Below are positions 1 to 64,000 of a stretch of 64,000 nt of DNA, piece by piece. The notes beneath the pieces were generated by a model that was given only the letters and a program-made list of their open reading frames with translations, searched no databases and was not told where the DNA came from. Origin of the DNA: Elizabethkingia miricola (GTDB lineage Bacteria > Bacteroidota > Bacteroidia > Flavobacteriales > Weeksellaceae); assembly GCF_001675285.1 (NCBI RefSeq), contig NZ_LSGQ01000033.1, positions 1-64,000 of the forward strand, read 5' to 3'. A program made the position numbers and the translations under genes. Positions within the stretch are counted from its first letter, which is position 1, and the number at the start of each line of letters is the position of its first letter.

Positions 1-20
1 TGTTTTTATATGTATAAATA

Positions 21-1013
21 TTAATGAAAATGCTTCGGGAAAGCATCTCTGGGTTCTTTTCTGAAAACATTCAGCTTTATCCAGGACTCAAGAAATCCAT
101 AGCCATAAGAGAACATTTGCACATAGGTTGTAACTACTGCAAGCGCGCCAATAGAAATATTGCGTGTAATCAGGGTAGCGTGGGCAAAAACTAAAAATGT
201 ATAAAGTCCGTACAGGCTCAGAATAATTCCGTTATGCTCAAAGAAATAATGAATAATTCCCATACAATAACCAACTAAGAAAACGCTTGGAAACCAAAAG
301 GTGAGCTTCGTATAAGCCGGATGTCTTTGATTAAGAATAGGACGTGCTACTCCAAACTGATAAACCTGTTTTGAAAATTTCCCCAAATCAGTACGGCGTT
401 TATGGTAAACTCCTATATGATCAAAGAAAGCGGTCTGATATCCTTTTTCCCATAAGGTCATAGACAAATCCGGATCTTCTCCGATTCTCATCTCAGAAAA
501 CCCACCTACTTCCAGAAATACAGCTTTCTTGACTCCCATATTGAAACTACGGGGTTGAAACTTGCTTACCGCTTTTTTATTCCCTCTGATCCCACCTGTA
601 GTAAATACAGAAGTCATGGAATAAGAAATTGCCTTTTGCAACAGATTGAAGCCTTTATGCGCTTTATCTGCTCCACCAAAAGCATCGGTAGGAATTTCGT
701 CTATATTTTTGCAAACCTGTTCTATATAATCAGTTTCTACAATAACATCAGAGTCTAAGAACACCAACCACTCGCCTTCTGCACGATGTGCACCATAATT
801 ACGGGAAAGTCCGGGACCTGTATTTTCTTTTTTGAAATACCTAATAGTAAGCATTTCCTTAAACATATCAACCGTAGGCTGTAATTCTATTTTGGATCCA
901 TCATCTACAATAATTACTTCAAAATCTTTATATGTCTGGTGGGACAAACTGTTAAGAAGCTCAAAAAGCTCATCTTTTCGGTTAAATATTGCAACAACAA
1001 TGGATATTTTCAT
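21..1013 (-). CDS. Family 2 glycosyltransferase, membrane-anchored
   Basis: Transfers a sugar from a nucleotide-sugar to an unidentified envelope acceptor. The N-terminus has the GT-A fold start (residues 1-12), a VDDGS segment near residue 38 and an LDSDV acidic metal-binding motif near residue 88. A GEDPDLSM segment near residue 179 resembles the catalytic-base region of GT2 enzymes. Two or three hydrophobic segments fill about residues 240-315, so the enzyme probably sits on the inner face of the inner membrane. The length of 330 residues is normal for the family. It is last in a leftward run after the Fur-family and THUMP-methyltransferase genes, with a 64-base gap. The acceptor cannot be read from the sequence. 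Confidence 0.9.
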   Translation of the reverse strand: MKISIVVAIFNRKDELFELLNSLSHQTYKDFEVIIVDDGSKIELQPTVDMFKEMLTIRYFKKENTGPGLSRNYGAHRAEGEWLVFLDSDVIVETDYIEQVCKNIDEIPTDAFGGADKAHKGFNLLQKAISYSMTSVFTTGGIRGNKKAVSKFQPRSFNMGVKKAVFLEVGGFSEMRIGEDPDLSMTLWEKGYQTAFFDHIGVYHKRRTDLGKFSKQVYQFGVARPILNQRHPAYTKLTFWFPSVFLVGYCMGIIHYFFEHNGIILSLYGLYTFLVFAHATLITRNISIGALAVVTTYVQMFSYGYGFLESWIKLNVFRKEPRDAFPKHFH

Positions 1014-1077
1014 GTTTTATTTAGTTTACAGATTCCGTTATCAATGGCTAGTTCTTAAGCCTAATGGCAAAAATTAC

Positions 1078-2262
1078 TTACGCTTCTGCTATTTTATGTA
1101 CCTTTTTTGTTCCTTCATACATTTCATATTGAAGGAAACGACATTCCAGTTTTCCGTTAAATAATTTTATTTTTCGGGACGGGCGAAGACCTATTTTTTT
1201 CACAGCCTCTAAGTCTGCTGAAATCATCCATGCTAAAGTATTAGGATAATGGGTTTTGAATGTATCTCCTATTTTTTTATAAAATTCTTCATCAGAAATA
1301 CTCAGACGCTCGTCATAAGGAGGATTAAACACCATTAACAATGGGAACATATCCTTTTCTGAATCAAAGAAATTTTTCTTTTTCACGGTAATAATATCAT
1401 CCATTTCTGCCGCTTTGATATTCTTCCAAGCAACATCCAATGCATCTTCATTTATATCATAACCAACAATTTTCCCTTCAAACGCTTTCACCCTGTTAAT
1501 TCTGAATTCTTTTATCTTTTCGAATAATTCTGCATCGTAGTTCTTCCAGTTCATAAAACCGAATTCTTTTCTGAAGATTTGCGCAGGTAAGTCCATTGCC
1601 ACCATTCCGGCCTCTATAAGAAGAGTTCCCGACCCGCACATCGGATCCAGGAAATTTCCTTTTCCATCCCAACCTGCCAGCTGAAGCATTCCTGCTGCCA
1701 ATACTTCATTGATAGGAGCCGCAGTCTGCTCTTTTCTGTAACCACGCTTAAATAATGGTGCTCCACTACTATCCATAGAAATAGTAACCAGTTCTCGATC
1801 GATATGAAGGTGGAATTTGATATCCGGATTTTTTGTATCAATAGACGGACGCTTTCTGTGCTTTGCCACAAAATAATCAACAATAGCATCTTTCATCTTC
1901 AGTGTCATAAACTGAGAATGGCTGTAGCGTTCAGAATATACAGTTGCATCTATAGCAAAAGTCTGGTCTGCATCCATATACTCATCCCATGGAAACTTAA
2001 ATAATTTATCGTAATATTTACTTTCGTTAAATGCTTTAAATGTAAGTACCGGGACCAAAATTTTGAGTGCTGTACGCAAGGAATAATTAATCTTATATAG
2101 AAATCCTAAATCTCCCATACAGTTCACTGCACGGTTTTTAACCTCTACATTTTTTCCACCTAATTTTTTAATTTCCTCTGCCAAAACATTTTCCAGTCCA
2201 AAAAATGTTTTCACCTGTATTTCCAGATCCCCTGTTTGCATAATATTGTAAGTATTTTGCAA
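1078..2262 (-). CDS. THUMP-domain class I RNA methyltransferase (RlmL/TrmN-like)
   Basis: Predicted S-adenosylmethionine-dependent RNA guanine-N2 methyltransferase, acting on 23S rRNA or tRNA. Residues about 15-170 form the ferredoxin-like plus THUMP RNA-binding part. The catalytic Rossmann domain follows, with DPMCGSGTLLIE as the AdoMet loop (near residue 205) and NPPY near residue 315 as the catalytic motif. At 394 residues it is the short Bacteroidota type, without the second methyltransferase domain of E. coli RlmKL. Translation may really start at Met8, since the THUMP-type sequence begins there. It follows the Fur-family gene by 20 bases and precedes the glycosyltransferase, so the three are probably one transcript. 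Confidence 0.9.
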   Translation of the reverse strand: MQNTYNIMQTGDLEIQVKTFFGLENVLAEEIKKLGGKNVEVKNRAVNCMGDLGFLYKINYSLRTALKILVPVLTFKAFNESKYYDKLFKFPWDEYMDADQTFAIDATVYSERYSHSQFMTLKMKDAIVDYFVAKHRKRPSIDTKNPDIKFHLHIDRELVTISMDSSGAPLFKRGYRKEQTAAPINEVLAAGMLQLAGWDGKGNFLDPMCGSGTLLIEAGMVAMDLPAQIFRKEFGFMNWKNYDAELFEKIKEFRINRVKAFEGKIVGYDINEDALDVAWKNIKAAEMDDIITVKKKNFFDSEKDMFPLLMVFNPPYDERLSISDEEFYKKIGDTFKTHYPNTLAWMISADLEAVKKIGLRPSRKIKLFNGKLECRFLQYEMYEGTKKVHKIAEA

Positions 2263-2282
2263 AAATAGACATTTTAAACCGG

Positions 2283-2663
2283 CTATTTTTCTTTTTCCTT
2301 ACAATTCGGACAATAACCAGATACAAATGCATTAACTCCGGCGATATGATAATCTCCCGGAAGATTTACATTAATCTCTTCTGTCATGCATTTTACCTTT
2401 TTACATTTCAAACAGCGAAAATGAAAATGATTGTGATCTTTTCCATCACAGGGTTTACACAATGCAAAATATTGTTTTCCTTCATCACTTATAATTCGGT
2501 GTACAATTCCGTCCTCACAAAAGCTATTTAGAATTCTGTAAATAGTAGCCCTATCTACAGTTTCCTGCAGGCGATTCTGAAACTCTTCATGACACAATGC
2601 GCAAGGTTCTGATTCCAGAATATCCAAAACCAGCTGCTTCGATTTTGTATTTCTTTTTCCCAT
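2283..2663 (-). CDS. Fur-family metalloregulator (Zur/PerR-like)
   Basis: DNA-binding repressor of the Fur superfamily. I chose the start at 2663 (MGKRNTKSKQ) because an upstream Met at 2693 would add ten residues unlike the family and run through a palindromic operator. The winged helix spans residues 1-75 (DRATIYRILN is the recognition helix). It is followed by an HNHFHFRC metal-binding stretch and two CxxC pairs (CLKC and CPNC), which form the structural zinc site. The product is 126 residues, slightly short for the family. The divergent neighbour run ends in a ZIP metal transporter, which favours a zinc-uptake regulator, but iron or peroxide sensing cannot be excluded. A palindrome in the shared intergenic region suggests autoregulation. 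Confidence 0.88.
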   Translation of the reverse strand: MGKRNTKSKQLVLDILESEPCALCHEEFQNRLQETVDRATIYRILNSFCEDGIVHRIISDEGKQYFALCKPCDGKDHNHFHFRCLKCKKVKCMTEEINVNLPGDYHIAGVNAFVSGYCPNCKEKEK

Positions 2664-2677
2664 GAATAAAAAATTAA

Positions 2678-2692
2678 TGCGACAATGTTGCA
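2678..2692. promoter_or_regulatory. Candidate Fur-family operator (palindrome)
   Basis: TGCGACAATGTTGCA is a 7-1-7 inverted repeat with one mismatch. It lies 15 bases upstream of the Fur-family start codon and overlaps the TTG that could serve as the -33 element of the rightward promoter. Two similar 15-mers lie at 14938-14952 and 14976-14990. Binding by the adjacent regulator is inferred. Confidence 0.55.
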
Positions 2693-2712
2693 ATATTAGC
2701 GATTTTTTTTAA

Positions 2713-2720
2713 TAAATTTG
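2713..2720 (+). promoter_or_regulatory. Bacteroidota-type -7 box for the methyltransferase-ZIP operon
   Basis: TAAATTTG matches the TAnnTTTG consensus of the Bacteroidota primary sigma factor. A TTG at 2688-2690 lies 22 bases upstream, within the palindrome, and the start codon is 25 bases downstream. Confidence 0.55.
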
Positions 2721-2744
2721 CATACTATTAAAAATTAAAACAGA

Positions 2745-3467
2745 ATGGATTGGTTCGAAAGTTGGTTCAACACCCCGTATTATCATATTTTATATAAAGA
2801 CAGGGACTTTGTTGAAGCCGAAAATTTCATTGATAAGCTACTGGCTGAAATCAGGTTACCACAACATTCTACGATCATAGACCTGGCGTGCGGCCACGGG
2901 AGACATTCTGTATACCTTAATCAAAAAGGTTATACAGTATTAGGACTGGATTTATCTGAAGCCAGTATCAGTTTCGATAAACAATTCGAAAACGAAACAC
3001 TAAGCTTCCGTGTACACGATATGAGAAATCCTATTCAGGGCGAGAAAGTAGATGCTGTGATGAATCTCTTTACAAGTTTTGGGTATTTTGATCAGGACGA
3101 TGATGATGGAAAGGTTTTTGAATCTGTAGCACAGGCATTAAAACCTGGAGGATTATTTGTTTTGGATTTTCTGAATGCAGATTATGTAGAACATACTTTA
3201 GTACCTGAATCGTTAATTGTTAAAGACGACATTTCTTTCAGTATTCACAAAAAAATTGATAACAAAAGAGTTATAAAAGATATCCGCTTTAGCGACAATG
3301 GCCAGGATTTCCATTATGAAGAGAAAGTAAAGCTTCACTCTTTTGAAAAATTAAAATCACTGGCAGAGAAACATCAGCTTTCTTATGTCACCAGATGGGG
3401 CGATTATCAGCTAGGCTCGTTGTCAGATAACTCTCCGCGTTGCATTATATTATTTCAGAAAAAATAG
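2745..3467 (+). CDS. Class I SAM-dependent methyltransferase
   Basis: Small-molecule-type methyltransferase of 240 residues with a Rossmann fold. The AdoMet-binding motif I is IDLACGHGRHS (near residue 44) and motif II is GLDLS (near residue 66). A KPGGLFVLDF segment near residue 137 is the usual post-II/III strand. The substrate is not evident. It is the first gene after the Fur-type operator, and its stop codon directly abuts the ATG of the ZIP transporter, so the two are co-transcribed and perhaps translationally coupled. Metal control of this methyltransferase is therefore inferred from position only. Confidence 0.85.
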   Translation: MDWFESWFNTPYYHILYKDRDFVEAENFIDKLLAEIRLPQHSTIIDLACGHGRHSVYLNQKGYTVLGLDLSEASISFDKQFENETLSFRVHDMRNPIQGEKVDAVMNLFTSFGYFDQDDDDGKVFESVAQALKPGGLFVLDFLNADYVEHTLVPESLIVKDDISFSIHKKIDNKRVIKDIRFSDNGQDFHYEEKVKLHSFEKLKSLAEKHQLSYVTRWGDYQLGSLSDNSPRCIILFQKK

Positions 3468-4160
3468 ATGGTTTATTTACTTCTTATACTCAGCGTCCTT
3501 TCAGGTATTACCTTAGGATTTTACTTTGGCAGACAGCAGAAGTTTGCCAAAAGATTGCTCATACTCAGTGCCGGCTTTTTGCTAAGCATGACGGTTATGG
3601 AAGTATTTCCGGTTGTATTTCAGACTCCTTCACACAATATAGGGATGTGGATTCTGGGAGGTGTTATCCTGCAGCTGATATTAGAAAGCCTTACCAAAGG
3701 CTTTGAACATGGCCATTTCCATCACCATGAAGAGGAAAAACAAATCTTCCCGATGGCACTGATTGCCGGAATGTTTATCCATGCTTTTATAGAAGGTATA
3801 CCTTTAAGCAAAATGCCGAATACTGTAACACCATATTTACAGGGAATATTGGTACATAATATTCCTATATCTTTTGTTATGGGAGCCTTCCTGCTTAATG
3901 GCAGCTATAATAAAAAAATTGCATGGACAGTAATCGGATTATTTGCATTAGCATCACCGCTCGGAATGCTTCTGGGGCAATATTTTAATCCGGATTATCA
4001 AATCTATATTTTGGCAATCGTGAGTGGTATTTTCCTTCATATCTCATCTGTTATTATTTTTGAAGGCAATAAAAACCACAAACTGGATTTGGAAAAAATT
4101 GCATTAGTGCTCTTGGGAATAGGTATTGCTTACGTAGGGCATCTTTTCCATCACCACTAA
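3468..4160 (+). CDS. ZIP-family divalent metal transporter
   Basis: Inner-membrane metal-ion permease of 230 residues with about seven to eight hydrophobic helices. A His-rich cytosolic loop (HGHFHHHEEE, near residues 79-88) lies after helix III. Helix IV carries HAFIEGIP and helix V HNIPISF, which match the HxxxEG-type and HNxP metal-binding motifs of ZIP transporters. Zinc import is the commonest role, though iron or manganese is possible. The C-terminus ends HLFHHH. It is second in a two-gene operon whose promoter carries a Fur-family palindrome, and the divergent gene encodes a Fur-family regulator, which fits zinc-responsive repression. Confidence 0.9.
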   Translation: MVYLLLILSVLSGITLGFYFGRQQKFAKRLLILSAGFLLSMTVMEVFPVVFQTPSHNIGMWILGGVILQLILESLTKGFEHGHFHHHEEEKQIFPMALIAGMFIHAFIEGIPLSKMPNTVTPYLQGILVHNIPISFVMGAFLLNGSYNKKIAWTVIGLFALASPLGMLLGQYFNPDYQIYILAIVSGIFLHISSVIIFEGNKNHKLDLEKIALVLLGIGIAYVGHLFHHH

Positions 4161-4230
4161 ATTTACAGTCTTTATTACGGTTTCCCGTAACCAAGGGCCA
4201 GATAAAATATCTATCTTTGATGATAACCAG

Positions 4231-4266
4231 AATGCTTTAATTCATTACGGATTAAAGCATTTTTTA
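4231..4266 (+). terminator. Intrinsic terminator after the ZIP gene
   Basis: Eleven-base arms AATGCTTTAAT and ATTAAAGCATT flank a 9-base loop and are followed by a T run. A TATCTTTG promoter-like box at 4212-4219 lies just before it, so the hairpin could also sit in the leader of the next gene. Confidence 0.75.
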
Positions 4267-4292
4267 TTGATACGGAAACAAACCAATAATAC

Positions 4293-5261
4293 ATGAAATT
4301 ATTAAAATTTACTGCCTTATTTTTACTTAGCATTTCGCTAGCAAACTGCTCTTCCGACCGTGAAGTAACTACTGTCACTAATCCTGAAGTCAAACCAGAT
4401 CCGACAGCAAAACCAGAAGATAAAAAAATTCTGATACCGAGTTCTTTTGAATTAGTAAAAGACAGTGTTTGGAGCGATTCAAAAACCCATACAATTACAG
4501 TGTCGACAGACAGAGTTCATCAGTCATTTTTACAAGAGAGTTTATATATAGGACAGCTTGTACAAAACAAAAACGGAAAAATATCAGGCACCGATACAAA
4601 GGCGGAAAACCCTCTTAATCTCGACACCAGCTTTAGGTATAATGACCAGTTTCTAATAAAGGATATCGCAGATATCAAGAATAGTTATCTGAAATTATAT
4701 AATAATCTCATTGCTAAATATTCCGGGATGAATTCCTCAAATTCGGCTTTCTTTTCTTCAAGTACAGAATTTCAGTCATACCGACAGCTGTATATGTTAA
4801 CCGTAGACAAGTTTCCCGATGTAGACAAACTTATACTAGGAAAGAAGTATTATGAACAGGACCATAAAACCAAAGGTGCAATATATGAACTAAAGCTTGA
4901 AGCTTTCGACATTGCTGTTCCTACAAGTGACTCTTATTCCGATGCACTTCATCTTTCCATGGTTTCTTTTGGTAAACATTTATTATTAATTGTTGAGAGT
5001 GAAGCTGAAAAAACAGCTATCAATTCCGTTGTCAATGCATTATTAAATAAACAACCTTTAAACGCTGATCAAAAATCACTAATAGATAAAGCCAATTTCT
5101 ATTGTGTGAATCTCGCTACCAAGGAGATAACAAAAGGTAAGGAAAATGTTGTAGACAAATATATAGCAAGTGCGGAAAGCAAAGAATACTATCCGTTATG
5201 GACATTCTATTCAACAGCTAACAATTCCAAAAAAATCAAACTGAAATACGATATCCGATAG
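4293..5261 (+). CDS. Hypothetical lipoprotein
   Basis: Predicted secreted lipoprotein of 322 residues: a hydrophobic signal ends at a lipobox LANC with Cys19, followed by SSDREV and a Pro/Lys-rich linker to about residue 45. The rest has no motif I recognise. It is rich in Lys, Asp and Ser and looks soluble. It is a single-gene unit, bounded by terminators at 4231-4266 and 5281-5311. I do not recognise the family and propose only an envelope location. Confidence 0.75.
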   Translation: MKLLKFTALFLLSISLANCSSDREVTTVTNPEVKPDPTAKPEDKKILIPSSFELVKDSVWSDSKTHTITVSTDRVHQSFLQESLYIGQLVQNKNGKISGTDTKAENPLNLDTSFRYNDQFLIKDIADIKNSYLKLYNNLIAKYSGMNSSNSAFFSSSTEFQSYRQLYMLTVDKFPDVDKLILGKKYYEQDHKTKGAIYELKLEAFDIAVPTSDSYSDALHLSMVSFGKHLLLIVESEAEKTAINSVVNALLNKQPLNADQKSLIDKANFYCVNLATKEITKGKENVVDKYIASAESKEYYPLWTFYSTANNSKKIKLKYDIR

Positions 5262-5280
5262 GACTCATTTTATAAAAAAA

Positions 5281-5311
5281 ATCCTGCAAAATATTTTGCA
5301 GGATTTTTTTT
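5281..5311. terminator. Bidirectional terminator between convergent genes
   Basis: ATCCTGCAA and TTGCAGGAT arms, extendable by A-T pairs, are flanked by A7 on the left and T7 on the right. It can end both the rightward lipoprotein gene and the leftward OmpP1/FadL gene. Confidence 0.9.
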
Positions 5312-5326
5312 ATAGTAAAGATCTTC

Positions 5327-6751
5327 TTAAAATCTGTATCCTAATGTGATAAAGATATTGTTTTGTTGGTTCTTAACAGAAGAAACTATTGATCTTGAAT
5401 TATTAACGCCTTCACTTGCTACGCTTGTATTAGTCGCATAAGTCCCTCCAAAAAATTCGTTATTATAATCGTACTTTACATTCTGATATGCTGCATCAAT
5501 ATAAAACGAACGGAAATCATACCCAATACCCAAACCTAAAGTATTTCTCTTACCTACATATAAGTTATTATAGTTGGTATCAGCTTGGTTTCCATCATTA
5601 CTAAATGTCTTTACTGTTCTGTCATCAAAAGGATTATTAGCAAAAGCATAACCTGCTCTCAAACGCAAACCTTCAAATCTATACTCCGCTCCCACTTTAA
5701 ATTCAGACAAATTCTTATAATAATCGTTAAAGAAATTATTCAAATTATTATTTACAGTATTAGACGTTGTGTATTTAGGCTTAGATATTCCTATTGTATA
5801 GTCTACATTAAATGCAAAATCCTTAGATGGAATTATTGCCGCACTGAAAGTAGCTTTTGCAGGAGAACGGAAATCTCTACGCTCATTATAGATATCAACT
5901 GATGTAATAGGTCCTTTATCTTGAGAAGCAGAATATTCTGTATAAGCCCTATCCATATTCCACCATGTTGGTGATTCTAAAGATGCTCCTAAACGGAATT
6001 CCTCAGTAACCTTACCAATAATACCCGCAGAAATAGAGAAACCACTGGAAGATTCTGTATATGGAGTGTATTGTTTGTTATAAATAGTGGTCTTACCATC
6101 TGAAGCATATTGAACTCTGTAAGAGTCTCCCTGATCAAGATCCGCAGTATGGAAATTAAGCCCCATACCTACATAGATTTTGTTATTATAGTTACCACCT
6201 ACCGTAAGATTGGTTTTTGTTAAATGACCTGTCCTGTTATATCCATGACCATCATACATGGATCTGTCATTAATCTGCTGCCCCTGCTGATTTGTCCATG
6301 TAATATTCTCAGCAATCTTATTGTTTCCTGGAGTTTCAATATAATCATCCAAATTCTGATTTATATAACTCATTCCAATATTTACAAACTTCCAGTTGCT
6401 TCCATAAAGAGGAAATGATACTACTCCACCTAACTGATTAAGATTTGTATTATTTTTCTTATAAGAAAGACTTGAATTATTTAATGTTGATGTATTTTTA
6501 TAGGAATTGATACCTAATGTCCCCTGAAAATCGCCTGTAATATAAACTCCGACACCTGCAGGGTTAACATTAGCCGCAGAAATATCTCCGCCTATTGCTC
6601 CCATAGCTCCGGCCATACCCATATATTTAGCAGACCCTTGTGTCATATTGTTACCATAAACAGTAGCCGTATTGCGAATTTCTGAAACATCCTGAGCATG
6701 CAGAAACAATGCTGCTGGAAGGCTCATTAACAAAACTATTTTTTTATGCAT
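5327..6751 (-). CDS. OmpP1/FadL-family outer membrane transport protein
   Basis: Outer-membrane beta-barrel of the FadL/TodX/OmpP1 type, which carries hydrophobic molecules. A signal peptide (residues 1-19, ending HAQ) is followed by the N-terminal hatch region with the family features GGDISAANVNPAG (about residues 54-66) and a Gly-rich GMAGAMGAIGG stretch. The remaining 380 residues alternate polar and aromatic residues and end in a terminal Phe (LGYRF), the outer-membrane insertion signal. The length of 474 residues is typical. It follows the Gly/Tyr/Trp-rich lipoprotein gene by 63 bases, probably in one transcript. The cargo is unknown. Confidence 0.9.
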   Translation of the reverse strand: MHKKIVLLMSLPAALFLHAQDVSEIRNTATVYGNNMTQGSAKYMGMAGAMGAIGGDISAANVNPAGVGVYITGDFQGTLGINSYKNTSTLNNSSLSYKKNNTNLNQLGGVVSFPLYGSNWKFVNIGMSYINQNLDDYIETPGNNKIAENITWTNQQGQQINDRSMYDGHGYNRTGHLTKTNLTVGGNYNNKIYVGMGLNFHTADLDQGDSYRVQYASDGKTTIYNKQYTPYTESSSGFSISAGIIGKVTEEFRLGASLESPTWWNMDRAYTEYSASQDKGPITSVDIYNERRDFRSPAKATFSAAIIPSKDFAFNVDYTIGISKPKYTTSNTVNNNLNNFFNDYYKNLSEFKVGAEYRFEGLRLRAGYAFANNPFDDRTVKTFSNDGNQADTNYNNLYVGKRNTLGLGIGYDFRSFYIDAAYQNVKYDYNNEFFGGTYATNTSVASEGVNNSRSIVSSVKNQQNNIFITLGYRF

Positions 6752-6814
6752 CTTTATTTTCTTTAACTAATTTAATATTATACTATATCCTTAATATTTA
6801 GAAAGACTTTGAAA

Positions 6815-7783
6815 TTATCTTCTTCCTCCAGTTCTGAAGCCGCCACCGCCGCCACCAGAACTTCCTGCAGATCCGCCGCCAAAGCCACCGCCGCCTCTGC
6901 CACCAGTACTGAAGCCATTATTGCTTCTAAAGCCTGAGTCAGAAGGTCTGTTATTCCAACCTTGATTCGTAGGTCTTTCCCCAAATCCTGAGTTTCTGAA
7001 ACCATTGTTAGAACGATCCTGGTATCCGTTACCATTATTTCCACGGAAACTGCCATTATTATAACCGCCATTATTACGGAAACCATTTCTGCTTCTGTCT
7101 ATATAATCAGAATCTCTGGTTTTATATCTAGGTGCATAATAGCCACCACCTGCCCACGGGCGGTAGTAACCTCCCCAATAATGAGGTCTGTATGCATAGT
7201 AAGGATAGCCCCAGAACGGATCATAGAAGCCTCCCATACCCCAGCCTGGATAGTAACCTCCTCCCCAGCCAAAGCCGATGTTCCAACCCCAGCCCGGATA
7301 GCCCCAGCCATAAGATGCACCCCAACCAAAACCTAGACCTCCACCATAGTATGATCCGTAGAATGGAGATCTCCATCCACCCCAACCATAAGGATAGCCC
7401 CAACCGCCATAAAAGCTATTGTCGGTATAATAGGTTTGTGTTCCGGTAAAGTCACCCCAATCGGAATCTGTTTTTTTATTACCCCAGTTCTGGTATTTTG
7501 TCTGTTGTTTTTTCTGATTGTACTGGCTTTGTCTTACAATACTAGTGTCATAAGATTCATCCTCATCGTCACCATATGAATAGTAGCCACCTACCTGATT
7601 ACCGGCTGTTCTTGTGTCATACTGTGGTACAGTATCTCTTCTCGGATCATAATAGGCCCCGTCTGTCTCAGAATATCCGTTCATATAAGCACCGCATGAG
7701 GTTAAAAGTCCCAATGCAGACGCTCCCAGCAACACATTGCTTTTCAGCAGTTTGCCCATACCAATTATAGTTTTATTTTTCAT
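6815..7783 (-). CDS. Gly/Tyr/Trp-rich lipoprotein of low complexity
   Basis: Predicted lipoprotein of 322 residues. A hydrophobic signal ends LLTSC with Cys30; starting at Met9 (7759) would give a more usual signal length. After an Asp/Tyr/Gln-rich section, residues about 120-215 are almost wholly Gly, Tyr, Trp, Pro and Phe. Residues about 220-322 form an Asn/Arg/Gly-rich tail ending in polyglycine. There is no catalytic motif. The composition suggests a flexible surface or matrix-like protein rather than an enzyme. It lies upstream of the OmpP1/FadL gene in the same orientation and diverges from proS. Function unknown. Confidence 0.8.
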   Translation of the reverse strand: MKNKTIIGMGKLLKSNVLLGASALGLLTSCGAYMNGYSETDGAYYDPRRDTVPQYDTRTAGNQVGGYYSYGDDEDESYDTSIVRQSQYNQKKQQTKYQNWGNKKTDSDWGDFTGTQTYYTDNSFYGGWGYPYGWGGWRSPFYGSYYGGGLGFGWGASYGWGYPGWGWNIGFGWGGGYYPGWGMGGFYDPFWGYPYYAYRPHYWGGYYRPWAGGGYYAPRYKTRDSDYIDRSRNGFRNNGGYNNGSFRGNNGNGYQDRSNNGFRNSGFGERPTNQGWNNRPSDSGFRSNNGFSTGGRGGGGFGGGSAGSSGGGGGGFRTGGRR

Positions 7784-7810
7784 GATAATTACAGAGCTTA
7801 ATTTTATTAA

Positions 7811-7818
7811 TATATTTG
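7811..7818 (+). promoter_or_regulatory. -7 box, probable proS promoter
   Basis: TATATTTG matches TAnnTTTG exactly and lies about 115 bases before the proS start codon, in the divergent intergenic region. No clear -33 TTG is seen at normal spacing. Confidence 0.4.
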
Positions 7819-7931
7819 CAAAATGAATTGCTAAAATTATACCAAATTATACAAAATCAATGGTATAAAATTACAATTTATTATTTAGATAATTTTTTCT
7901 AAAAAAAGTTAAATTAATTGAGATACGCAAT

Positions 7932-9407
7932 ATGGCAAAATTAACTTCAAGAGCTGAAGATTATAGCAAGTGGTACAACGAGTTAGTGGTAAAAGCAGAT
8001 TTAGCAGAAAACTCTGGTGTCAGAGGATGTATGGTTATTAAACCGTACGGTTATGCAATCTGGGAAAAAATGAGAGATGAGATGGACAGAATGTTCAAAG
8101 AAACAGGCCATCAGAATGCTTACTTCCCCATTTTCGTGCCCAAAAGCTTGTTTGAGGCTGAAGAAAAAAACGCAGAAGGCTTTGCCAAAGAGTGTGCAGT
8201 GGTTACCCACTACAGATTAAAAAGCGATCCTAATAATCCGGGAAAACTAATTGTAGATCCTGAGGCTAAGCTTGAAGAAGAACTTATTGTAAGACCAACT
8301 TCTGAAGCAATTATCTGGAATACTTACAAAAACTGGATTCAGTCTTACAGAGATTTACCAATATTAATTAACCAATGGGCAAATGTTGTTCGTTGGGAGA
8401 TGAGAACACGTCTGTTCCTGAGAACTGCTGAATTCTTGTGGCAAGAAGGGCATACTGCACATGCTACAAAAGATGAAGCTGTTGAAGAAACAGAAAAAAT
8501 GCTTGGAGTGTATGCTGACTTCGCGGAAAGATTTATGGCTATTCCGGTTGTACAGGGTTATAAAACTGAGAGTGAAAGATTCGCCGGCGCTGACGAAACC
8601 TACTGTATCGAAGCAATGATGCAGGATGGAAAAGCACTACAAGCGGGTACATCTCACTTTCTGGGACAAAACTTTTCAAAAGCATTTGATGTAAAATTCA
8701 CTAATAAAGAAGGAAAGCAGGATTTCCCATGGGCTACTTCCTGGGGAACTTCTACCCGTCTAATGGGAGCGTTGATTATGACACACTCCGATGACAACGG
8801 ATTGGTACTTCCTCCTAGCTTAGCTCCAATTCCGGTTGTGATTGTTCCTATTCACAGAACAGACGAACAACTTGCTGAAATCGGAGATGTTGCAGATGAT
8901 ATCATTGCTAAATTAAAAGCAAAAGGAATCTATGTAAAATATGATGACAGAAACGAATACAAACCAGGCTGGAAGTTTGCTGAATACGAACTAAAAGGTG
9001 TGCCGGTAAGAGTAGCAATCGGGCCTAAAGATCTGGAAAATCAAACTGTAGAAGTAGCACGCCGTGATACCCTTACCAAGGAAATTGTTCCGATTGAAGG
9101 TTTGGATCAGTATATTACAGATTTGCTTCAGACAATTCAACAGGATATTTTTAACAAAGCAAAATCTTTCAGAGACGAGCATATTACCAAAGTAGATACT
9201 TATGAAGAGTTCAAAAAGGTATTAGAAGAAAAAGGCGGATTTATTTCTGCGCACTGGGACGGCACTCCGGAAGAAGAAGAGCAGATTAAAGACGAAACTA
9301 AAGCTACAATCAGATGTATTCCTTTGGATGCGGAAGAGGAAGATGGTGTTTCTCTTGTTACTGGTAAACCATCTAAAAGAAGAGTATTATTTGCAAAAGC
9401 TTATTAA
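7932..9407 (+). CDS. proS: Proline--tRNA ligase, eukaryote/archaeal type
   Basis: Class II aminoacyl-tRNA synthetase that charges tRNA-Pro in the cytoplasm. It has 491 residues and lacks the large editing insertion of the E. coli enzyme, so it is the archaeal/eukaryotic-type ProRS usual in Bacteroidota. Visible features are motif 2 with [14 protein letters not shown] (near residue 165), the proline-pocket segment preceded by VRPTSEAI (near residue 121), motif 3 around WGTSTRLMG (near residue 274), an anticodon-binding domain at about residues 290-395, and the C-terminal zinc-binding-type domain. It is monocistronic with a UUCG-capped terminator. Confidence 0.97.
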
Positions 9408-9430
9408 TAATTTTCAGATATTATATATTA

Positions 9431-9456
9431 AGACACTTCTTCGGAAGTGTCTTTCT
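9431..9456 (+). terminator. proS terminator with UUCG tetraloop
   Basis: AGACACTTC and GAAGTGTCT form a perfect 9-bp stem closed by TTCG, followed by TTCTT. Confidence 0.9.
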
Positions 9457-9523
9457 TATTTCTGCTTCTATCAGAATCCGGATTCCATTTCTTTCATGTA
9501 TAGATTGTCAGGAAGAAAAGCTT

Positions 9524-9934
9524 TCACTTTTTAACACGCTTAAAAATTTTTACAATTACTGGAGCATTCTCTATTTCCACCGGATTATTGTTTTTGTTCC
9601 ATAATACCAGTTGCTGACGGAAGTACAATTTACCTTTTATTACTTTCATTTCGATTTTAGAGTCATTTCTATGATAATACGGAGGTATAATAAGCTTACC
9701 ATTCTTTATCTGTGCCCGAAAATGCTCTTCCGGAGCCTCACCTGTTCCAACATCTATAAAATTTGCATAATCTTTACCCTTTTCAAATTTTAGAATTATA
9801 GTACTGCTGTAATGTTTCCTTTTATAAATCCATGTTCCTTCAAAATCTGCTTTTATTTGTGGGGATACTAAGGTTTGGGCAAATACAGTTATATTACTTA
9901 ACAATACAATTATAACAGCTAAGTGTGTTTTCAT
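9524..9934 (-). CDS. Small secreted protein of unknown function
   Basis: This 136-residue protein has a clear signal peptide (residues 1-19, ending VFAQ). The mature part begins with an FEGTWIYKR segment and alternates short beta-like stretches rich in Lys, Ile and Tyr. That is the look of a small lipocalin- or DUF2147-like barrel, but no diagnostic motif lets me name a family. It stands alone, convergent with proS, with no obvious partner. Confidence 0.6.
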   Translation of the reverse strand: MKTHLAVIIVLLSNITVFAQTLVSPQIKADFEGTWIYKRKHYSSTIILKFEKGKDYANFIDVGTGEAPEEHFRAQIKNGKLIIPPYYHRNDSKIEMKVIKGKLYFRQQLVLWNKNNNPVEIENAPVIVKIFKRVKK

Positions 9935-10239
9935 CCTAGTTATCTTTTACAGACTGACGCCTTTTTCATAAATGTACAAAAACAAAAAATATTCTGTTAC
10001 AATCATATTCAAACTAATTAAATTCAAAAATTTTTCTATTTCTAATTGCATTATTTTATTCCTTTATCAATAAAACCAAGATGACGTTTTAATGCAGGCT
10101 GGCAATAAATATTTGCAAAAAAAATACCTGCTTTTCATTCACAATCCTGTATTAAAATATTCTTAAAGTTTCATTTTCAGCAATTTAATTGAAAAAAAAT
10201 TACTTATTTTTGATATATTAACTTTTAAACTAAACTATT
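9935..10239. other. Divergent intergenic region with promoter
   Basis: These 305 bases separate two divergent genes and contain no credible ORF. The only signal I see is TATTTTTG at 10205-10212, a TAnnTTTG-type -7 box that would start transcription about 20 bases before the DUF937-OmpA start codon. Confidence 0.5.
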
Positions 10240-11556
10240 ATGTCTGTAAACATTATTGATCTTGTAAAAAATTATCTTTCACCTGGCGTAGTATCTCAGA
10301 CAGCTACTCAGCTTGGAGAAAGTGAATCCGGAGTATCTAAAGCTATCAGCGCTTTTCTACCCGTACTAGTTGGTGGTATTGCCGATAAAGCAGGTAGTAC
10401 TCCCGGATTATTGGACCAGCTAAAAGGATTGGCTTCTGGCGGAATTCTTTCCAGTTTGGGATCTGGAGGGGGTAATTCTGTAGTATCTGGTATTATCTCT
10501 TCTATCTTTGGCGATAAAATCGGTGGAATCTTATCCTCTGTATCCAGTTTTGCCGGTATTAAAGAATCATCTGCACAATCACTTTTAGGACTGACATCAG
10601 ATGCTACTTTAGGTACTATTGGTAAATACGCAGCAGATAACAACCTAGATGAATCCGGATTTACCAACCTTCTTTCCGGCCAAAAAAGCTGGATTTCTTC
10701 TTTATTACCTGCCGGACTTTCACTAAGCGCATTAGGCTTGGGGGGAATTTTCAGTGGACTTGGTGAAAAAGCTGAAGATGTAAAAGAAGCTGTTACTGAA
10801 AAAATTGAAGACATTAAAAATGTATTTACAGGAAATGAAGAGACTCCTGAAGTTACCAGATCCGGAAATACATACACTCCGCCTCCTGCAGGAAATAACG
10901 GCGGTGGTGGTTCTGTATGGAAATGGTTGTTGCCATTGATCCTTTTAGGATTAATAGGCTGGTTCCTGTGGAAGCAGTGTAAAGCAAAAGAAAACTCTAC
11001 AACAACAGTTACAACTACAGAAAGTACTTCTTCAGGTACTACACCTCAGGATAGTGCAAAAACAAGCACTACAACTACTACTAAAGAGACAACTACAATT
11101 GATGTAAAAGGAGCCTCTTTACAAGGATTTAAAGGTGGTATGGAAGAAAGTATGGTTAACTTCCTTAACTCCGGAAAATATGCTACTACTGATGACGAAG
11201 CGTTAAAAACTACATGGTATAACTTCGACAATGTTAACTTTGTAATTGGTAAAGCAGATAAACTTGAGGCTGGTTCTGAAGGACAAATCCAGAACATAGC
11301 TACTATTCTGAAAGCTTTTCCTGATGCTAAAATCAAAATCGGTGGTTACACAGATAAAACAGGAAACGAAGCCAGCAACCTGAAATTATCTCAGGACAGA
11401 GCTAACTTCATCAAAGCTGAGTTAACAAAATTAGGTGTAGGCGGACAAATCCTTGAAGCAAAAGGTTATGGAAGCGAACATGCTACAGTTGCTGCAACTG
11501 CATCTAACGAAGAAAGAGCTGTTGACAGAAAAATGGCTGTAAGATTTGCAAAATAA
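10240..11556 (+). CDS. DUF937-OmpA fusion envelope protein
   Basis: A 438-residue protein in three parts. Residues 1-165 are a DUF937 domain, a Gly/Ser/Leu-rich helical repeat region (for example FLPVLVGGIADKAG). A transmembrane segment lies at about residues 228-243 (WLLPLILLGLIGWFLW), followed by a Thr/Ser-rich linker. Residues about 290-438 are an OmpA-like peptidoglycan-binding domain with IGGYTDKTGNEASNLKLSQDRA, ending KMAVRFAK. With no signal peptide, the DUF937 part is probably cytoplasmic and the OmpA part periplasmic, tying the inner membrane to the wall. This orientation is inferred. It is a single-gene unit with its own promoter and terminator. Confidence 0.9.
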   Translation: MSVNIIDLVKNYLSPGVVSQTATQLGESESGVSKAISAFLPVLVGGIADKAGSTPGLLDQLKGLASGGILSSLGSGGGNSVVSGIISSIFGDKIGGILSSVSSFAGIKESSAQSLLGLTSDATLGTIGKYAADNNLDESGFTNLLSGQKSWISSLLPAGLSLSALGLGGIFSGLGEKAEDVKEAVTEKIEDIKNVFTGNEETPEVTRSGNTYTPPPAGNNGGGGSVWKWLLPLILLGLIGWFLWKQCKAKENSTTTVTTTESTSSGTTPQDSAKTSTTTTTKETTTIDVKGASLQGFKGGMEESMVNFLNSGKYATTDDEALKTTWYNFDNVNFVIGKADKLEAGSEGQIQNIATILKAFPDAKIKIGGYTDKTGNEASNLKLSQDRANFIKAELTKLGVGGQILEAKGYGSEHATVAATASNEERAVDRKMAVRFAK

Positions 11557-11578
11557 GCATCTCATTTACAATACTTAA

Positions 11579-11603
11579 CCGCTCACCATGAGCGGTTTTT
11601 TTG
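11579..11603 (+). terminator. Terminator after the DUF937-OmpA gene
   Basis: CCGCTCA and TGAGCGG arms around a short CCA loop, followed by T7. Confidence 0.9.
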
Positions 11604-11634
11604 TGTTCAATTCTTTCTTTTTAGATTATTTTAG

Positions 11635-11656
11635 TAATTTTGTTAGATTAAACTAA
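11635..11656 (+). promoter_or_regulatory. mntH promoter with DtxR/MntR-like operator
   Basis: TAATTTTG (11635-11642) is a TAnnTTTG -7 box. Directly after it TTAGATTAAACTAA (11643-11656) has TTAG and CTAA arms 6 bases apart, the layout of DtxR/MntR-family sites. It would cover the transcription start, so repression by metal-loaded regulator is likely. No DtxR-family gene is in the window. Confidence 0.5.
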
Positions 11657-11669
11657 CTTTTCATTTTTA

Positions 11670-13067
11670 ATGACGGATAAATCTCTTCACGAAATACACG
11701 AAACAATTGATACCAAAAAACTTACCGGATGGAGACGGATTCTTAGTTTTTTTGGCCCCGCACTTTTAGTTAGTATTGGCTATATGGATCCAGGTAACTG
11801 GGCAACAGACCTGGAAGCCGGTTCCAGATTTGGTTACAAACTATTATTTGTGCTTTTGCTTTCTAATCTTATGGCCTTGGTATTACAAAGTCTTTCAGCA
11901 AGACTGGGTATTGTAAAGAGAAAAGACTTAGCACAGATTAATAAAACAATATATCCCCGAAAACTCAATTTCATTCTTTATATTCTGGCAGAAATAGCCA
12001 TTATTGCGACTGACCTAGCAGAAGTACTCGGAATGGCATTAGGTCTGAAACTCTTGTTCGGAATAGATCTGATCTGGGGGGTACTTATCACTTTTGTGGA
12101 CACTTTATTAATACTATATCTGCAAAAATTGGGTGTAAGAAAAATTGAAAGCTTTATCCTTGGATTAATCTTTATTATTGCCGGTGCATTTGTTTTCCAG
12201 CTTATTCTTTCACAGCCGGATATTGCCAGTATTACTGGTGGATTAGTTCCTAAAAAGTTAAGTACTGAAGAGCTTTATATATCCATTGGGATTATCGGTG
12301 CCACAGTAATGCCTCACAACTTGTATCTCCACTCTTCGCTTGTACAGTCCCGGAAAATAAACGATGATGAAAAAAGTATTAAGGAATCGCTGAAATACAA
12401 TTTTTGGGATTCTGCAATATCATTAAACTTCGCTTTCTTTGTAAATGCGGCAATTCTTATTTTGGCTGCCAGCACATTTCATAATTCAGGTAATCAGGAA
12501 CTCAACTCCATTACTGATGCCTACAAAATGTTGGCTCCGGTTCTGAATAACAATTTTGCACCAGTTGCATTTGCTATTGCACTAATTGCAGCTGGGCAAT
12601 CCTCTACCGTTACAGGAACACTGGCAGGACAAATTGTTATGGAAGGTTATCTGAATATTAAAATCAACCCGTTTATTCGTCAGTTAATTACCAGATTACT
12701 GGCTATCATTCCGTCTATTTTGGTTATCATACTCTATGGAGATGACAAATCGGAATCGCTATTGGTATTCTCTCAGGTAATATTAAGCTTACAACTGAGC
12801 TTTGCTATTATACCTCTTATCTTCAGTGTAAGCTCCGAAAAGATTATGAAGAACTTCAGAATCGGTCTACCATTACGGATCACATCCTGGGGTATTGCAG
12901 TATTAATATGCGGACTTAATCTGTTTTGGCTTGTATCCTATACTTTCGAAGGCTTCAGCAATCTTTCTTTTGGTATAAAACTGCTGCATATTCTCGGAAT
13001 TGTAGCTTTTATAACGCTCCTGTTTTACACATGTTACTATCCACTTAAAAAGGAAAAGTCTGCCTAA
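11670..13067 (+). CDS. mntH: Nramp-family divalent metal transporter
   Basis: Proton-coupled importer of Mn(II)/Fe(II) in the inner membrane. Its 465 residues hold about eleven hydrophobic helices. Helix 1 carries the metal-binding DPGN motif (near residue 41) and helix 6 carries MPHNLYLHSS (near residue 214), with Met and His as expected for Nramp. The polar N-terminal 20 residues are usual. The gene is preceded by a TTAG-N6-CTAA palindrome on its promoter and is not joined to grpE, which has its own -7 box 28 bases before its start codon. Confidence 0.95.
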   Translation: MTDKSLHEIHETIDTKKLTGWRRILSFFGPALLVSIGYMDPGNWATDLEAGSRFGYKLLFVLLLSNLMALVLQSLSARLGIVKRKDLAQINKTIYPRKLNFILYILAEIAIIATDLAEVLGMALGLKLLFGIDLIWGVLITFVDTLLILYLQKLGVRKIESFILGLIFIIAGAFVFQLILSQPDIASITGGLVPKKLSTEELYISIGIIGATVMPHNLYLHSSLVQSRKINDDEKSIKESLKYNFWDSAISLNFAFFVNAAILILAASTFHNSGNQELNSITDAYKMLAPVLNNNFAPVAFAIALIAAGQSSTVTGTLAGQIVMEGYLNIKINPFIRQLITRLLAIIPSILVIILYGDDKSESLLVFSQVILSLQLSFAIIPLIFSVSSEKIMKNFRIGLPLRITSWGIAVLICGLNLFWLVSYTFEGFSNLSFGIKLLHILGIVAFITLLFYTCYYPLKKEKSA

Positions 13068-13091
13068 ATGTCCTAAAATATATTTTGGCGT

Positions 13092-13099
13092 TATCTTTG
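13092..13099 (+). promoter_or_regulatory. -7 box for grpE-dnaJ
   Basis: TATCTTTG matches TAnnTTTG and lies 28 bases upstream of the grpE start codon. No CIRCE inverted repeat is visible. Confidence 0.5.
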
Positions 13100-13126
13100 T
13101 GAAAATGACTTTAAAATATATCAATA

Positions 13127-13663
13127 ATGGACGAAAATAAGGAAATACAGGCAGAAGAGACTACGCCAAATGAAAATATAGAGAACAACGATACTACATC
13201 TACTGAAAATTTGTCAGCAACTCCGTCAGCTGAGGACCAATTGGCAGAAGAAAAAGATCGTTACATCCGACTTTATGCTGAGTTCGAAAACTATAAAAAG
13301 AGAACCACTAAAGAAAAGATGGACTTTTTCAAATATGCTAATCAGGATCTTATGGTTTCCATGCTTGCTGTTTTAGACGATTTTGAAAGAGCTATAAAGG
13401 AGATTTCTAAAAATGGCAATCCTGAAGATCTTAAAGGTATAGAACTTATTTACCAGAAATTTAAAGGTAAATTAACTGAAAAAGGCCTTGTTACTATCGA
13501 GGTACAGGCAGGAGACAGCTTTGATGTAGACAAGCATGAAGCTATTACACAAATCCCTGCTCCTTCAGACGATTTAAAAGGTAAAATCGTAGATGTTATA
13601 GAGACTGGTTATATGCTTCACGATAAAGTAATTCGTTTCGCGAAAGTAGTAGTAGGAGCATAA
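13127..13663 (+). CDS. grpE: Nucleotide exchange factor GrpE
   Basis: Releases ADP from DnaK in the cytoplasmic chaperone cycle. The 178-residue protein starts with an acidic, Asn/Thr-rich disordered tail (about 1-40). A long coiled-coil helix (AEEKDRYIRLYAEFENYKKR) follows, then the four-helix part with VSMLAVLDDFERA, and the C-terminal beta domain with the GrpE signature ending VIRFAKVVVG. It lies 26 bases before dnaJ, forming a grpE-dnaJ operon. The dnaK gene is not in this window. Confidence 0.96.
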   Translation: MDENKEIQAEETTPNENIENNDTTSTENLSATPSAEDQLAEEKDRYIRLYAEFENYKKRTTKEKMDFFKYANQDLMVSMLAVLDDFERAIKEISKNGNPEDLKGIELIYQKFKGKLTEKGLVTIEVQAGDSFDVDKHEAITQIPAPSDDLKGKIVDVIETGYMLHDKVIRFAKVVVGA

Positions 13664-13689
13664 TTCCAATATAATTCTGAAGTAAGAAA

Positions 13690-14802
13690 ATGACAAAAAG
13701 AGATTACTATGAGGTATTAGGCATTAGCAAATCTGCTTCTGCTGATGAGATCAAGAAGGCTTACCGTAAAATGGCTATAAAGTTTCACCCGGATAAAAAT
13801 CCTGGTGATAAAGAAGCTGAAGAAAACTTTAAAGAGGCTGCTGAAGCCTATGAAGTTCTAAGCGATGATAATAAACGTGCCCGTTATGACCAGTATGGTC
13901 ATGCTGGTGTTGGCGGAGCAGCTGGTGGCGGCTTTGGCGGCGGAATGAACATGGATGATATTTTCAGTCAGTTTGGAGATATATTCGGTGGACATTTTGG
14001 CGGCTTTGGTGGTTTCGGCGGCGGCGGACGTCAGCAGGTAAAAGGAAGCAACCTCAGAGTAAGAATAAAATTAAACCTTGACGAAATGGTAAATGGTACA
14101 ACCAAAACCATCAAGGTAAAGAAAATGAAATTGGCACCCGGAGTAACTTCTAAAACCTGTCCAACATGTCAGGGAAGCGGTGTACAGATGAAGATAATGA
14201 ACACTATGTTCGGACAGATGCAAACGCAGACAACCTGCGGAACATGTAACGGACTAGGGAAAGTTGCAGACAAAATTCCTTCAGGAGCTAACGAACATGG
14301 TCTGATAAAAGATGATGAGGAAATCAGTATCAACATACCAGCGGGAGCAAGAGATGGCATTCAGCTGAATGTTCGCGGAAAAGGTAACGATGCCCCTTTT
14401 GGCGGAACTCCAGGAGATCTTTTAGTTGTTATTGAAGAAGAAGAAGACAACACTATAAAGCGTGAAGGCGATAACCTGCACCAGGAACTTTATATCTCTT
14501 TTGCTGAAGCAGCATTGGGAACTTCTAAAGAAATTCCGACAGTGGGTGGAAAAGTAAAAGTAAAAATCGATGCCGGAACACAATCCGGAAAGATACTTCG
14601 TTTAGCGAACAAAGGATTACCAAGCATCGACAGCTACGGAAAAGGTGACATGTTTGTACATATCAATGTATGGACGCCTCAGAAACTTTCTAAAGAGCAA
14701 AAAGAATTCTTCGAAAATCAAATGGAATCTGATGAAATGATTCCGAAACCAACAGGAAAGGAAAAAACTTTCTTTGAAAAGGTAAAAGACTTATTTAATT
14801 AA
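13690..14802 (+). CDS. dnaJ: Chaperone DnaJ with a reduced zinc-finger domain
   Basis: Hsp40 co-chaperone that stimulates DnaK ATPase. The J domain is at residues 1-68, with the HPD motif at 33-35. A Gly/Phe region follows to about residue 115, and beta-sandwich client domains I and II make up the C-terminal half. The zinc-finger domain is unusual: only two CxxCxGxG motifs remain (Cys157/160 and Cys183/186) instead of four. Motif I is replaced by [11 protein letters not shown] and motif IV by a [11 protein letters not shown] stretch, so one of two zinc centres is gone. The total length of 370 residues is near normal. It is co-transcribed with grpE. Confidence 0.96.
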
Positions 14803-14827
14803 GTTATACATAAGTCAACTTTACAAT

Positions 14828-14853
14828 AGCCTGCTTTTTAGCAGGCTTTTTTA
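14828..14853 (+). terminator. Terminator after dnaJ
   Basis: AGCCTGC and GCAGGCT form a 7-bp stem with a TTTTTA loop, followed by a T run. Confidence 0.9.
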
Positions 14854-14937
14854 TGCATAATCCTTGAATCATTCGATCATCATATGATTTTCACCACTTG
14901 TGGTCCATTAAAAATGTTAAACTTATCTAAATATTAA

Positions 14938-14952
14938 TGCGACATTATTGCA
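14938..14952. promoter_or_regulatory. Fur-family-like operator, distal copy
   Basis: TGCGACATTATTGCA shares its first seven and last five bases with the site beside the Fur-family gene (2678-2692), including the preceding TTAA. The palindrome is imperfect (two arm mismatches). Confidence 0.45.
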
Positions 14953-14975
14953 TTTATAAATAAAGATATTATATT

Positions 14976-14990
14976 CGCAACTAAGTTGCA
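14976..14990. promoter_or_regulatory. Fur-family-like operator, proximal copy
   Basis: CGCAACTAAGTTGCA is a 7-1-7 inverted repeat with one mismatch (inner GCAACT and AGTTGC are perfect). Its centre is 38 bases from the 14938-14952 site and it ends 43 bases before the next start codon. Confidence 0.5.
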
Positions 14991-15033
14991 TTTAAAAAGA
15001 TAATATTATTCCTATTTTTAAAACCGATCTGTT

Positions 15034-15510
15034 ATGATGTTTCCGCAAGTCTTAAAAAATACGTCTTATCTTAACTACCGTAATGACGATGTTCTGTCTC
15101 ATTTTTCATGTTTATATAATCTCCCCGCTGAAGAAATTGAAGAACTCTTTCAGGAGACAAAAAAATATATTGCAATTTGTACACAGCCCGGAATATACAT
15201 CAATGACGATATGCTGATTATAGAGGAGATGTGGAATAGCTTTATTGTGTTTACTTCCGCTTATACCGAATTTTGTCAGCGTTTTTTTAACCGCTTTGTC
15301 CATCATACCCCCTTGCAAAAGAGGAGCAAAACCGAATATATCAATTCCCAAATTATTTGTGCAGAAGCTAAAAAAGATGAATCTATGCGAAAAAAGGAAT
15401 TACTAATGAATACAGTCTATGTATTGTGTGGAGAAAAAACTGTTTCAAAATGGTTCAAGGAATATCCGGAAAAGTATACAAAAGAATATATAAGAGCTAT
15501 CCAGAGATAA
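15034..15510 (+). CDS. GRDP-like (glycine-rich-domain-protein-like) small protein
   Basis: A 158-residue cytoplasmic protein with no signal or membrane segment. Its centre carries a pattern I recognise from bacterial proteins called glycine-rich domain-containing protein-like. The parts are CTQPGIYINDDMLIIEEMW, then SFIVFTSAYTEFC and a terminal HHTP. In those relatives the tryptophan is usually followed by His (WHxFI); here it is Asn. The biochemical role is unknown. The likely start at 15034 (MMFPQ) could be Met2. Two palindromes like the Fur-family operator precede it, so metal-controlled expression is plausible. It has no co-directional partner. Confidence 0.7.
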   Translation: MMFPQVLKNTSYLNYRNDDVLSHFSCLYNLPAEEIEELFQETKKYIAICTQPGIYINDDMLIIEEMWNSFIVFTSAYTEFCQRFFNRFVHHTPLQKRSKTEYINSQIICAEAKKDESMRKKELLMNTVYVLCGEKTVSKWFKEYPEKYTKEYIRAIQR

Positions 15511-15616
15511 AAATTTGTACTCTGCATTTACAACAAAATGAAAGCTTGACATAACAGGATTTTATTCTTGTAATTTTCGCCAGTGCTTATTTTGCCTAAT
15601 CTATTATAAACCCATA

Positions 15617-16252
15617 TTACTTATTTTTTGCACTGGACAAATAGTAATGCCAAAGCATCATAGTAGCTATAGTACGGTAAGGCTTCCAGCTTTCACTAAT
15701 ACTTATTATTTCTTCTCTTGTAACAGAAGATTCAAGCTTCTTTAAACGTTTTAATGCATTTACAGCTGCCAGATCACCAATAGGAAAAAGGTCTGTGCGC
15801 TGCAATACAAACATGAGGTAAACATCTATTGTCCAATTCCCGATACCTTTGAGCTTAATAAGCCTATCCCGTATTTCTTCATTTGTTATTTTTTCAAGCT
15901 CATGCAGCCTCACCTCATCATTTATAAGTGCCTTGGCCAATCCTCTAATGTAAGCGGATTTCTGCCGGCTTACAAAGCAGGCTTTCATTTCCTCATCGGT
16001 AAGTGTAAGAATCTTTTCAGGAGAAATATCTATAAGCTTTTCTTTCAGTTTATTTAAAGCAGCCAATGCTGATGCTAAAGAAACCTGCTGTTCTAAAATG
16101 ATATGAACAAAAGTTTCAAAACTATTATCCCTTGTCCACATTGGCGGATAGCCATATGCATCCACAACCTCTTTCAAATGATTATCATTATTGGCCAGCT
16201 CGTCACATATTATCCGGAAGTTTTCAGAAGTAAAAGTCGAAGATATATTCAT
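15617..16252 (-). CDS. DNA-3-methyladenine glycosylase II-like (HhH-GPD)
   Basis: Base-excision-repair glycosylase that removes alkylated bases. The 211-residue protein corresponds to the catalytic part of AlkA. The helix-hairpin-helix LKGIGNWTIDVYLMF lies at residues 134-148 and the catalytic aspartate of the GPD motif is Asp160 (FPIGDLA). The N-terminal beta domain of E. coli AlkA is missing, as in the short family members. It lies 10 bases downstream of the Ogt-type alkyltransferase gene, giving a two-gene alkylation-repair operon. No Ada-type regulator is present. Confidence 0.9.
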   Translation of the reverse strand: MNISSTFTSENFRIICDELANNDNHLKEVVDAYGYPPMWTRDNSFETFVHIILEQQVSLASALAALNKLKEKLIDISPEKILTLTDEEMKACFVSRQKSAYIRGLAKALINDEVRLHELEKITNEEIRDRLIKLKGIGNWTIDVYLMFVLQRTDLFPIGDLAAVNALKRLKKLESSVTREEIISISESWKPYRTIATMMLWHYYLSSAKNK

Positions 16253-16262
16253 TGTACATTTA

Positions 16263-16778
16263 TTAATCGAAAAGAGAAGGTATCGTGTATTTATTTTCCA
16301 GATTTAATAAAATAGTTTTATTGGCAATACCTCCGGCAAAACCAACCATACTGCCGGAAGCTCCAATTATTCTGTGACAAGGAACAATGATAGAAATAGG
16401 ATTTTTATTTAATGCTCCACCCACAGCTCTCACTGCTTTGATGTCTCCTAATATTTTTGCCAGCTCACCATAGGTAGCAGTAGTACCAAAAGGGACATCC
16501 AATAAAGCTTTCCATACTTTTTTCTGAAATTCGGTACCCGAAAAATCAAGTGGGATATCAAAAACAGTTCTGCTCTTTGCAAAATATTCTGTTAATTGTT
16601 GCTCAGTTTTCAAAAGTATAGGATTTTGGTCATCTCTTTCCGGAGCAGATAGTTTTGTCCGTTTATAGCCCTCCCCTTCCCATAATATAGCTGCAAGGCC
16701 CATATCTGAAGCGATAAGCCTGATCACCCCAAGTGGTGAAAGCATATCCTTATATACTAATTTCTGATTGTCTTCCAT
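16263..16778 (-). CDS. ogt: Methylated-DNA--protein-cysteine methyltransferase
   Basis: Suicide repair protein that moves the alkyl group from O6-alkylguanine to its own cysteine. The 171-residue sequence has the N-terminal ribonuclease-like domain, the FQKKVWKALLDVPFG start of the DNA-binding domain near residue 84, the helix-turn-helix around TYGELAKILG, and the active-site IVPCHRIIG with Cys134. Recognition helix residues AVRAVGGALNKNP are also present. It is first in the operon with the glycosylase. The family is certain; whether to call it ogt or MGMT-like is a naming choice. Confidence 0.95.
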   Translation of the reverse strand: MEDNQKLVYKDMLSPLGVIRLIASDMGLAAILWEGEGYKRTKLSAPERDDQNPILLKTEQQLTEYFAKSRTVFDIPLDFSGTEFQKKVWKALLDVPFGTTATYGELAKILGDIKAVRAVGGALNKNPISIIVPCHRIIGASGSMVGFAGGIANKTILLNLENKYTIPSLFD

Positions 16779-17299
16779 TATTATGATTTACTCATGAATT
16801 CAGCTCTATCTTCTCATACTGTATATACAATAAATTCAAAATATTCAGCCTGATCCAAATTTATTAAACTTTTTGCAGTTACTAAAATGGCTTCCTTTTT
16901 GCTTATCTTCCACAGCCTCAACAGCATTTTTATTGTACTAAATAACGCAACCTTTTTCAATTACCAGCATCTTATTTAGAAACAGTAACAATCCTGTATA
17001 GAACACCAACCAAATATTTAGATATGATACCAAAAGGACAAAATATTTTTAAAATACTCGCTTTTCTGATTGTTTATAATATACTGAAAGTGTGTCATAA
17101 GATATTTAATCTTCATCCTGATGCATGTGAATAAATTATCGTAAATCTTAATGAATTCTATATTCCTCCTCAGCAATACTTTTATTAATATGGCATATAA
17201 AATCACTGATAACCAGGCCTGACAGTCATAAACAAAATAAATCCTATCAAAAAAGTATAATTTTATTTCTATGATGCATTTTTATTTCAAAAAAAGAAA
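16779..17299. other. AT-rich intergenic region without a gene
   Basis: This stretch between ogt and the leader RNA of the TonB-receptor unit holds no ORF with family-like sequence and no tRNA. The 62-codon leftward ORF at 17018-17206 has no coding character. I see no strong terminator. Confidence 0.5.
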
Positions 17300-17307
17300 T
17301 ATATTTG
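17300..17307 (+). promoter_or_regulatory. -7 box for the leader RNA and TonB-receptor unit
   Basis: TATATTTG matches TAnnTTTG exactly. Transcription would begin at about 17313, directly before the structured element at 17316-17377. Confidence 0.6.
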
Positions 17308-17315
17308 CACCATAA

Positions 17316-17377
17316 TTATCAAGAACTTCAAAAGAAGTAGCAACCTGCAACAACAAGCAAGGTGCTGAAATAGATAA
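17316..17377 (+). ncRNA. Short S-box-like (SAM-I-like) leader RNA
   Basis: The element looks like the outer frame of a SAM-I riboswitch. TTATC (17316-17320) pairs with GATAA (17373-17377) as P1 and is followed by the typical AAGA. AGCAACC (17339-17345) faces GGTGCT (17361-17366) as in S-box P3, with an inner TGC/GCA extension. Instead of the long kink-turn P2 there is only ACTTC-AAAA-GAAGT (17325-17338), and P4 is absent, giving 62 nt against roughly 100 for a classical S-box. CAAGAACT (17320-17327) is perfectly complementary to AGTTCTTG (17423-17430), which could form an alternative structure just before the downstream ORF. Ligand binding is inferred, not shown. Confidence 0.45.
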
Positions 17378-17449
17378 GCCGATATTTCGGAAAAAATGTT
17401 GTATTCTATTTTCATTTTGTTGAGTTCTTGTGTTAAATAAAACACATTA

Positions 17450-17638
17450 ATGAAATATCAAAAAAGAAATTTCCGATTAATTATTCCGTTTACCGAGTTA
17501 ATACTTTTAGGCGCTTTTATAGCACCCTATTATTCTTGTATTTTCCTCACACCAGTTACGTTGCTTTTAGGCACAATTACTATTCTCCGATTGATTAAAA
17601 CAAAAGGAATGATGCACAGTATGTACTGTTGCTGTTAA
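17450..17638 (+). CDS. Small ORF with Met/Cys-rich end, possible leader
   Basis: A 62-codon ORF between the S-box-like RNA and the TonB receptor. The first 50 residues encode two hydrophobic segments. The last nine codons read MMHSMYCCC, i.e. three Met and three Cys before the stop. The ATG at 17609 could also start this 9-residue peptide alone. Either a small membrane protein with a metal-binding tail or a leader whose translation senses Met/Cys supply would fit. The sulfur-linked RNA upstream makes the second attractive, but this is inference. Confidence 0.45.
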   Translation: MKYQKRNFRLIIPFTELILLGAFIAPYYSCIFLTPVTLLLGTITILRLIKTKGMMHSMYCCC

Positions 17639-17782
17639 ATACAAAGCTAAAAATCATTCTTACAGGAAATCTATCTTGTTTCTTATGATGAAGGGCTAAT
17701 AGACCTGTTGGCTTTCATCGCTATTAATTATCAATCCAAAACAGCTCTGAAATATCGGGAGCTCTTAATCATTATCAACCTT

Positions 17783-20527
17783 ATGAAACGACTATTACAT
17801 AAAACTATTATTACTTCATTAACCTCTGTATCGGCCATTTACTTTGCGCAAGACAGTTTACAAAAGGCCAAAACATTAAACGAAGTTGTCCTTCTGGGAA
17901 CCCGGAGCTCCAGCCGTACAATTGTAAACTCTCCGGTACCAGTAGATATCATCGAACTGTCTAAAACTTTGAAAGAAGTACCGCAAAATTCGATATCTAG
18001 CACACTTAATTTTATTGTTCCTTCATTTACTTCTACCTCTCATACTGTAAATGATGGAACTGACTTTGTAGATCCTGCACAAATTCGTGGATTGGGACCA
18101 GATCAGGTTCTGGTTCTCCTTAACGGAAAAAGAAGACATCAGTCGTCTTTGGTCAATGTAACCCTAACACCCGGAAGAGGATCTGTAGGCACCGATCTTA
18201 ACGCAATTCCTGCTTTTGCTTTGGAAAGAATTGAAGTCCTGAGGGATGGTGCTTCCGCTCAATACGGTTCCGACGCAATAGCTGGTGTAATAAACCTCGA
18301 ACTGAAAAAACGCTTAGGCTTCTCGGGGCAGGTATATCTTGGTGGGTATGCATCTTCTGTTACCAATAATCATACCGGCGGCGTGGATGGTGAAAATATA
18401 GGCTTAGACCTTAATTACGGTACCAAAATTGGTAAGAAAGGCTTTATCAATTTTACATCATCATTGCAATACCGCGATCCTTATTCAAGAGCCGGGGAGC
18501 AACAAGCAGATCTTTTTAATGGATACAATGCTATATCCTATCGCGCTGCACAGGAAAATATCAATATAGACGGTCTTTACAAAAACATCAACAATACACC
18601 GAATACAAACCAGATTGTTAATTACATCCATCAATACAGCAATAAAGTCGATTATTTCTCTACAAGAGAAAAACAAGCCATTCAGAATGCCAGCAGTATA
18701 TCTGCACTTCAACAGTTATTATCTAAAGATTACACTACTCAGGAGCTCGCTTATCGTGGCCTTGAAAGAAGCGATTTTAATATGAGAATCGGACAATCCC
18801 GATTGAAAAGCGCCCAGCTCTATTTCAATACAGAAGTTCCAATCAGTGATCAATGGAAAGCATTTTCCTTTGGTGGCTATAGCCTGAGAAATGGAAACGC
18901 AGGAGGTTTCTATCGCTTTCCAAACAATCCGAGAGCAGTTACAAGCCTCTACCCTAATGGTTTTTTACCTCAGATAGAATCTACTATTTATGACTATTCT
19001 CTTGCTGCAGGTGTTAAAGGTAAATGGAATGACTGGAATATTAATCTGAGTAATACTTTTGGTCAAAACAATTTTAAATTTGGAGTTGCCAATACTCTTA
19101 ATGCTTCTCTACTGCAAAATTCACCAACATATTTTGAAGCAGGAAGTCTTGGCTTTCTTCAAAATACATTAAATCTGGACTTCCAGAAAAAATTTGATGT
19201 GTTAAAAGGATTAAACTTAGCCTTCGGTGGGGAGTATCGGCACGAGAAATACAGCATCACTCCGGGAAAAGCAAATTCATATCAACAATATGATATATTC
19301 GGAAACCCGGTTACTGAAAAAACAGCAGCAAAAGATATTCCTACAGATTTCTTTGGTAATGCACGCCCCGGCGGTGCACAGGTATTTCCGGGATATCGTC
19401 CTGAAAATGAAGTTTCCAAGGGAAGAAATAGTGTAGCAGCTTATCTGGATGCTGAATTGGAGGCAACAGACTGGCTTTTCCTGGAAGGGGCGCTTCGCTA
19501 TGAAAACTATACAGACTTTGGCTCGACATTCAATTACAAACTAGCTTCTAATATACGGATATCTCCAACGTTCAACTGGCGCCTTGCTGGATCTACAGGA
19601 TTCCGGGCTCCTTCGCTGGCTCAGTTATATTACAGTTCTACTTCCACTCTTATCAATGGTGGAAAAACGACTCAGGTAGGAACCTTCCGCAATGATTCCG
19701 ACGCTGCGAGACAGCTAGGAATTCCCCAGCTGAAACAGGAAACCTCTAAGTCTGTAAGTACCGGATTTAACTGGAAAATACCTTCTATAAACCTTTTATT
19801 TACGGTGGATGCCTACTTCACCCGAATTGATAATCGTGTAGTTCTGACAGATTTATTCACAAGACCTCAGGGTAATTTTGCTGACGGAACTCCGGAGAGA
19901 AATTTACAGCAGATATTCGATTCCGTAGGGGCTGAAGCCGCAAACTTTTTTGCTAATGCCATCGATACAGAGACTAAGGGAATAGACATAACAGTATCTC
20001 AGCGTTCCCGATTTGCACCCGGAATCTCTTTAGAAAATAATCTGGGTATTAATCTTAATCAAACCAGAAAAGTAGGTGCTATTAAAGCATCCGAACAGCT
20101 ACAGAGCCAGATAAATAGCTATTTTTCTGAAGAAAACAGAGTATATTTTGAAGAAGCTGTTCCCCGTTTCAAAGCTATTCTTGGCCATAATTTAAAAGTC
20201 AACAGGTTCAATTTCTATGTACGAAATGCTTACTTTGGGAAGGTTACCGATGCCAATATTGTAGATGCAAACCTGGATGGAGTAACAGAACCTAATGAGC
20301 ACGTAATATTGGGGGGTAAACTTGTGACAGACCTATCTGCCGGGTATCAATTCAGCAAAAACGTTTTGTTAACAGTAGGTGCCAATAATATTTTCAATGT
20401 ACAGCCTACACAAAATCCCAACATCAACAGTCTTACTGCCGGAAATCAGTTTCTTACTTCCAGACAGGTTTCTCAGTTTGGTATTGGCGGGCGTTATCTA
20501 TTTGCCCGTATCAATTTTGACTTTTAG
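17783..20527 (+). CDS. TonB-dependent outer membrane receptor
   Basis: Ligand-gated outer-membrane importer. I place the start at 17783 (MKRLLHK) because the signal peptide begins there and ends at IYFAQ; the open frame extends 25 codons upstream without signal-like sequence. The plug domain follows, with QIRGLGPDQVLVLLNGKRRH and ERIEVLRDGASAQYGSDAIAGVINL, hallmarks of the family. The barrel runs to the C-terminal Phe (ARINFDF). There is no N-terminal carboxypeptidase-like extension, so it is not SusC-like, and no SusD partner follows. The ligand is unknown. The upstream S-box-like RNA and Met/Cys-rich ORF suggest a sulfur compound or metal chelate as a working idea. Confidence 0.93.
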   Translation: MKRLLHKTIITSLTSVSAIYFAQDSLQKAKTLNEVVLLGTRSSSRTIVNSPVPVDIIELSKTLKEVPQNSISSTLNFIVPSFTSTSHTVNDGTDFVDPAQIRGLGPDQVLVLLNGKRRHQSSLVNVTLTPGRGSVGTDLNAIPAFALERIEVLRDGASAQYGSDAIAGVINLELKKRLGFSGQVYLGGYASSVTNNHTGGVDGENIGLDLNYGTKIGKKGFINFTSSLQYRDPYSRAGEQQADLFNGYNAISYRAAQENINIDGLYKNINNTPNTNQIVNYIHQYSNKVDYFSTREKQAIQNASSISALQQLLSKDYTTQELAYRGLERSDFNMRIGQSRLKSAQLYFNTEVPISDQWKAFSFGGYSLRNGNAGGFYRFPNNPRAVTSLYPNGFLPQIESTIYDYSLAAGVKGKWNDWNINLSNTFGQNNFKFGVANTLNASLLQNSPTYFEAGSLGFLQNTLNLDFQKKFDVLKGLNLAFGGEYRHEKYSITPGKANSYQQYDIFGNPVTEKTAAKDIPTDFFGNARPGGAQVFPGYRPENEVSKGRNSVAAYLDAELEATDWLFLEGALRYENYTDFGSTFNYKLASNIRISPTFNWRLAGSTGFRAPSLAQLYYSSTSTLINGGKTTQVGTFRNDSDAARQLGIPQLKQETSKSVSTGFNWKIPSINLLFTVDAYFTRIDNRVVLTDLFTRPQGNFADGTPERNLQQIFDSVGAEAANFFANAIDTETKGIDITVSQRSRFAPGISLENNLGINLNQTRKVGAIKASEQLQSQINSYFSEENRVYFEEAVPRFKAILGHNLKVNRFNFYVRNAYFGKVTDANIVDANLDGVTEPNEHVILGGKLVTDLSAGYQFSKNVLLTVGANNIFNVQPTQNPNINSLTAGNQFLTSRQVSQFGIGGRYLFARINFDF

Positions 20528-20576
20528 TAAGCATAAAGCCATATGCGGAACTCAATCTAAACAGGTATTAATAAAA

Positions 20577-20606
20577 AACATCAAAGGTTTTAAAACCTTT
20601 GATGTT
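20577..20606. terminator. Bidirectional terminator between convergent genes
   Basis: A perfect 30-base palindrome with arms AACATCAAAGGTTTT and AAAACCTTTGATGTT, preceded by an A run and followed by TATAT. It separates the TonB-receptor gene from a leftward methyltransferase. Confidence 0.85.
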
Positions 20607-20628
20607 ATATACTTCTCAAGACATAAAC

Positions 20629-21426
20629 TTACAGTTTTACTGACCAGGTTGCTATAAAGCCCGGCATATATTCTTCTATGAGAAACCTTGAAACCGGAGC
20701 AGAAGATTCATGAAAGCCTTTAATTAGAAATCCGGATTGTAACTGCCCTCCTATTAACTGGGACAGGCTATGTCCAAAAGTTAAAGCCTCATTCTTTTCT
20801 TTCTTAGCTTGCAGAGCCTCATCATCAATATCCTTTAAATCTGAAAAAGGAATTTTATAACGAGGCTTTATAATTCCCTGATGTCTGTATTCCAGATTAC
20901 GATCAGCAACAAACAAAACCGGATTATAGAAACTACTGAGTAATTTTCCTCCGGGCTTCAGTACGCGGAAACATTCATCCCATACAGGTTGTACATCCGG
21001 AATATACAGATTGGATATCGGATGAAAAATACAATCAAATGTTTCATCTTCAAATACACTCAGATTTCGCATATCACCTTGTATAATTTCCAAATCAAGA
21101 TGATCACGCTCTGCAACCAAACGATCTTTTTCTAATTGATTTTCAGAAATATCAAAAACTGTAACTTTAGCCCCGGCTGCAGCAAGAACTGGTGCCTGTT
21201 GTCCTCCGGCAGAAGCCAGACACAAAATCTTCATGCCCTTTACATCATCCAGCCAGCCTTTGGGTAATCGGTCATGGGTTAAATGTACTTCCCACTCCCC
21301 ATAACGGGCTGCATTAATAATTTCCGAACTTACAGGTCTCGACCATTCACAATCCAGATTGGATAAGTGATCCCATACTTGCTGATTATATTCTTTACCT
21401 GATTGATTCTTTTTATAATCTGTCAT
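20629..21426 (-). CDS. Class I SAM-dependent methyltransferase
   Basis: Methyltransferase of 265 residues of the Methyltransf_11/UbiE-like type. The AdoMet loop is ILCLASAGGQQAP (near residue 67), followed by VTVFDIS near residue 88, IIQGDMRNL near residue 113, and VLKPGGKLLSSFYNP as the late strand. The AdoMet loop reads ASAGGQQ rather than the usual GxGxG, a variant common in this subfamily. The substrate is not evident. It stands alone, convergent with the TonB-receptor gene. Confidence 0.85.
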   Translation of the reverse strand: MTDYKKNQSGKEYNQQVWDHLSNLDCEWSRPVSSEIINAARYGEWEVHLTHDRLPKGWLDDVKGMKILCLASAGGQQAPVLAAAGAKVTVFDISENQLEKDRLVAERDHLDLEIIQGDMRNLSVFEDETFDCIFHPISNLYIPDVQPVWDECFRVLKPGGKLLSSFYNPVLFVADRNLEYRHQGIIKPRYKIPFSDLKDIDDEALQAKKEKNEALTFGHSLSQLIGGQLQSGFLIKGFHESSAPVSRFLIEEYMPGFIATWSVKL

Positions 21427-22145
21427 TATGCTTTACGATTAAAATTGAACTTAATTATTTATAATAATGCAAAGCTTAGCTATATGAAATAAACATTTAT
21501 CAGAGATAACTGCTGAAAGTGAATTATAATACGAGAATACTTCAGAATTGGTATAAACTGATCCCACATCTGCTCACAAAATATTGCTCTTCTAAAAATC
21601 TGAGGTTATAAACCCGGAGATAAAAAGATATCCATGAAACGAATACCACAATTACTATATATCTAAGCCATGCTTCTGTTAAACATTCTGGTTAACAGTA
21701 AACTTTCTTCTTAACTCTAGTCAATTGGGATTAAATTAGCATGTCTTTATGGGTCTTTTTTAGTATTAAGATTCTTTTTAGGTGTATTTCCGGGAGGCAA
21801 GAAACCTTCTTTATGCCAGATTTACACTGCAATATTAGGAATAATTTTCAACATAGCCCCTCTACACTACTATTTTAAGGAAGTTCTCTTTTTTAATATT
21901 AAAATCAATAATTACAGTTCATACATAAGCATAATACGTTATAATTTGCACTATAAACGGTTATAGAGATTATGACCAGTTAACCTTCAATGAAAAAATA
22001 ATTAATACATTTTCATACATAATACATTACAACAACTATATTAAACAATACATAAAGTAAAAAATAAATATATAATTCAAAAAAAAATAATTATTAATGA
22101 AAATTTAATTATATTCACCTCACAATACAATCAAATACAAACAAT
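21427..22145. other. Long AT-rich leader/intergenic region before the fibre cluster
   Basis: About 720 bases with no gene I can support. CTATAA and TTATAG form an inverted repeat around ACGG at 21951-21966. The last 120 bases are extremely AT-rich and run into the start of the first subunit gene, with a weak TATATTCA -7-like box near 22110. The length suggests a regulated promoter region. Confidence 0.45.
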
Positions 22146-22724
22146 ATGAAAAAATTAAATTATCCATTGGCATTTTCTTTTGCCTTTCTAGCTTTGTCTG
22201 CCAATTTGAAAGCACAGGATACCAATACTGATAATCATACTATTGGAATTACTATCCCGGAAGTAGCATTACTGGATATAGAACCTTCCGCAAGCAAAAA
22301 TTTAACACTGGCTTTTACAGCACCTACCGAAGCCGGTCAGCCACTTGTTGCACCAAGTCCGAATACCACTTTATGGCTCAATTATTCATCAGTAAAATCC
22401 ATTGCTGATCCTACCCGAAATGTTACGGTAAAACTGACCGCAGTAGTTCCCGGGGTTGATATTAAAGTGACAGCTGCAGCTGCATCAGGTTCTGGCGGTG
22501 GTACACGTGGTACTCCTTCTGCTCAGCTTATATTAAGTGCTACAGACCAGACAATTATTTCCGGAATAGGCAGTGCCTATACAGGTGATGGGGTTAATAA
22601 CGGACACAACCTTACTTATGCTATAAACTACGGTAGTACAGCGGGATCAGTAGCATCTTATGGAGATTTGGAAGCGAAAGCATCTGTAGTAGCTACTGTA
22701 ACCTATACAATTTCCGACAACTAG
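22146..22724 (+). CDS. Secreted subunit A of fibre-like cluster
   Basis: A 192-residue secreted protein: signal peptide to about residue 23 (LKAQ), then an all-beta-type sequence rich in Thr, Ser, Ala and Gly. Residues about 37-100 (ALLDIEPSASKNLTLAF, PTEAGQP, NTTLWLNYSS) match the third-last gene of the cluster closely in order (LMDIEP, PTEAGRP, NTSKWINYTS), as does GIGSAYTGDGVNNGH near the end. It ends TYTISDN, like a donor-strand or terminal beta-strand. It is separated from the following genes by 92 bases and a hairpin, so it may be made in excess as a major subunit. I know no named family for it. Confidence 0.75.
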   Translation: MKKLNYPLAFSFAFLALSANLKAQDTNTDNHTIGITIPEVALLDIEPSASKNLTLAFTAPTEAGQPLVAPSPNTTLWLNYSSVKSIADPTRNVTVKLTAVVPGVDIKVTAAAASGSGGGTRGTPSAQLILSATDQTIISGIGSAYTGDGVNNGHNLTYAINYGSTAGSVASYGDLEAKASVVATVTYTISDN

Positions 22725-22750
22725 CAGCCAAAAACTCAGTTGCACTACTA

Positions 22751-22778
22751 AGAAGAAATAGCTCTAGCGGTTTCTTCT
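22751..22778 (+). other. Intercistronic hairpin between subunit A and the chaperone-like gene
   Basis: AGAAGAAA and TTTCTTCT pair perfectly around a 12-base loop. It lacks a following T run, so it is more likely an mRNA-processing or partial-attenuation hairpin than a full terminator. Confidence 0.5.
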
Positions 22779-22816
22779 AAAATTTTCATGTCTTTATATA
22801 CCTTAATATTCTTTTT

Positions 22817-23617
22817 ATGCAAAAGCGTATCTTATTTACTATTGCCTTTATCCTGCAGTTAGGATATATGCAGGCTGGACTTGTCATTCTCAACGGACTT
22901 AGCCATACTTATAAAGTAGAAAATGGACAAATCTACAAGGGAAAGATTGCAATAGAAAATACAGGTAATACGACTCAGAATGTAAAAATATTTCCACAGG
23001 ACTTTAGTTACAAATCCGATGGAACCATTACCTATAGTACTGTACACACCAACAGCAAGACCAATGCAGATTGGATAAAACTCAACACCAATACAGTAGC
23101 CCTAAAGGCCAAAGAAAAAACGGATGTCTATTATGAAATTCTGATCCCGAACAACATAGAACGTCCCGGCAGTTATTGGAGTGTTCTTATTGTGGAACCT
23201 ATAGACGATATAAAACCCAGTGATGCTAAAGTGGGCGTAAATATTACATCTGTTGTACGCTATGCTATTCAGATTATTACGGATTACAAAACAGAAAATA
23301 TAAAACCAGAGCTTAAATTTGAAGGTGTAAAAGTAGATAAAAAAGCAGATAAGCGTTTTTTAAATATTGCTATTGCCAACAATGGCGCTTTATACTGCAA
23401 GCTGGCAACCTCTGTTGATATATACAGTAAAAAGAGCGGACAAAAAACGGGTAATTTTTCCAGCCTTCCCATGGGATTACTACCAGATACTTCCAAAACA
23501 TTTTATATAGATATCAGTAAGCTGCCACCCGATAAATATAATGCTGCAATTATAGCAACGGATGAGGATGAAAATGCTTTCGCCCTCAATGTAGAACTAG
23601 AAATTAAGAATGATTAA
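22817..23617 (+). CDS. Periplasmic chaperone-like protein resembling WxL-interacting (DUF916/DUF3324) proteins
   Basis: A 266-residue secreted protein with signal peptide (about 1-20). Two Ig-like domains follow. The first (about 25-140) contains NGQIYKGKIAIENTGNT, SDGTITY, LKAKEKTDVYYEILIP and PGSYWSVLIVEP. These segments follow the order of DUF916 of Gram-positive WxL-interacting proteins. The second (about 155-266: KPELKFEGVKVD, LNIAIANNGALYCKL, PPDKYNAAIIATDE) is like DUF3324. There is no C-terminal membrane anchor, so it is probably free in the periplasm, where it could cap fibre subunits as pilus chaperones do. It overlaps the barrel gene by 8 bases. The homology is judged by eye. Confidence 0.65.
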   Translation: MQKRILFTIAFILQLGYMQAGLVILNGLSHTYKVENGQIYKGKIAIENTGNTTQNVKIFPQDFSYKSDGTITYSTVHTNSKTNADWIKLNTNTVALKAKEKTDVYYEILIPNNIERPGSYWSVLIVEPIDDIKPSDAKVGVNITSVVRYAIQIITDYKTENIKPELKFEGVKVDKKADKRFLNIAIANNGALYCKLATSVDIYSKKSGQKTGNFSSLPMGLLPDTSKTFYIDISKLPPDKYNAAIIATDEDENAFALNVELEIKND

Positions 23618-26360
23618 AAAAACACTGTTATATCTTCTCATTCTATTTCCGGCACTTCTATTTTCACAAAAACAAACTCAGGAATTTATTCATAAGAAAG
23701 ATAGTCTGTTGCCGGGAACGGCCACCTCTGTATCTTTTCCTATAGAAAATAATACTTCTGTACATAAGATTTATAATATTGGAATTGAATCCTCTACTCC
23801 TTATATCACCCCCATTACCACTAAGGATAATCTGAGTGTTGATGCCGGTGAAAAATCACTGTATCTGGTATCTTTGAGGATTGCTTCCGAGATACCAAAA
23901 GGAGTTTACACCCTTACGATACGTGGTACCGACAAAAACAATCCCGACAATAATGAATTCGTCAAAACTTTGGAGATTGTAATCTCTGAACAACGAAAGT
24001 TCTCTCTTACCAGCTTAAATACTCCCGAATTTATAAAAGCCGGAGAAAAGGTTACCTCTACATTTCTTTTGAAAAATAACGGAAATGTTACTGAAAATTT
24101 AACTCTCACCTGCTCACAGAATACGACAATGGACATAGATCCCAAGTTGACTTTACAACCGGGGGAAAGTAAAATTGTCTCTGTAAGTAAAACTACTGAT
24201 CCCAAACTTGGAAAAAATGAATATCTGAACCTTAACTTATCTGCACGATCAGCTAACGCACAGAACCTCACAGCCTATTCTACAACAAGGATTATATCGG
24301 TAAATCCCGTGGAAGATGACATCTATTACCGGTTTCCGGTATCTGCTTCAGTATCCTTTATCGGCATGCGCAACAGAGGAGTTTACAATAATGGATTTCA
24401 GGGAGAAATCTACGGAAAAGGCAGTCTGAGTAAAGAAAACAAAGATATACTCGAATTCCGTGCTGTAACGGCTAACCCTGTAGAGTTTAGTGCATTTACT
24501 CAGTATGAGGAATATTTTATTAATTATAAAAATGATCATCTTTTCTTTCATATCGGCGACAAAACTTACTCCTCATCTTTTCTGACGGAATTTGCACGTT
24601 ACGGCCGTGGTGCAGAGCTTCGTTATGATTTTAAAAACATTTCAATAGGTGGATTTTACAATCATCCCAGATTTTTCCGCGATATTAAAGATGAGTTTAA
24701 TATTTATACCAAATTCAGATTCAGAAAAACAGCAGAATTGACTGCCGGCTACCTTTATAAAACACCACAAAAAGACAACACGGAACCAGGTATGGGTAGT
24801 CTGGCTCTGGATTCTAACACTCACCTTCCCTATCTTACAGGAAAACTAACTGTTTTGAAAAACATCGAATTACAGGGAGAGCTCGCCTACAGTAAAAACA
24901 ATATTACCGAAGGGACAGGTTACCTGATACAGGCACAGGCTAACTATGCGAAAGTAAGCGGGAATATAATGTACATGAGAGCCAGCCCTAAATTTGCAGG
25001 ATATTTTAACAACACCAGTAACATAAATGGAAATCTGCAATACAGATTTTCGAATAAATTCAATGTATTTGCCAGCTATATACAGGATGCTAAAAACTTT
25101 CAGCGGGACACTTTATTAATGGCCGCTCCTTATCGTAAATTTTTCCAGTACGGCCTGAATTACCGATATATGAAAACCGGAAATATTATGTTTTATAATG
25201 GCTTTCAGAAATATGAAGATCGTTTGCCACAGAAGCAATTTAACTACAACGAAAGGTTCTTTAAAATCAGCATAGACCAGCAGATAGGAATCTTTCAGCT
25301 GAATCTGGAGGGACAATTCGGCAAAACCGATAATTATCTTACAGGCTTTAGCGGTAATTCCAGTTTCTATACAGCAAATGTCAGTTTTGAAAAATTCAAG
25401 ACTTCTTTTAATCTATTCGGAAGCTATGGATTAACTTCCCGTTATCTTCTAAAGAACCAGAGACAAATTTATTACGGAGCCCGAATCACCAGCAGGTTTA
25501 CAGATAATAATTATCTAAGTTTATTTTATCAGAACAATTATATCCCGGAGGAGTACTTTAAAGACCGAAATTTATTCGAAGTTCTCTTTCATCAGCGTCT
25601 TTTCCGCAACCACGATCTGGATATCTCCGGACGCTACGCCCTGCAGCGCGGAGAGCTTGGGAATAAAGATTTTATATTCTCCCTGCGCTATACACTCCGA
25701 ATGAATATTCCTATTCAGAAGATCGCTGAACATACAACGTTAACAGGACACATCAGCAACCTGGGTGTAAAAAAAACCGATGGTATACGGCTTATGCTGG
25801 GAACTCATTTATCAGTAACGGATAAAGATGGAAATTTCAGCTTTAAAAATATTGTTCCTGGAGATTATTTCCTTGAAATAGACCGCTCCACAACGGATAT
25901 GGATAATATATCCGATATTAATCTTCCGGCTGCAGTAAGTCTGACAAACAAAGAAAATATATTCAACTTTGGATTAACCGGAGCCTCAAGCATTCGAGGG
26001 CATGTACGGCTAAACGAAATCGATAAAGACAGCCAGCCTGTATCAGAATCTTCAAAACCAGAGAAAAAAGGAGAAAGTATTATTATAGAAGCATCCAGCG
26101 GAGATCTAGTTTACCGGAAAATGTTTGCTATAGGAGAAGATTTTAGCTTCACCTATCTGCGTCCCGGAGAATGGACTGTAAAACTATACAGAAACGGACT
26201 GAATAAACGCTACAAAATAGCTTCAGACAATTTCAGATTTACGCTAAAAGCTTCAGAAACTAAAGAAGTTAATATTAATATCACCAAACAGCAAACTGAG
26301 GTCAGATATCAACAGGAAGCCATAAAGGTAGAATATAACGAAACGAAAAAAACAAAATGA
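23610..26360 (+). CDS. Usher-like large outer membrane barrel protein
   Basis: A 916-residue outer-membrane protein. After the signal peptide (1-20) come two Ig-like domains (about 25-120 and 125-230; KLTLQPGESKIVSVSK is typical of NEW3/COG1470 folds). About residues 240-710 consist of alternating amphipathic strands rich in Tyr, Phe, Arg and Asn, as in a large beta-barrel. Two carboxypeptidase-regulatory-like domains close the protein (about 712-790, with VTDKDGNFSFKNIVPGDY; about 795-900). The size and order (periplasmic domain, barrel, two small beta domains) parallel FimD/PapC ushers, but the sequence is not that of the classical family. It overlaps both neighbours, so it is translationally coupled with the chaperone-like protein and subunit B. 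Confidence 0.65.
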   Translation: MIKKTLLYLLILFPALLFSQKQTQEFIHKKDSLLPGTATSVSFPIENNTSVHKIYNIGIESSTPYITPITTKDNLSVDAGEKSLYLVSLRIASEIPKGVYTLTIRGTDKNNPDNNEFVKTLEIVISEQRKFSLTSLNTPEFIKAGEKVTSTFLLKNNGNVTENLTLTCSQNTTMDIDPKLTLQPGESKIVSVSKTTDPKLGKNEYLNLNLSARSANAQNLTAYSTTRIISVNPVEDDIYYRFPVSASVSFIGMRNRGVYNNGFQGEIYGKGSLSKENKDILEFRAVTANPVEFSAFTQYEEYFINYKNDHLFFHIGDKTYSSSFLTEFARYGRGAELRYDFKNISIGGFYNHPRFFRDIKDEFNIYTKFRFRKTAELTAGYLYKTPQKDNTEPGMGSLALDSNTHLPYLTGKLTVLKNIELQGELAYSKNNITEGTGYLIQAQANYAKVSGNIMYMRASPKFAGYFNNTSNINGNLQYRFSNKFNVFASYIQDAKNFQRDTLLMAAPYRKFFQYGLNYRYMKTGNIMFYNGFQKYEDRLPQKQFNYNERFFKISIDQQIGIFQLNLEGQFGKTDNYLTGFSGNSSFYTANVSFEKFKTSFNLFGSYGLTSRYLLKNQRQIYYGARITSRFTDNNYLSLFYQNNYIPEEYFKDRNLFEVLFHQRLFRNHDLDISGRYALQRGELGNKDFIFSLRYTLRMNIPIQKIAEHTTLTGHISNLGVKKTDGIRLMLGTHLSVTDKDGNFSFKNIVPGDYFLEIDRSTTDMDNISDINLPAAVSLTNKENIFNFGLTGASSIRGHVRLNEIDKDSQPVSESSKPEKKGESIIIEASSGDLVYRKMFAIGEDFSFTYLRPGEWTVKLYRNGLNKRYKIASDNFRFTLKASETKEVNINITKQQTEVRYQQEAIKVEYNETKKTK

Positions 26361-26893
26361 AAGTCATCCGTTGCTCATTCATCATCATTGCCATAATTAT
26401 GTCTGACCATGTTTTCTCTCAAACGACAGGAAGCAAGGGAGCAATTGTTACACTTCCGGTTGTTACCTTAATGGACATAGAGCCAGCCGGCAACATTACA
26501 CTTAGTTTTGTTCCACCCACAGAGGCTGGAAGGCCTATTGTAAGTCCGGCGGCTAATACCTCTAAATGGATTAACTATACTTCTGCCATTGCAGCAGGCG
26601 GCCTCAGTAGAAGAATAACAGCTTCTGTAAACCAGACTATCGCTGGTGTCGATATAAAGCTGCAAGCCGGTGCTGCGGCTGGTGCAGGTGGAGGTACAAT
26701 GGGAACATCTTCTGGTCTGGTAACCCTTACTACTACACCTGTTACTATTATCAGTGGCATTGGTGGGGCTTATACAGGTAACGGAACCAACAACGGGCAT
26801 CAACTTACATTATCACTGGTTATTAATACTTACTCCAACCTTATAACGCAAAGCAATACACCGGTAGTTATTACTTATACCATTACTGAATAA
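26357..26893 (+). CDS. Secreted subunit B, paralogue of subunit A
   Basis: A 178-residue protein with a signal peptide (about 1-21, ending VFSQ). It repeats the subunit A blocks in the same order: LMDIEPAGNITLSF, PPTEAGRPIVSP, NTSKWINYTS, GVDIKLQAGAA, AGGGTMGT and ISGIGGAYTGNGTNNGH, ending VVITYTITE. The clear paralogy with the cluster's first gene, on the far side of the chaperone-like and barrel genes, points to a minor or tip-proximal subunit. The start overlaps the barrel stop by 4 bases (ATGA). Confidence 0.72.
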   Translation: MKVIRCSFIIIAIIMSDHVFSQTTGSKGAIVTLPVVTLMDIEPAGNITLSFVPPTEAGRPIVSPAANTSKWINYTSAIAAGGLSRRITASVNQTIAGVDIKLQAGAAAGAGGGTMGTSSGLVTLTTTPVTIISGIGGAYTGNGTNNGHQLTLSLVINTYSNLITQSNTPVVITYTITE

Positions 26894-26897
26894 AATT

Positions 26898-27434
26898 TTG
26901 AAAATGAGATTACACCCACAACCTATATTCCTCCGCACAGCTTTCTTTAGATATTTTCTGATCTTTATTTTAGTACTTGGTGCAAATAATGGAAAAGCAC
27001 AAACCATGGTCATCAGCGGCAGTGACTGGACAGTCAATATTCCGCCTATTACTGAAGCTGGAACCAATTATGCCGGAACCTACGAAAGTCAAGCCAGTCA
27101 GATTCAGCTTACTATTGGTGTTCCTTTATTACTGGGAACAGGTAAGATTTCTGTACGTTATGTCCCAAACCCTACATGGAACAATGCACTGTCTTTAGCT
27201 GCCAAACGCACAGATGACGGAACAACACTTTGCGTATTGTGCAGCATTACCGGCGGAAAGGATAACTATGTTCCCCTTACCCAAACCGATATTGAACTAT
27301 TCCGCATTACAGCTGTACTGGCGCTGGCAGCTTATAATAATATCGGAATACAACTAAGGCTAAGCGGTGTATCGGTTACTGTTCCGGCAGCAAATTATCA
27401 GGCACGGGTAATATTTACAGTAGGACCTCCTTAA
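26898..27434 (+). CDS. Secreted subunit C of fibre-like cluster
   Basis: A 178-residue protein that begins 4 bases after subunit B. An N-terminal basic stretch and hydrophobic segment end at GKAQ (about residue 35); starting at an internal Met would weaken the signal, so the 26898 start is kept. The mature protein is beta-rich and shares only general traits with A and B (DWTVNIPPITEAG, a terminal ARVIFTVGPP strand). It has a Cys pair (CVLC) absent from A and B. It could be the adhesive tip or the anchor. No known family recognised. Confidence 0.65.
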   Translation: MKMRLHPQPIFLRTAFFRYFLIFILVLGANNGKAQTMVISGSDWTVNIPPITEAGTNYAGTYESQASQIQLTIGVPLLLGTGKISVRYVPNPTWNNALSLAAKRTDDGTTLCVLCSITGGKDNYVPLTQTDIELFRITAVLALAAYNNIGIQLRLSGVSVTVPAANYQARVIFTVGPP

Positions 27435-27436
27435 TA

Positions 27437-27454
27437 ATAGAGTAAATACTCTAT
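27437..27454 (+). other. Short hairpin after the fibre-like cluster
   Basis: ATAGAGT and ACTCTAT flank AAAT directly after the stop of subunit C. There is no T run, so termination is uncertain. Confidence 0.35.
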
Positions 27455-27561
27455 ATGCAATTCCAAAAGTGCAGAATATCCCGTAACATTCCTATTTTAG
27501 TATATACTATTCAAGGTAGATTGCAGAAACAATATTTTTAAACGAATAATTATTCCCAGTT

Positions 27562-27999
27562 ATGAAATTCAGGACTTTTTTCGAAACTTTTGCCAATAAA
27601 GCCACAAGTTTTACAGGCAGTTCATCGGCCTTTACAATAGCGTTGGCCATTGTTATCGTCTGGCTTCTGAGCGGGCCATTTTTTAACTACTCAGAAACCT
27701 GGCAGCTGATTATCAATACCGGAACAACCATTATAACCTTTTTAATGGTTTTCCTGATTCAGAAGTCACAAAATAAAGACAGTAAAGCAATTCAACTGAA
27801 ACTAAATGAACTGATTGCGGCAAGTAAGAACGCCAGCAACCGAATGGTAGATATTGAAGACCTTACAGAAAAAGAACTCGACCAGCTGCACCAGTATTTT
27901 GTGACATTAGCACAAATGACCAAAAACGAGATTAATATCCATCAGTCTCATTCTATAGATGCTGCAAACAAAAACCATATTAAAAAGCAGCATAGTTAA
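27562..27999 (+). CDS. Low-affinity iron permease-family membrane protein
   Basis: A 145-residue inner-membrane protein. It has an FETFANKATSFTGS N-terminal motif, two hydrophobic helices (about 25-43 and 50-68), the connecting TTIITFLMVFLIQKSQNKDSKA segment and a C-terminal helix (LNELIAASKNASNRMVDIEDLTE). This order is characteristic of the Fe/Cu low-affinity permease family (PF04120). In bacteria the transport role is poorly established, so the name reflects family only. It lies 128 bases after the fibre cluster, probably as a separate unit. Confidence 0.85.
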   Translation: MKFRTFFETFANKATSFTGSSSAFTIALAIVIVWLLSGPFFNYSETWQLIINTGTTIITFLMVFLIQKSQNKDSKAIQLKLNELIAASKNASNRMVDIEDLTEKELDQLHQYFVTLAQMTKNEINIHQSHSIDAANKNHIKKQHS

Positions 28000-28046
28000 T
28001 TATTATTTTATTTTTAATTACTTTTTGGAAAAGAAAATACTAATTA

Positions 28047-28448
28047 ATGCTTGTTTTAAATTCAGACTTTATAACAGAAGAGTTTGGTGATCGATTCGCT
28101 TATAATTTAAATGTCAATTTTCAGACAAAAACAACAATTATTGACTTTGGAAGGTATATTACTGAAGATTCTGTACCAAACAAAAAAATGATATTCAGAA
28201 ATATTATCTGGCAGGAATTTTCAGAGTTTGATTTTTCCAACATTTTCAATACAATTGAAATAGATCGCAGTTTTGCAGTTTTTTACAAAAAGAAAAAGAA
28301 ATATTTTGAGAATATGGAGAAATACATACCTGAAAAGGTATTGGTAGAATTAATGACCAAAGATCTTTATTTCTATTCTTTTGTACAAACCAAAGGACTT
28401 AATTGTTTTGTTGTTACGGAGCGTGAATTAGAGATTCAGATTCTGTAA
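28047..28448 (+). CDS. Hypothetical cytoplasmic protein
   Basis: A 133-residue protein rich in Phe, Lys and Glu with no signal peptide, membrane helix or catalytic motif I recognise. It is 47 bases after the permease-like gene in the same direction. Its coding quality (good codon use over the whole length, in-frame start just inside the intergenic region) supports a real gene, but I have no function to offer. Confidence 0.55.
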   Translation: MLVLNSDFITEEFGDRFAYNLNVNFQTKTTIIDFGRYITEDSVPNKKMIFRNIIWQEFSEFDFSNIFNTIEIDRSFAVFYKKKKKYFENMEKYIPEKVLVELMTKDLYFYSFVQTKGLNCFVVTERELEIQIL

Positions 28449-28753
28449 TAACTAAGTAGAATTTTTATAATCTTTGGCTGTAGAAAAAAAATATTATTCT
28501 CAGCCATTCCAAAATTTAACATTCCCTTAATATACAGGAAGTTAAAACGATGTAATTTTATAGTAGAAAGTGAATATAGTATTGTAACCAAATACATTAA
28601 CACGATGAAAACTATTGTACATTTCTTCCAAAGACTATTCTTTCGCCTGTTTTTAACACAGTTCAGTTCGTTTTATTCACCGCTGAAGTTTCACAAAAGC
28701 TAAACGGCTGAATGAGAGGAATGCAGATGTTGTTATTAAACCACCCCGAATAG
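28449..28753. other. Intergenic region before the GH1 gene
   Basis: About 305 bases. It contains a TAATTTTA -7-like box near 28554-28561 and a 32-codon ORF at 28605-28703 described separately. No terminator is obvious. Confidence 0.4.
28605..28703 (+). CDS. Possible Phe-rich 32-residue peptide
   Basis: ATG at 28605 opens 32 codons to TAA at 28701-28703. The product is basic and very Phe-rich (FFQRLFFRLFLTQF), so amphipathic. It lies 50 bases before the GH1 gene and some 45 bases after a TAATTTTA box. It could be a leader peptide or chance; there is no comparative support. Confidence 0.2.
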   Translation: MKTIVHFFQRLFFRLFLTQFSSFYSPLKFHKS

Positions 28754-30088
28754 ATGTTATTGACAAAGGAAGCCTTTGGCAAAGATTTTATATGGGGAGT
28801 ATCTACTGCAGCGTATCAAATAGAAGGTGCACATAATCTGGATGGTAAAGGCCCATCTGTATGGGATAAATTTGTACAGAAAAGAAATAAAATATTCCGC
28901 AATCATACAGGCGATATCGCATGTGACCATTACAACCGCTATATAGACGATCTGTATCTCATGCACAGCATGAACATTTGCAATTACAGATTTTCCGTTT
29001 CATGGAGCCGTATTCTGCCAGAAGGTACAGGTCGGATCAATCAGGCCGGAATTGATTTTTACAACAGGCTCATCGATCTTTCTCTGGAACTTGGAATTAC
29101 ACCCTGGATTACTTTATACCATTGGGATTTGCCTCATAACCTCGAAGCAAAAGGCGGCTGGACCAACAGGGATGTTAAAGACTGGTTTGGTGACTATGTT
29201 GCCATTTGCGTAAAAAATTTTGGTGACCGTGTAAAAAACTGGATGGTACTAAATGAGCCTACAGTATTTAGCGCTGCAGGTTATTTCTTTGGGGTGCACG
29301 CCCCCGGCAGAAAAAGTATTGAAGGTTTTCTTGCTGCTGCACATCATGCAACTCTGGCACAAGCCCACGGAGCAAGAGTTATAAAAGCATTACAGCCTGA
29401 AAGCAACGTAGGCACTACTTTTTCCTGTTCACATGTAGAACCGTATACAAACCGGGAAAAAGACATTAAGGCTGCTAAAAAAGCAGATCTCTTGCTTAAC
29501 CGATTATTTATAGAGCCTTTATTGGGTATGGGATATCCGGTGAATGAAATCAAGACCCTGAGAAGGATAGAAAAATACATCAAACAAAATGATGAGCAGG
29601 ATCTGAAATTCGATATGGATTTTATTGGTATACAGAATTATACCCGCGAGATTATCCGCTATGCTATGTTCGTTCCATTTCTGCAGGCAAAAATTGTAAA
29701 TGCCAAGGACAGAAATGTAGAAATGACAGCTATGGAATGGGAAGTGTATCCGGAATCCATCTATCATATTCTGAAGAAATTTCAGGCTTACGAAAATATA
29801 CCGCCTTTAATTATTACTGAAAACGGAGCTGCTTTTCCGGATACATTACAAAATAATCAGGTGCACGATCCTAAAAGGCTGCAGTACATGCAAAATATTT
29901 TACAGCAGGTACTGCGTGCAAAACAGGAAGGCGTGAATGTAAACGGCTATTTTGTATGGACCTTCCTAGATAATTTTGAATGGGCAGAAGGTTACCATCC
30001 CAGATTTGGATTGGTGCATGTAGACTTCCAGACCCAGCAGCGCACTGTAAAAGCATCGGGGCACTGGTATGCCGATTTTATTAAATAA
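28754..30088 (+). CDS. GH1 family beta-glucosidase
   Basis: Retaining beta-glycosidase that cleaves beta-linked glucosides or galactosides. The 444-residue length is standard. The N-terminal signature FIWGVSTAAYQIEGA is at residues 12-26. The acid/base Glu168 lies in VLNEPTVF and the nucleophile Glu356 in IITENGAAF. Also visible are YHWDLP and the C-terminal FVWTFLDNFEWAEGY aglycone/glycone-binding stretch. There is no signal peptide, so it is cytoplasmic and would act on imported disaccharides or phospho-free glycosides. No transporter or regulator adjoins it. Confidence 0.96.
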   Translation: MLLTKEAFGKDFIWGVSTAAYQIEGAHNLDGKGPSVWDKFVQKRNKIFRNHTGDIACDHYNRYIDDLYLMHSMNICNYRFSVSWSRILPEGTGRINQAGIDFYNRLIDLSLELGITPWITLYHWDLPHNLEAKGGWTNRDVKDWFGDYVAICVKNFGDRVKNWMVLNEPTVFSAAGYFFGVHAPGRKSIEGFLAAAHHATLAQAHGARVIKALQPESNVGTTFSCSHVEPYTNREKDIKAAKKADLLLNRLFIEPLLGMGYPVNEIKTLRRIEKYIKQNDEQDLKFDMDFIGIQNYTREIIRYAMFVPFLQAKIVNAKDRNVEMTAMEWEVYPESIYHILKKFQAYENIPPLIITENGAAFPDTLQNNQVHDPKRLQYMQNILQQVLRAKQEGVNVNGYFVWTFLDNFEWAEGYHPRFGLVHVDFQTQQRTVKASGHWYADFIK

Positions 30089-30196
30089 CAGGGACTCTAT
30101 ACTATCTTATATCGAGCTTTTCCAAAGGAAAAAACAGATTATACGGGCTATATGATATAACGAAATCTAAGTTGAAAAAGGCTAATCAATTTCGTG

Positions 30197-30790
30197 TTAT
30201 TCCTTCTTTAAAATTCCTTTCTCTACACCGTCGTTAATAAGTCCTTCAGCATATTCCCATATATTTTCAGAACCCTCTTTAATCGCAACTTTTTTAGCAT
30301 ATACTTTGGTATAATTCACTCCCGGTGTATTCCAGGTACCTCCATTATTAGAAGTATTTTGCAGCAGAGGTTCCAATCGGTCCATTGCTCTGGCAAATTT
30401 TGCTTCGGCTGTTTCACCAGCTTCAAATTCTTCCCATATTGCTATCAGTTCCTTTGCCTGTTCATCGGGTAATATTCCAAATATACGCTGAGCCGCCAAT
30501 CTTTCTTCATCCGTATTGCTGTGATTCTTTTGTGTGTCGTAGATAAAGGTATCACCTGCGTCTATTTCTACAACATCATGAATCAGAACCATTTTGATAA
30601 CTTTCAGTATATCTACCGGTTCATTAGCATGTTCAGCCAATACTACAGCCATCATGGCCAGATGCCAGCTATGTTCGGCATCATTCTCATTACGATCGCT
30701 ATTGAACAGTTTTGTTCTGCGCTGAATGTATTTGAGCTTGTCAATTTCTTTGATAAAGTCTATTTGTTTGAGCAGTGTATCCGGAAGCAT
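30197..30790 (-). CDS. HD-domain hydrolase (YfbR/HDDC2-like nucleotidase)
   Basis: Predicted metal-dependent phosphohydrolase, probably a 5'-deoxynucleotidase, of 197 residues. The HD signature is split as NDAEHSWHLAMM near residue 37, LIHDVVEIDAGD near residue 70 and a later Asp in ARAMDRLEPLL near residue 135. These are the residues that hold the metal in YfbR/HDDC2 proteins. It has no signal peptide. It lies convergent with GH1 and divergent from the acyltransferase, as a single gene. Confidence 0.88.
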   Translation of the reverse strand: MLPDTLLKQIDFIKEIDKLKYIQRRTKLFNSDRNENDAEHSWHLAMMAVVLAEHANEPVDILKVIKMVLIHDVVEIDAGDTFIYDTQKNHSNTDEERLAAQRIFGILPDEQAKELIAIWEEFEAGETAEAKFARAMDRLEPLLQNTSNNGGTWNTPGVNYTKVYAKKVAIKEGSENIWEYAEGLINDGVEKGILKKE

Positions 30791-30951
30791 ATCTAAATGG
30801 ATTAGTTTCTATTCTATAATTACACAAAGATAGTTGATCTGATTATTTCAAACCTGCTCTACATGGATGAAAGATGAGCAAATAGAAGTTTTTGCTTATA
30901 TTCACTTTTTATTTGAAAAAACTAAGAAAACTAATAACCAAAACTTATTTC

Positions 30952-32100
30952 ATGTTAAACACTCAATCCCCTAAAGCTGCTTTTGCAGACACCAAACCAC
31001 ATTATAATATTCTCGATGGTTTGCGTGGAGTTGCAGCGATCACTGTAGTATGCTTCCATATTTTTGAAGCTTTTGCAACAAGCCACTTAGACCAGCGTAT
31101 CAATCATGGTTATCTGGCTGTCGATTTTTTCTTTATCCTTTCGGGATTTGTAATGGGATATGCATACAGCGACCGTTGGGGAAGAATGACCACAAAAGAC
31201 TTTATCAAACGAAGAGTTATACGCTTACATCCAATGGTAGTAATGGGGGCTTTAATTGGTGGCATTTTATTTTATACTCAGGTGTGTGCCGTATGGGATG
31301 TATCTAAAGTATCAGTTATAGCATTGCTTGGTGCTACACTTCTCAATGCCTTTCTAATTCCGGCGCCTCCGGGAACCGAGGTACGTGGTCTCGGCGAAAT
31401 GTTTCCACTGAATGGTCCGAGCTGGTCTTTATTCTTTGAATATATAGGCAGTATTCTCTATGCACTGATTATCCGTAAATTTTCTACAAAAGCACTTTTA
31501 GCTTTGGTTATTGCTGCGGGATTAGGGCTGGGAGCTTTTGCCATATTTGGGCCTTATGGAGATATCTGTGCGGGATTCTCTTTGACCGGAACTGAATTTA
31601 CAGCCGGATTTTTGAGATTTATGTTTTCATTTTCAGCCGGATTGCTTCTTTTCCGTGTTTTCAAACCGCTTAAAATAAAAGGAGCATTCTGGATATGCAG
31701 TATTATTCTTGTTACTCTTTTAGCTATTCCCCGCATAGGCGGCGCAGAACATCTTTGGATGAATGGTCTGTATGACACGGTATGCTGTGTTATATTTTTC
31801 CCTGTTCTGCTTTGGTTAGGAGCTTCAGAAAAAACTACGAATAAGTTTACAAACCGTATATGCAAGTTTTTAGGAGATCTATCGTATCCATTATACATGG
31901 TCCACTACCCTTTTATTTACCTGTATTATGCATGGGTGAAAAATGGCAAACTGACATTCGAGCAATCATTTCCGGGTGCAGCAGCAGTGGTTTTAGGCAG
32001 TATTATATTGGCTTATCTGTGTCTGAAATTTTATGATATACCGGTGAGAAAATATCTGACTGCAGTATTCTTAAAACCTAAAAGCAGTATAAAAAGTTAG
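30952..32100 (+). CDS. Acyltransferase family 3 membrane protein
   Basis: Inner-membrane acyltransferase (OafA/NodX family) that probably acetylates a polysaccharide or glycolipid. I prefer the start at 30952 (MLNTQSPKA); an upstream ATG at 30892 would add 20 basic, low-complexity residues. The motif LDGLRGVAAITVVCFH occurs at the first helix, and about ten hydrophobic segments follow. An RRVIRLHP motif near residue 85 is the usual conserved arginine region. The acceptor is unknown. A strong bidirectional terminator follows. Confidence 0.92.
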   Translation: MLNTQSPKAAFADTKPHYNILDGLRGVAAITVVCFHIFEAFATSHLDQRINHGYLAVDFFFILSGFVMGYAYSDRWGRMTTKDFIKRRVIRLHPMVVMGALIGGILFYTQVCAVWDVSKVSVIALLGATLLNAFLIPAPPGTEVRGLGEMFPLNGPSWSLFFEYIGSILYALIIRKFSTKALLALVIAAGLGLGAFAIFGPYGDICAGFSLTGTEFTAGFLRFMFSFSAGLLLFRVFKPLKIKGAFWICSIILVTLLAIPRIGGAEHLWMNGLYDTVCCVIFFPVLLWLGASEKTTNKFTNRICKFLGDLSYPLYMVHYPFIYLYYAWVKNGKLTFEQSFPGAAAVVLGSIILAYLCLKFYDIPVRKYLTAVFLKPKSSIKS

Positions 32101-32122
32101 TCATTAAAAACTAAGTTTATAT

Positions 32123-32155
32123 AAAAACAGCAGGCTCAAAAAGCCTGCTGTTTTT
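32123..32155. terminator. Bidirectional terminator between convergent genes
   Basis: AAAAACAGCAGGCT and AGCCTGCTGTTTTT make a 14-bp stem with a 5-base loop. It serves the rightward acyltransferase and leftward BCCT genes. Confidence 0.92.
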
Positions 32156-32172
32156 ATTATATAGAGTATCTT

Positions 32173-34188
32173 CTATTTCATTCTCTTGTTTGCATTACTG
32201 CTTATAAACATTTCGTTTCGTTCTTCGGAGATAATTTCTATAAAACGTTCATAATGCTTTAATACATCGGAGATAAGTTCATTTTTGGTAAAGAGCCTTA
32301 CATCATAACCTTCACGGGCATCACCGAAATAAGATCCCGGAAAATGAGCCTGGTTATCGTCTGCATCAGGCAGATTATCTTCGTTTAATAAATAAGCAGA
32401 TACTGTTCTGGACTGGTTTCTCACTCCATATAAAAAGTTATTCACCAGATCGTACTGAATTTCTATTTCAATCCGTGTAGGATTCTCATAAGTATTAATC
32501 TTTGCCTCCGTTCCGTTTTCAGCAAACTCGGCCTGCAATTCTGTAAACGCTGTTTTAACGGTTGTATTTATAAAATGGTCTATTGACTGGCGATCGTCTA
32601 GCGAGATAATCTGCTTCAATCGTTCCTTCCAATATTCTCCTGACCACGGAGCTGTAGATGCAGAGAAGTCGCGTTCATAATAATTTTTGTCAATGATAAG
32701 TGCTTTCATCAGACTGACGATAAACAATATAATGATAATGGAAAAAGGCAGTGCCGTAATTAGCGTCATACTCTGCAAGGCTTTCAATCCACCTGCATTG
32801 AGTAATAATAATGCCAGTACAGCAAGCAATACTCCCCAGAATACGGTTTGCCATTTTGGAGAAACCTTTGCATTTTTCGTTGCAATGCTGTTCATCACAA
32901 ACATTCCTGAATCTGCAGAGGTCACAAAAAAGATAAGAATAATTAATATTACAAAGAAACTCACAATGGAAGAGAATGGCATATACTCCAGAAATCTGAA
33001 CATTAATGCATCCGGATCGCCGGCCAGCTGGCTAAGTGCTCCACCAGCAGTATGAAGGTCTATCCAGATCGCACTGTTCCCAAAAACGGACATCCAGATA
33101 AAATTAAATAAAGTAGGCAGGATCAGTACTGCTGCGATAAATTCTCTGATCGTTCTCCCTTTCGATATTTTAGCAATAAATAATCCTACATATGGAGACC
33201 ACGAAATCCACCATGCCCAATATAAAATTGTCCAATTGTAGAACCACGGCAGGGTTTCTTCTTCATAAACATGGGTCCCGAATGTAAGGTTAAAGAAGTT
33301 GTTGATGTAATTACCCAATCCCTCTGTAAAACTACCTATCAGATAGACTGTCGGTCCTAAAGCCAGTACAAAAACCAGTAGTACAATTACACTGATTACA
33401 TTAATATTGCTCAGCAATTTCACTCCTTTGTCTACTCCTGTAACAGCAGAAATAATAGAAAGAGTTACCAAGACACTTACGATAATAACCTGATAAACAA
33501 AACTATTCTCCGGTACAATATGCAATGTCTGCAAACCCGAATTAATCTGCACTACTCCGAATCCTAATGTTGTGGTAATACCAAAGAAGGTACTGCAAAG
33601 GGCAAAAACATCAATAGCATTTCCCCATCGCCCGTTTATTTTATCTTTCAGTAACGGATAAAAGCAGCTTCGCAGAGAAAGGGGTAATCTGTAGCGGTAA
33701 GCAAAATAAGATAAAGCCAGGCCTACAACTCCATAAATGGCCCATGCATGAATCCCCCAATGGAAGAAAGTATACAGCTGTGCATTTTTTGCTCTGTTAA
33801 TGTGGTTATTTCCGGTAAATACATCGTTGGAATAATGCTGCATAGGTTCAGCAACACTAAAGTACATCAATCCAATTCCCATTCCTGCTGCAAACAGCAT
33901 GGAAATCCATGAAAAAAAGGAATATTTGGGTTTACTATCATTCCTGCCCAGCCGGATATTCCCATACTTACTGAACATAAGGTAAATAAGAAAAAGAACA
34001 AATATGGTCACTGACCATACATATACCCAATTGAGTTTAACAAAAATAAATTCTTTTACATTGTTCAGGAGGTCTTCCGTAAGTTTTGGAAAAACTGCTG
34101 AAAGTACACAGACGGTAATAATAAAAATTAGACTGGGGACTGTAACGCCCTTACTGAATGTTGTTTTAAAATTAGAAAATTTCATCAT
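32173..34188 (-). CDS. BCCT-family choline/betaine transporter
   Basis: Sodium- or proton-coupled importer of quaternary ammonium compounds (betaine, choline, carnitine). Of 671 residues, about 1-500 hold twelve membrane helices. The family box WTILYWAWWISWSPYVGLFIA lies near residue 320 and GMGIGLMYFSVAEP near residue 100. A long C-terminal cytosolic extension (about 510-671) resembles that of BetT-type transporters and can serve osmosensing. Start at Met1 or Met2. No choline-oxidation genes adjoin it, so an osmolyte role is inferred. Confidence 0.94.
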   Translation of the reverse strand: MMKFSNFKTTFSKGVTVPSLIFIITVCVLSAVFPKLTEDLLNNVKEFIFVKLNWVYVWSVTIFVLFLIYLMFSKYGNIRLGRNDSKPKYSFFSWISMLFAAGMGIGLMYFSVAEPMQHYSNDVFTGNNHINRAKNAQLYTFFHWGIHAWAIYGVVGLALSYFAYRYRLPLSLRSCFYPLLKDKINGRWGNAIDVFALCSTFFGITTTLGFGVVQINSGLQTLHIVPENSFVYQVIIVSVLVTLSIISAVTGVDKGVKLLSNINVISVIVLLVFVLALGPTVYLIGSFTEGLGNYINNFFNLTFGTHVYEEETLPWFYNWTILYWAWWISWSPYVGLFIAKISKGRTIREFIAAVLILPTLFNFIWMSVFGNSAIWIDLHTAGGALSQLAGDPDALMFRFLEYMPFSSIVSFFVILIILIFFVTSADSGMFVMNSIATKNAKVSPKWQTVFWGVLLAVLALLLLNAGGLKALQSMTLITALPFSIIIILFIVSLMKALIIDKNYYERDFSASTAPWSGEYWKERLKQIISLDDRQSIDHFINTTVKTAFTELQAEFAENGTEAKINTYENPTRIEIEIQYDLVNNFLYGVRNQSRTVSAYLLNEDNLPDADDNQAHFPGSYFGDAREGYDVRLFTKNELISDVLKHYERFIEIISEERNEMFISSNANKRMK

Positions 34189-34470
34189 TATTGTATTGAT
34201 TAAAATGCCGGTACATTCCTTATACCTTCGTATGGAATATAGACATGAACATATAAAAAAACGGAGCCTCTTGTTCTGGAATTTCCGGAAACATACGAGA
34301 AAACGGTACAGCAGTAAAAGCTGAAAACCTGTATGCTAAAAAGGGAAATTAATAGTGATAGAAAAGACTATAATTACGCTGCAAATATACGGACAAATAA
34401 TTAAACGGTCTAAAACTCCATACAACTAACTGTATTACAACCATATACACATGGTATCAAAAACGGAAAA

Positions 34471-35160
34471 TCAGGAATATTTTACATGGCTAATTTTCAA
34501 TATTCTCTCCAGAATGTTTTTTACAAGAATAGTAACACAGGCAATCCCTCCTAATAGCTTTGCACTATCAGTGAAAAATGTGAGTACAAGCAGTAAAATA
34601 AACATGCTTGCCAGAAACAGATTGTCTGAGAAAAATTTACGTTTATAATGCTCCGGAATACTATAAGAAAGCTCTGTATGTGCAACAAAAACATAGTAAG
34701 AAAGAGCAAAAATACTAAGTGCAGCCAGTATATTATTGAGAGCGAATAACCGAAATGCTAATGTAAATACAGCAAAATTTTCAACCGAATCTGCATAAAA
34801 CGTAGTAGTAAACGGGAAGAAAATAATCGTAAGCATAATGAGCATATTCAGCCGGATCACTGGCCCGTTGTAATTATGGATATGTTTGAACAGGAAATGA
34901 TGTCTGATCCAGAACATTGAGATAAGTCCAAAGCTAAAAAGCAGGGCCAGAAAATTATACTTTAGTTCCGACAGCTCTCCGAGCACCTGATCATACGTGC
35001 TTTCTCTGGTAACATGTGGCACTTTGAACTCAATAATAAGAAGTGTAATTGCTATTGCAAAAATAGCATCGCTGAAAAAAGCCAGTCTTTCTACCTGAAA
35101 TTCCTGCTTCGGATGTTTTACTTCTGTACCTGAATAACCTTCATTTTCTTGATTTTCCAT
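34471..35160 (-). CDS. TMEM175/DUF1211-family potassium channel-like protein
   Basis: Six-helix membrane protein of 229 residues. Helix 1 carries the family signature FFSDAIFAIAITLLIIEFKVP (near residues 28-48), which forms the pore in bacterial TMEM175 channels. A short acidic N-terminus precedes it. Bacterial members assemble as tetramers and leak potassium. The gene is on its own and has a plausible promoter in the 230-base divergent region on its right. Confidence 0.9.
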   Translation of the reverse strand: MENQENEGYSGTEVKHPKQEFQVERLAFFSDAIFAIAITLLIIEFKVPHVTRESTYDQVLGELSELKYNFLALLFSFGLISMFWIRHHFLFKHIHNYNGPVIRLNMLIMLTIIFFPFTTTFYADSVENFAVFTLAFRLFALNNILAALSIFALSYYVFVAHTELSYSIPEHYKRKFFSDNLFLASMFILLLVLTFFTDSAKLLGGIACVTILVKNILERILKISHVKYS

Positions 35161-35391
35161 ATTGAAGTTTTCGTTTTTTGGTGTTAATCAAATTTAAAAT
35201 AAAAAATGATTCATGTATATTTATTCATCAATATATAATAAATATTCTTAAAGATTATTCAATATGATAATACCATTACATATAGAAATATTTTATCACG
35301 TGGAATTGTAATAAATTGTTCAATTTTTAAGTTTATATTGTTAAACGTAACTTTAAAAGATAATTCAACACCAGATTAAGTCAATTATTGT

Positions 35392-36369
35392 ATGAGAGTT
35401 TTCAAATACAGAAGCAACTATGGACGCGACCTGATTACCTTAACCTGTAATCAGTTATTTGCATCAAAATATGAGGATCTTAATGATCCTTTTGAAAGTA
35501 TGCAGTTTATGGATCCCATAAACGATGAATCGTTTATTGAAAGCCTACCCTATTTAACCAATAAAGATGAATTAAAGGCTGCATATTCGGAAGTCGTTCG
35601 GTTATTAAAAACTCAGGGTGTATACTCACTTTCAAAAGACGTGGATAATGAAATCTTATGGGCATTGTATTCTGATTCGCACAGAGGATTTGCCATTGAA
35701 TATGAAACAGATATTCTGTTGAGAGACTTTAATTTTGATACTAATATTCCTTGTGCTTTTATGTTTGATATTGAATACACCAATACTTCCAGAGTTCCAA
35801 AGATCATCCAACAAGCTTTAAACGGAAAGCTCAATATCCAAAGTATTATTGGCAACAAATCGACTGCGTGGGAAAAAGAGAATGAACTGAGAATAACATT
35901 CGAAGACTGGGGGCTTCTTACTTATAACCATACCGCTGTTAAGTCCATTATATTTGGAGCAAAAGCACGAAAAGAGGATATTAAGAATACGATGAACCTA
36001 CTGAAGGGGCGTGGCATAAAGTATAAACAAATTGAAATAAGCTCTAAAAGATATCAGTTAAAGGTAAAACCTATCGAAGATTTATATCCAAACAGTCCTC
36101 AGTACTATCAGAATAAAGCTTTTTTCGATAAAGGATTATTATTAAAGCAAAATCTAAAAGAATACTACAAATACAAAAAACAAATAGAAAGGATAGCACT
36201 AAAAATTGTAGAGCTGCCCAATATTCTGGAAATTCAGGAGATTGTACTAACCGGAAATGTGAGTGAACCTACACTTCAAATTTTATGTAAAAATGATCTG
36301 AGAAAGCTAACCACTCGAAATTTCAGTTTCAAATATATTAAGCGAAAAGGATTTCTGGAAATAACATAA
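35392..36369 (+). CDS. DUF2971-domain protein
   Basis: A 325-residue cytoplasmic protein. The start MRVFKYRSNYGRDLITLTCNQLFAS followed by KYEDLNDPFES and later LWALYSDSHRGFAIEYE is the pattern of DUF2971. KSTAWEKENELRIT follows, then a Lys-rich C-terminal half beyond the usual domain. DUF2971 proteins occur near defence and mobile genes, but no such genes adjoin this one. The biochemical role is unknown. Confidence 0.85.
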   Translation: MRVFKYRSNYGRDLITLTCNQLFASKYEDLNDPFESMQFMDPINDESFIESLPYLTNKDELKAAYSEVVRLLKTQGVYSLSKDVDNEILWALYSDSHRGFAIEYETDILLRDFNFDTNIPCAFMFDIEYTNTSRVPKIIQQALNGKLNIQSIIGNKSTAWEKENELRITFEDWGLLTYNHTAVKSIIFGAKARKEDIKNTMNLLKGRGIKYKQIEISSKRYQLKVKPIEDLYPNSPQYYQNKAFFDKGLLLKQNLKEYYKYKKQIERIALKIVELPNILEIQEIVLTGNVSEPTLQILCKNDLRKLTTRNFSFKYIKRKGFLEIT

Positions 36370-36372
36370 AAG

Positions 36373-36392
36373 AAGCCCTCATATGAGGGCTT
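36373..36392. terminator. Bidirectional terminator
   Basis: AAGCCCTCAT and ATGAGGGCTT form a perfect palindrome followed by TTTT, between a rightward DUF2971 and a leftward anti-sigma gene. Its 16-base core recurs at 40763-40778. Confidence 0.85.
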
Positions 36393-36426
36393 TTTATATC
36401 GTAAATAGTTATTAAATAATGTCCAG

Positions 36427-37245
36427 TTAAGTTCCTCCCATTACATACATATTCTCCATAGTAGGAACTTCGCTACCGTTTTCTTTTTCAAGTGTTATAG
36501 CAAAAGCCTGGGCTTTTGGTATTTTCGAAAGAGCAATCTTACTGTCTTTTTCTTCGGTATACATTCCGGCGTTTACTGGTTTTCCATCTGCAATAGCCCA
36601 TAGTTGATATTGCATACCTTTTGGTGCTTTTGGCAGACTCTCTGCATTCAGGTAAACCTCTTTAGTTTTCTGATCCCAGAAAACTGTAGCTTTAGATTCC
36701 GGATGTTTCTCAACACCCTTTAAAGCGATGATTTGCATATTGGAACCGGATAGTGTTTGCCACTTTTCATTCATCTTTTGCAATGCTAAATTCTGAGCCT
36801 GATTAGCCGTTTCCAGCTTTACAATTTCTTTTTTAGCTTCAGACTGTCGGTTTAACCAATATAAATTTCCGGCGATACTCACCAGAAACAGAACAGATGC
36901 TGCAACTGCAAAATTTTTCCAGTTCGTATTTTTCTCAGTTCCTTTTATTTCTCTTTTTTCTTCAATCCTAAGGTTCAGTGAAGGTTTGGAAACATCAGAA
37001 GTTTTTTCTTCTGTTATTTGTTCTTTCTGGATTTTGCTCCAGGTTTTAAATTTTAAATCTTCTGGAGGTGTCATGGCTTGTGCTGTAGCCAGATCTTCCA
37101 AAGTTTTTTGTGCTTCTTCAAAAGCAGCTTTTACCTCTGCATTATTCTTCATAACACACTCCAAAATACTTGCCTCCTCGGGAGAAGCAAGACCTAGAAT
37201 ATAAGATTCTATAATTCCGGATGATATGTATTCTTTAGTATTCAA
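36427..37245 (-). CDS. Anti-sigma factor (RskA-like)
   Basis: Inner-membrane protein of 272 residues that would hold the adjacent ECF sigma factor inactive. The N-terminal cytosolic zinc-less anti-sigma domain runs to about residue 70. It has SGIIESYILGLASPEEASILEC and an acidic helix. One transmembrane helix lies near residues 108-128. The periplasmic RskA C-terminal domain has KEVYLNAESLPKAPKGMQYQLWAI, the pattern found in RskA proteins. It lies 1 base after the sigma gene stop, so the two are coupled. The signal that releases the sigma factor is unknown. Confidence 0.92.
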   Translation of the reverse strand: MNTKEYISSGIIESYILGLASPEEASILECVMKNNAEVKAAFEEAQKTLEDLATAQAMTPPEDLKFKTWSKIQKEQITEEKTSDVSKPSLNLRIEEKREIKGTEKNTNWKNFAVAASVLFLVSIAGNLYWLNRQSEAKKEIVKLETANQAQNLALQKMNEKWQTLSGSNMQIIALKGVEKHPESKATVFWDQKTKEVYLNAESLPKAPKGMQYQLWAIADGKPVNAGMYTEEKDSKIALSKIPKAQAFAITLEKENGSEVPTMENMYVMGGT

Positions 37246-37246
37246 T

Positions 37247-37849
37247 TTATTGATAATCTTTTAATAAATCTCTTAATTTCATTAGTGCATTTCTCATTTT
37301 TGTTTTCACTGTGCCCAGCGGTATCTTCAATTGCTCGGATATTTCATTTTGTGTATACCCCTGATAATAAGCCATATTAATAAGCTCCTGTTTATCGGTT
37401 TCCAAACTCTCGAGCACATTATTAAATCCAATAAAATCAGAAGTATTATTGGATGTAGAAAGTGCTGCACTGTTATATACGAAATCCGGAATCGATTGGT
37501 TTTTCAGTTCATTCTGAAAACCTTTTGATTTTAAATAATCTATTGCTGTATTTCTGGCAATATTGATCATCCATGTATAAAATCTGCCTTTTTGAGAGTC
37601 ATACTGGTGAACAGAATTCCAGATCTTAACGAAAACATCCTGAATAATTTCTTCAGTATATTCTTTAGATTGCACAATCCGGAATATCACACCATATAAT
37701 GCACCAGAGTAGTTATCATACAAATGATGAAAACCAGTTTCGTTTTTTTCTTTTAAAAAAACGATAAGCTCCTCTTCCGAATAGTTTGTTTTAATTGTGG
37801 TATATATTTCTTTTCCAAATGTAACAAAATAAAGAAGATAACAATACAA
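37247..37849 (-). CDS. ECF RNA polymerase sigma factor
   Basis: Group IV sigma factor. Region 2 (about residues 35-105: EIIQDVFVKIWNSV, FYTWMINIARNTAIDYLK) and region 4 (about 145-200: YYQGYTQNEISEQLKIPLGTVKTKMRNALMKL) are clear. The first codon of the open frame is TTG at 37849, and no ATG lies upstream of region 2. A TACATTTG -7 box at 37816-37823 lies inside this frame, so the true start may be later and non-canonical. The gene diverges from msrB, whose candidate ECF promoter overlaps this 5' end. It probably controls msrB and fasciclin. Confidence 0.92.
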   Translation of the reverse strand: MYCYLLYFVTFGKEIYTTIKTNYSEEELIVFLKEKNETGFHHLYDNYSGALYGVIFRIVQSKEYTEEIIQDVFVKIWNSVHQYDSQKGRFYTWMINIARNTAIDYLKSKGFQNELKNQSIPDFVYNSAALSTSNNTSDFIGFNNVLESLETDKQELINMAYYQGYTQNEISEQLKIPLGTVKTKMRNALMKLRDLLKDYQ

Positions 37850-37873
37850 ATCTGTTTAACTTTTTATCTCGTA
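37848..37873 (+). promoter_or_regulatory. Candidate ECF promoter of msrB
   Basis: AAATCT (37848-37853) and CGTA (37870-37873, then TATG) lie 16 bases apart. The same pair at the same spacing occurs before the fasciclin gene. The spacing fits -35/-10 elements of ECF sigma factors. Confidence 0.45.
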
Positions 37874-37910
37874 TATGTGTTTATGACAATAATACTTAAA
37901 ATTTATATTC

Positions 37911-38423
37911 ATGAATACAATATTGAAAACAATAGTTATCGGCCTGTCATTAGTCATTTCAATACAGGCCAATGCGCAGTCTGAAAAGTTTAAAATTCAG
38001 AACCCATACTATTCCCGTACCGCCACCAATCTGTTAAATGTGAGCAATACCGAATGGAAAAAAATTCTGAACACTGAATTGTATAAAGTAGCCCGGGAAG
38101 GAGCTACAGAAACCGCTTTTACAGGAAAATATTATGAATTCGATGAGAAAGGAACTTATTACTGTGCAGTTTGTGGCAATCCATTATTCTTTTCCACCTC
38201 AAAATTTGCAACCATATGCGGCTGGCCTTCCTTTTACCAGCCAATACATAAAAACAGTGTAAAATACAGAAAAGACACTTCTTATAATATGGTAAGAACA
38301 GAAGTTTTATGTGGCAGATGCGGGTCTCACCTTGGTCATATTTTCGACGACGGCCCCGAACCTACTGGAAAACGATTCTGCATGAATTCTGTCTGTTTAG
38401 ATTTTACTCCAATTAAAAAATAA
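37911..38423 (+). CDS. msrB: Exported peptide-methionine (R)-S-oxide reductase
   Basis: Repairs oxidised methionine in envelope proteins. A signal peptide (residues 1-22, ending ANAQ) makes this MsrB periplasmic, unlike cytoplasmic E. coli MsrB. The 170 residues show the zinc pairs Cys85/Cys88 and Cys134/Cys137 and the CGWPSF motif with Cys103, the usual resolving position. The catalytic Cys157 lies in RFCMNS. An extra Cys162 follows. It heads the rightward genes that diverge from the ECF sigma gene, so an oxidative-damage regulon is likely. Confidence 0.95.
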   Translation: MNTILKTIVIGLSLVISIQANAQSEKFKIQNPYYSRTATNLLNVSNTEWKKILNTELYKVAREGATETAFTGKYYEFDEKGTYYCAVCGNPLFFSTSKFATICGWPSFYQPIHKNSVKYRKDTSYNMVRTEVLCGRCGSHLGHIFDDGPEPTGKRFCMNSVCLDFTPIKK

Positions 38424-38466
38424 ATAATTCATTTTCAGGCAATTAACAAAATTATTCGATTTTTTA

Positions 38467-38492
38467 AAATCTAAAATAAAACCGAACTCGTA
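38467..38492 (+). promoter_or_regulatory. Candidate ECF promoter of the fasciclin gene
   Basis: AAATCT (38467-38472) and CGTA (38489-38492, then AATG) with 16 bases between match the pair before msrB. The start codon is 53 bases downstream. Confidence 0.45.
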
Positions 38493-38544
38493 AATGCCAA
38501 TAAGAACATATTCAAGTAATGTTTAATTAAAAAAATCTAAGAAA

Positions 38545-39114
38545 ATGCAAACAAAATCAAAAATCGCAGTTTTAGGAATGATCATATTATCATTTGCCTA
38601 TAGTGGACAACTTACTGCACAAGTAATGAAAGAAAAAACAGTAATGGTAGGTGGAGCACCTATGTACCCATCTAAAAACATTATAGAAAATGCAGTCAAT
38701 TCCAATGACCACAAAACACTTGTTGCAGCTGTAAAAGCAGCAGGCCTTGTTGAGACATTACAAGGAGCAGGACCTTTTACAGTGTTAGCTCCTACGGACG
38801 AAGCCTTTGCCATGTTACCAAAAGGAACAGTAGAAAATCTGTTAAAACCAGAAAACAAAGAAATGCTGATTAAGATATTGACTTATCATGTTCTTTCCGG
38901 AAAGTACAATGCTAAACAAATCTGGGCTGCTGTAAAAGCAGGAAACGGCACAAGCATGATGAAAACTGTAGAAGGGGAAGGTGTTACTTTCTGGACAAAA
39001 GGCAAAGATCTTTACATAAAAGATGCTAAAGGTAACAGTGCCAAAGTCACCATTGCCGATGTAAATCAATCCAACGGAGTTATTCACGTAATAGACAAAG
39101 TCCTTATGCCATAG
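38545..39114 (+). CDS. Secreted fasciclin-domain protein
   Basis: A 189-residue exported protein: signal peptide (about 1-26, ending LTAQ) and one FAS1 domain. FAS1 features are NIIENAVNSNDHKTLVAAVKAAG, TVLAPTDEAFAMLP, ILTYHVLSGKY and the final VNQSNGVIHVIDKVLMP. Such domains bind cell surfaces or matrix. It lies in the sigma-controlled cluster before two ferritin-like genes and carries its own copy of the candidate ECF promoter. Confidence 0.93.
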   Translation: MQTKSKIAVLGMIILSFAYSGQLTAQVMKEKTVMVGGAPMYPSKNIIENAVNSNDHKTLVAAVKAAGLVETLQGAGPFTVLAPTDEAFAMLPKGTVENLLKPENKEMLIKILTYHVLSGKYNAKQIWAAVKAGNGTSMMKTVEGEGVTFWTKGKDLYIKDAKGNSAKVTIADVNQSNGVIHVIDKVLMP

Positions 39115-39179
39115 TTATTCGCACCTATCCCAAAAACACAAATTTTCACACCAAATATTAACACCTAAAAAATAATATT

Positions 39180-39890
39180 ATGAAAAAAACAATTCATATT
39201 TCAAATCAGGGCGCAACCCTTGATACCAGCAGAAGAAATTTTCTAAAGCTTGGTGGAATTGGCATTGCCATGGCAGGTCTTACAATGGTGGGTTGCAATG
39301 ATGGTGATGGATTCAACTTCATGGACGATACAGTATTCGACCTTGGACAGGGTGATGTAGGAGTTCTTAATTATGCCTATGCACTGGAGCAGCTGGAAGC
39401 AGATTTTTATACAAAAGTGGTTAACAATTTTTACACAGGAATCTCCAGTAATGAAAAAGAGATTTTCACAGATCTTTATCACCACGAAGTCATTCACAGA
39501 GACTTTTTCAAAGCAGCAATTAGCGGTGCTACTTCTCATGTTTTGCCAAAATTGGAATTTCAATACCCCAATGTGAATTTTAACGACCGCAGTTCAGTTT
39601 TGGCAACAGCTAAGGCTTTAGAAGATACCGGAGTAGCGGCCTATAATGCTGCAGGAAAATACATTACAAATCCGGCATATCTCGTAATTGCAGGAAAGAT
39701 TGTTTCCGTTGAAGCAAGGCACGCATCGGCAATCAGAAATCTTATAAATCCCGGATCGGCTGATTTTTCAGGAGATGATGTTGTAGATGCTAACGGGCTG
39801 GATGTGGCAAAAGAACCTAAAGACATTGTTATGGCTGCAGGTGGATTTATAAAAACCCGCTTTACGTGGAAAGAAAGAGGTATTAGTTAA
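39180..39890 (+). CDS. Ferritin-like lipoprotein with Tat-type signal
   Basis: A 236-residue protein with a twin-arginine signal (SRRNFLKLGG, residues 18-27) that ends in a lipobox-like MVGC (Cys39). It is therefore probably exported folded and lipid-anchored. The ferritin-like four-helix domain (about 60-225) has glutamates in YALEQLEADFY, HHEVIHRDFF (ExxH) and SVEARHASAIRN, suitable for a di-metal site. Relatives include desiccation-related and ferritin_2 proteins. It lies 65 bases after fasciclin and 26 bases before a paralogue. Confidence 0.9.
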   Translation: MKKTIHISNQGATLDTSRRNFLKLGGIGIAMAGLTMVGCNDGDGFNFMDDTVFDLGQGDVGVLNYAYALEQLEADFYTKVVNNFYTGISSNEKEIFTDLYHHEVIHRDFFKAAISGATSHVLPKLEFQYPNVNFNDRSSVLATAKALEDTGVAAYNAAGKYITNPAYLVIAGKIVSVEARHASAIRNLINPGSADFSGDDVVDANGLDVAKEPKDIVMAAGGFIKTRFTWKERGIS

Positions 39891-39916
39891 TTATTTCATT
39901 TTTAAAACCTATTGTT

Positions 39917-40729
39917 ATGAACATTCTTAAATTATTAGATATGCTTTCTGATGATAAATTCTTCACTACGGGTTCATCCAGATCAGAGGCAATTACAAAC
40001 ATATATACTTTCGGAAAAAAAGCAGCCATAGCAGCCGTACCTCTGGGTCTGGGTTCTATGATGACGACAAAGGCCGAAACGGTAAAACAATCATCCATGG
40101 CTGTGAGTATGGCTCAAAACGACCTCACAGATGCTCTACAACTGGCACTGGTCCTTGAATATCTTGAAAATGAATATTATAATATTGGTCTTTCTGCTCC
40201 CGGGCTTATCCCTGCTAAAGACAGAACCGTATTTATGCAAATTTCCAAACATGAATCTGCACACGTAAGCTTTCTTAAAAATACATTAACTTCTCTAGGA
40301 ACAACCCCTGGTAACAAACCAACCTTCGATTTTACAGCAAAAGGTAAATTTTCTCCATTTACAGATTACAGTCAGTTTCTGATTCTGGCTCAGGCTTTCG
40401 AAGATACCGGGGTAAGAGCTTATAAAGGGCAGGCCGGAAATGTGATGTCTAATAAAACTGTTTTGCAGGCAGCCCTTCAGATTCATTCAGTAGAAGCCAG
40501 ACATGCCTCACAGGTCAGAAGAATGAGGGCTAATAAAGGTTGGATAGAACTTGCAGACGGTGGGAATATGCCTGCAGCAACCAATCCTGTGTATGCAGGC
40601 GAAGACAATACCAATCAGGCAGGATACAATACCAGTACAACATTCGGAGCTGCTGCCGGTTCCGCTGCTTATGACGAAATCCTTACAGGTGATGATGCTA
40701 AAGCTATTGCATCTCTATTCATTGTATAA
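39917..40729 (+). CDS. Second ferritin-like protein, paralogue
   Basis: This 270-residue protein carries the same ferritin-like domain: ALVLEYLENEYYNIG, ISKHESAHVSFL and SVEARHASQVRRM are equivalents of the previous gene's glutamate motifs. The N-terminus has no twin arginine; a weak hydrophobic stretch around residues 35-52 might direct export. Both proteins together could store or detoxify metal or form a desiccation/oxidation shield with fasciclin and MsrB. That joint role is inferred from the shared cluster and sigma factor. Confidence 0.88.
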   Translation: MNILKLLDMLSDDKFFTTGSSRSEAITNIYTFGKKAAIAAVPLGLGSMMTTKAETVKQSSMAVSMAQNDLTDALQLALVLEYLENEYYNIGLSAPGLIPAKDRTVFMQISKHESAHVSFLKNTLTSLGTTPGNKPTFDFTAKGKFSPFTDYSQFLILAQAFEDTGVRAYKGQAGNVMSNKTVLQAALQIHSVEARHASQVRRMRANKGWIELADGGNMPAATNPVYAGEDNTNQAGYNTSTTFGAAAGSAAYDEILTGDDAKAIASLFIV

Positions 40730-40759
40730 AGGATATATCCACATAACAAATTAACAAAA

Positions 40760-40781
40760 AGAGCCCTCATATGAGGGCTCT
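40760..40781. terminator. Bidirectional terminator
   Basis: AGAGCCCTCAT and ATGAGGGCTCT make a perfect 22-base palindrome, preceded by AAAAA. It lies between the rightward ferritin-like and leftward PI-PLC-like genes. Confidence 0.8.
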
Positions 40782-40799
40782 GTAATAATCCGGGATTTA

Positions 40800-41792
40800 C
40801 TAAGGATTATTTGAAAAATTTGTTTTAACGATAGGCTCTGCCAGTTCTGCACTGATAAAATCTATTGGCAGAATGCCATAAGAGCCCTGTGTACTACTCT
40901 GAAAAAAGGTTTTAAGCTTTGGATTTATGGCATTAGAAACTGTAGGAATACTTGGAATCCCGAATATTAGAGGTTTGTAACCACTTGTGAAATTAATGAA
41001 CAGCTTTCCGCTGGTATCGGCTTTTGCCTCAGTAAGAACAGACTGAATCTGCGACCATTTAGTATCGTTATTGTCTACTTTATAGTTATCCTGTACTTTT
41101 ACTTTAACCGGAGAATCATTACTGATTTCGAAGGTGGTATTATCTGCCCAGTTTGTAGCATCTATCCCTTTAGGCTTTGAATCTGCAGGGAACCGTCTCA
41201 ATAATCTTATCTTACCTCTTATGTCTCCCAATTTAGGGATATTATTACCCAAATCCCATTTAGAAGGATTTTTCTGAACATAGGCATCAAAGGTTTTCTC
41301 AAAACTTCTGGTTGTATTAGACGCATTATACTCTTCCTTTACCGACATAATAACCGTTTCTGTAGGATGGCTGTCTAAAAATGCATAAACAGCATTCAGT
41401 ACATCATCGAAATTCAGCTTCTGATAAACAGGTCCATGGTGTATGGCAAAAGAATCATCAATATGCCGGCAGCGGATATCCAGAAAACGAACACCAATAT
41501 TAAGCTGTTCAGCAATAGTAAGATTCTGGGTTTTTGCAGTCCCCGAGGGAAACTCTACCGTTGCTCCGGAATCGTGGGTTCCGGGTACTGAAATTTGCGA
41601 TAAAGAAACATTATCCTGCAAAGCAGACATCCAGTTGCTAATTCCTACTGAAGCTAATGAAGCTTTATTAATTGCAGCAGCATTTAGTTGAGCTTTAAGA
41701 CCTTCGGAATCTCTTTCAGTGGTGTTTTCGGAACATGAAAAGAATACGCCTGCAATGGCAGCAGTCAGCAAATAGTTAGTTAGTTTTTTCAT
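40800..41792 (-). CDS. Phosphatidylinositol-specific phospholipase C-like lipoprotein
   Basis: Predicted surface or periplasmic phosphodiesterase that cleaves phosphatidylinositol or GPI anchors. The 330 residues start with a lipoprotein signal ending FFSC (Cys20). The PI-PLC X domain shows the two catalytic histidines in SVPGTHDSGA (near residue 72) and FAIHHGPVY (near residue 116). GVRFLDIRCR lies between them, as in bacterial PI-PLC. The C-terminal half lacks the Y domain, as in bacterial enzymes. It could act on host membranes, which is an inference. Confidence 0.92.
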   Translation of the reverse strand: MKKLTNYLLTAAIAGVFFSCSENTTERDSEGLKAQLNAAAINKASLASVGISNWMSALQDNVSLSQISVPGTHDSGATVEFPSGTAKTQNLTIAEQLNIGVRFLDIRCRHIDDSFAIHHGPVYQKLNFDDVLNAVYAFLDSHPTETVIMSVKEEYNASNTTRSFEKTFDAYVQKNPSKWDLGNNIPKLGDIRGKIRLLRRFPADSKPKGIDATNWADNTTFEISNDSPVKVKVQDNYKVDNNDTKWSQIQSVLTEAKADTSGKLFINFTSGYKPLIFGIPSIPTVSNAINPKLKTFFQSSTQGSYGILPIDFISAELAEPIVKTNFSNNP

Positions 41793-41848
41793 ATGTGATA
41801 TATATTACCTGATATAAAAATACACAGCCCTTATACAAAGCAGATGAA

Positions 41849-41865
41849 CAGAGTTTTAAACTCTG
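41849..41865. other. Palindrome upstream of the PI-PLC-like gene
   Basis: CAGAGTTT and AAACTCTG arms flank a single T, 57 bases before the start codon. It could be an operator or a short hairpin; nothing else supports either. Confidence 0.3.
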
Positions 41866-41900
41866 ATTAAGTTATAGTAACTTGATCCAACCAAAAAGCA

Positions 41901-41921
41901 AAAGCCCCATAATGGGGCTTT
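41901..41921. terminator. Terminator after the first fimbrillin-like gene
   Basis: AAAGCCCCAT and ATGGGGCTTT arms lie 34 bases downstream of the leftward gene's stop. The flanks are A-rich on the left, giving a T-rich tail on the transcript. Confidence 0.75.
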
Positions 41922-41954
41922 ATTATATATAGATCAATATAATTATCCTGTACT

Positions 41955-43610
41955 TTATATAGCAATACAGCGAATTGGGTTTCCTGTATTTTTAGGATGG
42001 ATAACAATTGCGTTTCTACCATTAGCGTAGGCGTTGCTTGCATCACTGGCGGTACTGGTCCACACATGCGGGCTTATTCCTCTGTTATTTACCCTTCCCG
42101 CGGCAGCATTTCTGGCACCAATTGCAGGAAATGTAAGCTTAACGCTGCTATTTCTGTTACTTGTATAAACTTTTGCAGCGCTAAAATTTGTTGGAGAATC
42201 ATTAAACGTTCCTACTTCGCTCTTTGTTGTACCATCTAATAAAGATTGTAATTCTGTACGTGTTGGTATGCGATAATTTTGTGGGCATGGATCGTTAGCC
42301 GTCTTCACAGGAGCAGCTTCTGTTCCACTATTCCATGCGTTATCTGCCGCTACTGTAGTATTCCACCCCGATATTTCTGCTGTCTGCGTAGATCCTGTTG
42401 CAACAACCGTATTACGTCCAAATTGATAAAAATTAGATTGATCAAACGGACCTGTACTTGGATCTGTTCTGTTATCTCCCAAATTATAAAGCATCCATAC
42501 TTTTCCGTTAATACGTGCTGCTTTCTGTCCATTATAATTATCCAGATAAACATCCGCAGGACTCAATGTAAATTTCAGATTGTACATAATTCCCGGTGTT
42601 ATCTTAAGACCCGTCAATGCTGTACTCGATACTGTCTGAGTTAATGGACCAATCGTAATCGTAGACAATGTAAATTTCCCTGTCGTCGTATTACCGTTCA
42701 GCATTACAGGATTCGCTACTACAACCTGTGTTCCTAAAGTTGGAAATGTTACTGCCGCTGTACCTGCGGTTCCGGTTTGAGCAGGGGTTCCGGTTGACAA
42801 TGGAACATTATAAGTCGGATAATGAGAATCGATATTCGCGGTCACTGCTGTAATGTTATAACCTGTTGCAGAAGCATCAATCGTTGTGGTTATCTGACTG
42901 AGTCTATGTCTTAGAATAACGTCCAGATAATTGGTCTGATTACCGGATACCTGCATATCTTTTCGGTAATACATAAAGTCTACCGTATTGGCTAATCCCG
43001 ACATGCTGGCTGTTGACAATGTTTTGTTAGAAGAATTGGTATACGTAACATCCGGTAAATCCGTCTGGCTCTTTACCGAGTACGCAATAAAAGTATAATT
43101 ACTGCCTCCGTCCAGATTAAGATCTGCGGTGCTACTCTCCTGACCGCGGATATAGTTTCTTTCTGTCACATATTCTCCTGTAGACCGGAAAACCACCACT
43201 TTGTATCTGATTCCTGTTCCTAAAGGTGTTGGCCCTGTTGCTGCCAGCAGATTTCCGCCTAAGGAAGCCTGAGCCTGATTACTTACCGAAGCTTTTACGG
43301 GGGACAGTTCTGCTACCAGCGTAAAATCGTTATTAAACGGAATCTCCTTTCTCTGTATCGCAGAAGTACTCACTGAAATGCCCTGTGTTAAAGAAGCCTG
43401 TCCGCTAAGATCTGCAATATCATCAAAAGCTTCTCCCTGGAGATTGATACTTACATTGGCTGTTCCGCCTGCTGTCATTTTGTTATCGGAATCGTTGCTA
43501 CGGCAGGAAAATACCGTAAATAAAATCAATAGTAATGTTGTACAGGTTGCCATTCCAAAACCTGCCTGCTTCGGAATGAATTGTGTATTTCGTTTTTTCA
43601 TTATCATCAT
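41955..43610 (-). CDS. Fimbrillin-like lipoprotein with FISUMP-type C-terminus, copy 1
   Basis: Predicted surface lipoprotein of 551 residues. A signal ends at VFSC (about Cys36). About residues 40-370 are two fimbrillin-like beta domains (for example NYIRGQESS, GGSNYTFIAYSVKS, YRKDMQVSGNQTNYLDVILRHRLSQI). The C-terminal 170 residues start with GQKAARINGKVWM and resemble the Fibrobacter major paralogous (FISUMP) domain, with CPQNYRIPTRTELQSLLDG and the final GNPIRCIAI. The first 370 residues are almost identical to the next gene, the last 170 are not. It is likely a fimbrial or surface-displayed subunit with a variable tip-like module; function inferred. Confidence 0.88.
   Translation of the reverse strand: MMIMKKRNTQFIPKQAGFGMATCTTLLLILFTVFSCRSNDSDNKMTAGGTANVSINLQGEAFDDIADLSGQASLTQGISVSTSAIQRKEIPFNNDFTLVAELSPVKASVSNQAQASLGGNLLAATGPTPLGTGIRYKVVVFRSTGEYVTERNYIRGQESSTADLNLDGGSNYTFIAYSVKSQTDLPDVTYTNSSNKTLSTASMSGLANTVDFMYYRKDMQVSGNQTNYLDVILRHRLSQITTTIDASATGYNITAVTANIDSHYPTYNVPLSTGTPAQTGTAGTAAVTFPTLGTQVVVANPVMLNGNTTTGKFTLSTITIGPLTQTVSSTALTGLKITPGIMYNLKFTLSPADVYLDNYNGQKAARINGKVWMLYNLGDNRTDPSTGPFDQSNFYQFGRNTVVATGSTQTAEISGWNTTVAADNAWNSGTEAAPVKTANDPCPQNYRIPTRTELQSLLDGTTKSEVGTFNDSPTNFSAAKVYTSNRNSSVKLTFPAIGARNAAAGRVNNRGISPHVWTSTASDASNAYANGRNAIVIHPKNTGNPIRCIAI
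42491..43609. repeat. 1.1-kb direct repeat, copy 1
   Basis: This covers the 5' two-thirds of the first fimbrillin-like gene. It is nearly base-for-base identical to 44251-45369 at a constant offset of 1760, except for scattered changes concentrated at the 5' end of the gene. Confidence 0.9.
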
Positions 43611-43654
43611 TTGTTTGTTATTCTACGGAGATCGTATAATGCAGGGTAACTATT

Positions 43655-45367
43655 TTATTGTGCAATACAGCGGATTGTTTTAGACAAGACTTTTGTACTT
43701 GGATTCCCATCTGTTTGTACGAAAACTGTAGCACTGGTACTGCTCCCTTCAAAATATGATGTGTTATTGCCACTAGTACTTGTACTGGTCCAATAACTTA
43801 CACGACTACCCCTTTGATTAGTCCAAAACCATGTATAAGGTGCTCCATTCCCTCTGGCTCCGAAAGCTCCCTGAGCTGGTAAAACTATTTTTACATTATT
43901 ATTCTTCTTACTTGTTAAGACTTTCGCAGCACTGTAGTTTGTATCACTTGTGGACCAGGTTCCCACATTACTTTGCACGGTAGCATCCAGTAGTCCCTGG
44001 AATTCAGTTTGCGTAGGTAGACGGTAATTTTGCGGGCATGGATCATTCGCTGTTTTTACAGGTGCTGTTTCTGTGCCACTATTCCATGCATTGGCATCTG
44101 CAGGATTACCGTTAAAATTAGAATTTAAAGATGTTTCTGTTCCATTTGCTACAGAAACACTGCGCCCGAACTGATAATATCCTCCATGAAGGCCTGAAAC
44201 AATTGGATCCTGATCAGGATTAATGCTGTTATCAGCTCCCAGGTTATAACGCATCCATACTTTTCCGTTAATACGTGCTGCTTTCTGTCCATTATAATTA
44301 TCCAGATAAACATCCGCAGGACTCAATGTAAATTTCAGATTGTACATAATTCCCGGTGTTATCTTAAGACCCGTCAATGCTGTACTCGATACTGTCTGAG
44401 TTAATGGGCCAATCGTAATCGTAGACAATGTAAATTTCCCTGTCATCGTATTACCGTTCAGCATTACAGGATTCGCTACTACAACCTGTGTTCCTAAAGT
44501 TGGAAATGTTACTGCCGCTGTACCTGCGGTTCCGGTTTGAGCAGGGGTTCCGGTTGACAATGGAACATTATAAGTCGGATAATGAGAATCGATATTCGCG
44601 GTCACTGCTGTAATGTTATAACCTGTTGCAGAAGCATCAATCGTTGTGGTTATCTGGCTGAGTCTATGTCTTAGAATAACGTCCAGATAATTGGTCTGAT
44701 TACCGGATACCTGCATATCTTTTCGGTAATACATAAAGTCTACCGTATTGGCTAATCCCGACATGCTGGCTGTTGACAATGTTTTGTTAGAAGAATTGGT
44801 ATACGTAACATCCGGTAAATCCGTCTGACTCTTCACCGAGTACGCAATAAAAGTATAATTACTGCCTCCGTCCAGATTAAGAGCTGCGGTGCTACTCTCC
44901 TGACCGCGGATATAGTTTCTTTCTGTCACATATTCTCCTGTAGACCGGAAAACCACTACTTTGTATCTGATTCCTGTTCCTAAAGGTGTTGGCCCTGTTG
45001 CTGCCAGCAGATTTCCGCCTAAGGAAGCCTGAGCCTGATTACTTACCGAAGCTTTTACGGGGGACAATTCTGCTACCAGCGTAAAATCATCGTTAAAAGG
45101 AATTTCTTTTCTCTGTACTGCAGAAGTACTCCCTGAAATGCTCTGTGTTAAAGAAGCCTGCCCGCCAAGATCTGCAACATCATCAAAAGCTTCTCCCTGG
45201 AGATTGATACTTACATTGGCTGTTCCGCCTGCTGTCATTTTGTTATCGGAATCGTTGCTGCGACAGGAAAATACCGCGAATAAAATCAATAGTAGTGCTG
45301 TACCAGTTATTATTCCAAAGCCTGTCTGCTTCGGAATGAATTGTGTCTTTCGTTTTTTCATTATCAT
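43655..45367 (-). CDS. Fimbrillin-like lipoprotein with FISUMP-type C-terminus, copy 2
   Basis: This 570-residue paralogue has the same architecture as its downstream neighbour: lipobox VFSC, fimbrillin-like beta domains and a FISUMP-like end. The end carries CPQNYRLPTQTEFQGLLDA and KTIRCIAQ. The near-identity stops at about GKVWM, after which the two C-terminal modules share only family-level similarity (here with an AFGARGNGAPYTWFW insert). The gene is 44 bases upstream of copy 1, so both could be on one transcript. It arose by recent tandem duplication or is kept alike by gene conversion. Confidence 0.88.
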   Translation of the reverse strand: MIMKKRKTQFIPKQTGFGIITGTALLLILFAVFSCRSNDSDNKMTAGGTANVSINLQGEAFDDVADLGGQASLTQSISGSTSAVQRKEIPFNDDFTLVAELSPVKASVSNQAQASLGGNLLAATGPTPLGTGIRYKVVVFRSTGEYVTERNYIRGQESSTAALNLDGGSNYTFIAYSVKSQTDLPDVTYTNSSNKTLSTASMSGLANTVDFMYYRKDMQVSGNQTNYLDVILRHRLSQITTTIDASATGYNITAVTANIDSHYPTYNVPLSTGTPAQTGTAGTAAVTFPTLGTQVVVANPVMLNGNTMTGKFTLSTITIGPLTQTVSSTALTGLKITPGIMYNLKFTLSPADVYLDNYNGQKAARINGKVWMRYNLGADNSINPDQDPIVSGLHGGYYQFGRSVSVANGTETSLNSNFNGNPADANAWNSGTETAPVKTANDPCPQNYRLPTQTEFQGLLDATVQSNVGTWSTSDTNYSAAKVLTSKKNNNVKIVLPAQGAFGARGNGAPYTWFWTNQRGSRVSYWTSTSTSGNNTSYFEGSSTSATVFVQTDGNPSTKVLSKTIRCIAQ

Positions 45368-45369
45368 TT
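44251..45369. repeat. 1.1-kb direct repeat, copy 2
   Basis: Partner of 42491-43609, at the 5' two-thirds of the second fimbrillin-like gene. Recombination between the copies would delete one gene and fuse the remaining parts in frame. Confidence 0.9.
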
Positions 45370-45853
45370 GCTTGTGTTTCTATTAGTATTTAAAACTTTA
45401 TTTCATAGAGATTTTATTTTAAAACATTTACATACAGAGCATTATTATACAGTATACAGCACATACGTTAGTCAACAACATCACAAAAAACCGGTAGCAT
45501 TTATCACGCAGGTATCCCACTATTAAAATAATAGCAGAAATAACACTTGCTAAAGCAGTGTTTATTCTTATTCCGTAATTATACGGATTGCTCCATAGAT
45601 AAAAGGAGCTTACTCTTTCGGGAAAGTATTGTCAGGTGAAAAGTTCATTTGTTTCATCATTTGTTTGTTTGTGTTTTTGTAAAATCACCATTTTCCGGAA
45701 ATATCCGGCAGGATCATTATGGTGACAAAAATAAAAAATAAAATCAGGAAAACAATGAATATAAGACAATTAACTTTAATTTTAAATTCTGTTAGCATAA
45801 TGCAGTAATTATGTATATAAGAAAACACTATCTAAATGATATAATATTCATAC
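45370..45853. other. Region upstream of the fimbrillin-like pair, with gene-start remnant
   Basis: No real gene is seen. At 45652-45670 the complement reads ACAAACAAATGATGA, as before copy 1, and opens a 16-codon leftward ORF (45610-45660) that ends at once. This looks like a remnant of a third start. CCGTAATTATACGG at about 45573-45586 is a small palindrome. Confidence 0.35.
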
Positions 45854-45891
45854 AAAGAGCCTCGATACAACTTATTGTATCGAGGCTCTTT
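45854..45891. terminator. Strong terminator of the GH3/GH29 operon
   Basis: Perfect 17-bp stem: arms AAAGAGCCTCGATACAA and TTGTATCGAGGCTCTTT around CTTA. It lies 31 bases after the leftward GH3 stop codon. Confidence 0.95.
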
Positions 45892-45921
45892 TTCAATTAT
45901 TCGGAACTATATTTTAGTTTG

Positions 45922-48588
45922 CTATTCTATTTCAATATTTTGTTTTAAAGGCAGATTCTTCGACGAATTTCCGATCATGATTCTGTAGACTCCCTTTTCT
46001 ACTTTCCAGTTCATTTTTTCATCCAAAAATTTAAGTTCTTTTACCGGAACTTCTATTGTAATCTTTTTCGATTCTCCTGGTTTCAGATATACCTTCTGAA
46101 AACCTTTTAGCTCAATGATTGGTCTCGATACTGTTGCCAATAAATCTTTAACATATAGTTGAACAACTTCACTTCCTGCTTTGTCACCTGTGTTTTTCAC
46201 ATATACCTGAGCTTTTATTATATCATTTTCGGAATATTTATCCTTATTCAGTTGTAAATCTGAGATCTCAAAAGAAGTATAGCTTAATCCATAACCAAAA
46301 GGGTATAAAGGTTCACCACTTAAATCATGATAGTCATTACCCCTACCTGTAGGATGATGATTATAGCTTAACGGAAGCTGTCCCTCTTCAACTGGAAATG
46401 TAATGGGGAGTTTCCCGGAAGGATTTTCCGCTCCAAACAAAACTTTGGCTACGGCATTTCCACCTTCTTCTCCCGGATACCAGATATCCATAATTGCTCC
46501 AACTTTGTCCTTCCAGCTTGTTGTTTTTATAGCAGATCCTCCGATCAAGACAACACTTACAGGTTTATTTAGTTTTGCTGCTTCATGAATAAATGCCTCC
46601 TGATTCCCCGGAAGGCTCAAAGAAGATCTATCCTGAAATTCCCCCTCATGAATTCCGGCAGTTACAATAATATAATCTGAGCTTCGGGCTAATTTTAACG
46701 CTTCATTAAAATCTTGCTCATAATTATTCAGTCCATAATTCCAGATTAATTCAATATTGGCTTCACCTCTGTTTTCATGAAATTCTATTACAATATCATA
46801 TTTCTGCCCTTGTACAAAATCTACATCTGTTGTTTGGGCTGAATAACTTAGCTTTTCCCATTTGTCAACAACCAATTTTCCATTTAAATATAATCTGAAT
46901 CCATCATTTCCCTGTAATCCCAATTTATATTTTCCGGAAGTTGGAGCCTCTAACTTTCCTTCCCATTTTATACTGTAATTATCCGGTTGCAATTTTTCCG
47001 GGTCCGGAGAATATAATGTCCACTTGAATCCTATCTGTTCATCTTGTTTTTCAATAACAGATTTCCCGGTTAAATTACTATTCGGAAAATATAGACCTTT
47101 TAATCCCTTCTCTCCATTAAAAGACAAATATTGAGAGGGTACCCTATTGAATGTTTTCAGATCCCAGTCAATCCCTTTTGTATAGGATATTTCAACACCT
47201 TTACCTTTAACAAAATCTTTAATCCCATCCAAAATACTAACTTTTTTATTACCCGGACCCGAGTAGCCACCTAATCTGGCGTCTGCAGCATCTGTTCCTA
47301 CAACCAGAATCTTTTTATAGTGCTCTGTAACAGGAAGTGTGTTATTTCTATTCTGAAGTAAAACAAATGACTCTACAGCAGCTTTTTCTGCTAATGGTTT
47401 ATGATTGATTTTCCGGAGCTCCAAAATCTCTTTTTCAGAAGTATAAGGTTTTTCAAAAAGCCCAAGCTCAAATTTTGCTCTTAGAACCCTTGACACCGCA
47501 TCATCAATTCTCTCTTTGGAAATTCTTCCATCCAAAAAAGGCGGGATAAATAATTTGTAATGTTTATACTCTGTTTGGAAAATCACATCCAATCCTGCAT
47601 TAATTGCCTGTGCAGATGCATCACTGTAGTCTTTTGCAGTAAAATGCAAAACATTTGCCCCTCCGACAGCACTTGCATCGCTAATTACAAAACCTTTGAA
47701 ATTCCACTCTTTTTTCAATTTGTCTGTTAATAACCAATGGTTAGATGTAGAAGGTCTTCCGTCTAATAAATTATAGGAAGTCATTACAGATCTACTCTTC
47801 CCATCAGTAAAAGCTTTATAAAAAGGAATTAAATGCGTTTCTTCTAAATATCGTTTACTCCAATGAATGGGATAGGAATCCCTTCCGCCTTCGCCAACAT
47901 TGGCTAAAAAATGTTTTGGGGTGGTAATAATTCCCTGGTTTTCAAATGAACTTACAAAACTGACTCCCATTACAGAAGTTAAAAACGGATCTTCTCCATA
48001 GGTTTCTTCTGTTCTTCCCCATCTGACATCACTTGCCAAGTTCACCACCGGAGTCAAAATCTGACGGATTCCTCTAAGTTTAGATTCTCTGGCAATTGCA
48101 GATGAAACTTCCTTCATCAAATCGGGATTAAAAGTAGCAGATAATCCTATTGATTGAGAAAAAGCGGTTGCTCCTTCCCGCATTAATCCATGCAGCGCTT
48201 CATCAAAAGGGATTATTGGAATCCCTAATCTTGATTCTTCAACAAAATATTTTTGAATCGCGTTAATTTTTCTGGCCAATTTTTCAGCATCTTCTTTTGC
48301 ATTATATTTTAGCATCTGCCCGGCTACAGCACCATCCTGACTTCCGGCACTGACCTGTAAACCGAAAATACCATGATGATATTGATTCTTAGGAACATTG
48401 TCCAAGTCGCCTGGAATCATAAAACATTGCCAGAATTTTTCCTCAGAAGTCATTCTTTTCAACAAATCCTGAACCCTTATCTCAATAGGTTGTTTTGGAT
48501 CTTTATAGAGAGCAGATTGTGCATTTGCCAACGAAAATAATAAACAAACAGGAACTAATAGAATTATTTTAAAATGACAAAACTTCAT
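45922..48588 (-). CDS. GH3 beta-glycosidase with PA14 domain
   Basis: Exported exo-acting glycosidase (beta-glucosidase, beta-xylosidase or N-acetylglucosaminidase-like) of 888 residues. The signal peptide (1-23) ends ANAQ. The GH3 TIM-barrel carries the nucleophile Asp304 in GFVISDASA. A second alpha/beta domain follows from about residue 395 and is interrupted at about residues 485-630 by a PA14 domain (KLGLQGNDGFRLYLNGKLV). The protein ends in a fibronectin-III-like domain with LYPFGYGLSYTSFE. It is translationally coupled with the upstream GH29 fucosidase (1-base overlap), pointing to joint breakdown of a fucosylated glycan. Confidence 0.95.
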   Translation of the reverse strand: MKFCHFKIILLVPVCLLFSLANAQSALYKDPKQPIEIRVQDLLKRMTSEEKFWQCFMIPGDLDNVPKNQYHHGIFGLQVSAGSQDGAVAGQMLKYNAKEDAEKLARKINAIQKYFVEESRLGIPIIPFDEALHGLMREGATAFSQSIGLSATFNPDLMKEVSSAIARESKLRGIRQILTPVVNLASDVRWGRTEETYGEDPFLTSVMGVSFVSSFENQGIITTPKHFLANVGEGGRDSYPIHWSKRYLEETHLIPFYKAFTDGKSRSVMTSYNLLDGRPSTSNHWLLTDKLKKEWNFKGFVISDASAVGGANVLHFTAKDYSDASAQAINAGLDVIFQTEYKHYKLFIPPFLDGRISKERIDDAVSRVLRAKFELGLFEKPYTSEKEILELRKINHKPLAEKAAVESFVLLQNRNNTLPVTEHYKKILVVGTDAADARLGGYSGPGNKKVSILDGIKDFVKGKGVEISYTKGIDWDLKTFNRVPSQYLSFNGEKGLKGLYFPNSNLTGKSVIEKQDEQIGFKWTLYSPDPEKLQPDNYSIKWEGKLEAPTSGKYKLGLQGNDGFRLYLNGKLVVDKWEKLSYSAQTTDVDFVQGQKYDIVIEFHENRGEANIELIWNYGLNNYEQDFNEALKLARSSDYIIVTAGIHEGEFQDRSSLSLPGNQEAFIHEAAKLNKPVSVVLIGGSAIKTTSWKDKVGAIMDIWYPGEEGGNAVAKVLFGAENPSGKLPITFPVEEGQLPLSYNHHPTGRGNDYHDLSGEPLYPFGYGLSYTSFEISDLQLNKDKYSENDIIKAQVYVKNTGDKAGSEVVQLYVKDLLATVSRPIIELKGFQKVYLKPGESKKITIEVPVKELKFLDEKMNWKVEKGVYRIMIGNSSKNLPLKQNIEIE

Positions 48589-50033
48589 TACTGTGTTATT
48601 TGGATTACCGTAGAATACTTTAGCTTGTTATATTTTTCAGGAAGCTGAACCTTAATTTTATTTCCCTGTTTCTTCCATGAAATTTTAGATTCTATACCAA
48701 GAATCTGCAGCTTTTTAGGTTCGAAATTTTCTGGTACTGTAAAGATAAAATCGCGAGGTGCCATATAATTTGAGGCCTCATTTATATGAAATACATTAAC
48801 TGTTTTTCCATCTTTACTCCGGGTATAATAAAAATCATTCTCATGATATGGGGCTATACTTCTTGTTGCATAAACAGCTGTTTTATTAATATTTATCCAT
48901 TCGGAAATTTCTTTCAAGCGTTCATAAACTACAGCATCATAATCACCATTTGGCCCCGGTGCTATATTCATTAAATAGTTCCCGCCTCTGGAAATAATTT
49001 TAATTAAAGTCTCTATAATCTTTTGGGAAGATTTATAGTTATCGTTTGGTACATATGAAAAAGAATTTCCCATTGTAATACAACTTTCCCAAGGAATCGA
49101 AAGATTATGTTCAGGAATAGCCTGTTCAGGGGTTACATAATTTTCCCACATACCGGGAACCGTACGATCTACTATAATGATACCAGGCTGGTTCCTGCGT
49201 GCCATCTCTCCAATTTTATCCATATCAATGTCCTGCTCTACTTTAATTGTTCTTTGCCATTCTACTGTAGGATCAATTGTTTTAAAAGGTCTCACCCATC
49301 CTCCATCCAGCCAGAGGATATCTATTTTACCATAATTTGATGTTATCTCATTAAGCTGATTGAATGTATATTTTTTAAAGTTTGCCCACTTCTCAGGGTA
49401 TTTCTTTGGATCATAATTTACATTTCTGTCTTTTGGCGGAAAATACGACCACCAATAATTATCGGTATGCCAATCTGGTTTTGAAAAATAGGCCCCTATC
49501 TTAAAGCCATCTTTTCTGAATGAATTAAAAATTTCTTTTGTTACATCAGCCTTTGAATTCTTTGAAAAAGGTGTCTTGGAAGAGGTAATTTTATAATCAG
49601 ATTCCTTAGTATCAAACATCGCAAAACCATCATGATGTTTTGTTGTAAAAACTACATATTTCATTCCTGCTTTTTTTGCTGCATCCGCCCATTTCTGTGG
49701 ATTAAACTCTACAGGATTAAATGTTGTCTGAAGATTCTCATAATTTCTCACATACTCGTAGTAAGATTTGCCATGCTCAGACTTTCTTTGCGTCCAGGAT
49801 TCATCTTCCGGACACAAGCTCCAACTTTCCACAATACCCCATTGGCTATAGGTTCCCCAATGCATAAAAAGCCCGAATTTAAGATCTTGCCATTCTTCGA
49901 GATTATTAACGACTAAGGGATCTTTTGGTTTTTCATACCCTGCCGAGACATTATGGGCCTGTGAAAAAAAATTTGTGGAAATAAAAGTTGCTAAGAAGAA
50001 GAAGAAGGTTTTAGTTTTTTGTTTAATTAACAT
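48588..50033 (-). CDS. GH29 alpha-L-fucosidase
   Basis: Exported retaining fucosidase of 481 residues. The signal peptide runs to about residue 25 (FFSQ). GH29 features include KFGLFMHWGTYSQWG near residue 52, YVVFTTKHHDGFAMFDT near residue 126, and the nucleophile Asp243 in DILWLDGGW. A C-terminal beta-sandwich follows from about residue 380. Fucosidase plus GH3 suggests use of host glycans such as mucin or of plant or algal fucosides. Neither a SusC/SusD pair nor a regulator accompanies them, so this is not a complete polysaccharide utilisation locus. Confidence 0.96.
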   Translation of the reverse strand: MLIKQKTKTFFFFLATFISTNFFSQAHNVSAGYEKPKDPLVVNNLEEWQDLKFGLFMHWGTYSQWGIVESWSLCPEDESWTQRKSEHGKSYYEYVRNYENLQTTFNPVEFNPQKWADAAKKAGMKYVVFTTKHHDGFAMFDTKESDYKITSSKTPFSKNSKADVTKEIFNSFRKDGFKIGAYFSKPDWHTDNYWWSYFPPKDRNVNYDPKKYPEKWANFKKYTFNQLNEITSNYGKIDILWLDGGWVRPFKTIDPTVEWQRTIKVEQDIDMDKIGEMARRNQPGIIIVDRTVPGMWENYVTPEQAIPEHNLSIPWESCITMGNSFSYVPNDNYKSSQKIIETLIKIISRGGNYLMNIAPGPNGDYDAVVYERLKEISEWININKTAVYATRSIAPYHENDFYYTRSKDGKTVNVFHINEASNYMAPRDFIFTVPENFEPKKLQILGIESKISWKKQGNKIKVQLPEKYNKLKYSTVIQITQ

Positions 50034-50349
50034 GGAAATAGTTTTATTAGTTTTCAGAATATAGTTTTATATAACCTATAAAACATAATTAATGCATGAA
50101 GATATAAGATTTTCTGATATTTATAATTAATATATCATAAGAATAATTAAACAAATTTCTAATAAAAAACGGATTACTATATAAATAACCCGCCAAACTG
50201 TTAAATAACAAAAATAGTGATAATGGTTAAAAGCTCTACCCAAATAAATTAACAGTTTTGAATAAATTGCCTGTTGAGTTCAAAAGATAGCATACTATAA
50301 TTTAAGTATATTTGGATAGGTTTCAGGATCACGCACAAATACAATTTAT
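50034..50349. promoter_or_regulatory. Divergent promoter region, GH29 and hydrolase genes
   Basis: No ORF in these 316 bases. TATATTTG at 50307-50314 is a TAnnTTTG -7 box 36 bases before the rightward hydrolase start. I see no clear box for the leftward GH29 gene. Confidence 0.5.
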
Positions 50350-51438
50350 ATGAAACACAATATTTTACTGCTGATTCTCTTTACATATTCTTTTATATGT
50401 TTTGGGCAGAACAATCAACAAGCCAATGAGTATACTAAAGCCAGAGAAATTATCAAAGGGCTAGATTCTATTGTTTCTCCAAACGGAATTCAGGAAAGAT
50501 ACAAAGCTGATATCGGCGGTATAAAACAATGGGTATATGTCCGTGGTCAGAATAAAGAAAACCCTGTCATATTATTTGTGCATGGAGGTCCGGCATCTCC
50601 TATTTCTCCTATTATGTGGATGTTTCAAAGACCTATTGAGGAATACTTTACTGTAGTAAATTACGACCAGAGAGCTGCTGGAAAAACTTATAATGCCAAT
50701 GATACGCTTAGTCTGGGAAAAACTATTAATATAAAGCAATATACTGATGATGCCATAAAACTTGCTGAATTTATTATCAAAAAGTATAAGAAGAAAAAAG
50801 TTATTCTTGTGGGACATAGCTGGGGAACTATTGTATCTATGCATGCTGCTCTAAAAAGACCTGATTTGTTCTATGCTTATGTAGGAATAGGCCAGGTAAT
50901 AAACACCCGGGAAAATGAACGCTTAAGCTATAATTATGCTATAGAGCAGGCAACAAAACTAAAGAATGATAAAGCCTTAAAAGAGCTTGCTACAATTGCA
51001 CCTTATCCCGGCGACAAGCCTATTACAAGACAACGAATTATTATTGCCAGAAAATGGCCTCAATATTATGGAGGATTAACTGCTTACAGGAATAATTCTG
51101 TTTACTTTTTCCAGGCTCCCCTATTAGCCCCTGAATATACAGAACAGGATGCAGATGCTATCGGCAAAGGAAGTCTGTTTACCTTAAGCAAAATACTTCC
51201 GGAATTTGTAAATACAGATTTCACTGCTGTTAAAAAATTTCCCATTCCTGTATTTATGTTTATGGGCCGACATGACTACACTACCCCAACCGAACCGACT
51301 TATAAATGGCTGCAGCAAGTAAATGCACCTGTAAAAAAAGGTATCTGGTTCGAGAACTCAGCACATATGATTATGTTGGAAGAGCCCGGAAAGATGCTCG
51401 TTACTCTTCTCAATGATGTAAAACCCGTCTGTAAATAA
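50350..51438 (+). CDS. Exported alpha/beta hydrolase (prolyl-iminopeptidase-like)
   Basis: A 362-residue hydrolase with signal peptide (1-20, ending FGQ). The oxyanion-hole motif HGGP is at residues 78-81 and the nucleophile Ser157 is in GHSWG. MGRHDYTTP and NSAHMI near the C-terminus supply Asp and His. HGGP is typical of prolyl iminopeptidases and related esterases. The substrate is not certain. It is monocistronic with a -7 box and a strong terminator. Confidence 0.9.
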   Translation: MKHNILLLILFTYSFICFGQNNQQANEYTKAREIIKGLDSIVSPNGIQERYKADIGGIKQWVYVRGQNKENPVILFVHGGPASPISPIMWMFQRPIEEYFTVVNYDQRAAGKTYNANDTLSLGKTINIKQYTDDAIKLAEFIIKKYKKKKVILVGHSWGTIVSMHAALKRPDLFYAYVGIGQVINTRENERLSYNYAIEQATKLKNDKALKELATIAPYPGDKPITRQRIIIARKWPQYYGGLTAYRNNSVYFFQAPLLAPEYTEQDADAIGKGSLFTLSKILPEFVNTDFTAVKKFPIPVFMFMGRHDYTTPTEPTYKWLQQVNAPVKKGIWFENSAHMIMLEEPGKMLVTLLNDVKPVCK

Positions 51439-51461
51439 TACTGAACAGTATCTATATCATA

Positions 51462-51498
51462 AAAAGCCTCACAAATTATAGAAATCTGTGAGGCTTTT
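51462..51498. terminator. Bidirectional terminator
   Basis: AAAAGCCTCACA and TGTGAGGCTTTT arms separated by 13 bases, between a rightward hydrolase and the leftward DUF1634 gene. Confidence 0.9.
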
Positions 51499-51518
51499 AA
51501 ATTAAATAGTTTTTACTT

Positions 51519-51920
51519 TTAGCCCTTTACACCGCTGAAAATGCTAAAGAATATAACACCCAACACAATAAGGGTAATGATAATATAGAGCTTGTCTTTT
51601 TCCATGGTAAATCCTACTAACGAGAAAAAGACACGAAATACAGGTGTCGCTACCAAAAATACTACCCCAAGCTGAATCAGCTGAGCCGCCTGCAAATGGA
51701 ATGCTCCTGATACAATTCCGCTTAGTGTTGTATTAGATCCGCTCTCCCCGACAAAATGTCTGTAGTCCGGTAATGCCTCGCCACCGTGATTGATAAGATA
51801 CATAATCCCTCCTGCTAAAACCGTAATAGAAGCTATTGTAACCCCCATCCTCAGGATCTTGCCTACCAGTAACTGTATATCCTGGTCTGCCCAGTAATGT
51901 TCAGAAAAATACTTTTTCAT
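51519..51920 (-). CDS. DUF1634 membrane protein
   Basis: A 133-residue membrane protein with three hydrophobic helices (about 25-48, 78-100, 108-130). LVGKILRMGVTIASITVLAGGIMY starts the protein in the way typical of DUF1634. These genes commonly sit directly after TauE/SafE transporters, as here (1-base overlap), and probably encode an accessory subunit. The role is inferred from that association. Confidence 0.88.
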   Translation of the reverse strand: MKKYFSEHYWADQDIQLLVGKILRMGVTIASITVLAGGIMYLINHGGEALPDYRHFVGESGSNTTLSGIVSGAFHLQAAQLIQLGVVFLVATPVFRVFFSLVGFTMEKDKLYIIITLIVLGVIFFSIFSGVKG

Positions 51921-52753
51921 CAGAATTTGTGATTTATACCGTTTATAATCATCTCTATAGCAACTGCTGTTATGGCTACAGCAAAAATAATTCTTAGTAT
52001 TTTCGGATTTATTTTCGGCAATATCTTTGCTCCCGTTAGAGCTCCCGCCAATACGCCTAGTACCACAGGAAAAGCAATTCCCGGATCCATATATCCCCGT
52101 TGAAGATAAACAACAGCCGAAGCAGCAGCAGTAACGCCAATCATAAAATTACTGGTGGTGGTACTTACTTTAAACGGAATCTTCATGGTACTGTCCATTG
52201 CCAGAACTTTTAAAGATCCTGATCCAATGCCTAAAAGTCCCGACAGCACTCCTGCAAGCGTCATTAGTGAAAACCCGCCAGCCACATTGGTGAGCTGATA
52301 ACTTACCTTCTCGCCGTTAACCGGATAAGTACTGTTCAGCTTAAGCTTTTCAGAGAGCTTACTTCCTTTTATAAGTTTTGCTTCATGTTTCTTTCTTATC
52401 GTCATCGCTGCAGAAAAAATAAGAACCATTCCAAAGATCACTGCAATAGCATTAGTCGGCATATAGATAGCTATAAAAGCTCCGATTACAGCTCCTATTG
52501 TTGTTGCAATCTCCAGAAACATTCCCAAACGGATATTGGTAATTCCTTCTTTTACATAAGCCGAAGCCGCTCCTGACGAGGTTGCAATGGAAGCCAGCAA
52601 TGCTGCACCAATGGCATAACGGATGTCAACATGAAAAACTAATGTAAGCAGCGGAATAATAATCACACCGCCGCCAAGGCCCGTCAAAGAACCCAGAAAC
52701 CCCGCCATATAAGCCCCAACAAGAAGTATAAGGGTAAAAACAAGAATGGTCAT
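51920..52753 (-). CDS. TauE/SafE-family anion transporter
   Basis: Inner-membrane transporter of 277 residues with about eight helices in two repeats. The family signature FLGSLTGLGGGVIIIPLL opens repeat one (near residue 19), and GVLSGLLGIGSGSLKVLAMD opens repeat two (near residue 160). Members carry sulfite, sulfonates or organic anions. It overlaps the GntR-type regulator gene by 4 bases and the DUF1634 gene by 1, forming a three-gene operon. The substrate is unknown. Confidence 0.92.
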   Translation of the reverse strand: MTILVFTLILLVGAYMAGFLGSLTGLGGGVIIIPLLTLVFHVDIRYAIGAALLASIATSSGAASAYVKEGITNIRLGMFLEIATTIGAVIGAFIAIYMPTNAIAVIFGMVLIFSAAMTIRKKHEAKLIKGSKLSEKLKLNSTYPVNGEKVSYQLTNVAGGFSLMTLAGVLSGLLGIGSGSLKVLAMDSTMKIPFKVSTTTSNFMIGVTAAASAVVYLQRGYMDPGIAFPVVLGVLAGALTGAKILPKINPKILRIIFAVAITAVAIEMIINGINHKF

Positions 52754-53406
52754 AATGAAAAGTTGTTATTTAATATATTATCAAGAATTTTAGCTGCCTG
52801 TTTTTCTTTTTTATCTCTGATAGCCAGATATAATTGCTCGTGCAGGTGGTAACTCATGGCAAAAAAGCTGATACCTTTTGGCTCTCTTTCGTGGAAAAAA
52901 TCGGTTATCATCTCGGTGAATCCCTGATAGAGCAGCAGCAATACCTGATGATTTGCGGCCTTGGCTACATTCAGGTGAAATTCAATATCTGCCTGAATAC
53001 AGCTGTCTTTATTCTCTTCCAGAATAGCCTTCTTTTTTTCCTGCAGGCTTTTATCAATAGCCCCCAGTTGTTTTTTTGTTGCTGTTTGACAAGCCCGCTG
53101 AATAAGTTCCCCCTCCACCAGACGTCTTACATCATTTATCTCGTCAAACTTCACTTTCTTCAGAATATCCGAAGGACTTAGCACCTGACTTTTATTCACA
53201 TAGGTTCCCGAGCCTTGTTTTACACTTAAAATTTTGGAGATGGAAAGCTGTTTCACAGCTTCTCTGATTGTGGAACGTCCTACCTGGTAGATCTCCATCA
53301 GTTCTTTTTCTGTCGGAAGCTTCTCCCTTACAGCATATTTTCCTTTTAGAATATCATCCTGTATACGATTTGTAGTGAGATCTGATAAACGTTCTTTTTT
53401 TTCCAT
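52750..53406 (-). CDS. FadR-type GntR transcriptional regulator
   Basis: A 218-residue regulator. The N-terminal winged helix (about 1-72) has KYAVREKLPTEKELMEIYQVGRSTIREAVKQL and KQGSGTYV. The C-terminal FCD helical domain (about 85-215) has DIEFHLNVAKAANHQVLL, with Asp and His metal or effector ligands. It leads the operon with the TauE-type transporter, so it probably senses the transported anion or a metabolite of it. Confidence 0.93.
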   Translation of the reverse strand: MEKKERLSDLTTNRIQDDILKGKYAVREKLPTEKELMEIYQVGRSTIREAVKQLSISKILSVKQGSGTYVNKSQVLSPSDILKKVKFDEINDVRRLVEGELIQRACQTATKKQLGAIDKSLQEKKKAILEENKDSCIQADIEFHLNVAKAANHQVLLLLYQGFTEMITDFFHEREPKGISFFAMSYHLHEQLYLAIRDKKEKQAAKILDNILNNNFSL

Positions 53407-53581
53407 AATTAAAAATCACAGCACAAAGATATGATGTATTAATTAAAACATCAGATGAATTTAAATTGATTATTTAAATAACTACTACCTGATTATATAG
53501 ACAATATCATTTTTGTCCTCTTCCAATGCAGTTTTTAATGCCAAAATTTGATCATAATAGTAGAGGCCGAACATATTAGTA

Positions 53582-53621
53582 AAAACAAAAAAGCCCCGAA
53601 ATACTCAAGTATTTGCAGGGC
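53582..53621 (-). terminator. Terminator after the OsmC-family gene
   Basis: On the leftward transcript GCCC and GGGC, and AAATACT and AGTATTT, form a stem with a small internal loop, followed by a long T-rich tail. Confidence 0.75.
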
Positions 53622-53647
53622 CTGTATAAGAATTTTGTTATAAATTT

Positions 53648-54061
53648 TTAATTCTCTAATGTAGCATTTAGTGTAATCTCGAAGCTGAATGCTCCGCTTA
53701 CCGGGCAGGTTTCTTCAGCGCCTTTGGCAATTTGCAGAAACTGTTCTTCAGATATTCCCGGTACCTTAGCTGTTAAGGTTAATTCCGATTTTGTAATCTT
53801 TCCATTTTCGAGGCTAACCACAGATTTGGTCTCCAATACTTCCGGAGTAAAGCCCGCTTGCGTCAGATCAAGACTTAATTTCATGGTAAAGCAGCCTGCA
53901 TGTGCTGCTGCCAATAACTCCTCAGGATTTGTTCCTACTCCGTCTTCAAAACGGCTGCTGAATGAATATTGGGTATGATCCAATACAGTACTTTGAGTTG
54001 TAATATTCCCTTTACCTTCTTTAATGGTACCGTTCCAAACGGCTGTTGCATGACGTCTCAT
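53648..54061 (-). CDS. OsmC-family peroxiredoxin
   Basis: Thiol peroxidase of the OsmC/Ohr superfamily, 137 residues. NPEELLAAAHAGCFTMKLS carries the peroxidatic cysteine (near residue 54) and EETCPVSGAFS the resolving cysteine (near residue 122). TVLDHTQYSFSSRFEDGVGTNP is the OsmC-type N-terminus. It detoxifies organic peroxides. It is monocistronic, with a terminator on the left. Confidence 0.94.
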   Translation of the reverse strand: MRRHATAVWNGTIKEGKGNITTQSTVLDHTQYSFSSRFEDGVGTNPEELLAAAHAGCFTMKLSLDLTQAGFTPEVLETKSVVSLENGKITKSELTLTAKVPGISEEQFLQIAKGAEETCPVSGAFSFEITLNATLEN

Positions 54062-54160
54062 AAATTTTTATTTATTTGTTTCTGATGTTTACAAAATAAA
54101 GGTAGTCTTATTCTCCGGACATTCAATATTAAAAATTGTATTTCTTATTTTTTGAAGCAT

Positions 54161-55195
54161 CTAGCATAAGTAATATTTTTTCTTTAACCACAGACTTATT
54201 CTTACCAGTAAAATTAGAACCGGAACCTCTACTAAAGGGCCAATTACTCCCACAAATGCTTGTGGCGAATGAATACCAAATACAGCTATTGCTACGGCTA
54301 TCGCCAATTCAAAGTTATTTCCCGTAGCAGTAAAGGCAATTGATACATTTTTATCATATGGAATTTTTAAAAATTTATTGATTAAAAAGCTTACAAAAAA
54401 CATCAGTATAAAATAAGTTACAAGTGGCATAGCTATTTTAATTACATCCATTGGCAATTCCAGTATTTTATCCCCCTTAATACTGAACATTAATATTATT
54501 GTAAACAATAAAGCATACAATGTAAATGGTGATATTACAGGAGTAAATTTTCTGTTATACCACTCTTTACCTTTAATCTTAATAAAAACAAGGCGGCTTA
54601 TAAAACCCGCAAAAAAAGGGATACCTAAATAGATCAGTACACTTACCATAACATCTTTCATAGATACATGGATATTAAAACTTGCAAGACCCAATTTAGA
54701 AGGCAATACATTAATAAATAACCAAACCATGAAACTATACATCAGAACCTGAAAAATACTGTTTAGTGCTATTAAAAGAGCAGCATATTCTCTGTTTCCT
54801 TTAGCAAGATCATTCCATACCATAACCATAGCGATACATCTCGCCAGTCCAATCAGAATAAGTCCAATCATATAATCGGGTTCATTTTTCAAGAATAAAA
54901 CTGCAAGAACAAACATTAATATCGGTCCGATAATCCAGTTAAGTAGTAATGAAATACCTATTACTTTCTTATTTTTGAGAGCTTTGGGCAATAATGAATA
55001 ATCAACTTTTGCCAATGGCGGATACATCATAACAATCAGTCCAATTGCCAAAGGAATATTTGTTGTACCAATACTTAGTTTATTAATTAAATCTGAAACC
55101 TCCGGTATAAAATAACCAATACCTATTCCCAATAACATTGCAAGGAATATCCATAAAGTAAGATAACGGTCTATAAATTTTAGTTTCGGCTCCAT
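54161..55195 (-). CDS. acr3: ACR3-family arsenite efflux transporter
   Basis: Exports arsenite across the inner membrane. The 344 residues form ten helices. The family box FIGLARCIAMVMVWNDLAKG occurs here with the conserved cysteine near residue 118, the position needed for transport. GNNFELAIAVAIA follows near residue 287. It is last in a four-gene leftward ars operon, 3 bases after the phosphatase-type reductase. The gene could also be called arsB by convention, but the family is ACR3. Confidence 0.95.
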   Translation of the reverse strand: MEPKLKFIDRYLTLWIFLAMLLGIGIGYFIPEVSDLINKLSIGTTNIPLAIGLIVMMYPPLAKVDYSLLPKALKNKKVIGISLLLNWIIGPILMFVLAVLFLKNEPDYMIGLILIGLARCIAMVMVWNDLAKGNREYAALLIALNSIFQVLMYSFMVWLFINVLPSKLGLASFNIHVSMKDVMVSVLIYLGIPFFAGFISRLVFIKIKGKEWYNRKFTPVISPFTLYALLFTIILMFSIKGDKILELPMDVIKIAMPLVTYFILMFFVSFLINKFLKIPYDKNVSIAFTATGNNFELAIAVAIAVFGIHSPQAFVGVIGPLVEVPVLILLVRISLWLKKKYYLC

Positions 55196-55198
55196 AGA

Positions 55199-55813
55199 TC
55201 ATATCTTAATCTTAGAAAAAACATACAGCATTTCTGCTGCTATTTGCAAGCTCCGCTCTGCATATACCTGTGCCTGTTCCGAAGTGTTATCTGATATTTT
55301 GGGATCTTCATAGGTAACAGGTATTCTGACTTCTGCACCTGCTATAAAAGGACAAGCTTCATCCGCCTGCGAGCAGGTCATTACTGCTGCATACAAATTT
55401 TCAGGGTTAAACGGGTTATCATATTTCTTCGAAAAACCAATAACAGGCAGAGTATTGGCATTATACTTTATCGCATATACAGGATTGCTGCTCTCTGATA
55501 TCTTTAAAATATTAAACCCCTGTATTTTCAGGGTTTCTGTAACTTTAGGAAAAAGTGCAGTTTCTTCGGTTCCGCCGGAATAACAATATACTTCTGGAAT
55601 ATTAAAATATGCAGCCGCAGCCTGTGCCCATATTTGTGAAAGATGACTTCTTCTGGAATTGTGTGTACAAATAAAATTAATATTTATACGCTGTTTATTA
55701 TTTATTTTCTTTTGAATAAAGCTTATTAATGGCAATAATACATTTTTGCGTTCTTCATTAATGTTAAATGCTTTTTGTATTCCTTGAATATTTTCTAATA
55801 ATGGCTGATACAT
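55199..55813 (-). CDS. Phosphatase-type arsenate reductase-like protein
   Basis: A low-molecular-weight protein-tyrosine-phosphatase fold of 204 residues that probably reduces arsenate to arsenite. The P-loop is CTHNSRRS near residue 49, which satisfies C-x5-R. A redox pair candidate lies in MTCSQADEACPF (near residues 140-151). The N-terminal 40 residues precede the usual domain. Its place between DUF6428 and acr3 supports the arsenate role over a tyrosine phosphatase one. Confidence 0.88.
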   Translation of the reverse strand: MYQPLLENIQGIQKAFNINEERKNVLLPLISFIQKKINNKQRININFICTHNSRRSHLSQIWAQAAAAYFNIPEVYCYSGGTEETALFPKVTETLKIQGFNILKISESSNPVYAIKYNANTLPVIGFSKKYDNPFNPENLYAAVMTCSQADEACPFIAGAEVRIPVTYEDPKISDNTSEQAQVYAERSLQIAAEMLYVFSKIKI

Positions 55814-55831
55814 GAGAATTCAATTATAAAT

Positions 55832-56302
55832 TTAACAACATCCAGAACCCGGAGCACAAGAAGATTGATTTACAGATAAATCAGACAGGCTTTTCTTTTG
55901 CTTAGCAGGAGGGATTCCACAGGCATCCTGAGCAAGACATGCTGTTGCTTTGTTTTTCAGAACAAACGTCTTTCCGTTAAAATCCAAATCGTATTTGCCA
56001 ATAGTCTCACTCTGATATTCAACTTCTATTTCAGCATCCTGTATCCCCAGTCTATCTTCCGAAAGTTTAATAATATGCAATAGCTTGCCTGGCTTCAGGC
56101 GATGCTCGTAATCATCCGCATTCCAAAGCTGAAAGTTTACTGTTCTCTCATTTCGGATTGCCCCGCCACAATCGATAAAGTCTTTAATAATCTGTCCTAC
56201 TTCTGTCACATGAAAATGCTCAGGAACAAATGCTCCGTTTTCTAACTGAAATTCTACATTTTCCAATGCAGGCAGAATTTCTTTAATTTCTGATAACTTC
56301 AT
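55832..56302 (-). CDS. DUF6428-family protein of the ars operon
   Basis: A 156-residue soluble protein. The segment ENGAFVPEHFHVTEVGQI with IDCGGAIRNERTVNFQLW is the DUF6428 pattern, which is regularly found in Bacteroidota arsenic operons. Its last residues are SSCAPGSGCC, a cysteine tail suited to binding As(III). It follows arsR after a 75-base gap with its own palindromic ArsR-type operator, and precedes the reductase by 18 bases. A chaperone or sensor role is possible but unproven. Confidence 0.85.
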   Translation of the reverse strand: MKLSEIKEILPALENVEFQLENGAFVPEHFHVTEVGQIIKDFIDCGGAIRNERTVNFQLWNADDYEHRLKPGKLLHIIKLSEDRLGIQDAEIEVEYQSETIGKYDLDFNGKTFVLKNKATACLAQDACGIPPAKQKKSLSDLSVNQSSCAPGSGCC

Positions 56303-56332
56303 AATATTTATTTTTTATGGTTTACAAATATC

Positions 56333-56360
56333 ACTATCATCGCAATATTACGATGATAGT
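56333..56360. promoter_or_regulatory. ArsR-type operator in the arsR/DUF6428 gap
   Basis: Perfect 10-base arms ACTATCATCG and CGATGATAGT around CAATATTA. The spacer and inner TCG/CGA match those of the arsR-proximal operator at 56719-56740. Confidence 0.75.
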
Positions 56361-56377
56361 AGGTAAAAAAAATGCTT

Positions 56378-56707
56378 TTAACAGCATTGATTAGTTTTTA
56401 CTTCCTGGTTAAAAAAAGCATTGAATTCTTCCTGCAACTGTTTCCATACATTTTCTTCTATACAATAACATACTGATTTTCCTTCTATAGACCCCTGTAT
56501 AATACCTATGTTTTTTAGTTCTTTTAAATGCTGTGAAATAGTAGCCTGCGCAAGACCTAGCTCATCCACAAGATCATTACAGATACAAGCTTTTTGATTG
56601 ATAATGTATTGCAATATCGCAATCCTGGCGGGATGCCCTAAAACTTTAAAAAGAGAAGCAAGTTTATTATGTTTATCTGTATAAATTTCTGTTTTGGTAG
56701 TTCCCAT
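56378..56707 (-). CDS. arsR: ArsR-family arsenic-responsive repressor
   Basis: A 109-residue winged-helix repressor. A CIC motif (near residue 39) sits at the start of the recognition region ACICNDLVDELGLAQATISQHLKELK, the place of the As(III) ligands in E. coli ArsR. Further cysteines are at CYC near residue 83 and at the C-terminal CC. It is first in the ars operon and would repress from the two CAATATTA-centred palindromes. Divergent HxlR lies on the other side. Confidence 0.94.
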   Translation of the reverse strand: MGTTKTEIYTDKHNKLASLFKVLGHPARIAILQYIINQKACICNDLVDELGLAQATISQHLKELKNIGIIQGSIEGKSVCYCIEENVWKQLQEEFNAFFNQEVKTNQCC

Positions 56708-56718
56708 TTTCTTATTTC

Positions 56719-56740
56719 AATATCGCAATATTACGATATT
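56719..56740. promoter_or_regulatory. ArsR-type operator before arsR
   Basis: AATATCG and CGATATT arms flank CAATATTA, 12 bases upstream of the arsR start codon. It shares the 8-base spacer exactly with the operator at 56333-56360. Confidence 0.7.
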
Positions 56741-56882
56741 AAAATTGAATACACAATATTCTCACTCAGAGAAACTCCGGAGTATTTCTTATTTTTGTAT
56801 CTGCATTTCATTGTGCAATCTAAACCTCGCAGGTTGTACAAGAGCTTATCTCAATATAACCACGCGAAACAAAAAGTAAAAT

Positions 56883-57224
56883 ATGGATAAAGAGATTTTC
56901 ATTTGCCACAACTGCCCCATGACACGTACCATGGCTACAATAGGAACAAAATGGAAACCCATTATTATTTATACAATAGGCCTTAAGAGAAGACGTTTCG
57001 GGCAAATTTTCACTTTAATGGATATTATCTCGAAAAAGGTTCTGACTGAACAACTGAAAGAACTTGTAGCAGATGGTATTGTACTGCGGGAAGAATATGA
57101 AGAAACTTTGCCAAGGGTGGAATATTTTCTGAGTGAAAAAGGAATAGAACTTCTGAAAATCCTAAACCAGCTTTCTTTATGGAATATGAAGTACAATCAT
57201 CCTGAAAATACTTCAGCAAAATAA
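56883..57224 (+). CDS. HxlR-family transcriptional regulator
   Basis: A 113-residue winged-helix regulator. CHNCPMTRTMATIGTKWKP (near residue 8) is the HxlR signature. RRRFGQI, ISKKVLTEQLKELVADGIV and RVEYFLSEKGIELL are the recognition helix and wing. The upstream Cys at position 8 and Cys11 could sense electrophiles or aldehydes. It diverges from arsR and converges with the metallo-hydrolase, which it may or may not control. Confidence 0.92.
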   Translation: MDKEIFICHNCPMTRTMATIGTKWKPIIIYTIGLKRRRFGQIFTLMDIISKKVLTEQLKELVADGIVLREEYEETLPRVEYFLSEKGIELLKILNQLSLWNMKYNHPENTSAK

Positions 57225-57226
57225 AA

Positions 57227-57268
57227 CTGCTTAACCGAAATCCAAGTATAGAATTTCTGATTAAGCAG
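57227..57268 (+). terminator. Probable terminator after the HxlR gene
   Basis: CTGCTTAA and TTAAGCAG arms separated by 26 bases, then CTTAGTTCTTTTT. The long loop lowers certainty. Confidence 0.5.
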
Positions 57269-57292
57269 CTTAGTTCTTTTTAATCGGTTATA

Positions 57293-58258
57293 TTACTTTG
57301 TTCTTCCTTTAAGGCTGAAAGGTACAGGATACCATACATATTTATTGCCTTCTTTTTTCACACGCCCCATTCCCGGATACGAAATATGGGAAGCTCCTAT
57401 CAGATAATTGTTTTTTGCTGCATCATTGTAATACTTTTCACGATTCTCAATTCCCGATTTGTGATCAACATCAAAGTGATTTTCCAGTGCAGGTTCTGCA
57501 AACTGTAATCCTTCCATATGCACCAGGTCTCCCCAGAAATACATTTTTTCGCCCTTACTTTCCAGCACATATACAGTATGTCCGGGCGTATGTCCTCCGG
57601 TAGGCATTGTATAAATATTGGGTACAATCTCCTGTTTTTCTCTTTCAAAGGCTTTTACTTTCCCTGCCTTCAAATAAGGATCCAGCATCTCCTTTGCATT
57701 TGAGAAGGTACGCGGATTTGCACCCATTGCCTTTTCATCCGCTTTTTTAGCATTCTTCTCATTCAGCCAGAAATCCGTTTCAGCTTTGTTTACGTGGATG
57801 ACGGCATTGGGAAATATTACTTTTCCTTTCATTACCAGCCCGCCGGAATGATCTGCATGGATATGGGTAAGCAGAATATCGGTGATGTCTTCCGGAGCTA
57901 CAGCAATTTGTTTCAGACTTTGTACCAGTTTTCCGCCTGCATTTCCAAATAATTCTCCGGCACCTGTATCTATTAATATCAGTTTCCCGTTTGTTTTTAC
58001 CAGATAAGCATTCATACTAACCTCTACAGGGTTTTTGATAAATACATTTTCTAATAATTGCGTTGGCTTTCCGGGTTCGTTGGTAAAGAAAAGCTGTTCT
58101 GCATCTACAGGAAGTACACCATCCAGTAATGCTGTTACCTCTGTATCTCCTACTTTTACTTTATAGGGAACAGGCATTTGCCCGTATATAAGACTGCTAA
58201 CAAATAATAATACATAAAACAATACTCCCGAAAAACGGGCTTTTATTACTTCTTTCAT
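57293..58258 (-). CDS. Exported MBL-fold metallo-hydrolase
   Basis: Metallo-beta-lactamase-fold hydrolase, 321 residues from Met at 58258 (three residues inside the longest frame, where the signal starts MKEVIKARF). The signal peptide ends about IYGQ. The zinc-binding motif HIHADHSGG lies near residue 135. A later His in GGHTPGHTV and Asp in WGDLVH complete the site. It resembles quorum-quenching or hydrolytic family members more than true beta-lactamases. The substrate is unknown. Single gene. Confidence 0.9.
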   Translation of the reverse strand: MKEVIKARFSGVLFYVLLFVSSLIYGQMPVPYKVKVGDTEVTALLDGVLPVDAEQLFFTNEPGKPTQLLENVFIKNPVEVSMNAYLVKTNGKLILIDTGAGELFGNAGGKLVQSLKQIAVAPEDITDILLTHIHADHSGGLVMKGKVIFPNAVIHVNKAETDFWLNEKNAKKADEKAMGANPRTFSNAKEMLDPYLKAGKVKAFEREKQEIVPNIYTMPTGGHTPGHTVYVLESKGEKMYFWGDLVHMEGLQFAEPALENHFDVDHKSGIENREKYYNDAAKNNYLIGASHISYPGMGRVKKEGNKYVWYPVPFSLKGRTK

Positions 58259-58459
58259 ATGACACATAATTTAAATTCTGTTGCAAAATTAGACTATGCC
58301 GGTATGCCTTTGAAGCTATTTTGGACAAAGTGGTTACATTAAGGTTATCAGTTTTTTACAGACATTCTGTGATCTGAATTTTCGGTTGACAGGGAATTTT
58401 ATTATTATACGTTAAATCATAAACTGTATTAAAGTTTCATTGAGTTCCCATAAAAATTA

Positions 58460-58467
58460 TACTTTTG
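58460..58467 (+). promoter_or_regulatory. -7 box for the carbonic anhydrase-like gene
   Basis: TACTTTTG matches TAnnTTTG, 80 bases upstream of the start codon. Confidence 0.45.
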
Positions 58468-58546
58468 TGAGTGTATTCAATCACTCTGCTGAGTTTGAAA
58501 ATAAAACAAACGAATTACGTCGTAATAATCTTTTAACAAATAAATT

Positions 58547-59215
58547 ATGACACAATCGTACGAAGTTATTTTCGAAAACAACAAGAAGTGGGCGGCATCC
58601 AAACTTTTAGAGGATCCTAATTTCTTTCAGGAACTTGCCAAAACACAAAACCCCGAGTTTTTATATATCGGTGGTTCGGACAGCAGAGTTACAGCGGAAG
58701 AAATGATGGGAGTAAAGCCCGGAGAAGTGTTTATCCACAGAAGCATTGCCAATGTTGTCAATACTCTGGATATGAATTCTACAGCAGTTATTCAGTATGC
58801 TGTGGAACATCTTAAGGTAAAGCACATCGTGGTATGCGGGCATTACAACTGCGACGGCGTAAAATCAGCAATGACTCCTCAGGATTTTGGCCTTCTGAAT
58901 CCATGGCTTAGAAATATCCGTGATGTGTACCGCTTACACCAAACGGAACTGAATGCCATTGAGGATGAAAAAAAACGTTATGACAGACTTGTAGAGCTGA
59001 ATGTTCTGGAGCAATGTATTAACGTCACTAAAATGGCCTGCGTACAGGAAAGATATCTTTTGGAAGAATATCCTATAGTACACGGTTGGGTGTTCGATCT
59101 TAGGACAGGTAAAATTATTGATCTGGAAATAGACTTCGAAAAAGTACTGAAGAATATCCAAAAGATTTACAATCTTACAACCTCGGACTGGGTAATGAGA
59201 AAAAAAACTATTTAG
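58547..59215 (+). CDS. Beta-carbonic anhydrase-like protein lacking one zinc cysteine
   Basis: A 222-residue member of the beta-carbonic anhydrase family (CO2/bicarbonate interconversion). GGSDSRV at residues 42-48 has the catalytic Asp45/Arg47 dyad, and CGHYNCDGVK has the zinc ligands His99 and Cys102. The third ligand, the cysteine of the usual IGCSDSRV, is Gly43 here. RVTAEEMM also replaces the usual RVPAE. The rest of the fold is intact and undisturbed, so this looks like an evolved change, not a frameshift. It may be inactive or bind metal differently. A short secreted protein gene follows 18 bases on. Confidence 0.88.
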   Translation: MTQSYEVIFENNKKWAASKLLEDPNFFQELAKTQNPEFLYIGGSDSRVTAEEMMGVKPGEVFIHRSIANVVNTLDMNSTAVIQYAVEHLKVKHIVVCGHYNCDGVKSAMTPQDFGLLNPWLRNIRDVYRLHQTELNAIEDEKKRYDRLVELNVLEQCINVTKMACVQERYLLEEYPIVHGWVFDLRTGKIIDLEIDFEKVLKNIQKIYNLTTSDWVMRKKTI

Positions 59216-59233
59216 TTTTTTAAAGGATGTGAG

Positions 59234-59539
59234 ATGAAATTTTGGAGTATTATTACATTAATGTGTTTTCTAAACTTTACAGCTTTGCCCGGCATTGCTG
59301 CAGTTATGGATTGGGAAATTCCCAGAACAGATGTAATAGTAAACGAGGAAGAGCCTCATTCCGGTCCCGCTTCTCTTATTGTTTATGAAAAGATGCTTCC
59401 AAAAACTCTGGAGGTCTTTGACTACCTGAAGTTTTTTGAGCCCCATGCAAAGGGCCAGGCTTTTGTGCTGGTAGATGATGCTTTTCATCTGTCACCTTTA
59501 CTCACCATATTTTCTCCGCCACCGGAAAATCTGATCTAA
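59234..59539 (+). CDS. Small exported protein downstream of carbonic anhydrase
   Basis: A 101-residue protein with a signal peptide (about 1-22, GIAAV). The mature part is acidic, with no known motif, and ends in the proline pair of FSPPPENLI. It is 18 bases after the carbonic anhydrase-like gene and so co-transcribed. Function unknown. Confidence 0.5.
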   Translation: MKFWSIITLMCFLNFTALPGIAAVMDWEIPRTDVIVNEEEPHSGPASLIVYEKMLPKTLEVFDYLKFFEPHAKGQAFVLVDDAFHLSPLLTIFSPPPENLI

Positions 59540-59626
59540 AATCAGAAAACAAAACCTCCAAATCCTAAAATTCAGAGGTTCCAAATCTCCTCAGCTCTCT
59601 GCTGAAAAATATTTTCTATCTCAAGA

Positions 59627-59737
59627 TTATTTCTCTCTAATCAGCCGTTCCAGTTTATCAATCATTTCTCTTTGCTCTTGCAGTATACGCTCGTATAGCT
59701 CTACCATCTTATCAATTGGGTCATTGATACAGATACT
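59627..59737 (-). pseudogene. Remnant of a helical gene end
   Basis: An open leftward stretch of 36 codons ends at TAA. It encodes a strongly helical tail (MVELYERILQEQREMIDKL) like the coiled-coil ends of small helix-turn-helix proteins. A stop lies directly upstream, so it lacks any N-terminal domain. Confidence 0.4.
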
Positions 59738-59741
59738 CTAA

Positions 59742-59780
59742 AATATAAATGAAATTTCAATGTATATTTTTAATTTCCAA
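59742..59780. repeat. 39-base direct repeat, copy 1
   Basis: Identical to 60113-60151 except one base. It covers the region just past and including the last codons of the Crp-type gene. Confidence 0.75.
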
Positions 59781-59806
59781 AAATTATTCTTTTCCTTACT
59801 CTTAAT
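59770..59806 (-). pseudogene. 3' scrap of a Crp-type gene
   Basis: On the complement this reads RVRKRIIFGN and stop, against KIRKRIALGN and stop at the end of the intact Crp-type gene 370 bases away. Only the tail survives. Confidence 0.45.
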
Positions 59807-59827
59807 TAAAATTAAACATTAAATTTG

Positions 59828-60050
59828 TCAGAAGTCAATCGCAGTCAAAAGATTAATATAAAATCCATGCTCTGTTTCTTTATCCCTCCGATACTGAATA
59901 TGTATGGATAACCAGGAAAAAAATGATATTTTTTGTCATCAAGTAACTTTAAAAACTGATGACTCCTATAAAAATTTATGGCTTTATCTGTTGATATGAA
60001 TGTGAAACTAATTGAAAAAGCCACAGCCCGGTTATAATAGCCGGGCTTTT
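59828..60050 (+). ncRNA. Possible small RNA with terminator
   Basis: A TAAATTTG -7 box (59820-59827) precedes and a strong hairpin (AGCCCGG and CCGGGCT, 60025-60047, then a T run) ends this stretch, which has no ORF. Between them are GTCATCA/TGATGAC (59935-59963) and TATCC/GGATA with an inner ATAC/GTAT (59881-59910). A -33 TTG is not clear. Expression is inferred. Confidence 0.35.
60025..60050 (+). terminator. Orphan intrinsic terminator
   Basis: AGCCCGG and CCGGGCT arms with a 9-base loop, followed by TTTTTA. It is 480 bases past the nearest rightward gene. Confidence 0.8.
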
Positions 60051-60112
60051 TATTTCAGTTTTGTTTTAAAAAATCAGCTCAATTTTAGCTAAAAAACTTA
60101 TTACGAAATAAC

Positions 60113-60151
60113 AATATAAATGAAATTTCAAAGTATATTTTTAATTTCCAA
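60113..60151. repeat. 39-base direct repeat, copy 2
   Basis: Copy at the 3' end of the intact Crp-type gene, matching 59742-59780. Confidence 0.75.
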
Positions 60152-60722
60152 GTGCTATTCTTTTTCTTATTTTGCTTAAAAACTCATGTGATATTCCCAG
60201 ATACGAAGCAACCTGCTGCTGGGTTATCCGCTGTTCCAGTCCGGGATATTTTTCCAGAAATTCCAGATAGCGCTTGTCTGCTGTCTTATTCATTAAGGAA
60301 AGAATCCGCCTTTGCAGGGCCACCGATGATCTCTGATTCATAATTCTGAAAACTTTTTCCACTTGTGGCAATGTCTCATACAGCTTTTCTTTATCCTCTT
60401 TAGAAATCAGCAACACTTCGCTGTCTTCCAACGCTTCAATATTCAGCATACTTGGTACATCATTCACAAGGCTGTCAAGATCAGTAATCCACCAGCTCTC
60501 TACTGCAAAATATAAAATCTGCTCTTGTCCGTTCTCGTTCAGAAAATATATTTTGAAACAGCCGTTTAGTACAAAGCCTTCAAAATTACACCGCTCTCCC
60601 TCACATAGGAGAACATCTTTTCTTTTGAAATTTTTAAGCCGGAAAGGCGCTGCAAACTGTTGAAACTCCTTTTCTTTAAGCTCTACATGTTGACTGATAT
60701 TTTTGTGAAGTAGATCCAGCAT
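60141..60722 (-). CDS. Crp/Fnr-family transcriptional regulator
   Basis: A 193-residue regulator with an N-terminal cyclic-nucleotide-binding beta-roll (about 15-120: LLCEGERCNFEGFVLNGCFK) and a C-terminal helix-turn-helix (ITQQQVASYLGISHEFLSKIRKR). The residues that bind cAMP in Crp are not conserved, and there are no Fnr-type cysteine clusters, so the ligand is unknown. Such small Crp-type proteins are frequent in Bacteroidota. It precedes the isochorismatase-like gene's 3' side by 77 bases on the same strand, so it may be read through with it. Confidence 0.9.
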   Translation of the reverse strand: MLDLLHKNISQHVELKEKEFQQFAAPFRLKNFKRKDVLLCEGERCNFEGFVLNGCFKIYFLNENGQEQILYFAVESWWITDLDSLVNDVPSMLNIEALEDSEVLLISKEDKEKLYETLPQVEKVFRIMNQRSSVALQRRILSLMNKTADKRYLEFLEKYPGLEQRITQQQVASYLGISHEFLSKIRKRIALGN

Positions 60723-60798
60723 TGTTTATATTTAAGTAAATAAAGGTACCGAGAAAACCGGTACCTTTACAAAATAAGCTGCTTATTTAAAGTCAAAA

Positions 60799-61443
60799 CT
60801 ATTTTCCTTTCAACAAATCTTGTGTATTGACAATACCTGTATACAATCCACCTAATGCTGAAATCCCTGCCAGAAAAGATTTTTGCACATCAGCAGCTTT
60901 TACAACCTGTCCATCTAATTCCCGATCTCTTGTTGCTGTTGCATCTCCTACAATAGTATTACTAAAACCATAATCGAAAGCTGCTCTTGTTGTTGATTCC
61001 ACACAGACATCGGTCATCATTCCTGTAATAACAAGATTTTTTATTCCTTTTGAATGCAGGTATTCCAGCAATTCGGTTTCTCTAAAGCTATTTGGATAAT
61101 GCTTTATTACAACTTTCTCATCAGCATTTGGGGTTACTAAAGGCGAAATTTCAACACCTTCTGTATCTGGTAAAAAGAAAGTTGCACCATCATTTGTTGC
61201 AATATGCTTGATGTGAACAACAGGAAGACTATTTTTTCTGAAATATGACAGAACCTGTTGTACATTTTTTCCGGCTTCTTCAGCACCCACCAGTGTCATT
61301 CTTCCACCTTTGAAATAATCATTCTGAACGTCAATAATTAATAATGCAGTGTTTTCCATACTTTTTTTCTTTTGCGCGTTAATTGTTACAATTGAGATTA
61401 ATGATAGGCATATAGTTATAATACCTTTATGTAAATTCTTCAT
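60799..61443 (-). CDS. Isochorismatase-like cysteine hydrolase with signal peptide
   Basis: A 214-residue cysteine hydrolase. The catalytic triad is visible as Asp38 (IIDVQNDYF), Lys114 (VVIKHYPNSF) and Cys147 (MTDVCVEST). The usual family start corresponds to MENTALL at residue 29. An additional N-terminal signal (1-24, ending INAQ) is present and well formed, so the protein is probably periplasmic, rare for this family. It is leftward and upstream of the Crp-type gene. The substrate is not known. Confidence 0.88.
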   Translation of the reverse strand: MKNLHKGIITICLSLISIVTINAQKKKSMENTALLIIDVQNDYFKGGRMTLVGAEEAGKNVQQVLSYFRKNSLPVVHIKHIATNDGATFFLPDTEGVEISPLVTPNADEKVVIKHYPNSFRETELLEYLHSKGIKNLVITGMMTDVCVESTTRAAFDYGFSNTIVGDATATRDRELDGQVVKAADVQKSFLAGISALGGLYTGIVNTQDLLKGK

Positions 61444-61540
61444 TTTTATTTAAATTTTATGGTACAAAGCTATAGCCAAAAAAAGTCCTGACATTTGAAC
61501 TAGTTCAAAAAACAGTGTTTATTTTCCTGATTCTAAATGC

Positions 61541-61568
61541 AAAAACCGACAAATAATTTTGCCGGTTT
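61541..61568 (-). terminator. Terminator after the CBM14-tailed fimbrillin-like gene
   Basis: AAACCGAC and GCCGGTTT arms (one mismatch) with a 10-base loop. On the leftward transcript the stem is followed by TTTTTGC. Confidence 0.65.
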
Positions 61569-61687
61569 CCAACTGTCAAAAAACAAGTAATTGGAGAGTA
61601 TAATAAAGTTACAACTACCTAGCTTAAAAATAATATTGACAGTTTTCTATGGAATTCAAATATCATTGTAGTATTTTGGCAAGGTTA

Positions 61688-63220
61688 TTATGGGACATAT
61701 CCCACTACACATCTACCAACTGATGGATTAAAATTAGAATTGGCAGGACAAGAATAAACATAATAATACCATTGACCACTTATTTGTACACACTGGAGAT
61801 ATTTATCACCTACATTAGGATATGGATAAAAACCAGCAGCGACACATCTGATAAGCACACCCCTTGCCAGATTTATTTCTACACTTATTATACATGTTCT
61901 GCCTCCAATCGTAATAGTAAAAATAGCCGGCCCTTCTCCAAGAGGTTTACCCGAAATCGTAAGTATAAGGTTAGCATTTCCATTGACAAAGCTTCCTGCT
62001 GCTAATGTTGCTCTTAACCCTGTAACACCTGTAGACTGAACAACCTGACCAGGATATGTTCCTCCATTCCCTCCCTGATAAGGAATTGTAAGCGTCGTAT
62101 TTGCAGCAACATCTTCATTATTATAGAACGTAGTATTAAAAACTGCACTTGCACAAATTAAATTAGCTATTGACCCCACAGCCTGGGCTACTCTTACGTT
62201 TGCCGTATACCTGACTCCGGGAGTAAGCTGCAAATTATTATAAGGTATAACATTGGTTGCTGTTACCCCGCCTATTGTTAAAGTTGAAAAGGCCAAAACG
62301 CCTGCATTGGTGGCATTACTGTTGATAATGGTTGGTCTGGAAGTTACAACCTGTGCATTAAGCGTTGGAAATACGATAGGAGATCCCGCTGAGTTTGTTG
62401 CTGTCCTTGTAACAACCCCATCTGCAAGATTCATCGTCCATTGTCCTGTATCCGAATGTGGGCTATAATTACCTGTAACAGCTGTTACATTAGCATTTCT
62501 TGCAGAAGCATCTATCACCGTTGTAATCTGGGTGAATCTATGTTTTAATATAACATTCAGATAATTCGTCTGGCTTCCTGATACAGTAAGGTTTGTTTTA
62601 AAATACATCATATCCCGGTTTCCGGGTGTATTACTAATCCTGGCTGTTGCCAAAGTAGGAACTGCCGGATTTGTATAGGTTATCGCCGGCAGGTCTGTCA
62701 CATTGGTGGTATTAACAGAATACACGACAAAAGTATAGGTACTGCCACCATTCAAATTCATACTTACAGTACCCTCATTCCCTCTGGTATAATCTTTACT
62801 CTCTACAAATGCCCCGTTATTATTGTATACCGCTACCCTGTATACTGTACCATTCGGCAAAGGATCTTTTACAATTGCATCTATTGCACCTCCTTTTATT
62901 GTACGCTGTCCCCTCTCTTTACTTTCTACAGGAGTAACCTCTGTTATAAGATCGAGCTCATTGGTAAGCTTAATACGATTCACTTGCACATTCGGATCAA
63001 CAGACTGAATTCCACTTTTTGTATTACTGTTATCAGAAAGAGTTTCAAATTCACTATCCGTTAGATTTACTTTTACTACGGCCTGATTTTCGGAAATCTG
63101 ACGCTCTGTATCTGCGCTTCTGCATGAGAATAAAAAGAATGATACACCCAGAAATAAACTTCCAATACCCGTTATTTTACCTTTTGAAAAAGCAGAATTG
63201 TATTTTAATATTTTTTTCAT
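61688..63220 (-). CDS. Fimbrillin-like lipoprotein with CBM14/peritrophin-A-like C-terminus
   Basis: A 510-residue surface lipoprotein. The signal ends at FLFSC (about Cys33). The fimbrillin-like domains follow the tandem pair at 42-45 kb block by block (GGSTYTFVVYSVN, NYLNVILKHRFTQITTVIDAS, INNSN-type turns). From about residue 345 there is an Ig-like stretch up to VLIRCVA, the place where the paralogues end. Here the chain continues another 48 residues with a Cys/aromatic pattern (YPYPNVGDKYLQC, GQWYYYVYSCP, FNPSVGRCV) that matches CBM14 chitin-binding domains of insect peritrophins. It is preceded by the 59-residue small gene, 10 bases away. Confidence 0.85.
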   Translation of the reverse strand: MKKILKYNSAFSKGKITGIGSLFLGVSFFLFSCRSADTERQISENQAVVKVNLTDSEFETLSDNSNTKSGIQSVDPNVQVNRIKLTNELDLITEVTPVESKERGQRTIKGGAIDAIVKDPLPNGTVYRVAVYNNNGAFVESKDYTRGNEGTVSMNLNGGSTYTFVVYSVNTTNVTDLPAITYTNPAVPTLATARISNTPGNRDMMYFKTNLTVSGSQTNYLNVILKHRFTQITTVIDASARNANVTAVTGNYSPHSDTGQWTMNLADGVVTRTATNSAGSPIVFPTLNAQVVTSRPTIINSNATNAGVLAFSTLTIGGVTATNVIPYNNLQLTPGVRYTANVRVAQAVGSIANLICASAVFNTTFYNNEDVAANTTLTIPYQGGNGGTYPGQVVQSTGVTGLRATLAAGSFVNGNANLILTISGKPLGEGPAIFTITIGGRTCIISVEINLARGVLIRCVAAGFYPYPNVGDKYLQCVQISGQWYYYVYSCPANSNFNPSVGRCVVGYVP

Positions 63221-63230
63221 CTTTCTGGTT

Positions 63231-63410
63231 TTAAAAGTTAATAGTTGTATCTCTATCCGTTCCGGTTTCCCATTCTTGTTCTACCTGGCTGGTAGCACTT
63301 ACAGGTGTTACCCGCGCAGATCCTGCTGCAACCCCTTGTTCCATTTCAATCAATGTCACTTCTACTTTTGGAGGGATATACTCTTTCTTTTGTGTTTTTG
63401 TTTTCTTCAT
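63231..63410 (-). CDS. 59-residue companion protein of fimbrillin-like operon
   Basis: ATG at 63410, TAA at 63231-63233. The product begins with a Lys-rich segment and YIPPKVEVTLIEMEQGVAAGSA, followed by RVTPVSATSQVEQEWE and TDRDTTINF. I recall similar small proteins with an IExExGIAAGSA core before fimbrillin-like genes in Bacteroidota, but cannot check this here. It has no signal peptide. The gene lies 10 bases before the lipoprotein gene. It may be a translational leader, a secreted peptide precursor or an assembly factor. Confidence 0.65.
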   Translation of the reverse strand: MKKTKTQKKEYIPPKVEVTLIEMEQGVAAGSARVTPVSATSQVEQEWETGTDRDTTINF

Positions 63411-63639
63411 AATTTTTGCTATTTGTTTTCCTATTTTTTAAACGACTGCAAAATTATGACTGACATTTCTCTGTATTGGTAACATATGTAACACGTTATC
63501 AATTATTTTGTGTTTTGAAATTGCTATTAATTAACCCTGATGACGGTAATCTATGGTATTATATCTGTTTTATAAGCTGCATTGACATCCGACTGTCAAT
63601 ATCATCCGTTTCTAAGTAAAAATCTATACTATATAAAAA

Positions 63640-63668
63640 CAAAAAAACAGGCAAACGGTGCTGCCTGT
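63640..63668 (-). terminator. Terminator of the next fimbrillin-like gene
   Basis: ACAGGCA and TGCCTGT arms (8-base loop) with seven A residues on the left, which give a T-run on the leftward transcript. Confidence 0.75.
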
Positions 63669-63804
63669 TATAACCGCCAATAGTAGTAAACAAAAATATA
63701 ATGAAGTTACCTGAACTACATATAAACACTATGGACGACTTCTATGGATGTTAGTTATAATTAAAACATTATTTAAGGTATTGAAATCTCTTTCTTATTG
63801 ATAA

Positions 63805-63838
63805 AAAGGGTGAATAATTGTGAATACATCCACCCTTT
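63805..63838. other. Stem-loop in the 3' region of the partial gene
   Basis: AAAGGGTG and CACCCTTT arms around an 18-base loop, between the partial gene's stop and its terminator. It may be a second termination or mRNA-stability element. Confidence 0.4.
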
Positions 63839-63908
63839 ACAAACAAACAAATTATGAAATTTTTATCATTTTTTTAAATTGAGGCTGATAAGGTCTCTAA
63901 TTTTTATA

Positions 63909-64000
63909 CTATTGTGCAATGCAACGAATCTGGTGTCCTTCTACATTAGTATTAATACTACGGCTTACAGTATTATTGGGCATAAAGTAATTAATAGTAC
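63909..64000 (-). CDS. Fimbrillin-like/FISUMP protein, C-terminal fragment at window edge
   Basis: The leftward frame ending TAG at 63909-63911 encodes 29 residues to the window edge, ending EGHQIRCIAQ. The two fimbrillin-like genes at 42-45 kb end IRCIAI and IRCIAQ, so this is most likely the 3' end of a further family member. The rest of the gene is outside the window. Confidence 0.7.
   Translation of the reverse strand, partial: TINYFMPNNTVSRSINTNVEGHQIRCIAQ

Follow-up and report, generated by a model that had tools for sequence, protein, structure and literature searches.

A conserved five-gene cluster of Elizabethkingia miricola as a probable divergent chaperone-usher pathway with a WxLIP-related chaperone

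The 64,000-nucleotide stretch of Elizabethkingia miricola DNA analyzed here (the window) carries five genes, A to E (22146–27434), which probably encode a divergent chaperone-usher pathway. By profile comparison, the putative chaperone, B, is homologous over both of its domains to WxLIP of the Gram-positive WxL systems. This is the surprising part, since it would join two systems that have so far been held separate. An earlier sequence-only reading of the window had taken the cluster for a separate Gram-negative assembly route. It appears not to be unrelated to the chaperone-usher pathway: sister clusters in the same phylum link its chaperone with PapD and its large protein with ushers, and a divergent branch of that pathway is the better reading.

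The ORF list confirms five packed reading frames in the host genome (4.29 Mb), as described from sequence alone, with an overlap of 8 nt joining B and C and one of 4 nt joining C and D. A hydrophobic, signal-peptide-like N-terminal stretch was read by eye in all five products. A genome scan with A and D as the query found 224 relatives, 80 of which were kept; because A and D served as the query, the kept set is biased towards this cluster type. All but one of the 80 kept loci carry each gene once, on one strand and in the order A-B-C-D-E; the hosts of these 79 belong to Chryseobacterium, Elizabethkingia, and Sphingobacterium, and 77 of the 79 complete loci have the 8-nt B/C overlap; the eightieth (L100) is a 3,352-base contig whose end is reached shortly past A. 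The operon logic of a pilus-like cluster proposed earlier thus holds, and a lack of joint conservation, which that reading had named as its refutation, was not found. The closest named matches of A among the 80 kept of 224 are from Elizabethkingia sp. YR214 (93%) and E. occulta (83%).

Independent searches, in genome samples that are subsets drawn from larger groups, matched 7 of 59 genomes with C and 7 of 296 with the Pfam family PF11797 (4 above cut-off), the own genome included in both cases. These searches led to the same cluster among other neighbour genes (L016–L018), to more distant versions of it (L019 and L020, the latter with no A seen on a contig that begins just before B), and, for two matches of the C search (L007, L008), to members of the type-2 cluster described below. 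PF11797 hits in three genomes (G129, G156, G173) were rejected as clusters, with no match in the corresponding regions (L026–L028). The five-gene cluster is also present in a genome of the same class and another family (L018 of G324; A 72%) and in two Sphingobacterium loci (L091 and L108; A 64–65%). This patchy spread, together with the unrelated neighbours in L018, suggests that the cluster moved between lineages as a unit.

Between A and B, the transcript is predicted to fold into a stem-loop (22751–22778, forward strand). Its z value is -1.34, with 20 of 200 shuffles folding equally well or better, and four of seven consensus pairs show pair-keeping changes on both sides among 39 A-B spacers. 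As a guess, such a structure would fit an excess of A. A promoter scan returned 28 sites with 24.1 expected, and a terminator scan 6 with 4.9 expected.

Gene B (22817–23617, forward strand) encodes a soluble two-domain protein of 266 residues, presumably periplasmic, which matches PF11797 above the cut-off (34.8 bits, E 1.8e-8, cut-off 28.9) and PF06030 below it (20.7 bits, E 4.4e-4, cut-off 27.3). PF06030 comes first and PF11797 second, i.e., PGBD then HBD as in WxLIP, which confirms the order of DUF916/DUF3324 motifs noticed earlier. Among aligned relatives of B, 29 of 29 match PF11797 and 28 of 29 match PF06030 at E ≤ 0.01. A profile of B finds the solved EfmWxLIP1 (9i25, 9i1y) at E 5.6e-10 over positions 45–264, covering both domains. 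For profile-profile comparison (hhalign, signal peptides cut), seven WxLIP and seven WxL proteins, one of the latter annotated as hypothetical, were taken from seven of eight fetched Gram-positive loci; the E. coli K-12 yardsticks were eight chaperones, six ushers, and 16 pilins. B matched WxLIP at 94.9% (214 columns) and the type-2 chaperones at 98.6% (218 columns), and these two matched each other at 83.3% (209 columns); the direct match of B to the eight K-12 PapD-type chaperones was 2.2%. The HMM-HMM comparison proposed from the sequence alone accordingly bears out a WxLIP-type periplasmic protein and does not directly support a PapD-type one. Consistent with the latter, B has no PapD match in Pfam at E ≤ 1 and neither Arg nor Lys where PapD has its anchor residues, Arg8 and Lys112. 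Our verdict from these comparisons is that B would be the diderm counterpart of WxLIP. An unannotated WxLIP match, 72.9% identical to EfmWxLIP1, is also listed for a Klebsiella pneumoniae plasmid (CP069367.1:101758-102429), which is surprising for a record from a Gram-negative bacterium.

PapD-type chaperones cap pilin subunits by a parallel strand that completes the subunit's sandwich. For WxLIP, Hassan et al. (PMC10599100) report an AlphaFold prediction in which a strand runs parallel in the gap of WxL and likewise completes a sandwich; their main text never names PapD, chaperone, or pilus, although it mentions that the HBD domain is homologous to pilin proteins of bacteria. The same paper describes WxLIP as staying with WxL at the surface as a long-term partner. 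A different reading of the cluster is therefore a non-polymerising surface complex, in which B stays bound to A and D as WxLIP does to WxL, and C merely exports or anchors the complex. It would fit the direct profiles, by which B is nearer to WxLIP than to PapD. However, the C-terminus of B (...ALNVELEIKND) has, by reading, no hydrophobic segment and no membrane helix such as WxLIP has (PMC10599100). Moreover, the cluster has no WxL relative, C is linked stepwise to ushers, and the sister clusters contain tandem subunits and a two-domain adhesin. Such a surface complex is hence unlikely, and the chaperone-usher reading is preferred.

One sister cluster, referred to as type-2, connects B to PapD. 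Its copy in the own genome lies outside the window (L190:4586-9822, contig 5 of G000) and comprises four genes, which encode a 182-aa subunit, a 267-aa chaperone, a 341-aa protein, and a 930-aa usher. In its C-terminal half, the 341-aa protein consists of a subunit domain (99.4%, hhalign); FimH-type adhesins are built on the same plan, their C-terminal half being a subunit domain. The type-2 plan of subunit, chaperone, two-domain adhesin-like protein, and usher resembles the fim operon. In another member (L201), five tandem subunit-like genes, four of them matched by phmmer, are followed by chaperone and usher, and after the usher comes a protein of 477 residues that also has a subunit match. 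Across the order, 26 of 296 genomes have type-2 ushers.

The type-2 chaperones match the eight K-12 PapD-type chaperones at 86.9% (E 4.2e-6, 199 columns, both domains; 95.0% untrimmed), and reversed decoys among the chaperones reach at most 0.44% (trimmed hhalign). At the PapD Arg8 column, Arg is present in 14 of 14 type-2 chaperones, and at the Lys112 column Lys in at least 90%. Weak PapD_N matches occur in 4 of the 14 (best 0.012) and WxLIP_PGBD matches in 6 (best 1.2e-7), and other Ig-like families match as many type-2 chaperones. Merged chaperone families match PapD at 4.3–29%, more weakly than type-2 alone, and among the reversed merged profiles one scored 8.2% with WxLIP. Since merging weakens the PapD link, it rests on the type-2 family, its four PapD_N matches, and one chaperone of the F37 clusters described below. 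The alternative chaperone EcpB, compared as a single sequence, matches the PapD profile at 0.20%; as the PapD profile misses EcpB, comparisons with single sequences have little power here. PDB searches with the type-2 chaperone and subunit profiles returned nothing significant, and the C-terminal part of the type-2 ushers matched NOMO2 (E 2e-4).

Gene C (23610–26360, forward strand) encodes a putative divergent usher of 916 residues, and the usher-sized protein claimed in the sequence-only reading was judged correctly. Its layout comprises a signal peptide, two Ig-like domains (about residues 22–236), a presumed barrel (about 236–706), and two C-terminal beta domains, the barrel limits being read off the analysis of composition and alternation. 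Residues 236–706 are 18.7% aromatic, compared to 4.6–9.7% in four flanking parts, and show 19–25 alternation peaks, depending on the threshold. The method is crude: FimD outside its plug gives 18 peaks at the loosest threshold, while we take its barrel to have 24 strands and presume the plug limits likewise. Composition and alternation are thus consistent with a large barrel in C; a plug-sized insertion was not recognised in it, and a PDB search with the C profile found nothing significant. It is conceivable, though very improbable, that C is a nutrient-uptake porin with accessory surface proteins instead of an assembly machine. PF00577 does not match C or anything else in the own genome, which leaves some room for a porin. 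However, C matches a six-sequence TonB-receptor profile at 0.11% (hhalign), no porin or TonB-receptor family is among its Pfam matches, so that the ordinary TonB relative named earlier as a refutation is unsupported, and C constantly has small secreted subunits and a chaperone as its neighbours.

The usher reading of C is carried by a chain of profile matches. C matches the type-2 ushers at 99.4% over 809 columns, and the six K-12 ushers directly at 0.4% (hhalign, both untrimmed). In 390 genomes of the phylum, PF00577 has no match above its cut-off and four at E ≤ 0.001 (1.9e-5 to 7.4e-4), and all four signals lie in the frame directly downstream of an independently found B-type chaperone. These four cases, eight further regions, and four earlier ones make up a set of 16 loci (F37), 14 of which come from the family f37. 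In all 16, the chaperone is followed by a frame of 996–1505 aa at a distance of -48 to +58 nt (stop-to-stop). With a profile that includes the four PF00577 cases, the match of the F37 ushers to those six from K-12 reaches 94.5% (E 7.9e-8) and spans 259 columns, which presumably take in the plug, by the plug limits we assume. The F37 ushers also match distant relatives of C (94.8%) and the type-2 ushers (96.5%), C itself weakly (about 16.3%), and EcpC, as a single sequence, at 0.8%; reversed decoys in the usher comparisons reach at most 2.7% and TonB receptors at most 0.2%. A merged usher profile matches the E. coli ushers at 55%. As the matches run from C to type-2, from type-2 to F37, and from F37 to the E. 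coli ushers, C would be related to classical ushers by steps and not directly.

Among the other F37 proteins, the chaperones match PapD at 13%, which speaks against the PapD link. One of them has both a PapD_N (9.4e-4) and a WxLIP_PGBD match (0.0033) on the same residues, both below cut-off, but its best Pfam match is fn3_5. Of seven F37 subunits tested, five belong to DUF4402 (PF14352) above the cut-off. Taken together, the profile comparisons put B and C into one superfamily with PapD-like chaperones and with ushers that can be recognised as such.

The putative subunits are encoded by A (22146–22724; 192 aa), D (26357–26893; 178 aa), and E (26904–27434; about 176 aa), all on the forward strand, and D and E are present in all 79 complete loci. 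A and D are 42% identical in alignment, which bears out the claim of two paralogous secreted subunits. W-x-N-Y-x-S is invariant in 51 of 51 aligned A and D sequences and absent from E. The listed ORF of E (26898-27434) has a TTG start, and the ATG at 26904 agrees better with relatives and is probably the start. All 29 E proteins in the alignment share two Cys residues in a C-x-x-C pattern. A has no Pfam family at E ≤ 1, A, D, and E have no WxL family match in Pfam, and PDB searches with the A/D and E profiles gave nothing significant.

In hhalign comparisons with signal peptides cut, A/D match the subunits of distant clusters at 98.7% and the type-2 subunits at 75.7%, with reversed decoys at 2.04% or below. 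An untrimmed match of A/D to the 16 K-12 pilins (86%) spanned residues 1–26 only and fell to 0.29% after trimming, and A/D as classical pilins were thus rejected, as were A/D as WxL domains (0.33%); E matched WxL at 0.22%. A kinship between A/D and E (83% untrimmed, residues 13–108) likewise dropped to 0.65%, leaving E as an orphan, and a 'TEAG' shared by A, D, and E was set aside as evidence of kinship. The type-2 subunits match pilins at 47% over 127 columns untrimmed and at 1.8% trimmed, a match that is not due to the signal peptide alone and is therefore termed unstable. A is probably the major subunit, D would be a minor one, and E could be guessed to be a tip or cap.

The superfamily reaches widely across Bacteroidota. 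A broad profile of B-type chaperones, built partly from some of the 395 Bacteroidota genomes searched, has matches in 80 of them (38 of 171 genera), 33 of which match at E of about 1e-34 or better. The C profile matches 60 of the 395, many in the C-terminal domains only, which were not counted as clusters. Of 17 distant regions fetched at stronger C-profile matches, 13 have the start of this C type on the contig, in each case with B directly upstream and at least one subunit match adjoining B and C; of the remaining regions, L153, L161, and L163 are truncated contigs or contain just a fragment of C, and L162 is a type-2 locus. Among 15 further regions with chaperone matches, seven have an usher-model match (one weak), four a large unassigned frame directly downstream of the chaperone, and four neither (in one case close to where the contig begins). 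Strong chaperone matches with no recognised usher adjoining were seen in L212, L213, and L214, from a family labelled f31.

A similar arrangement is found in another diderm phylum: the sole plasmid match of B lies on plasmid 2 of Deinococcus deserti (L139:9447-13834), where B (109 bits) is preceded by a secreted ORF of 164 aa and followed by a relative of C (123.5 bits, distant C profile) and then by an ORF of 118 aa. The two small ORFs fit by position and size, with no profile support. The annotation there calls C carboxypeptidase regulatory-like and B a fimbrial subunit of the 'FimB/Mfa2 family', and B is marginally above the cut-off of PF08842 (21.7 bits, cut-off 21.2). These features of the Deinococcus B, and the occurrence of such pili in Bacteroidota, the phylum of the window, are what speaks for Type V (Mfa/Fim) pili, in which A, D, and E would be fimbrillins and B an Mfa2-type anchor. 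However, the proteins of the window match no fimbrillin or Mfa family in Pfam at E ≤ 1, and no lipobox Cys was seen, by reading, at the ends of their signal peptides. Type V pili have lipoprotein subunits and are not known to use an usher. An assignment to Type V pili is thus highly doubtful.

In the chaperone-usher pathway that we favor, A, D, and E would be secreted to the periplasm, where B would cap them by completing their beta-sandwich folds with a donor strand, and C would secrete and assemble them into a surface fibre; we infer the barrel, the strand complementation, the assembly order, and the fibre itself. Several results speak against this reading: the negative direct comparisons of B with PapD and of C with the E. 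coli ushers, the weak direct match of C to the F37 ushers, the loss of PapD signal when chaperone families are merged, the failure of A/D to match pilins, WxL, or the DUF4402 subunits, the orphan status of E, and the four regions that have a chaperone match but neither an usher-model match nor a large frame next to it. A wider hypothesis, to which we give an even chance, is that the WxL and chaperone-usher systems share one ancestral donor-strand chaperone, with the Bacteroidota and Deinococcota clusters as missing intermediates: diderms would have coupled this chaperone to an usher, and monoderms would have tethered it to the membrane as WxLIP. If so, the WxL-WxLIP pairing would be an arrested chaperone-subunit complex. 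Testable ideas follow for both sides, namely that WxLIP is a donor-strand chaperone and that B works as predicted for WxLIP, and the solved WxLIP chains allow immediate comparison. The spread of the chaperone family through Bacteroidota would add a route of surface assembly, although a recognised usher does not stand beside all of its members. In the open-licence PMC literature, no paper was found that joins Bacteroidota, chaperone-usher, usher, and donor strand, and no mention of DUF4402 or PF14352; a secretion-system survey (PMC4793230) omits the chaperone-usher pathway in its available part.

Among named systems, Type V pili share with the cluster the phylum and, probably, a surface fibre. 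The Gram-positive WxL cluster (WxLIP, i.e., DUF916 plus DUF3324) shares the homology of B over both domains, and in three of eight fetched plasmid WxL loci a small WxL gene is followed by WxLIP and then a large surface gene; unlike these, the cluster has a B without membrane helix or the WxLIP motif NQIDKxxxYFDLK (PMC10599100), no WxL domain, and an usher-like protein instead. The f37 DUF4402 clusters have the same succession of subunits, a B-type chaperone, and a large protein directly downstream that itself matches E. coli ushers, whereas their subunits are unrelated to A/D by profile (2.9%). From the chaperone-usher systems of the E. coli K-12 fim type (PF00345, PF00577), the cluster differs in that neither B with PapD nor C with the E. 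coli ushers gives a direct profile match, B falls outside PF00345 and C outside PF00577, C has no recognised plug-sized insertion, and A/D are unrelated to pilins by profile. Yet it resembles them in its small secreted subunits and two-domain chaperone, in an outer-membrane-sized protein ending in beta domains, in the adjacency of subunit, chaperone, and usher genes (79/80 kept loci; 13/13 distant regions), and in a homology that would run through the type-2 chaperones and the F37 ushers.
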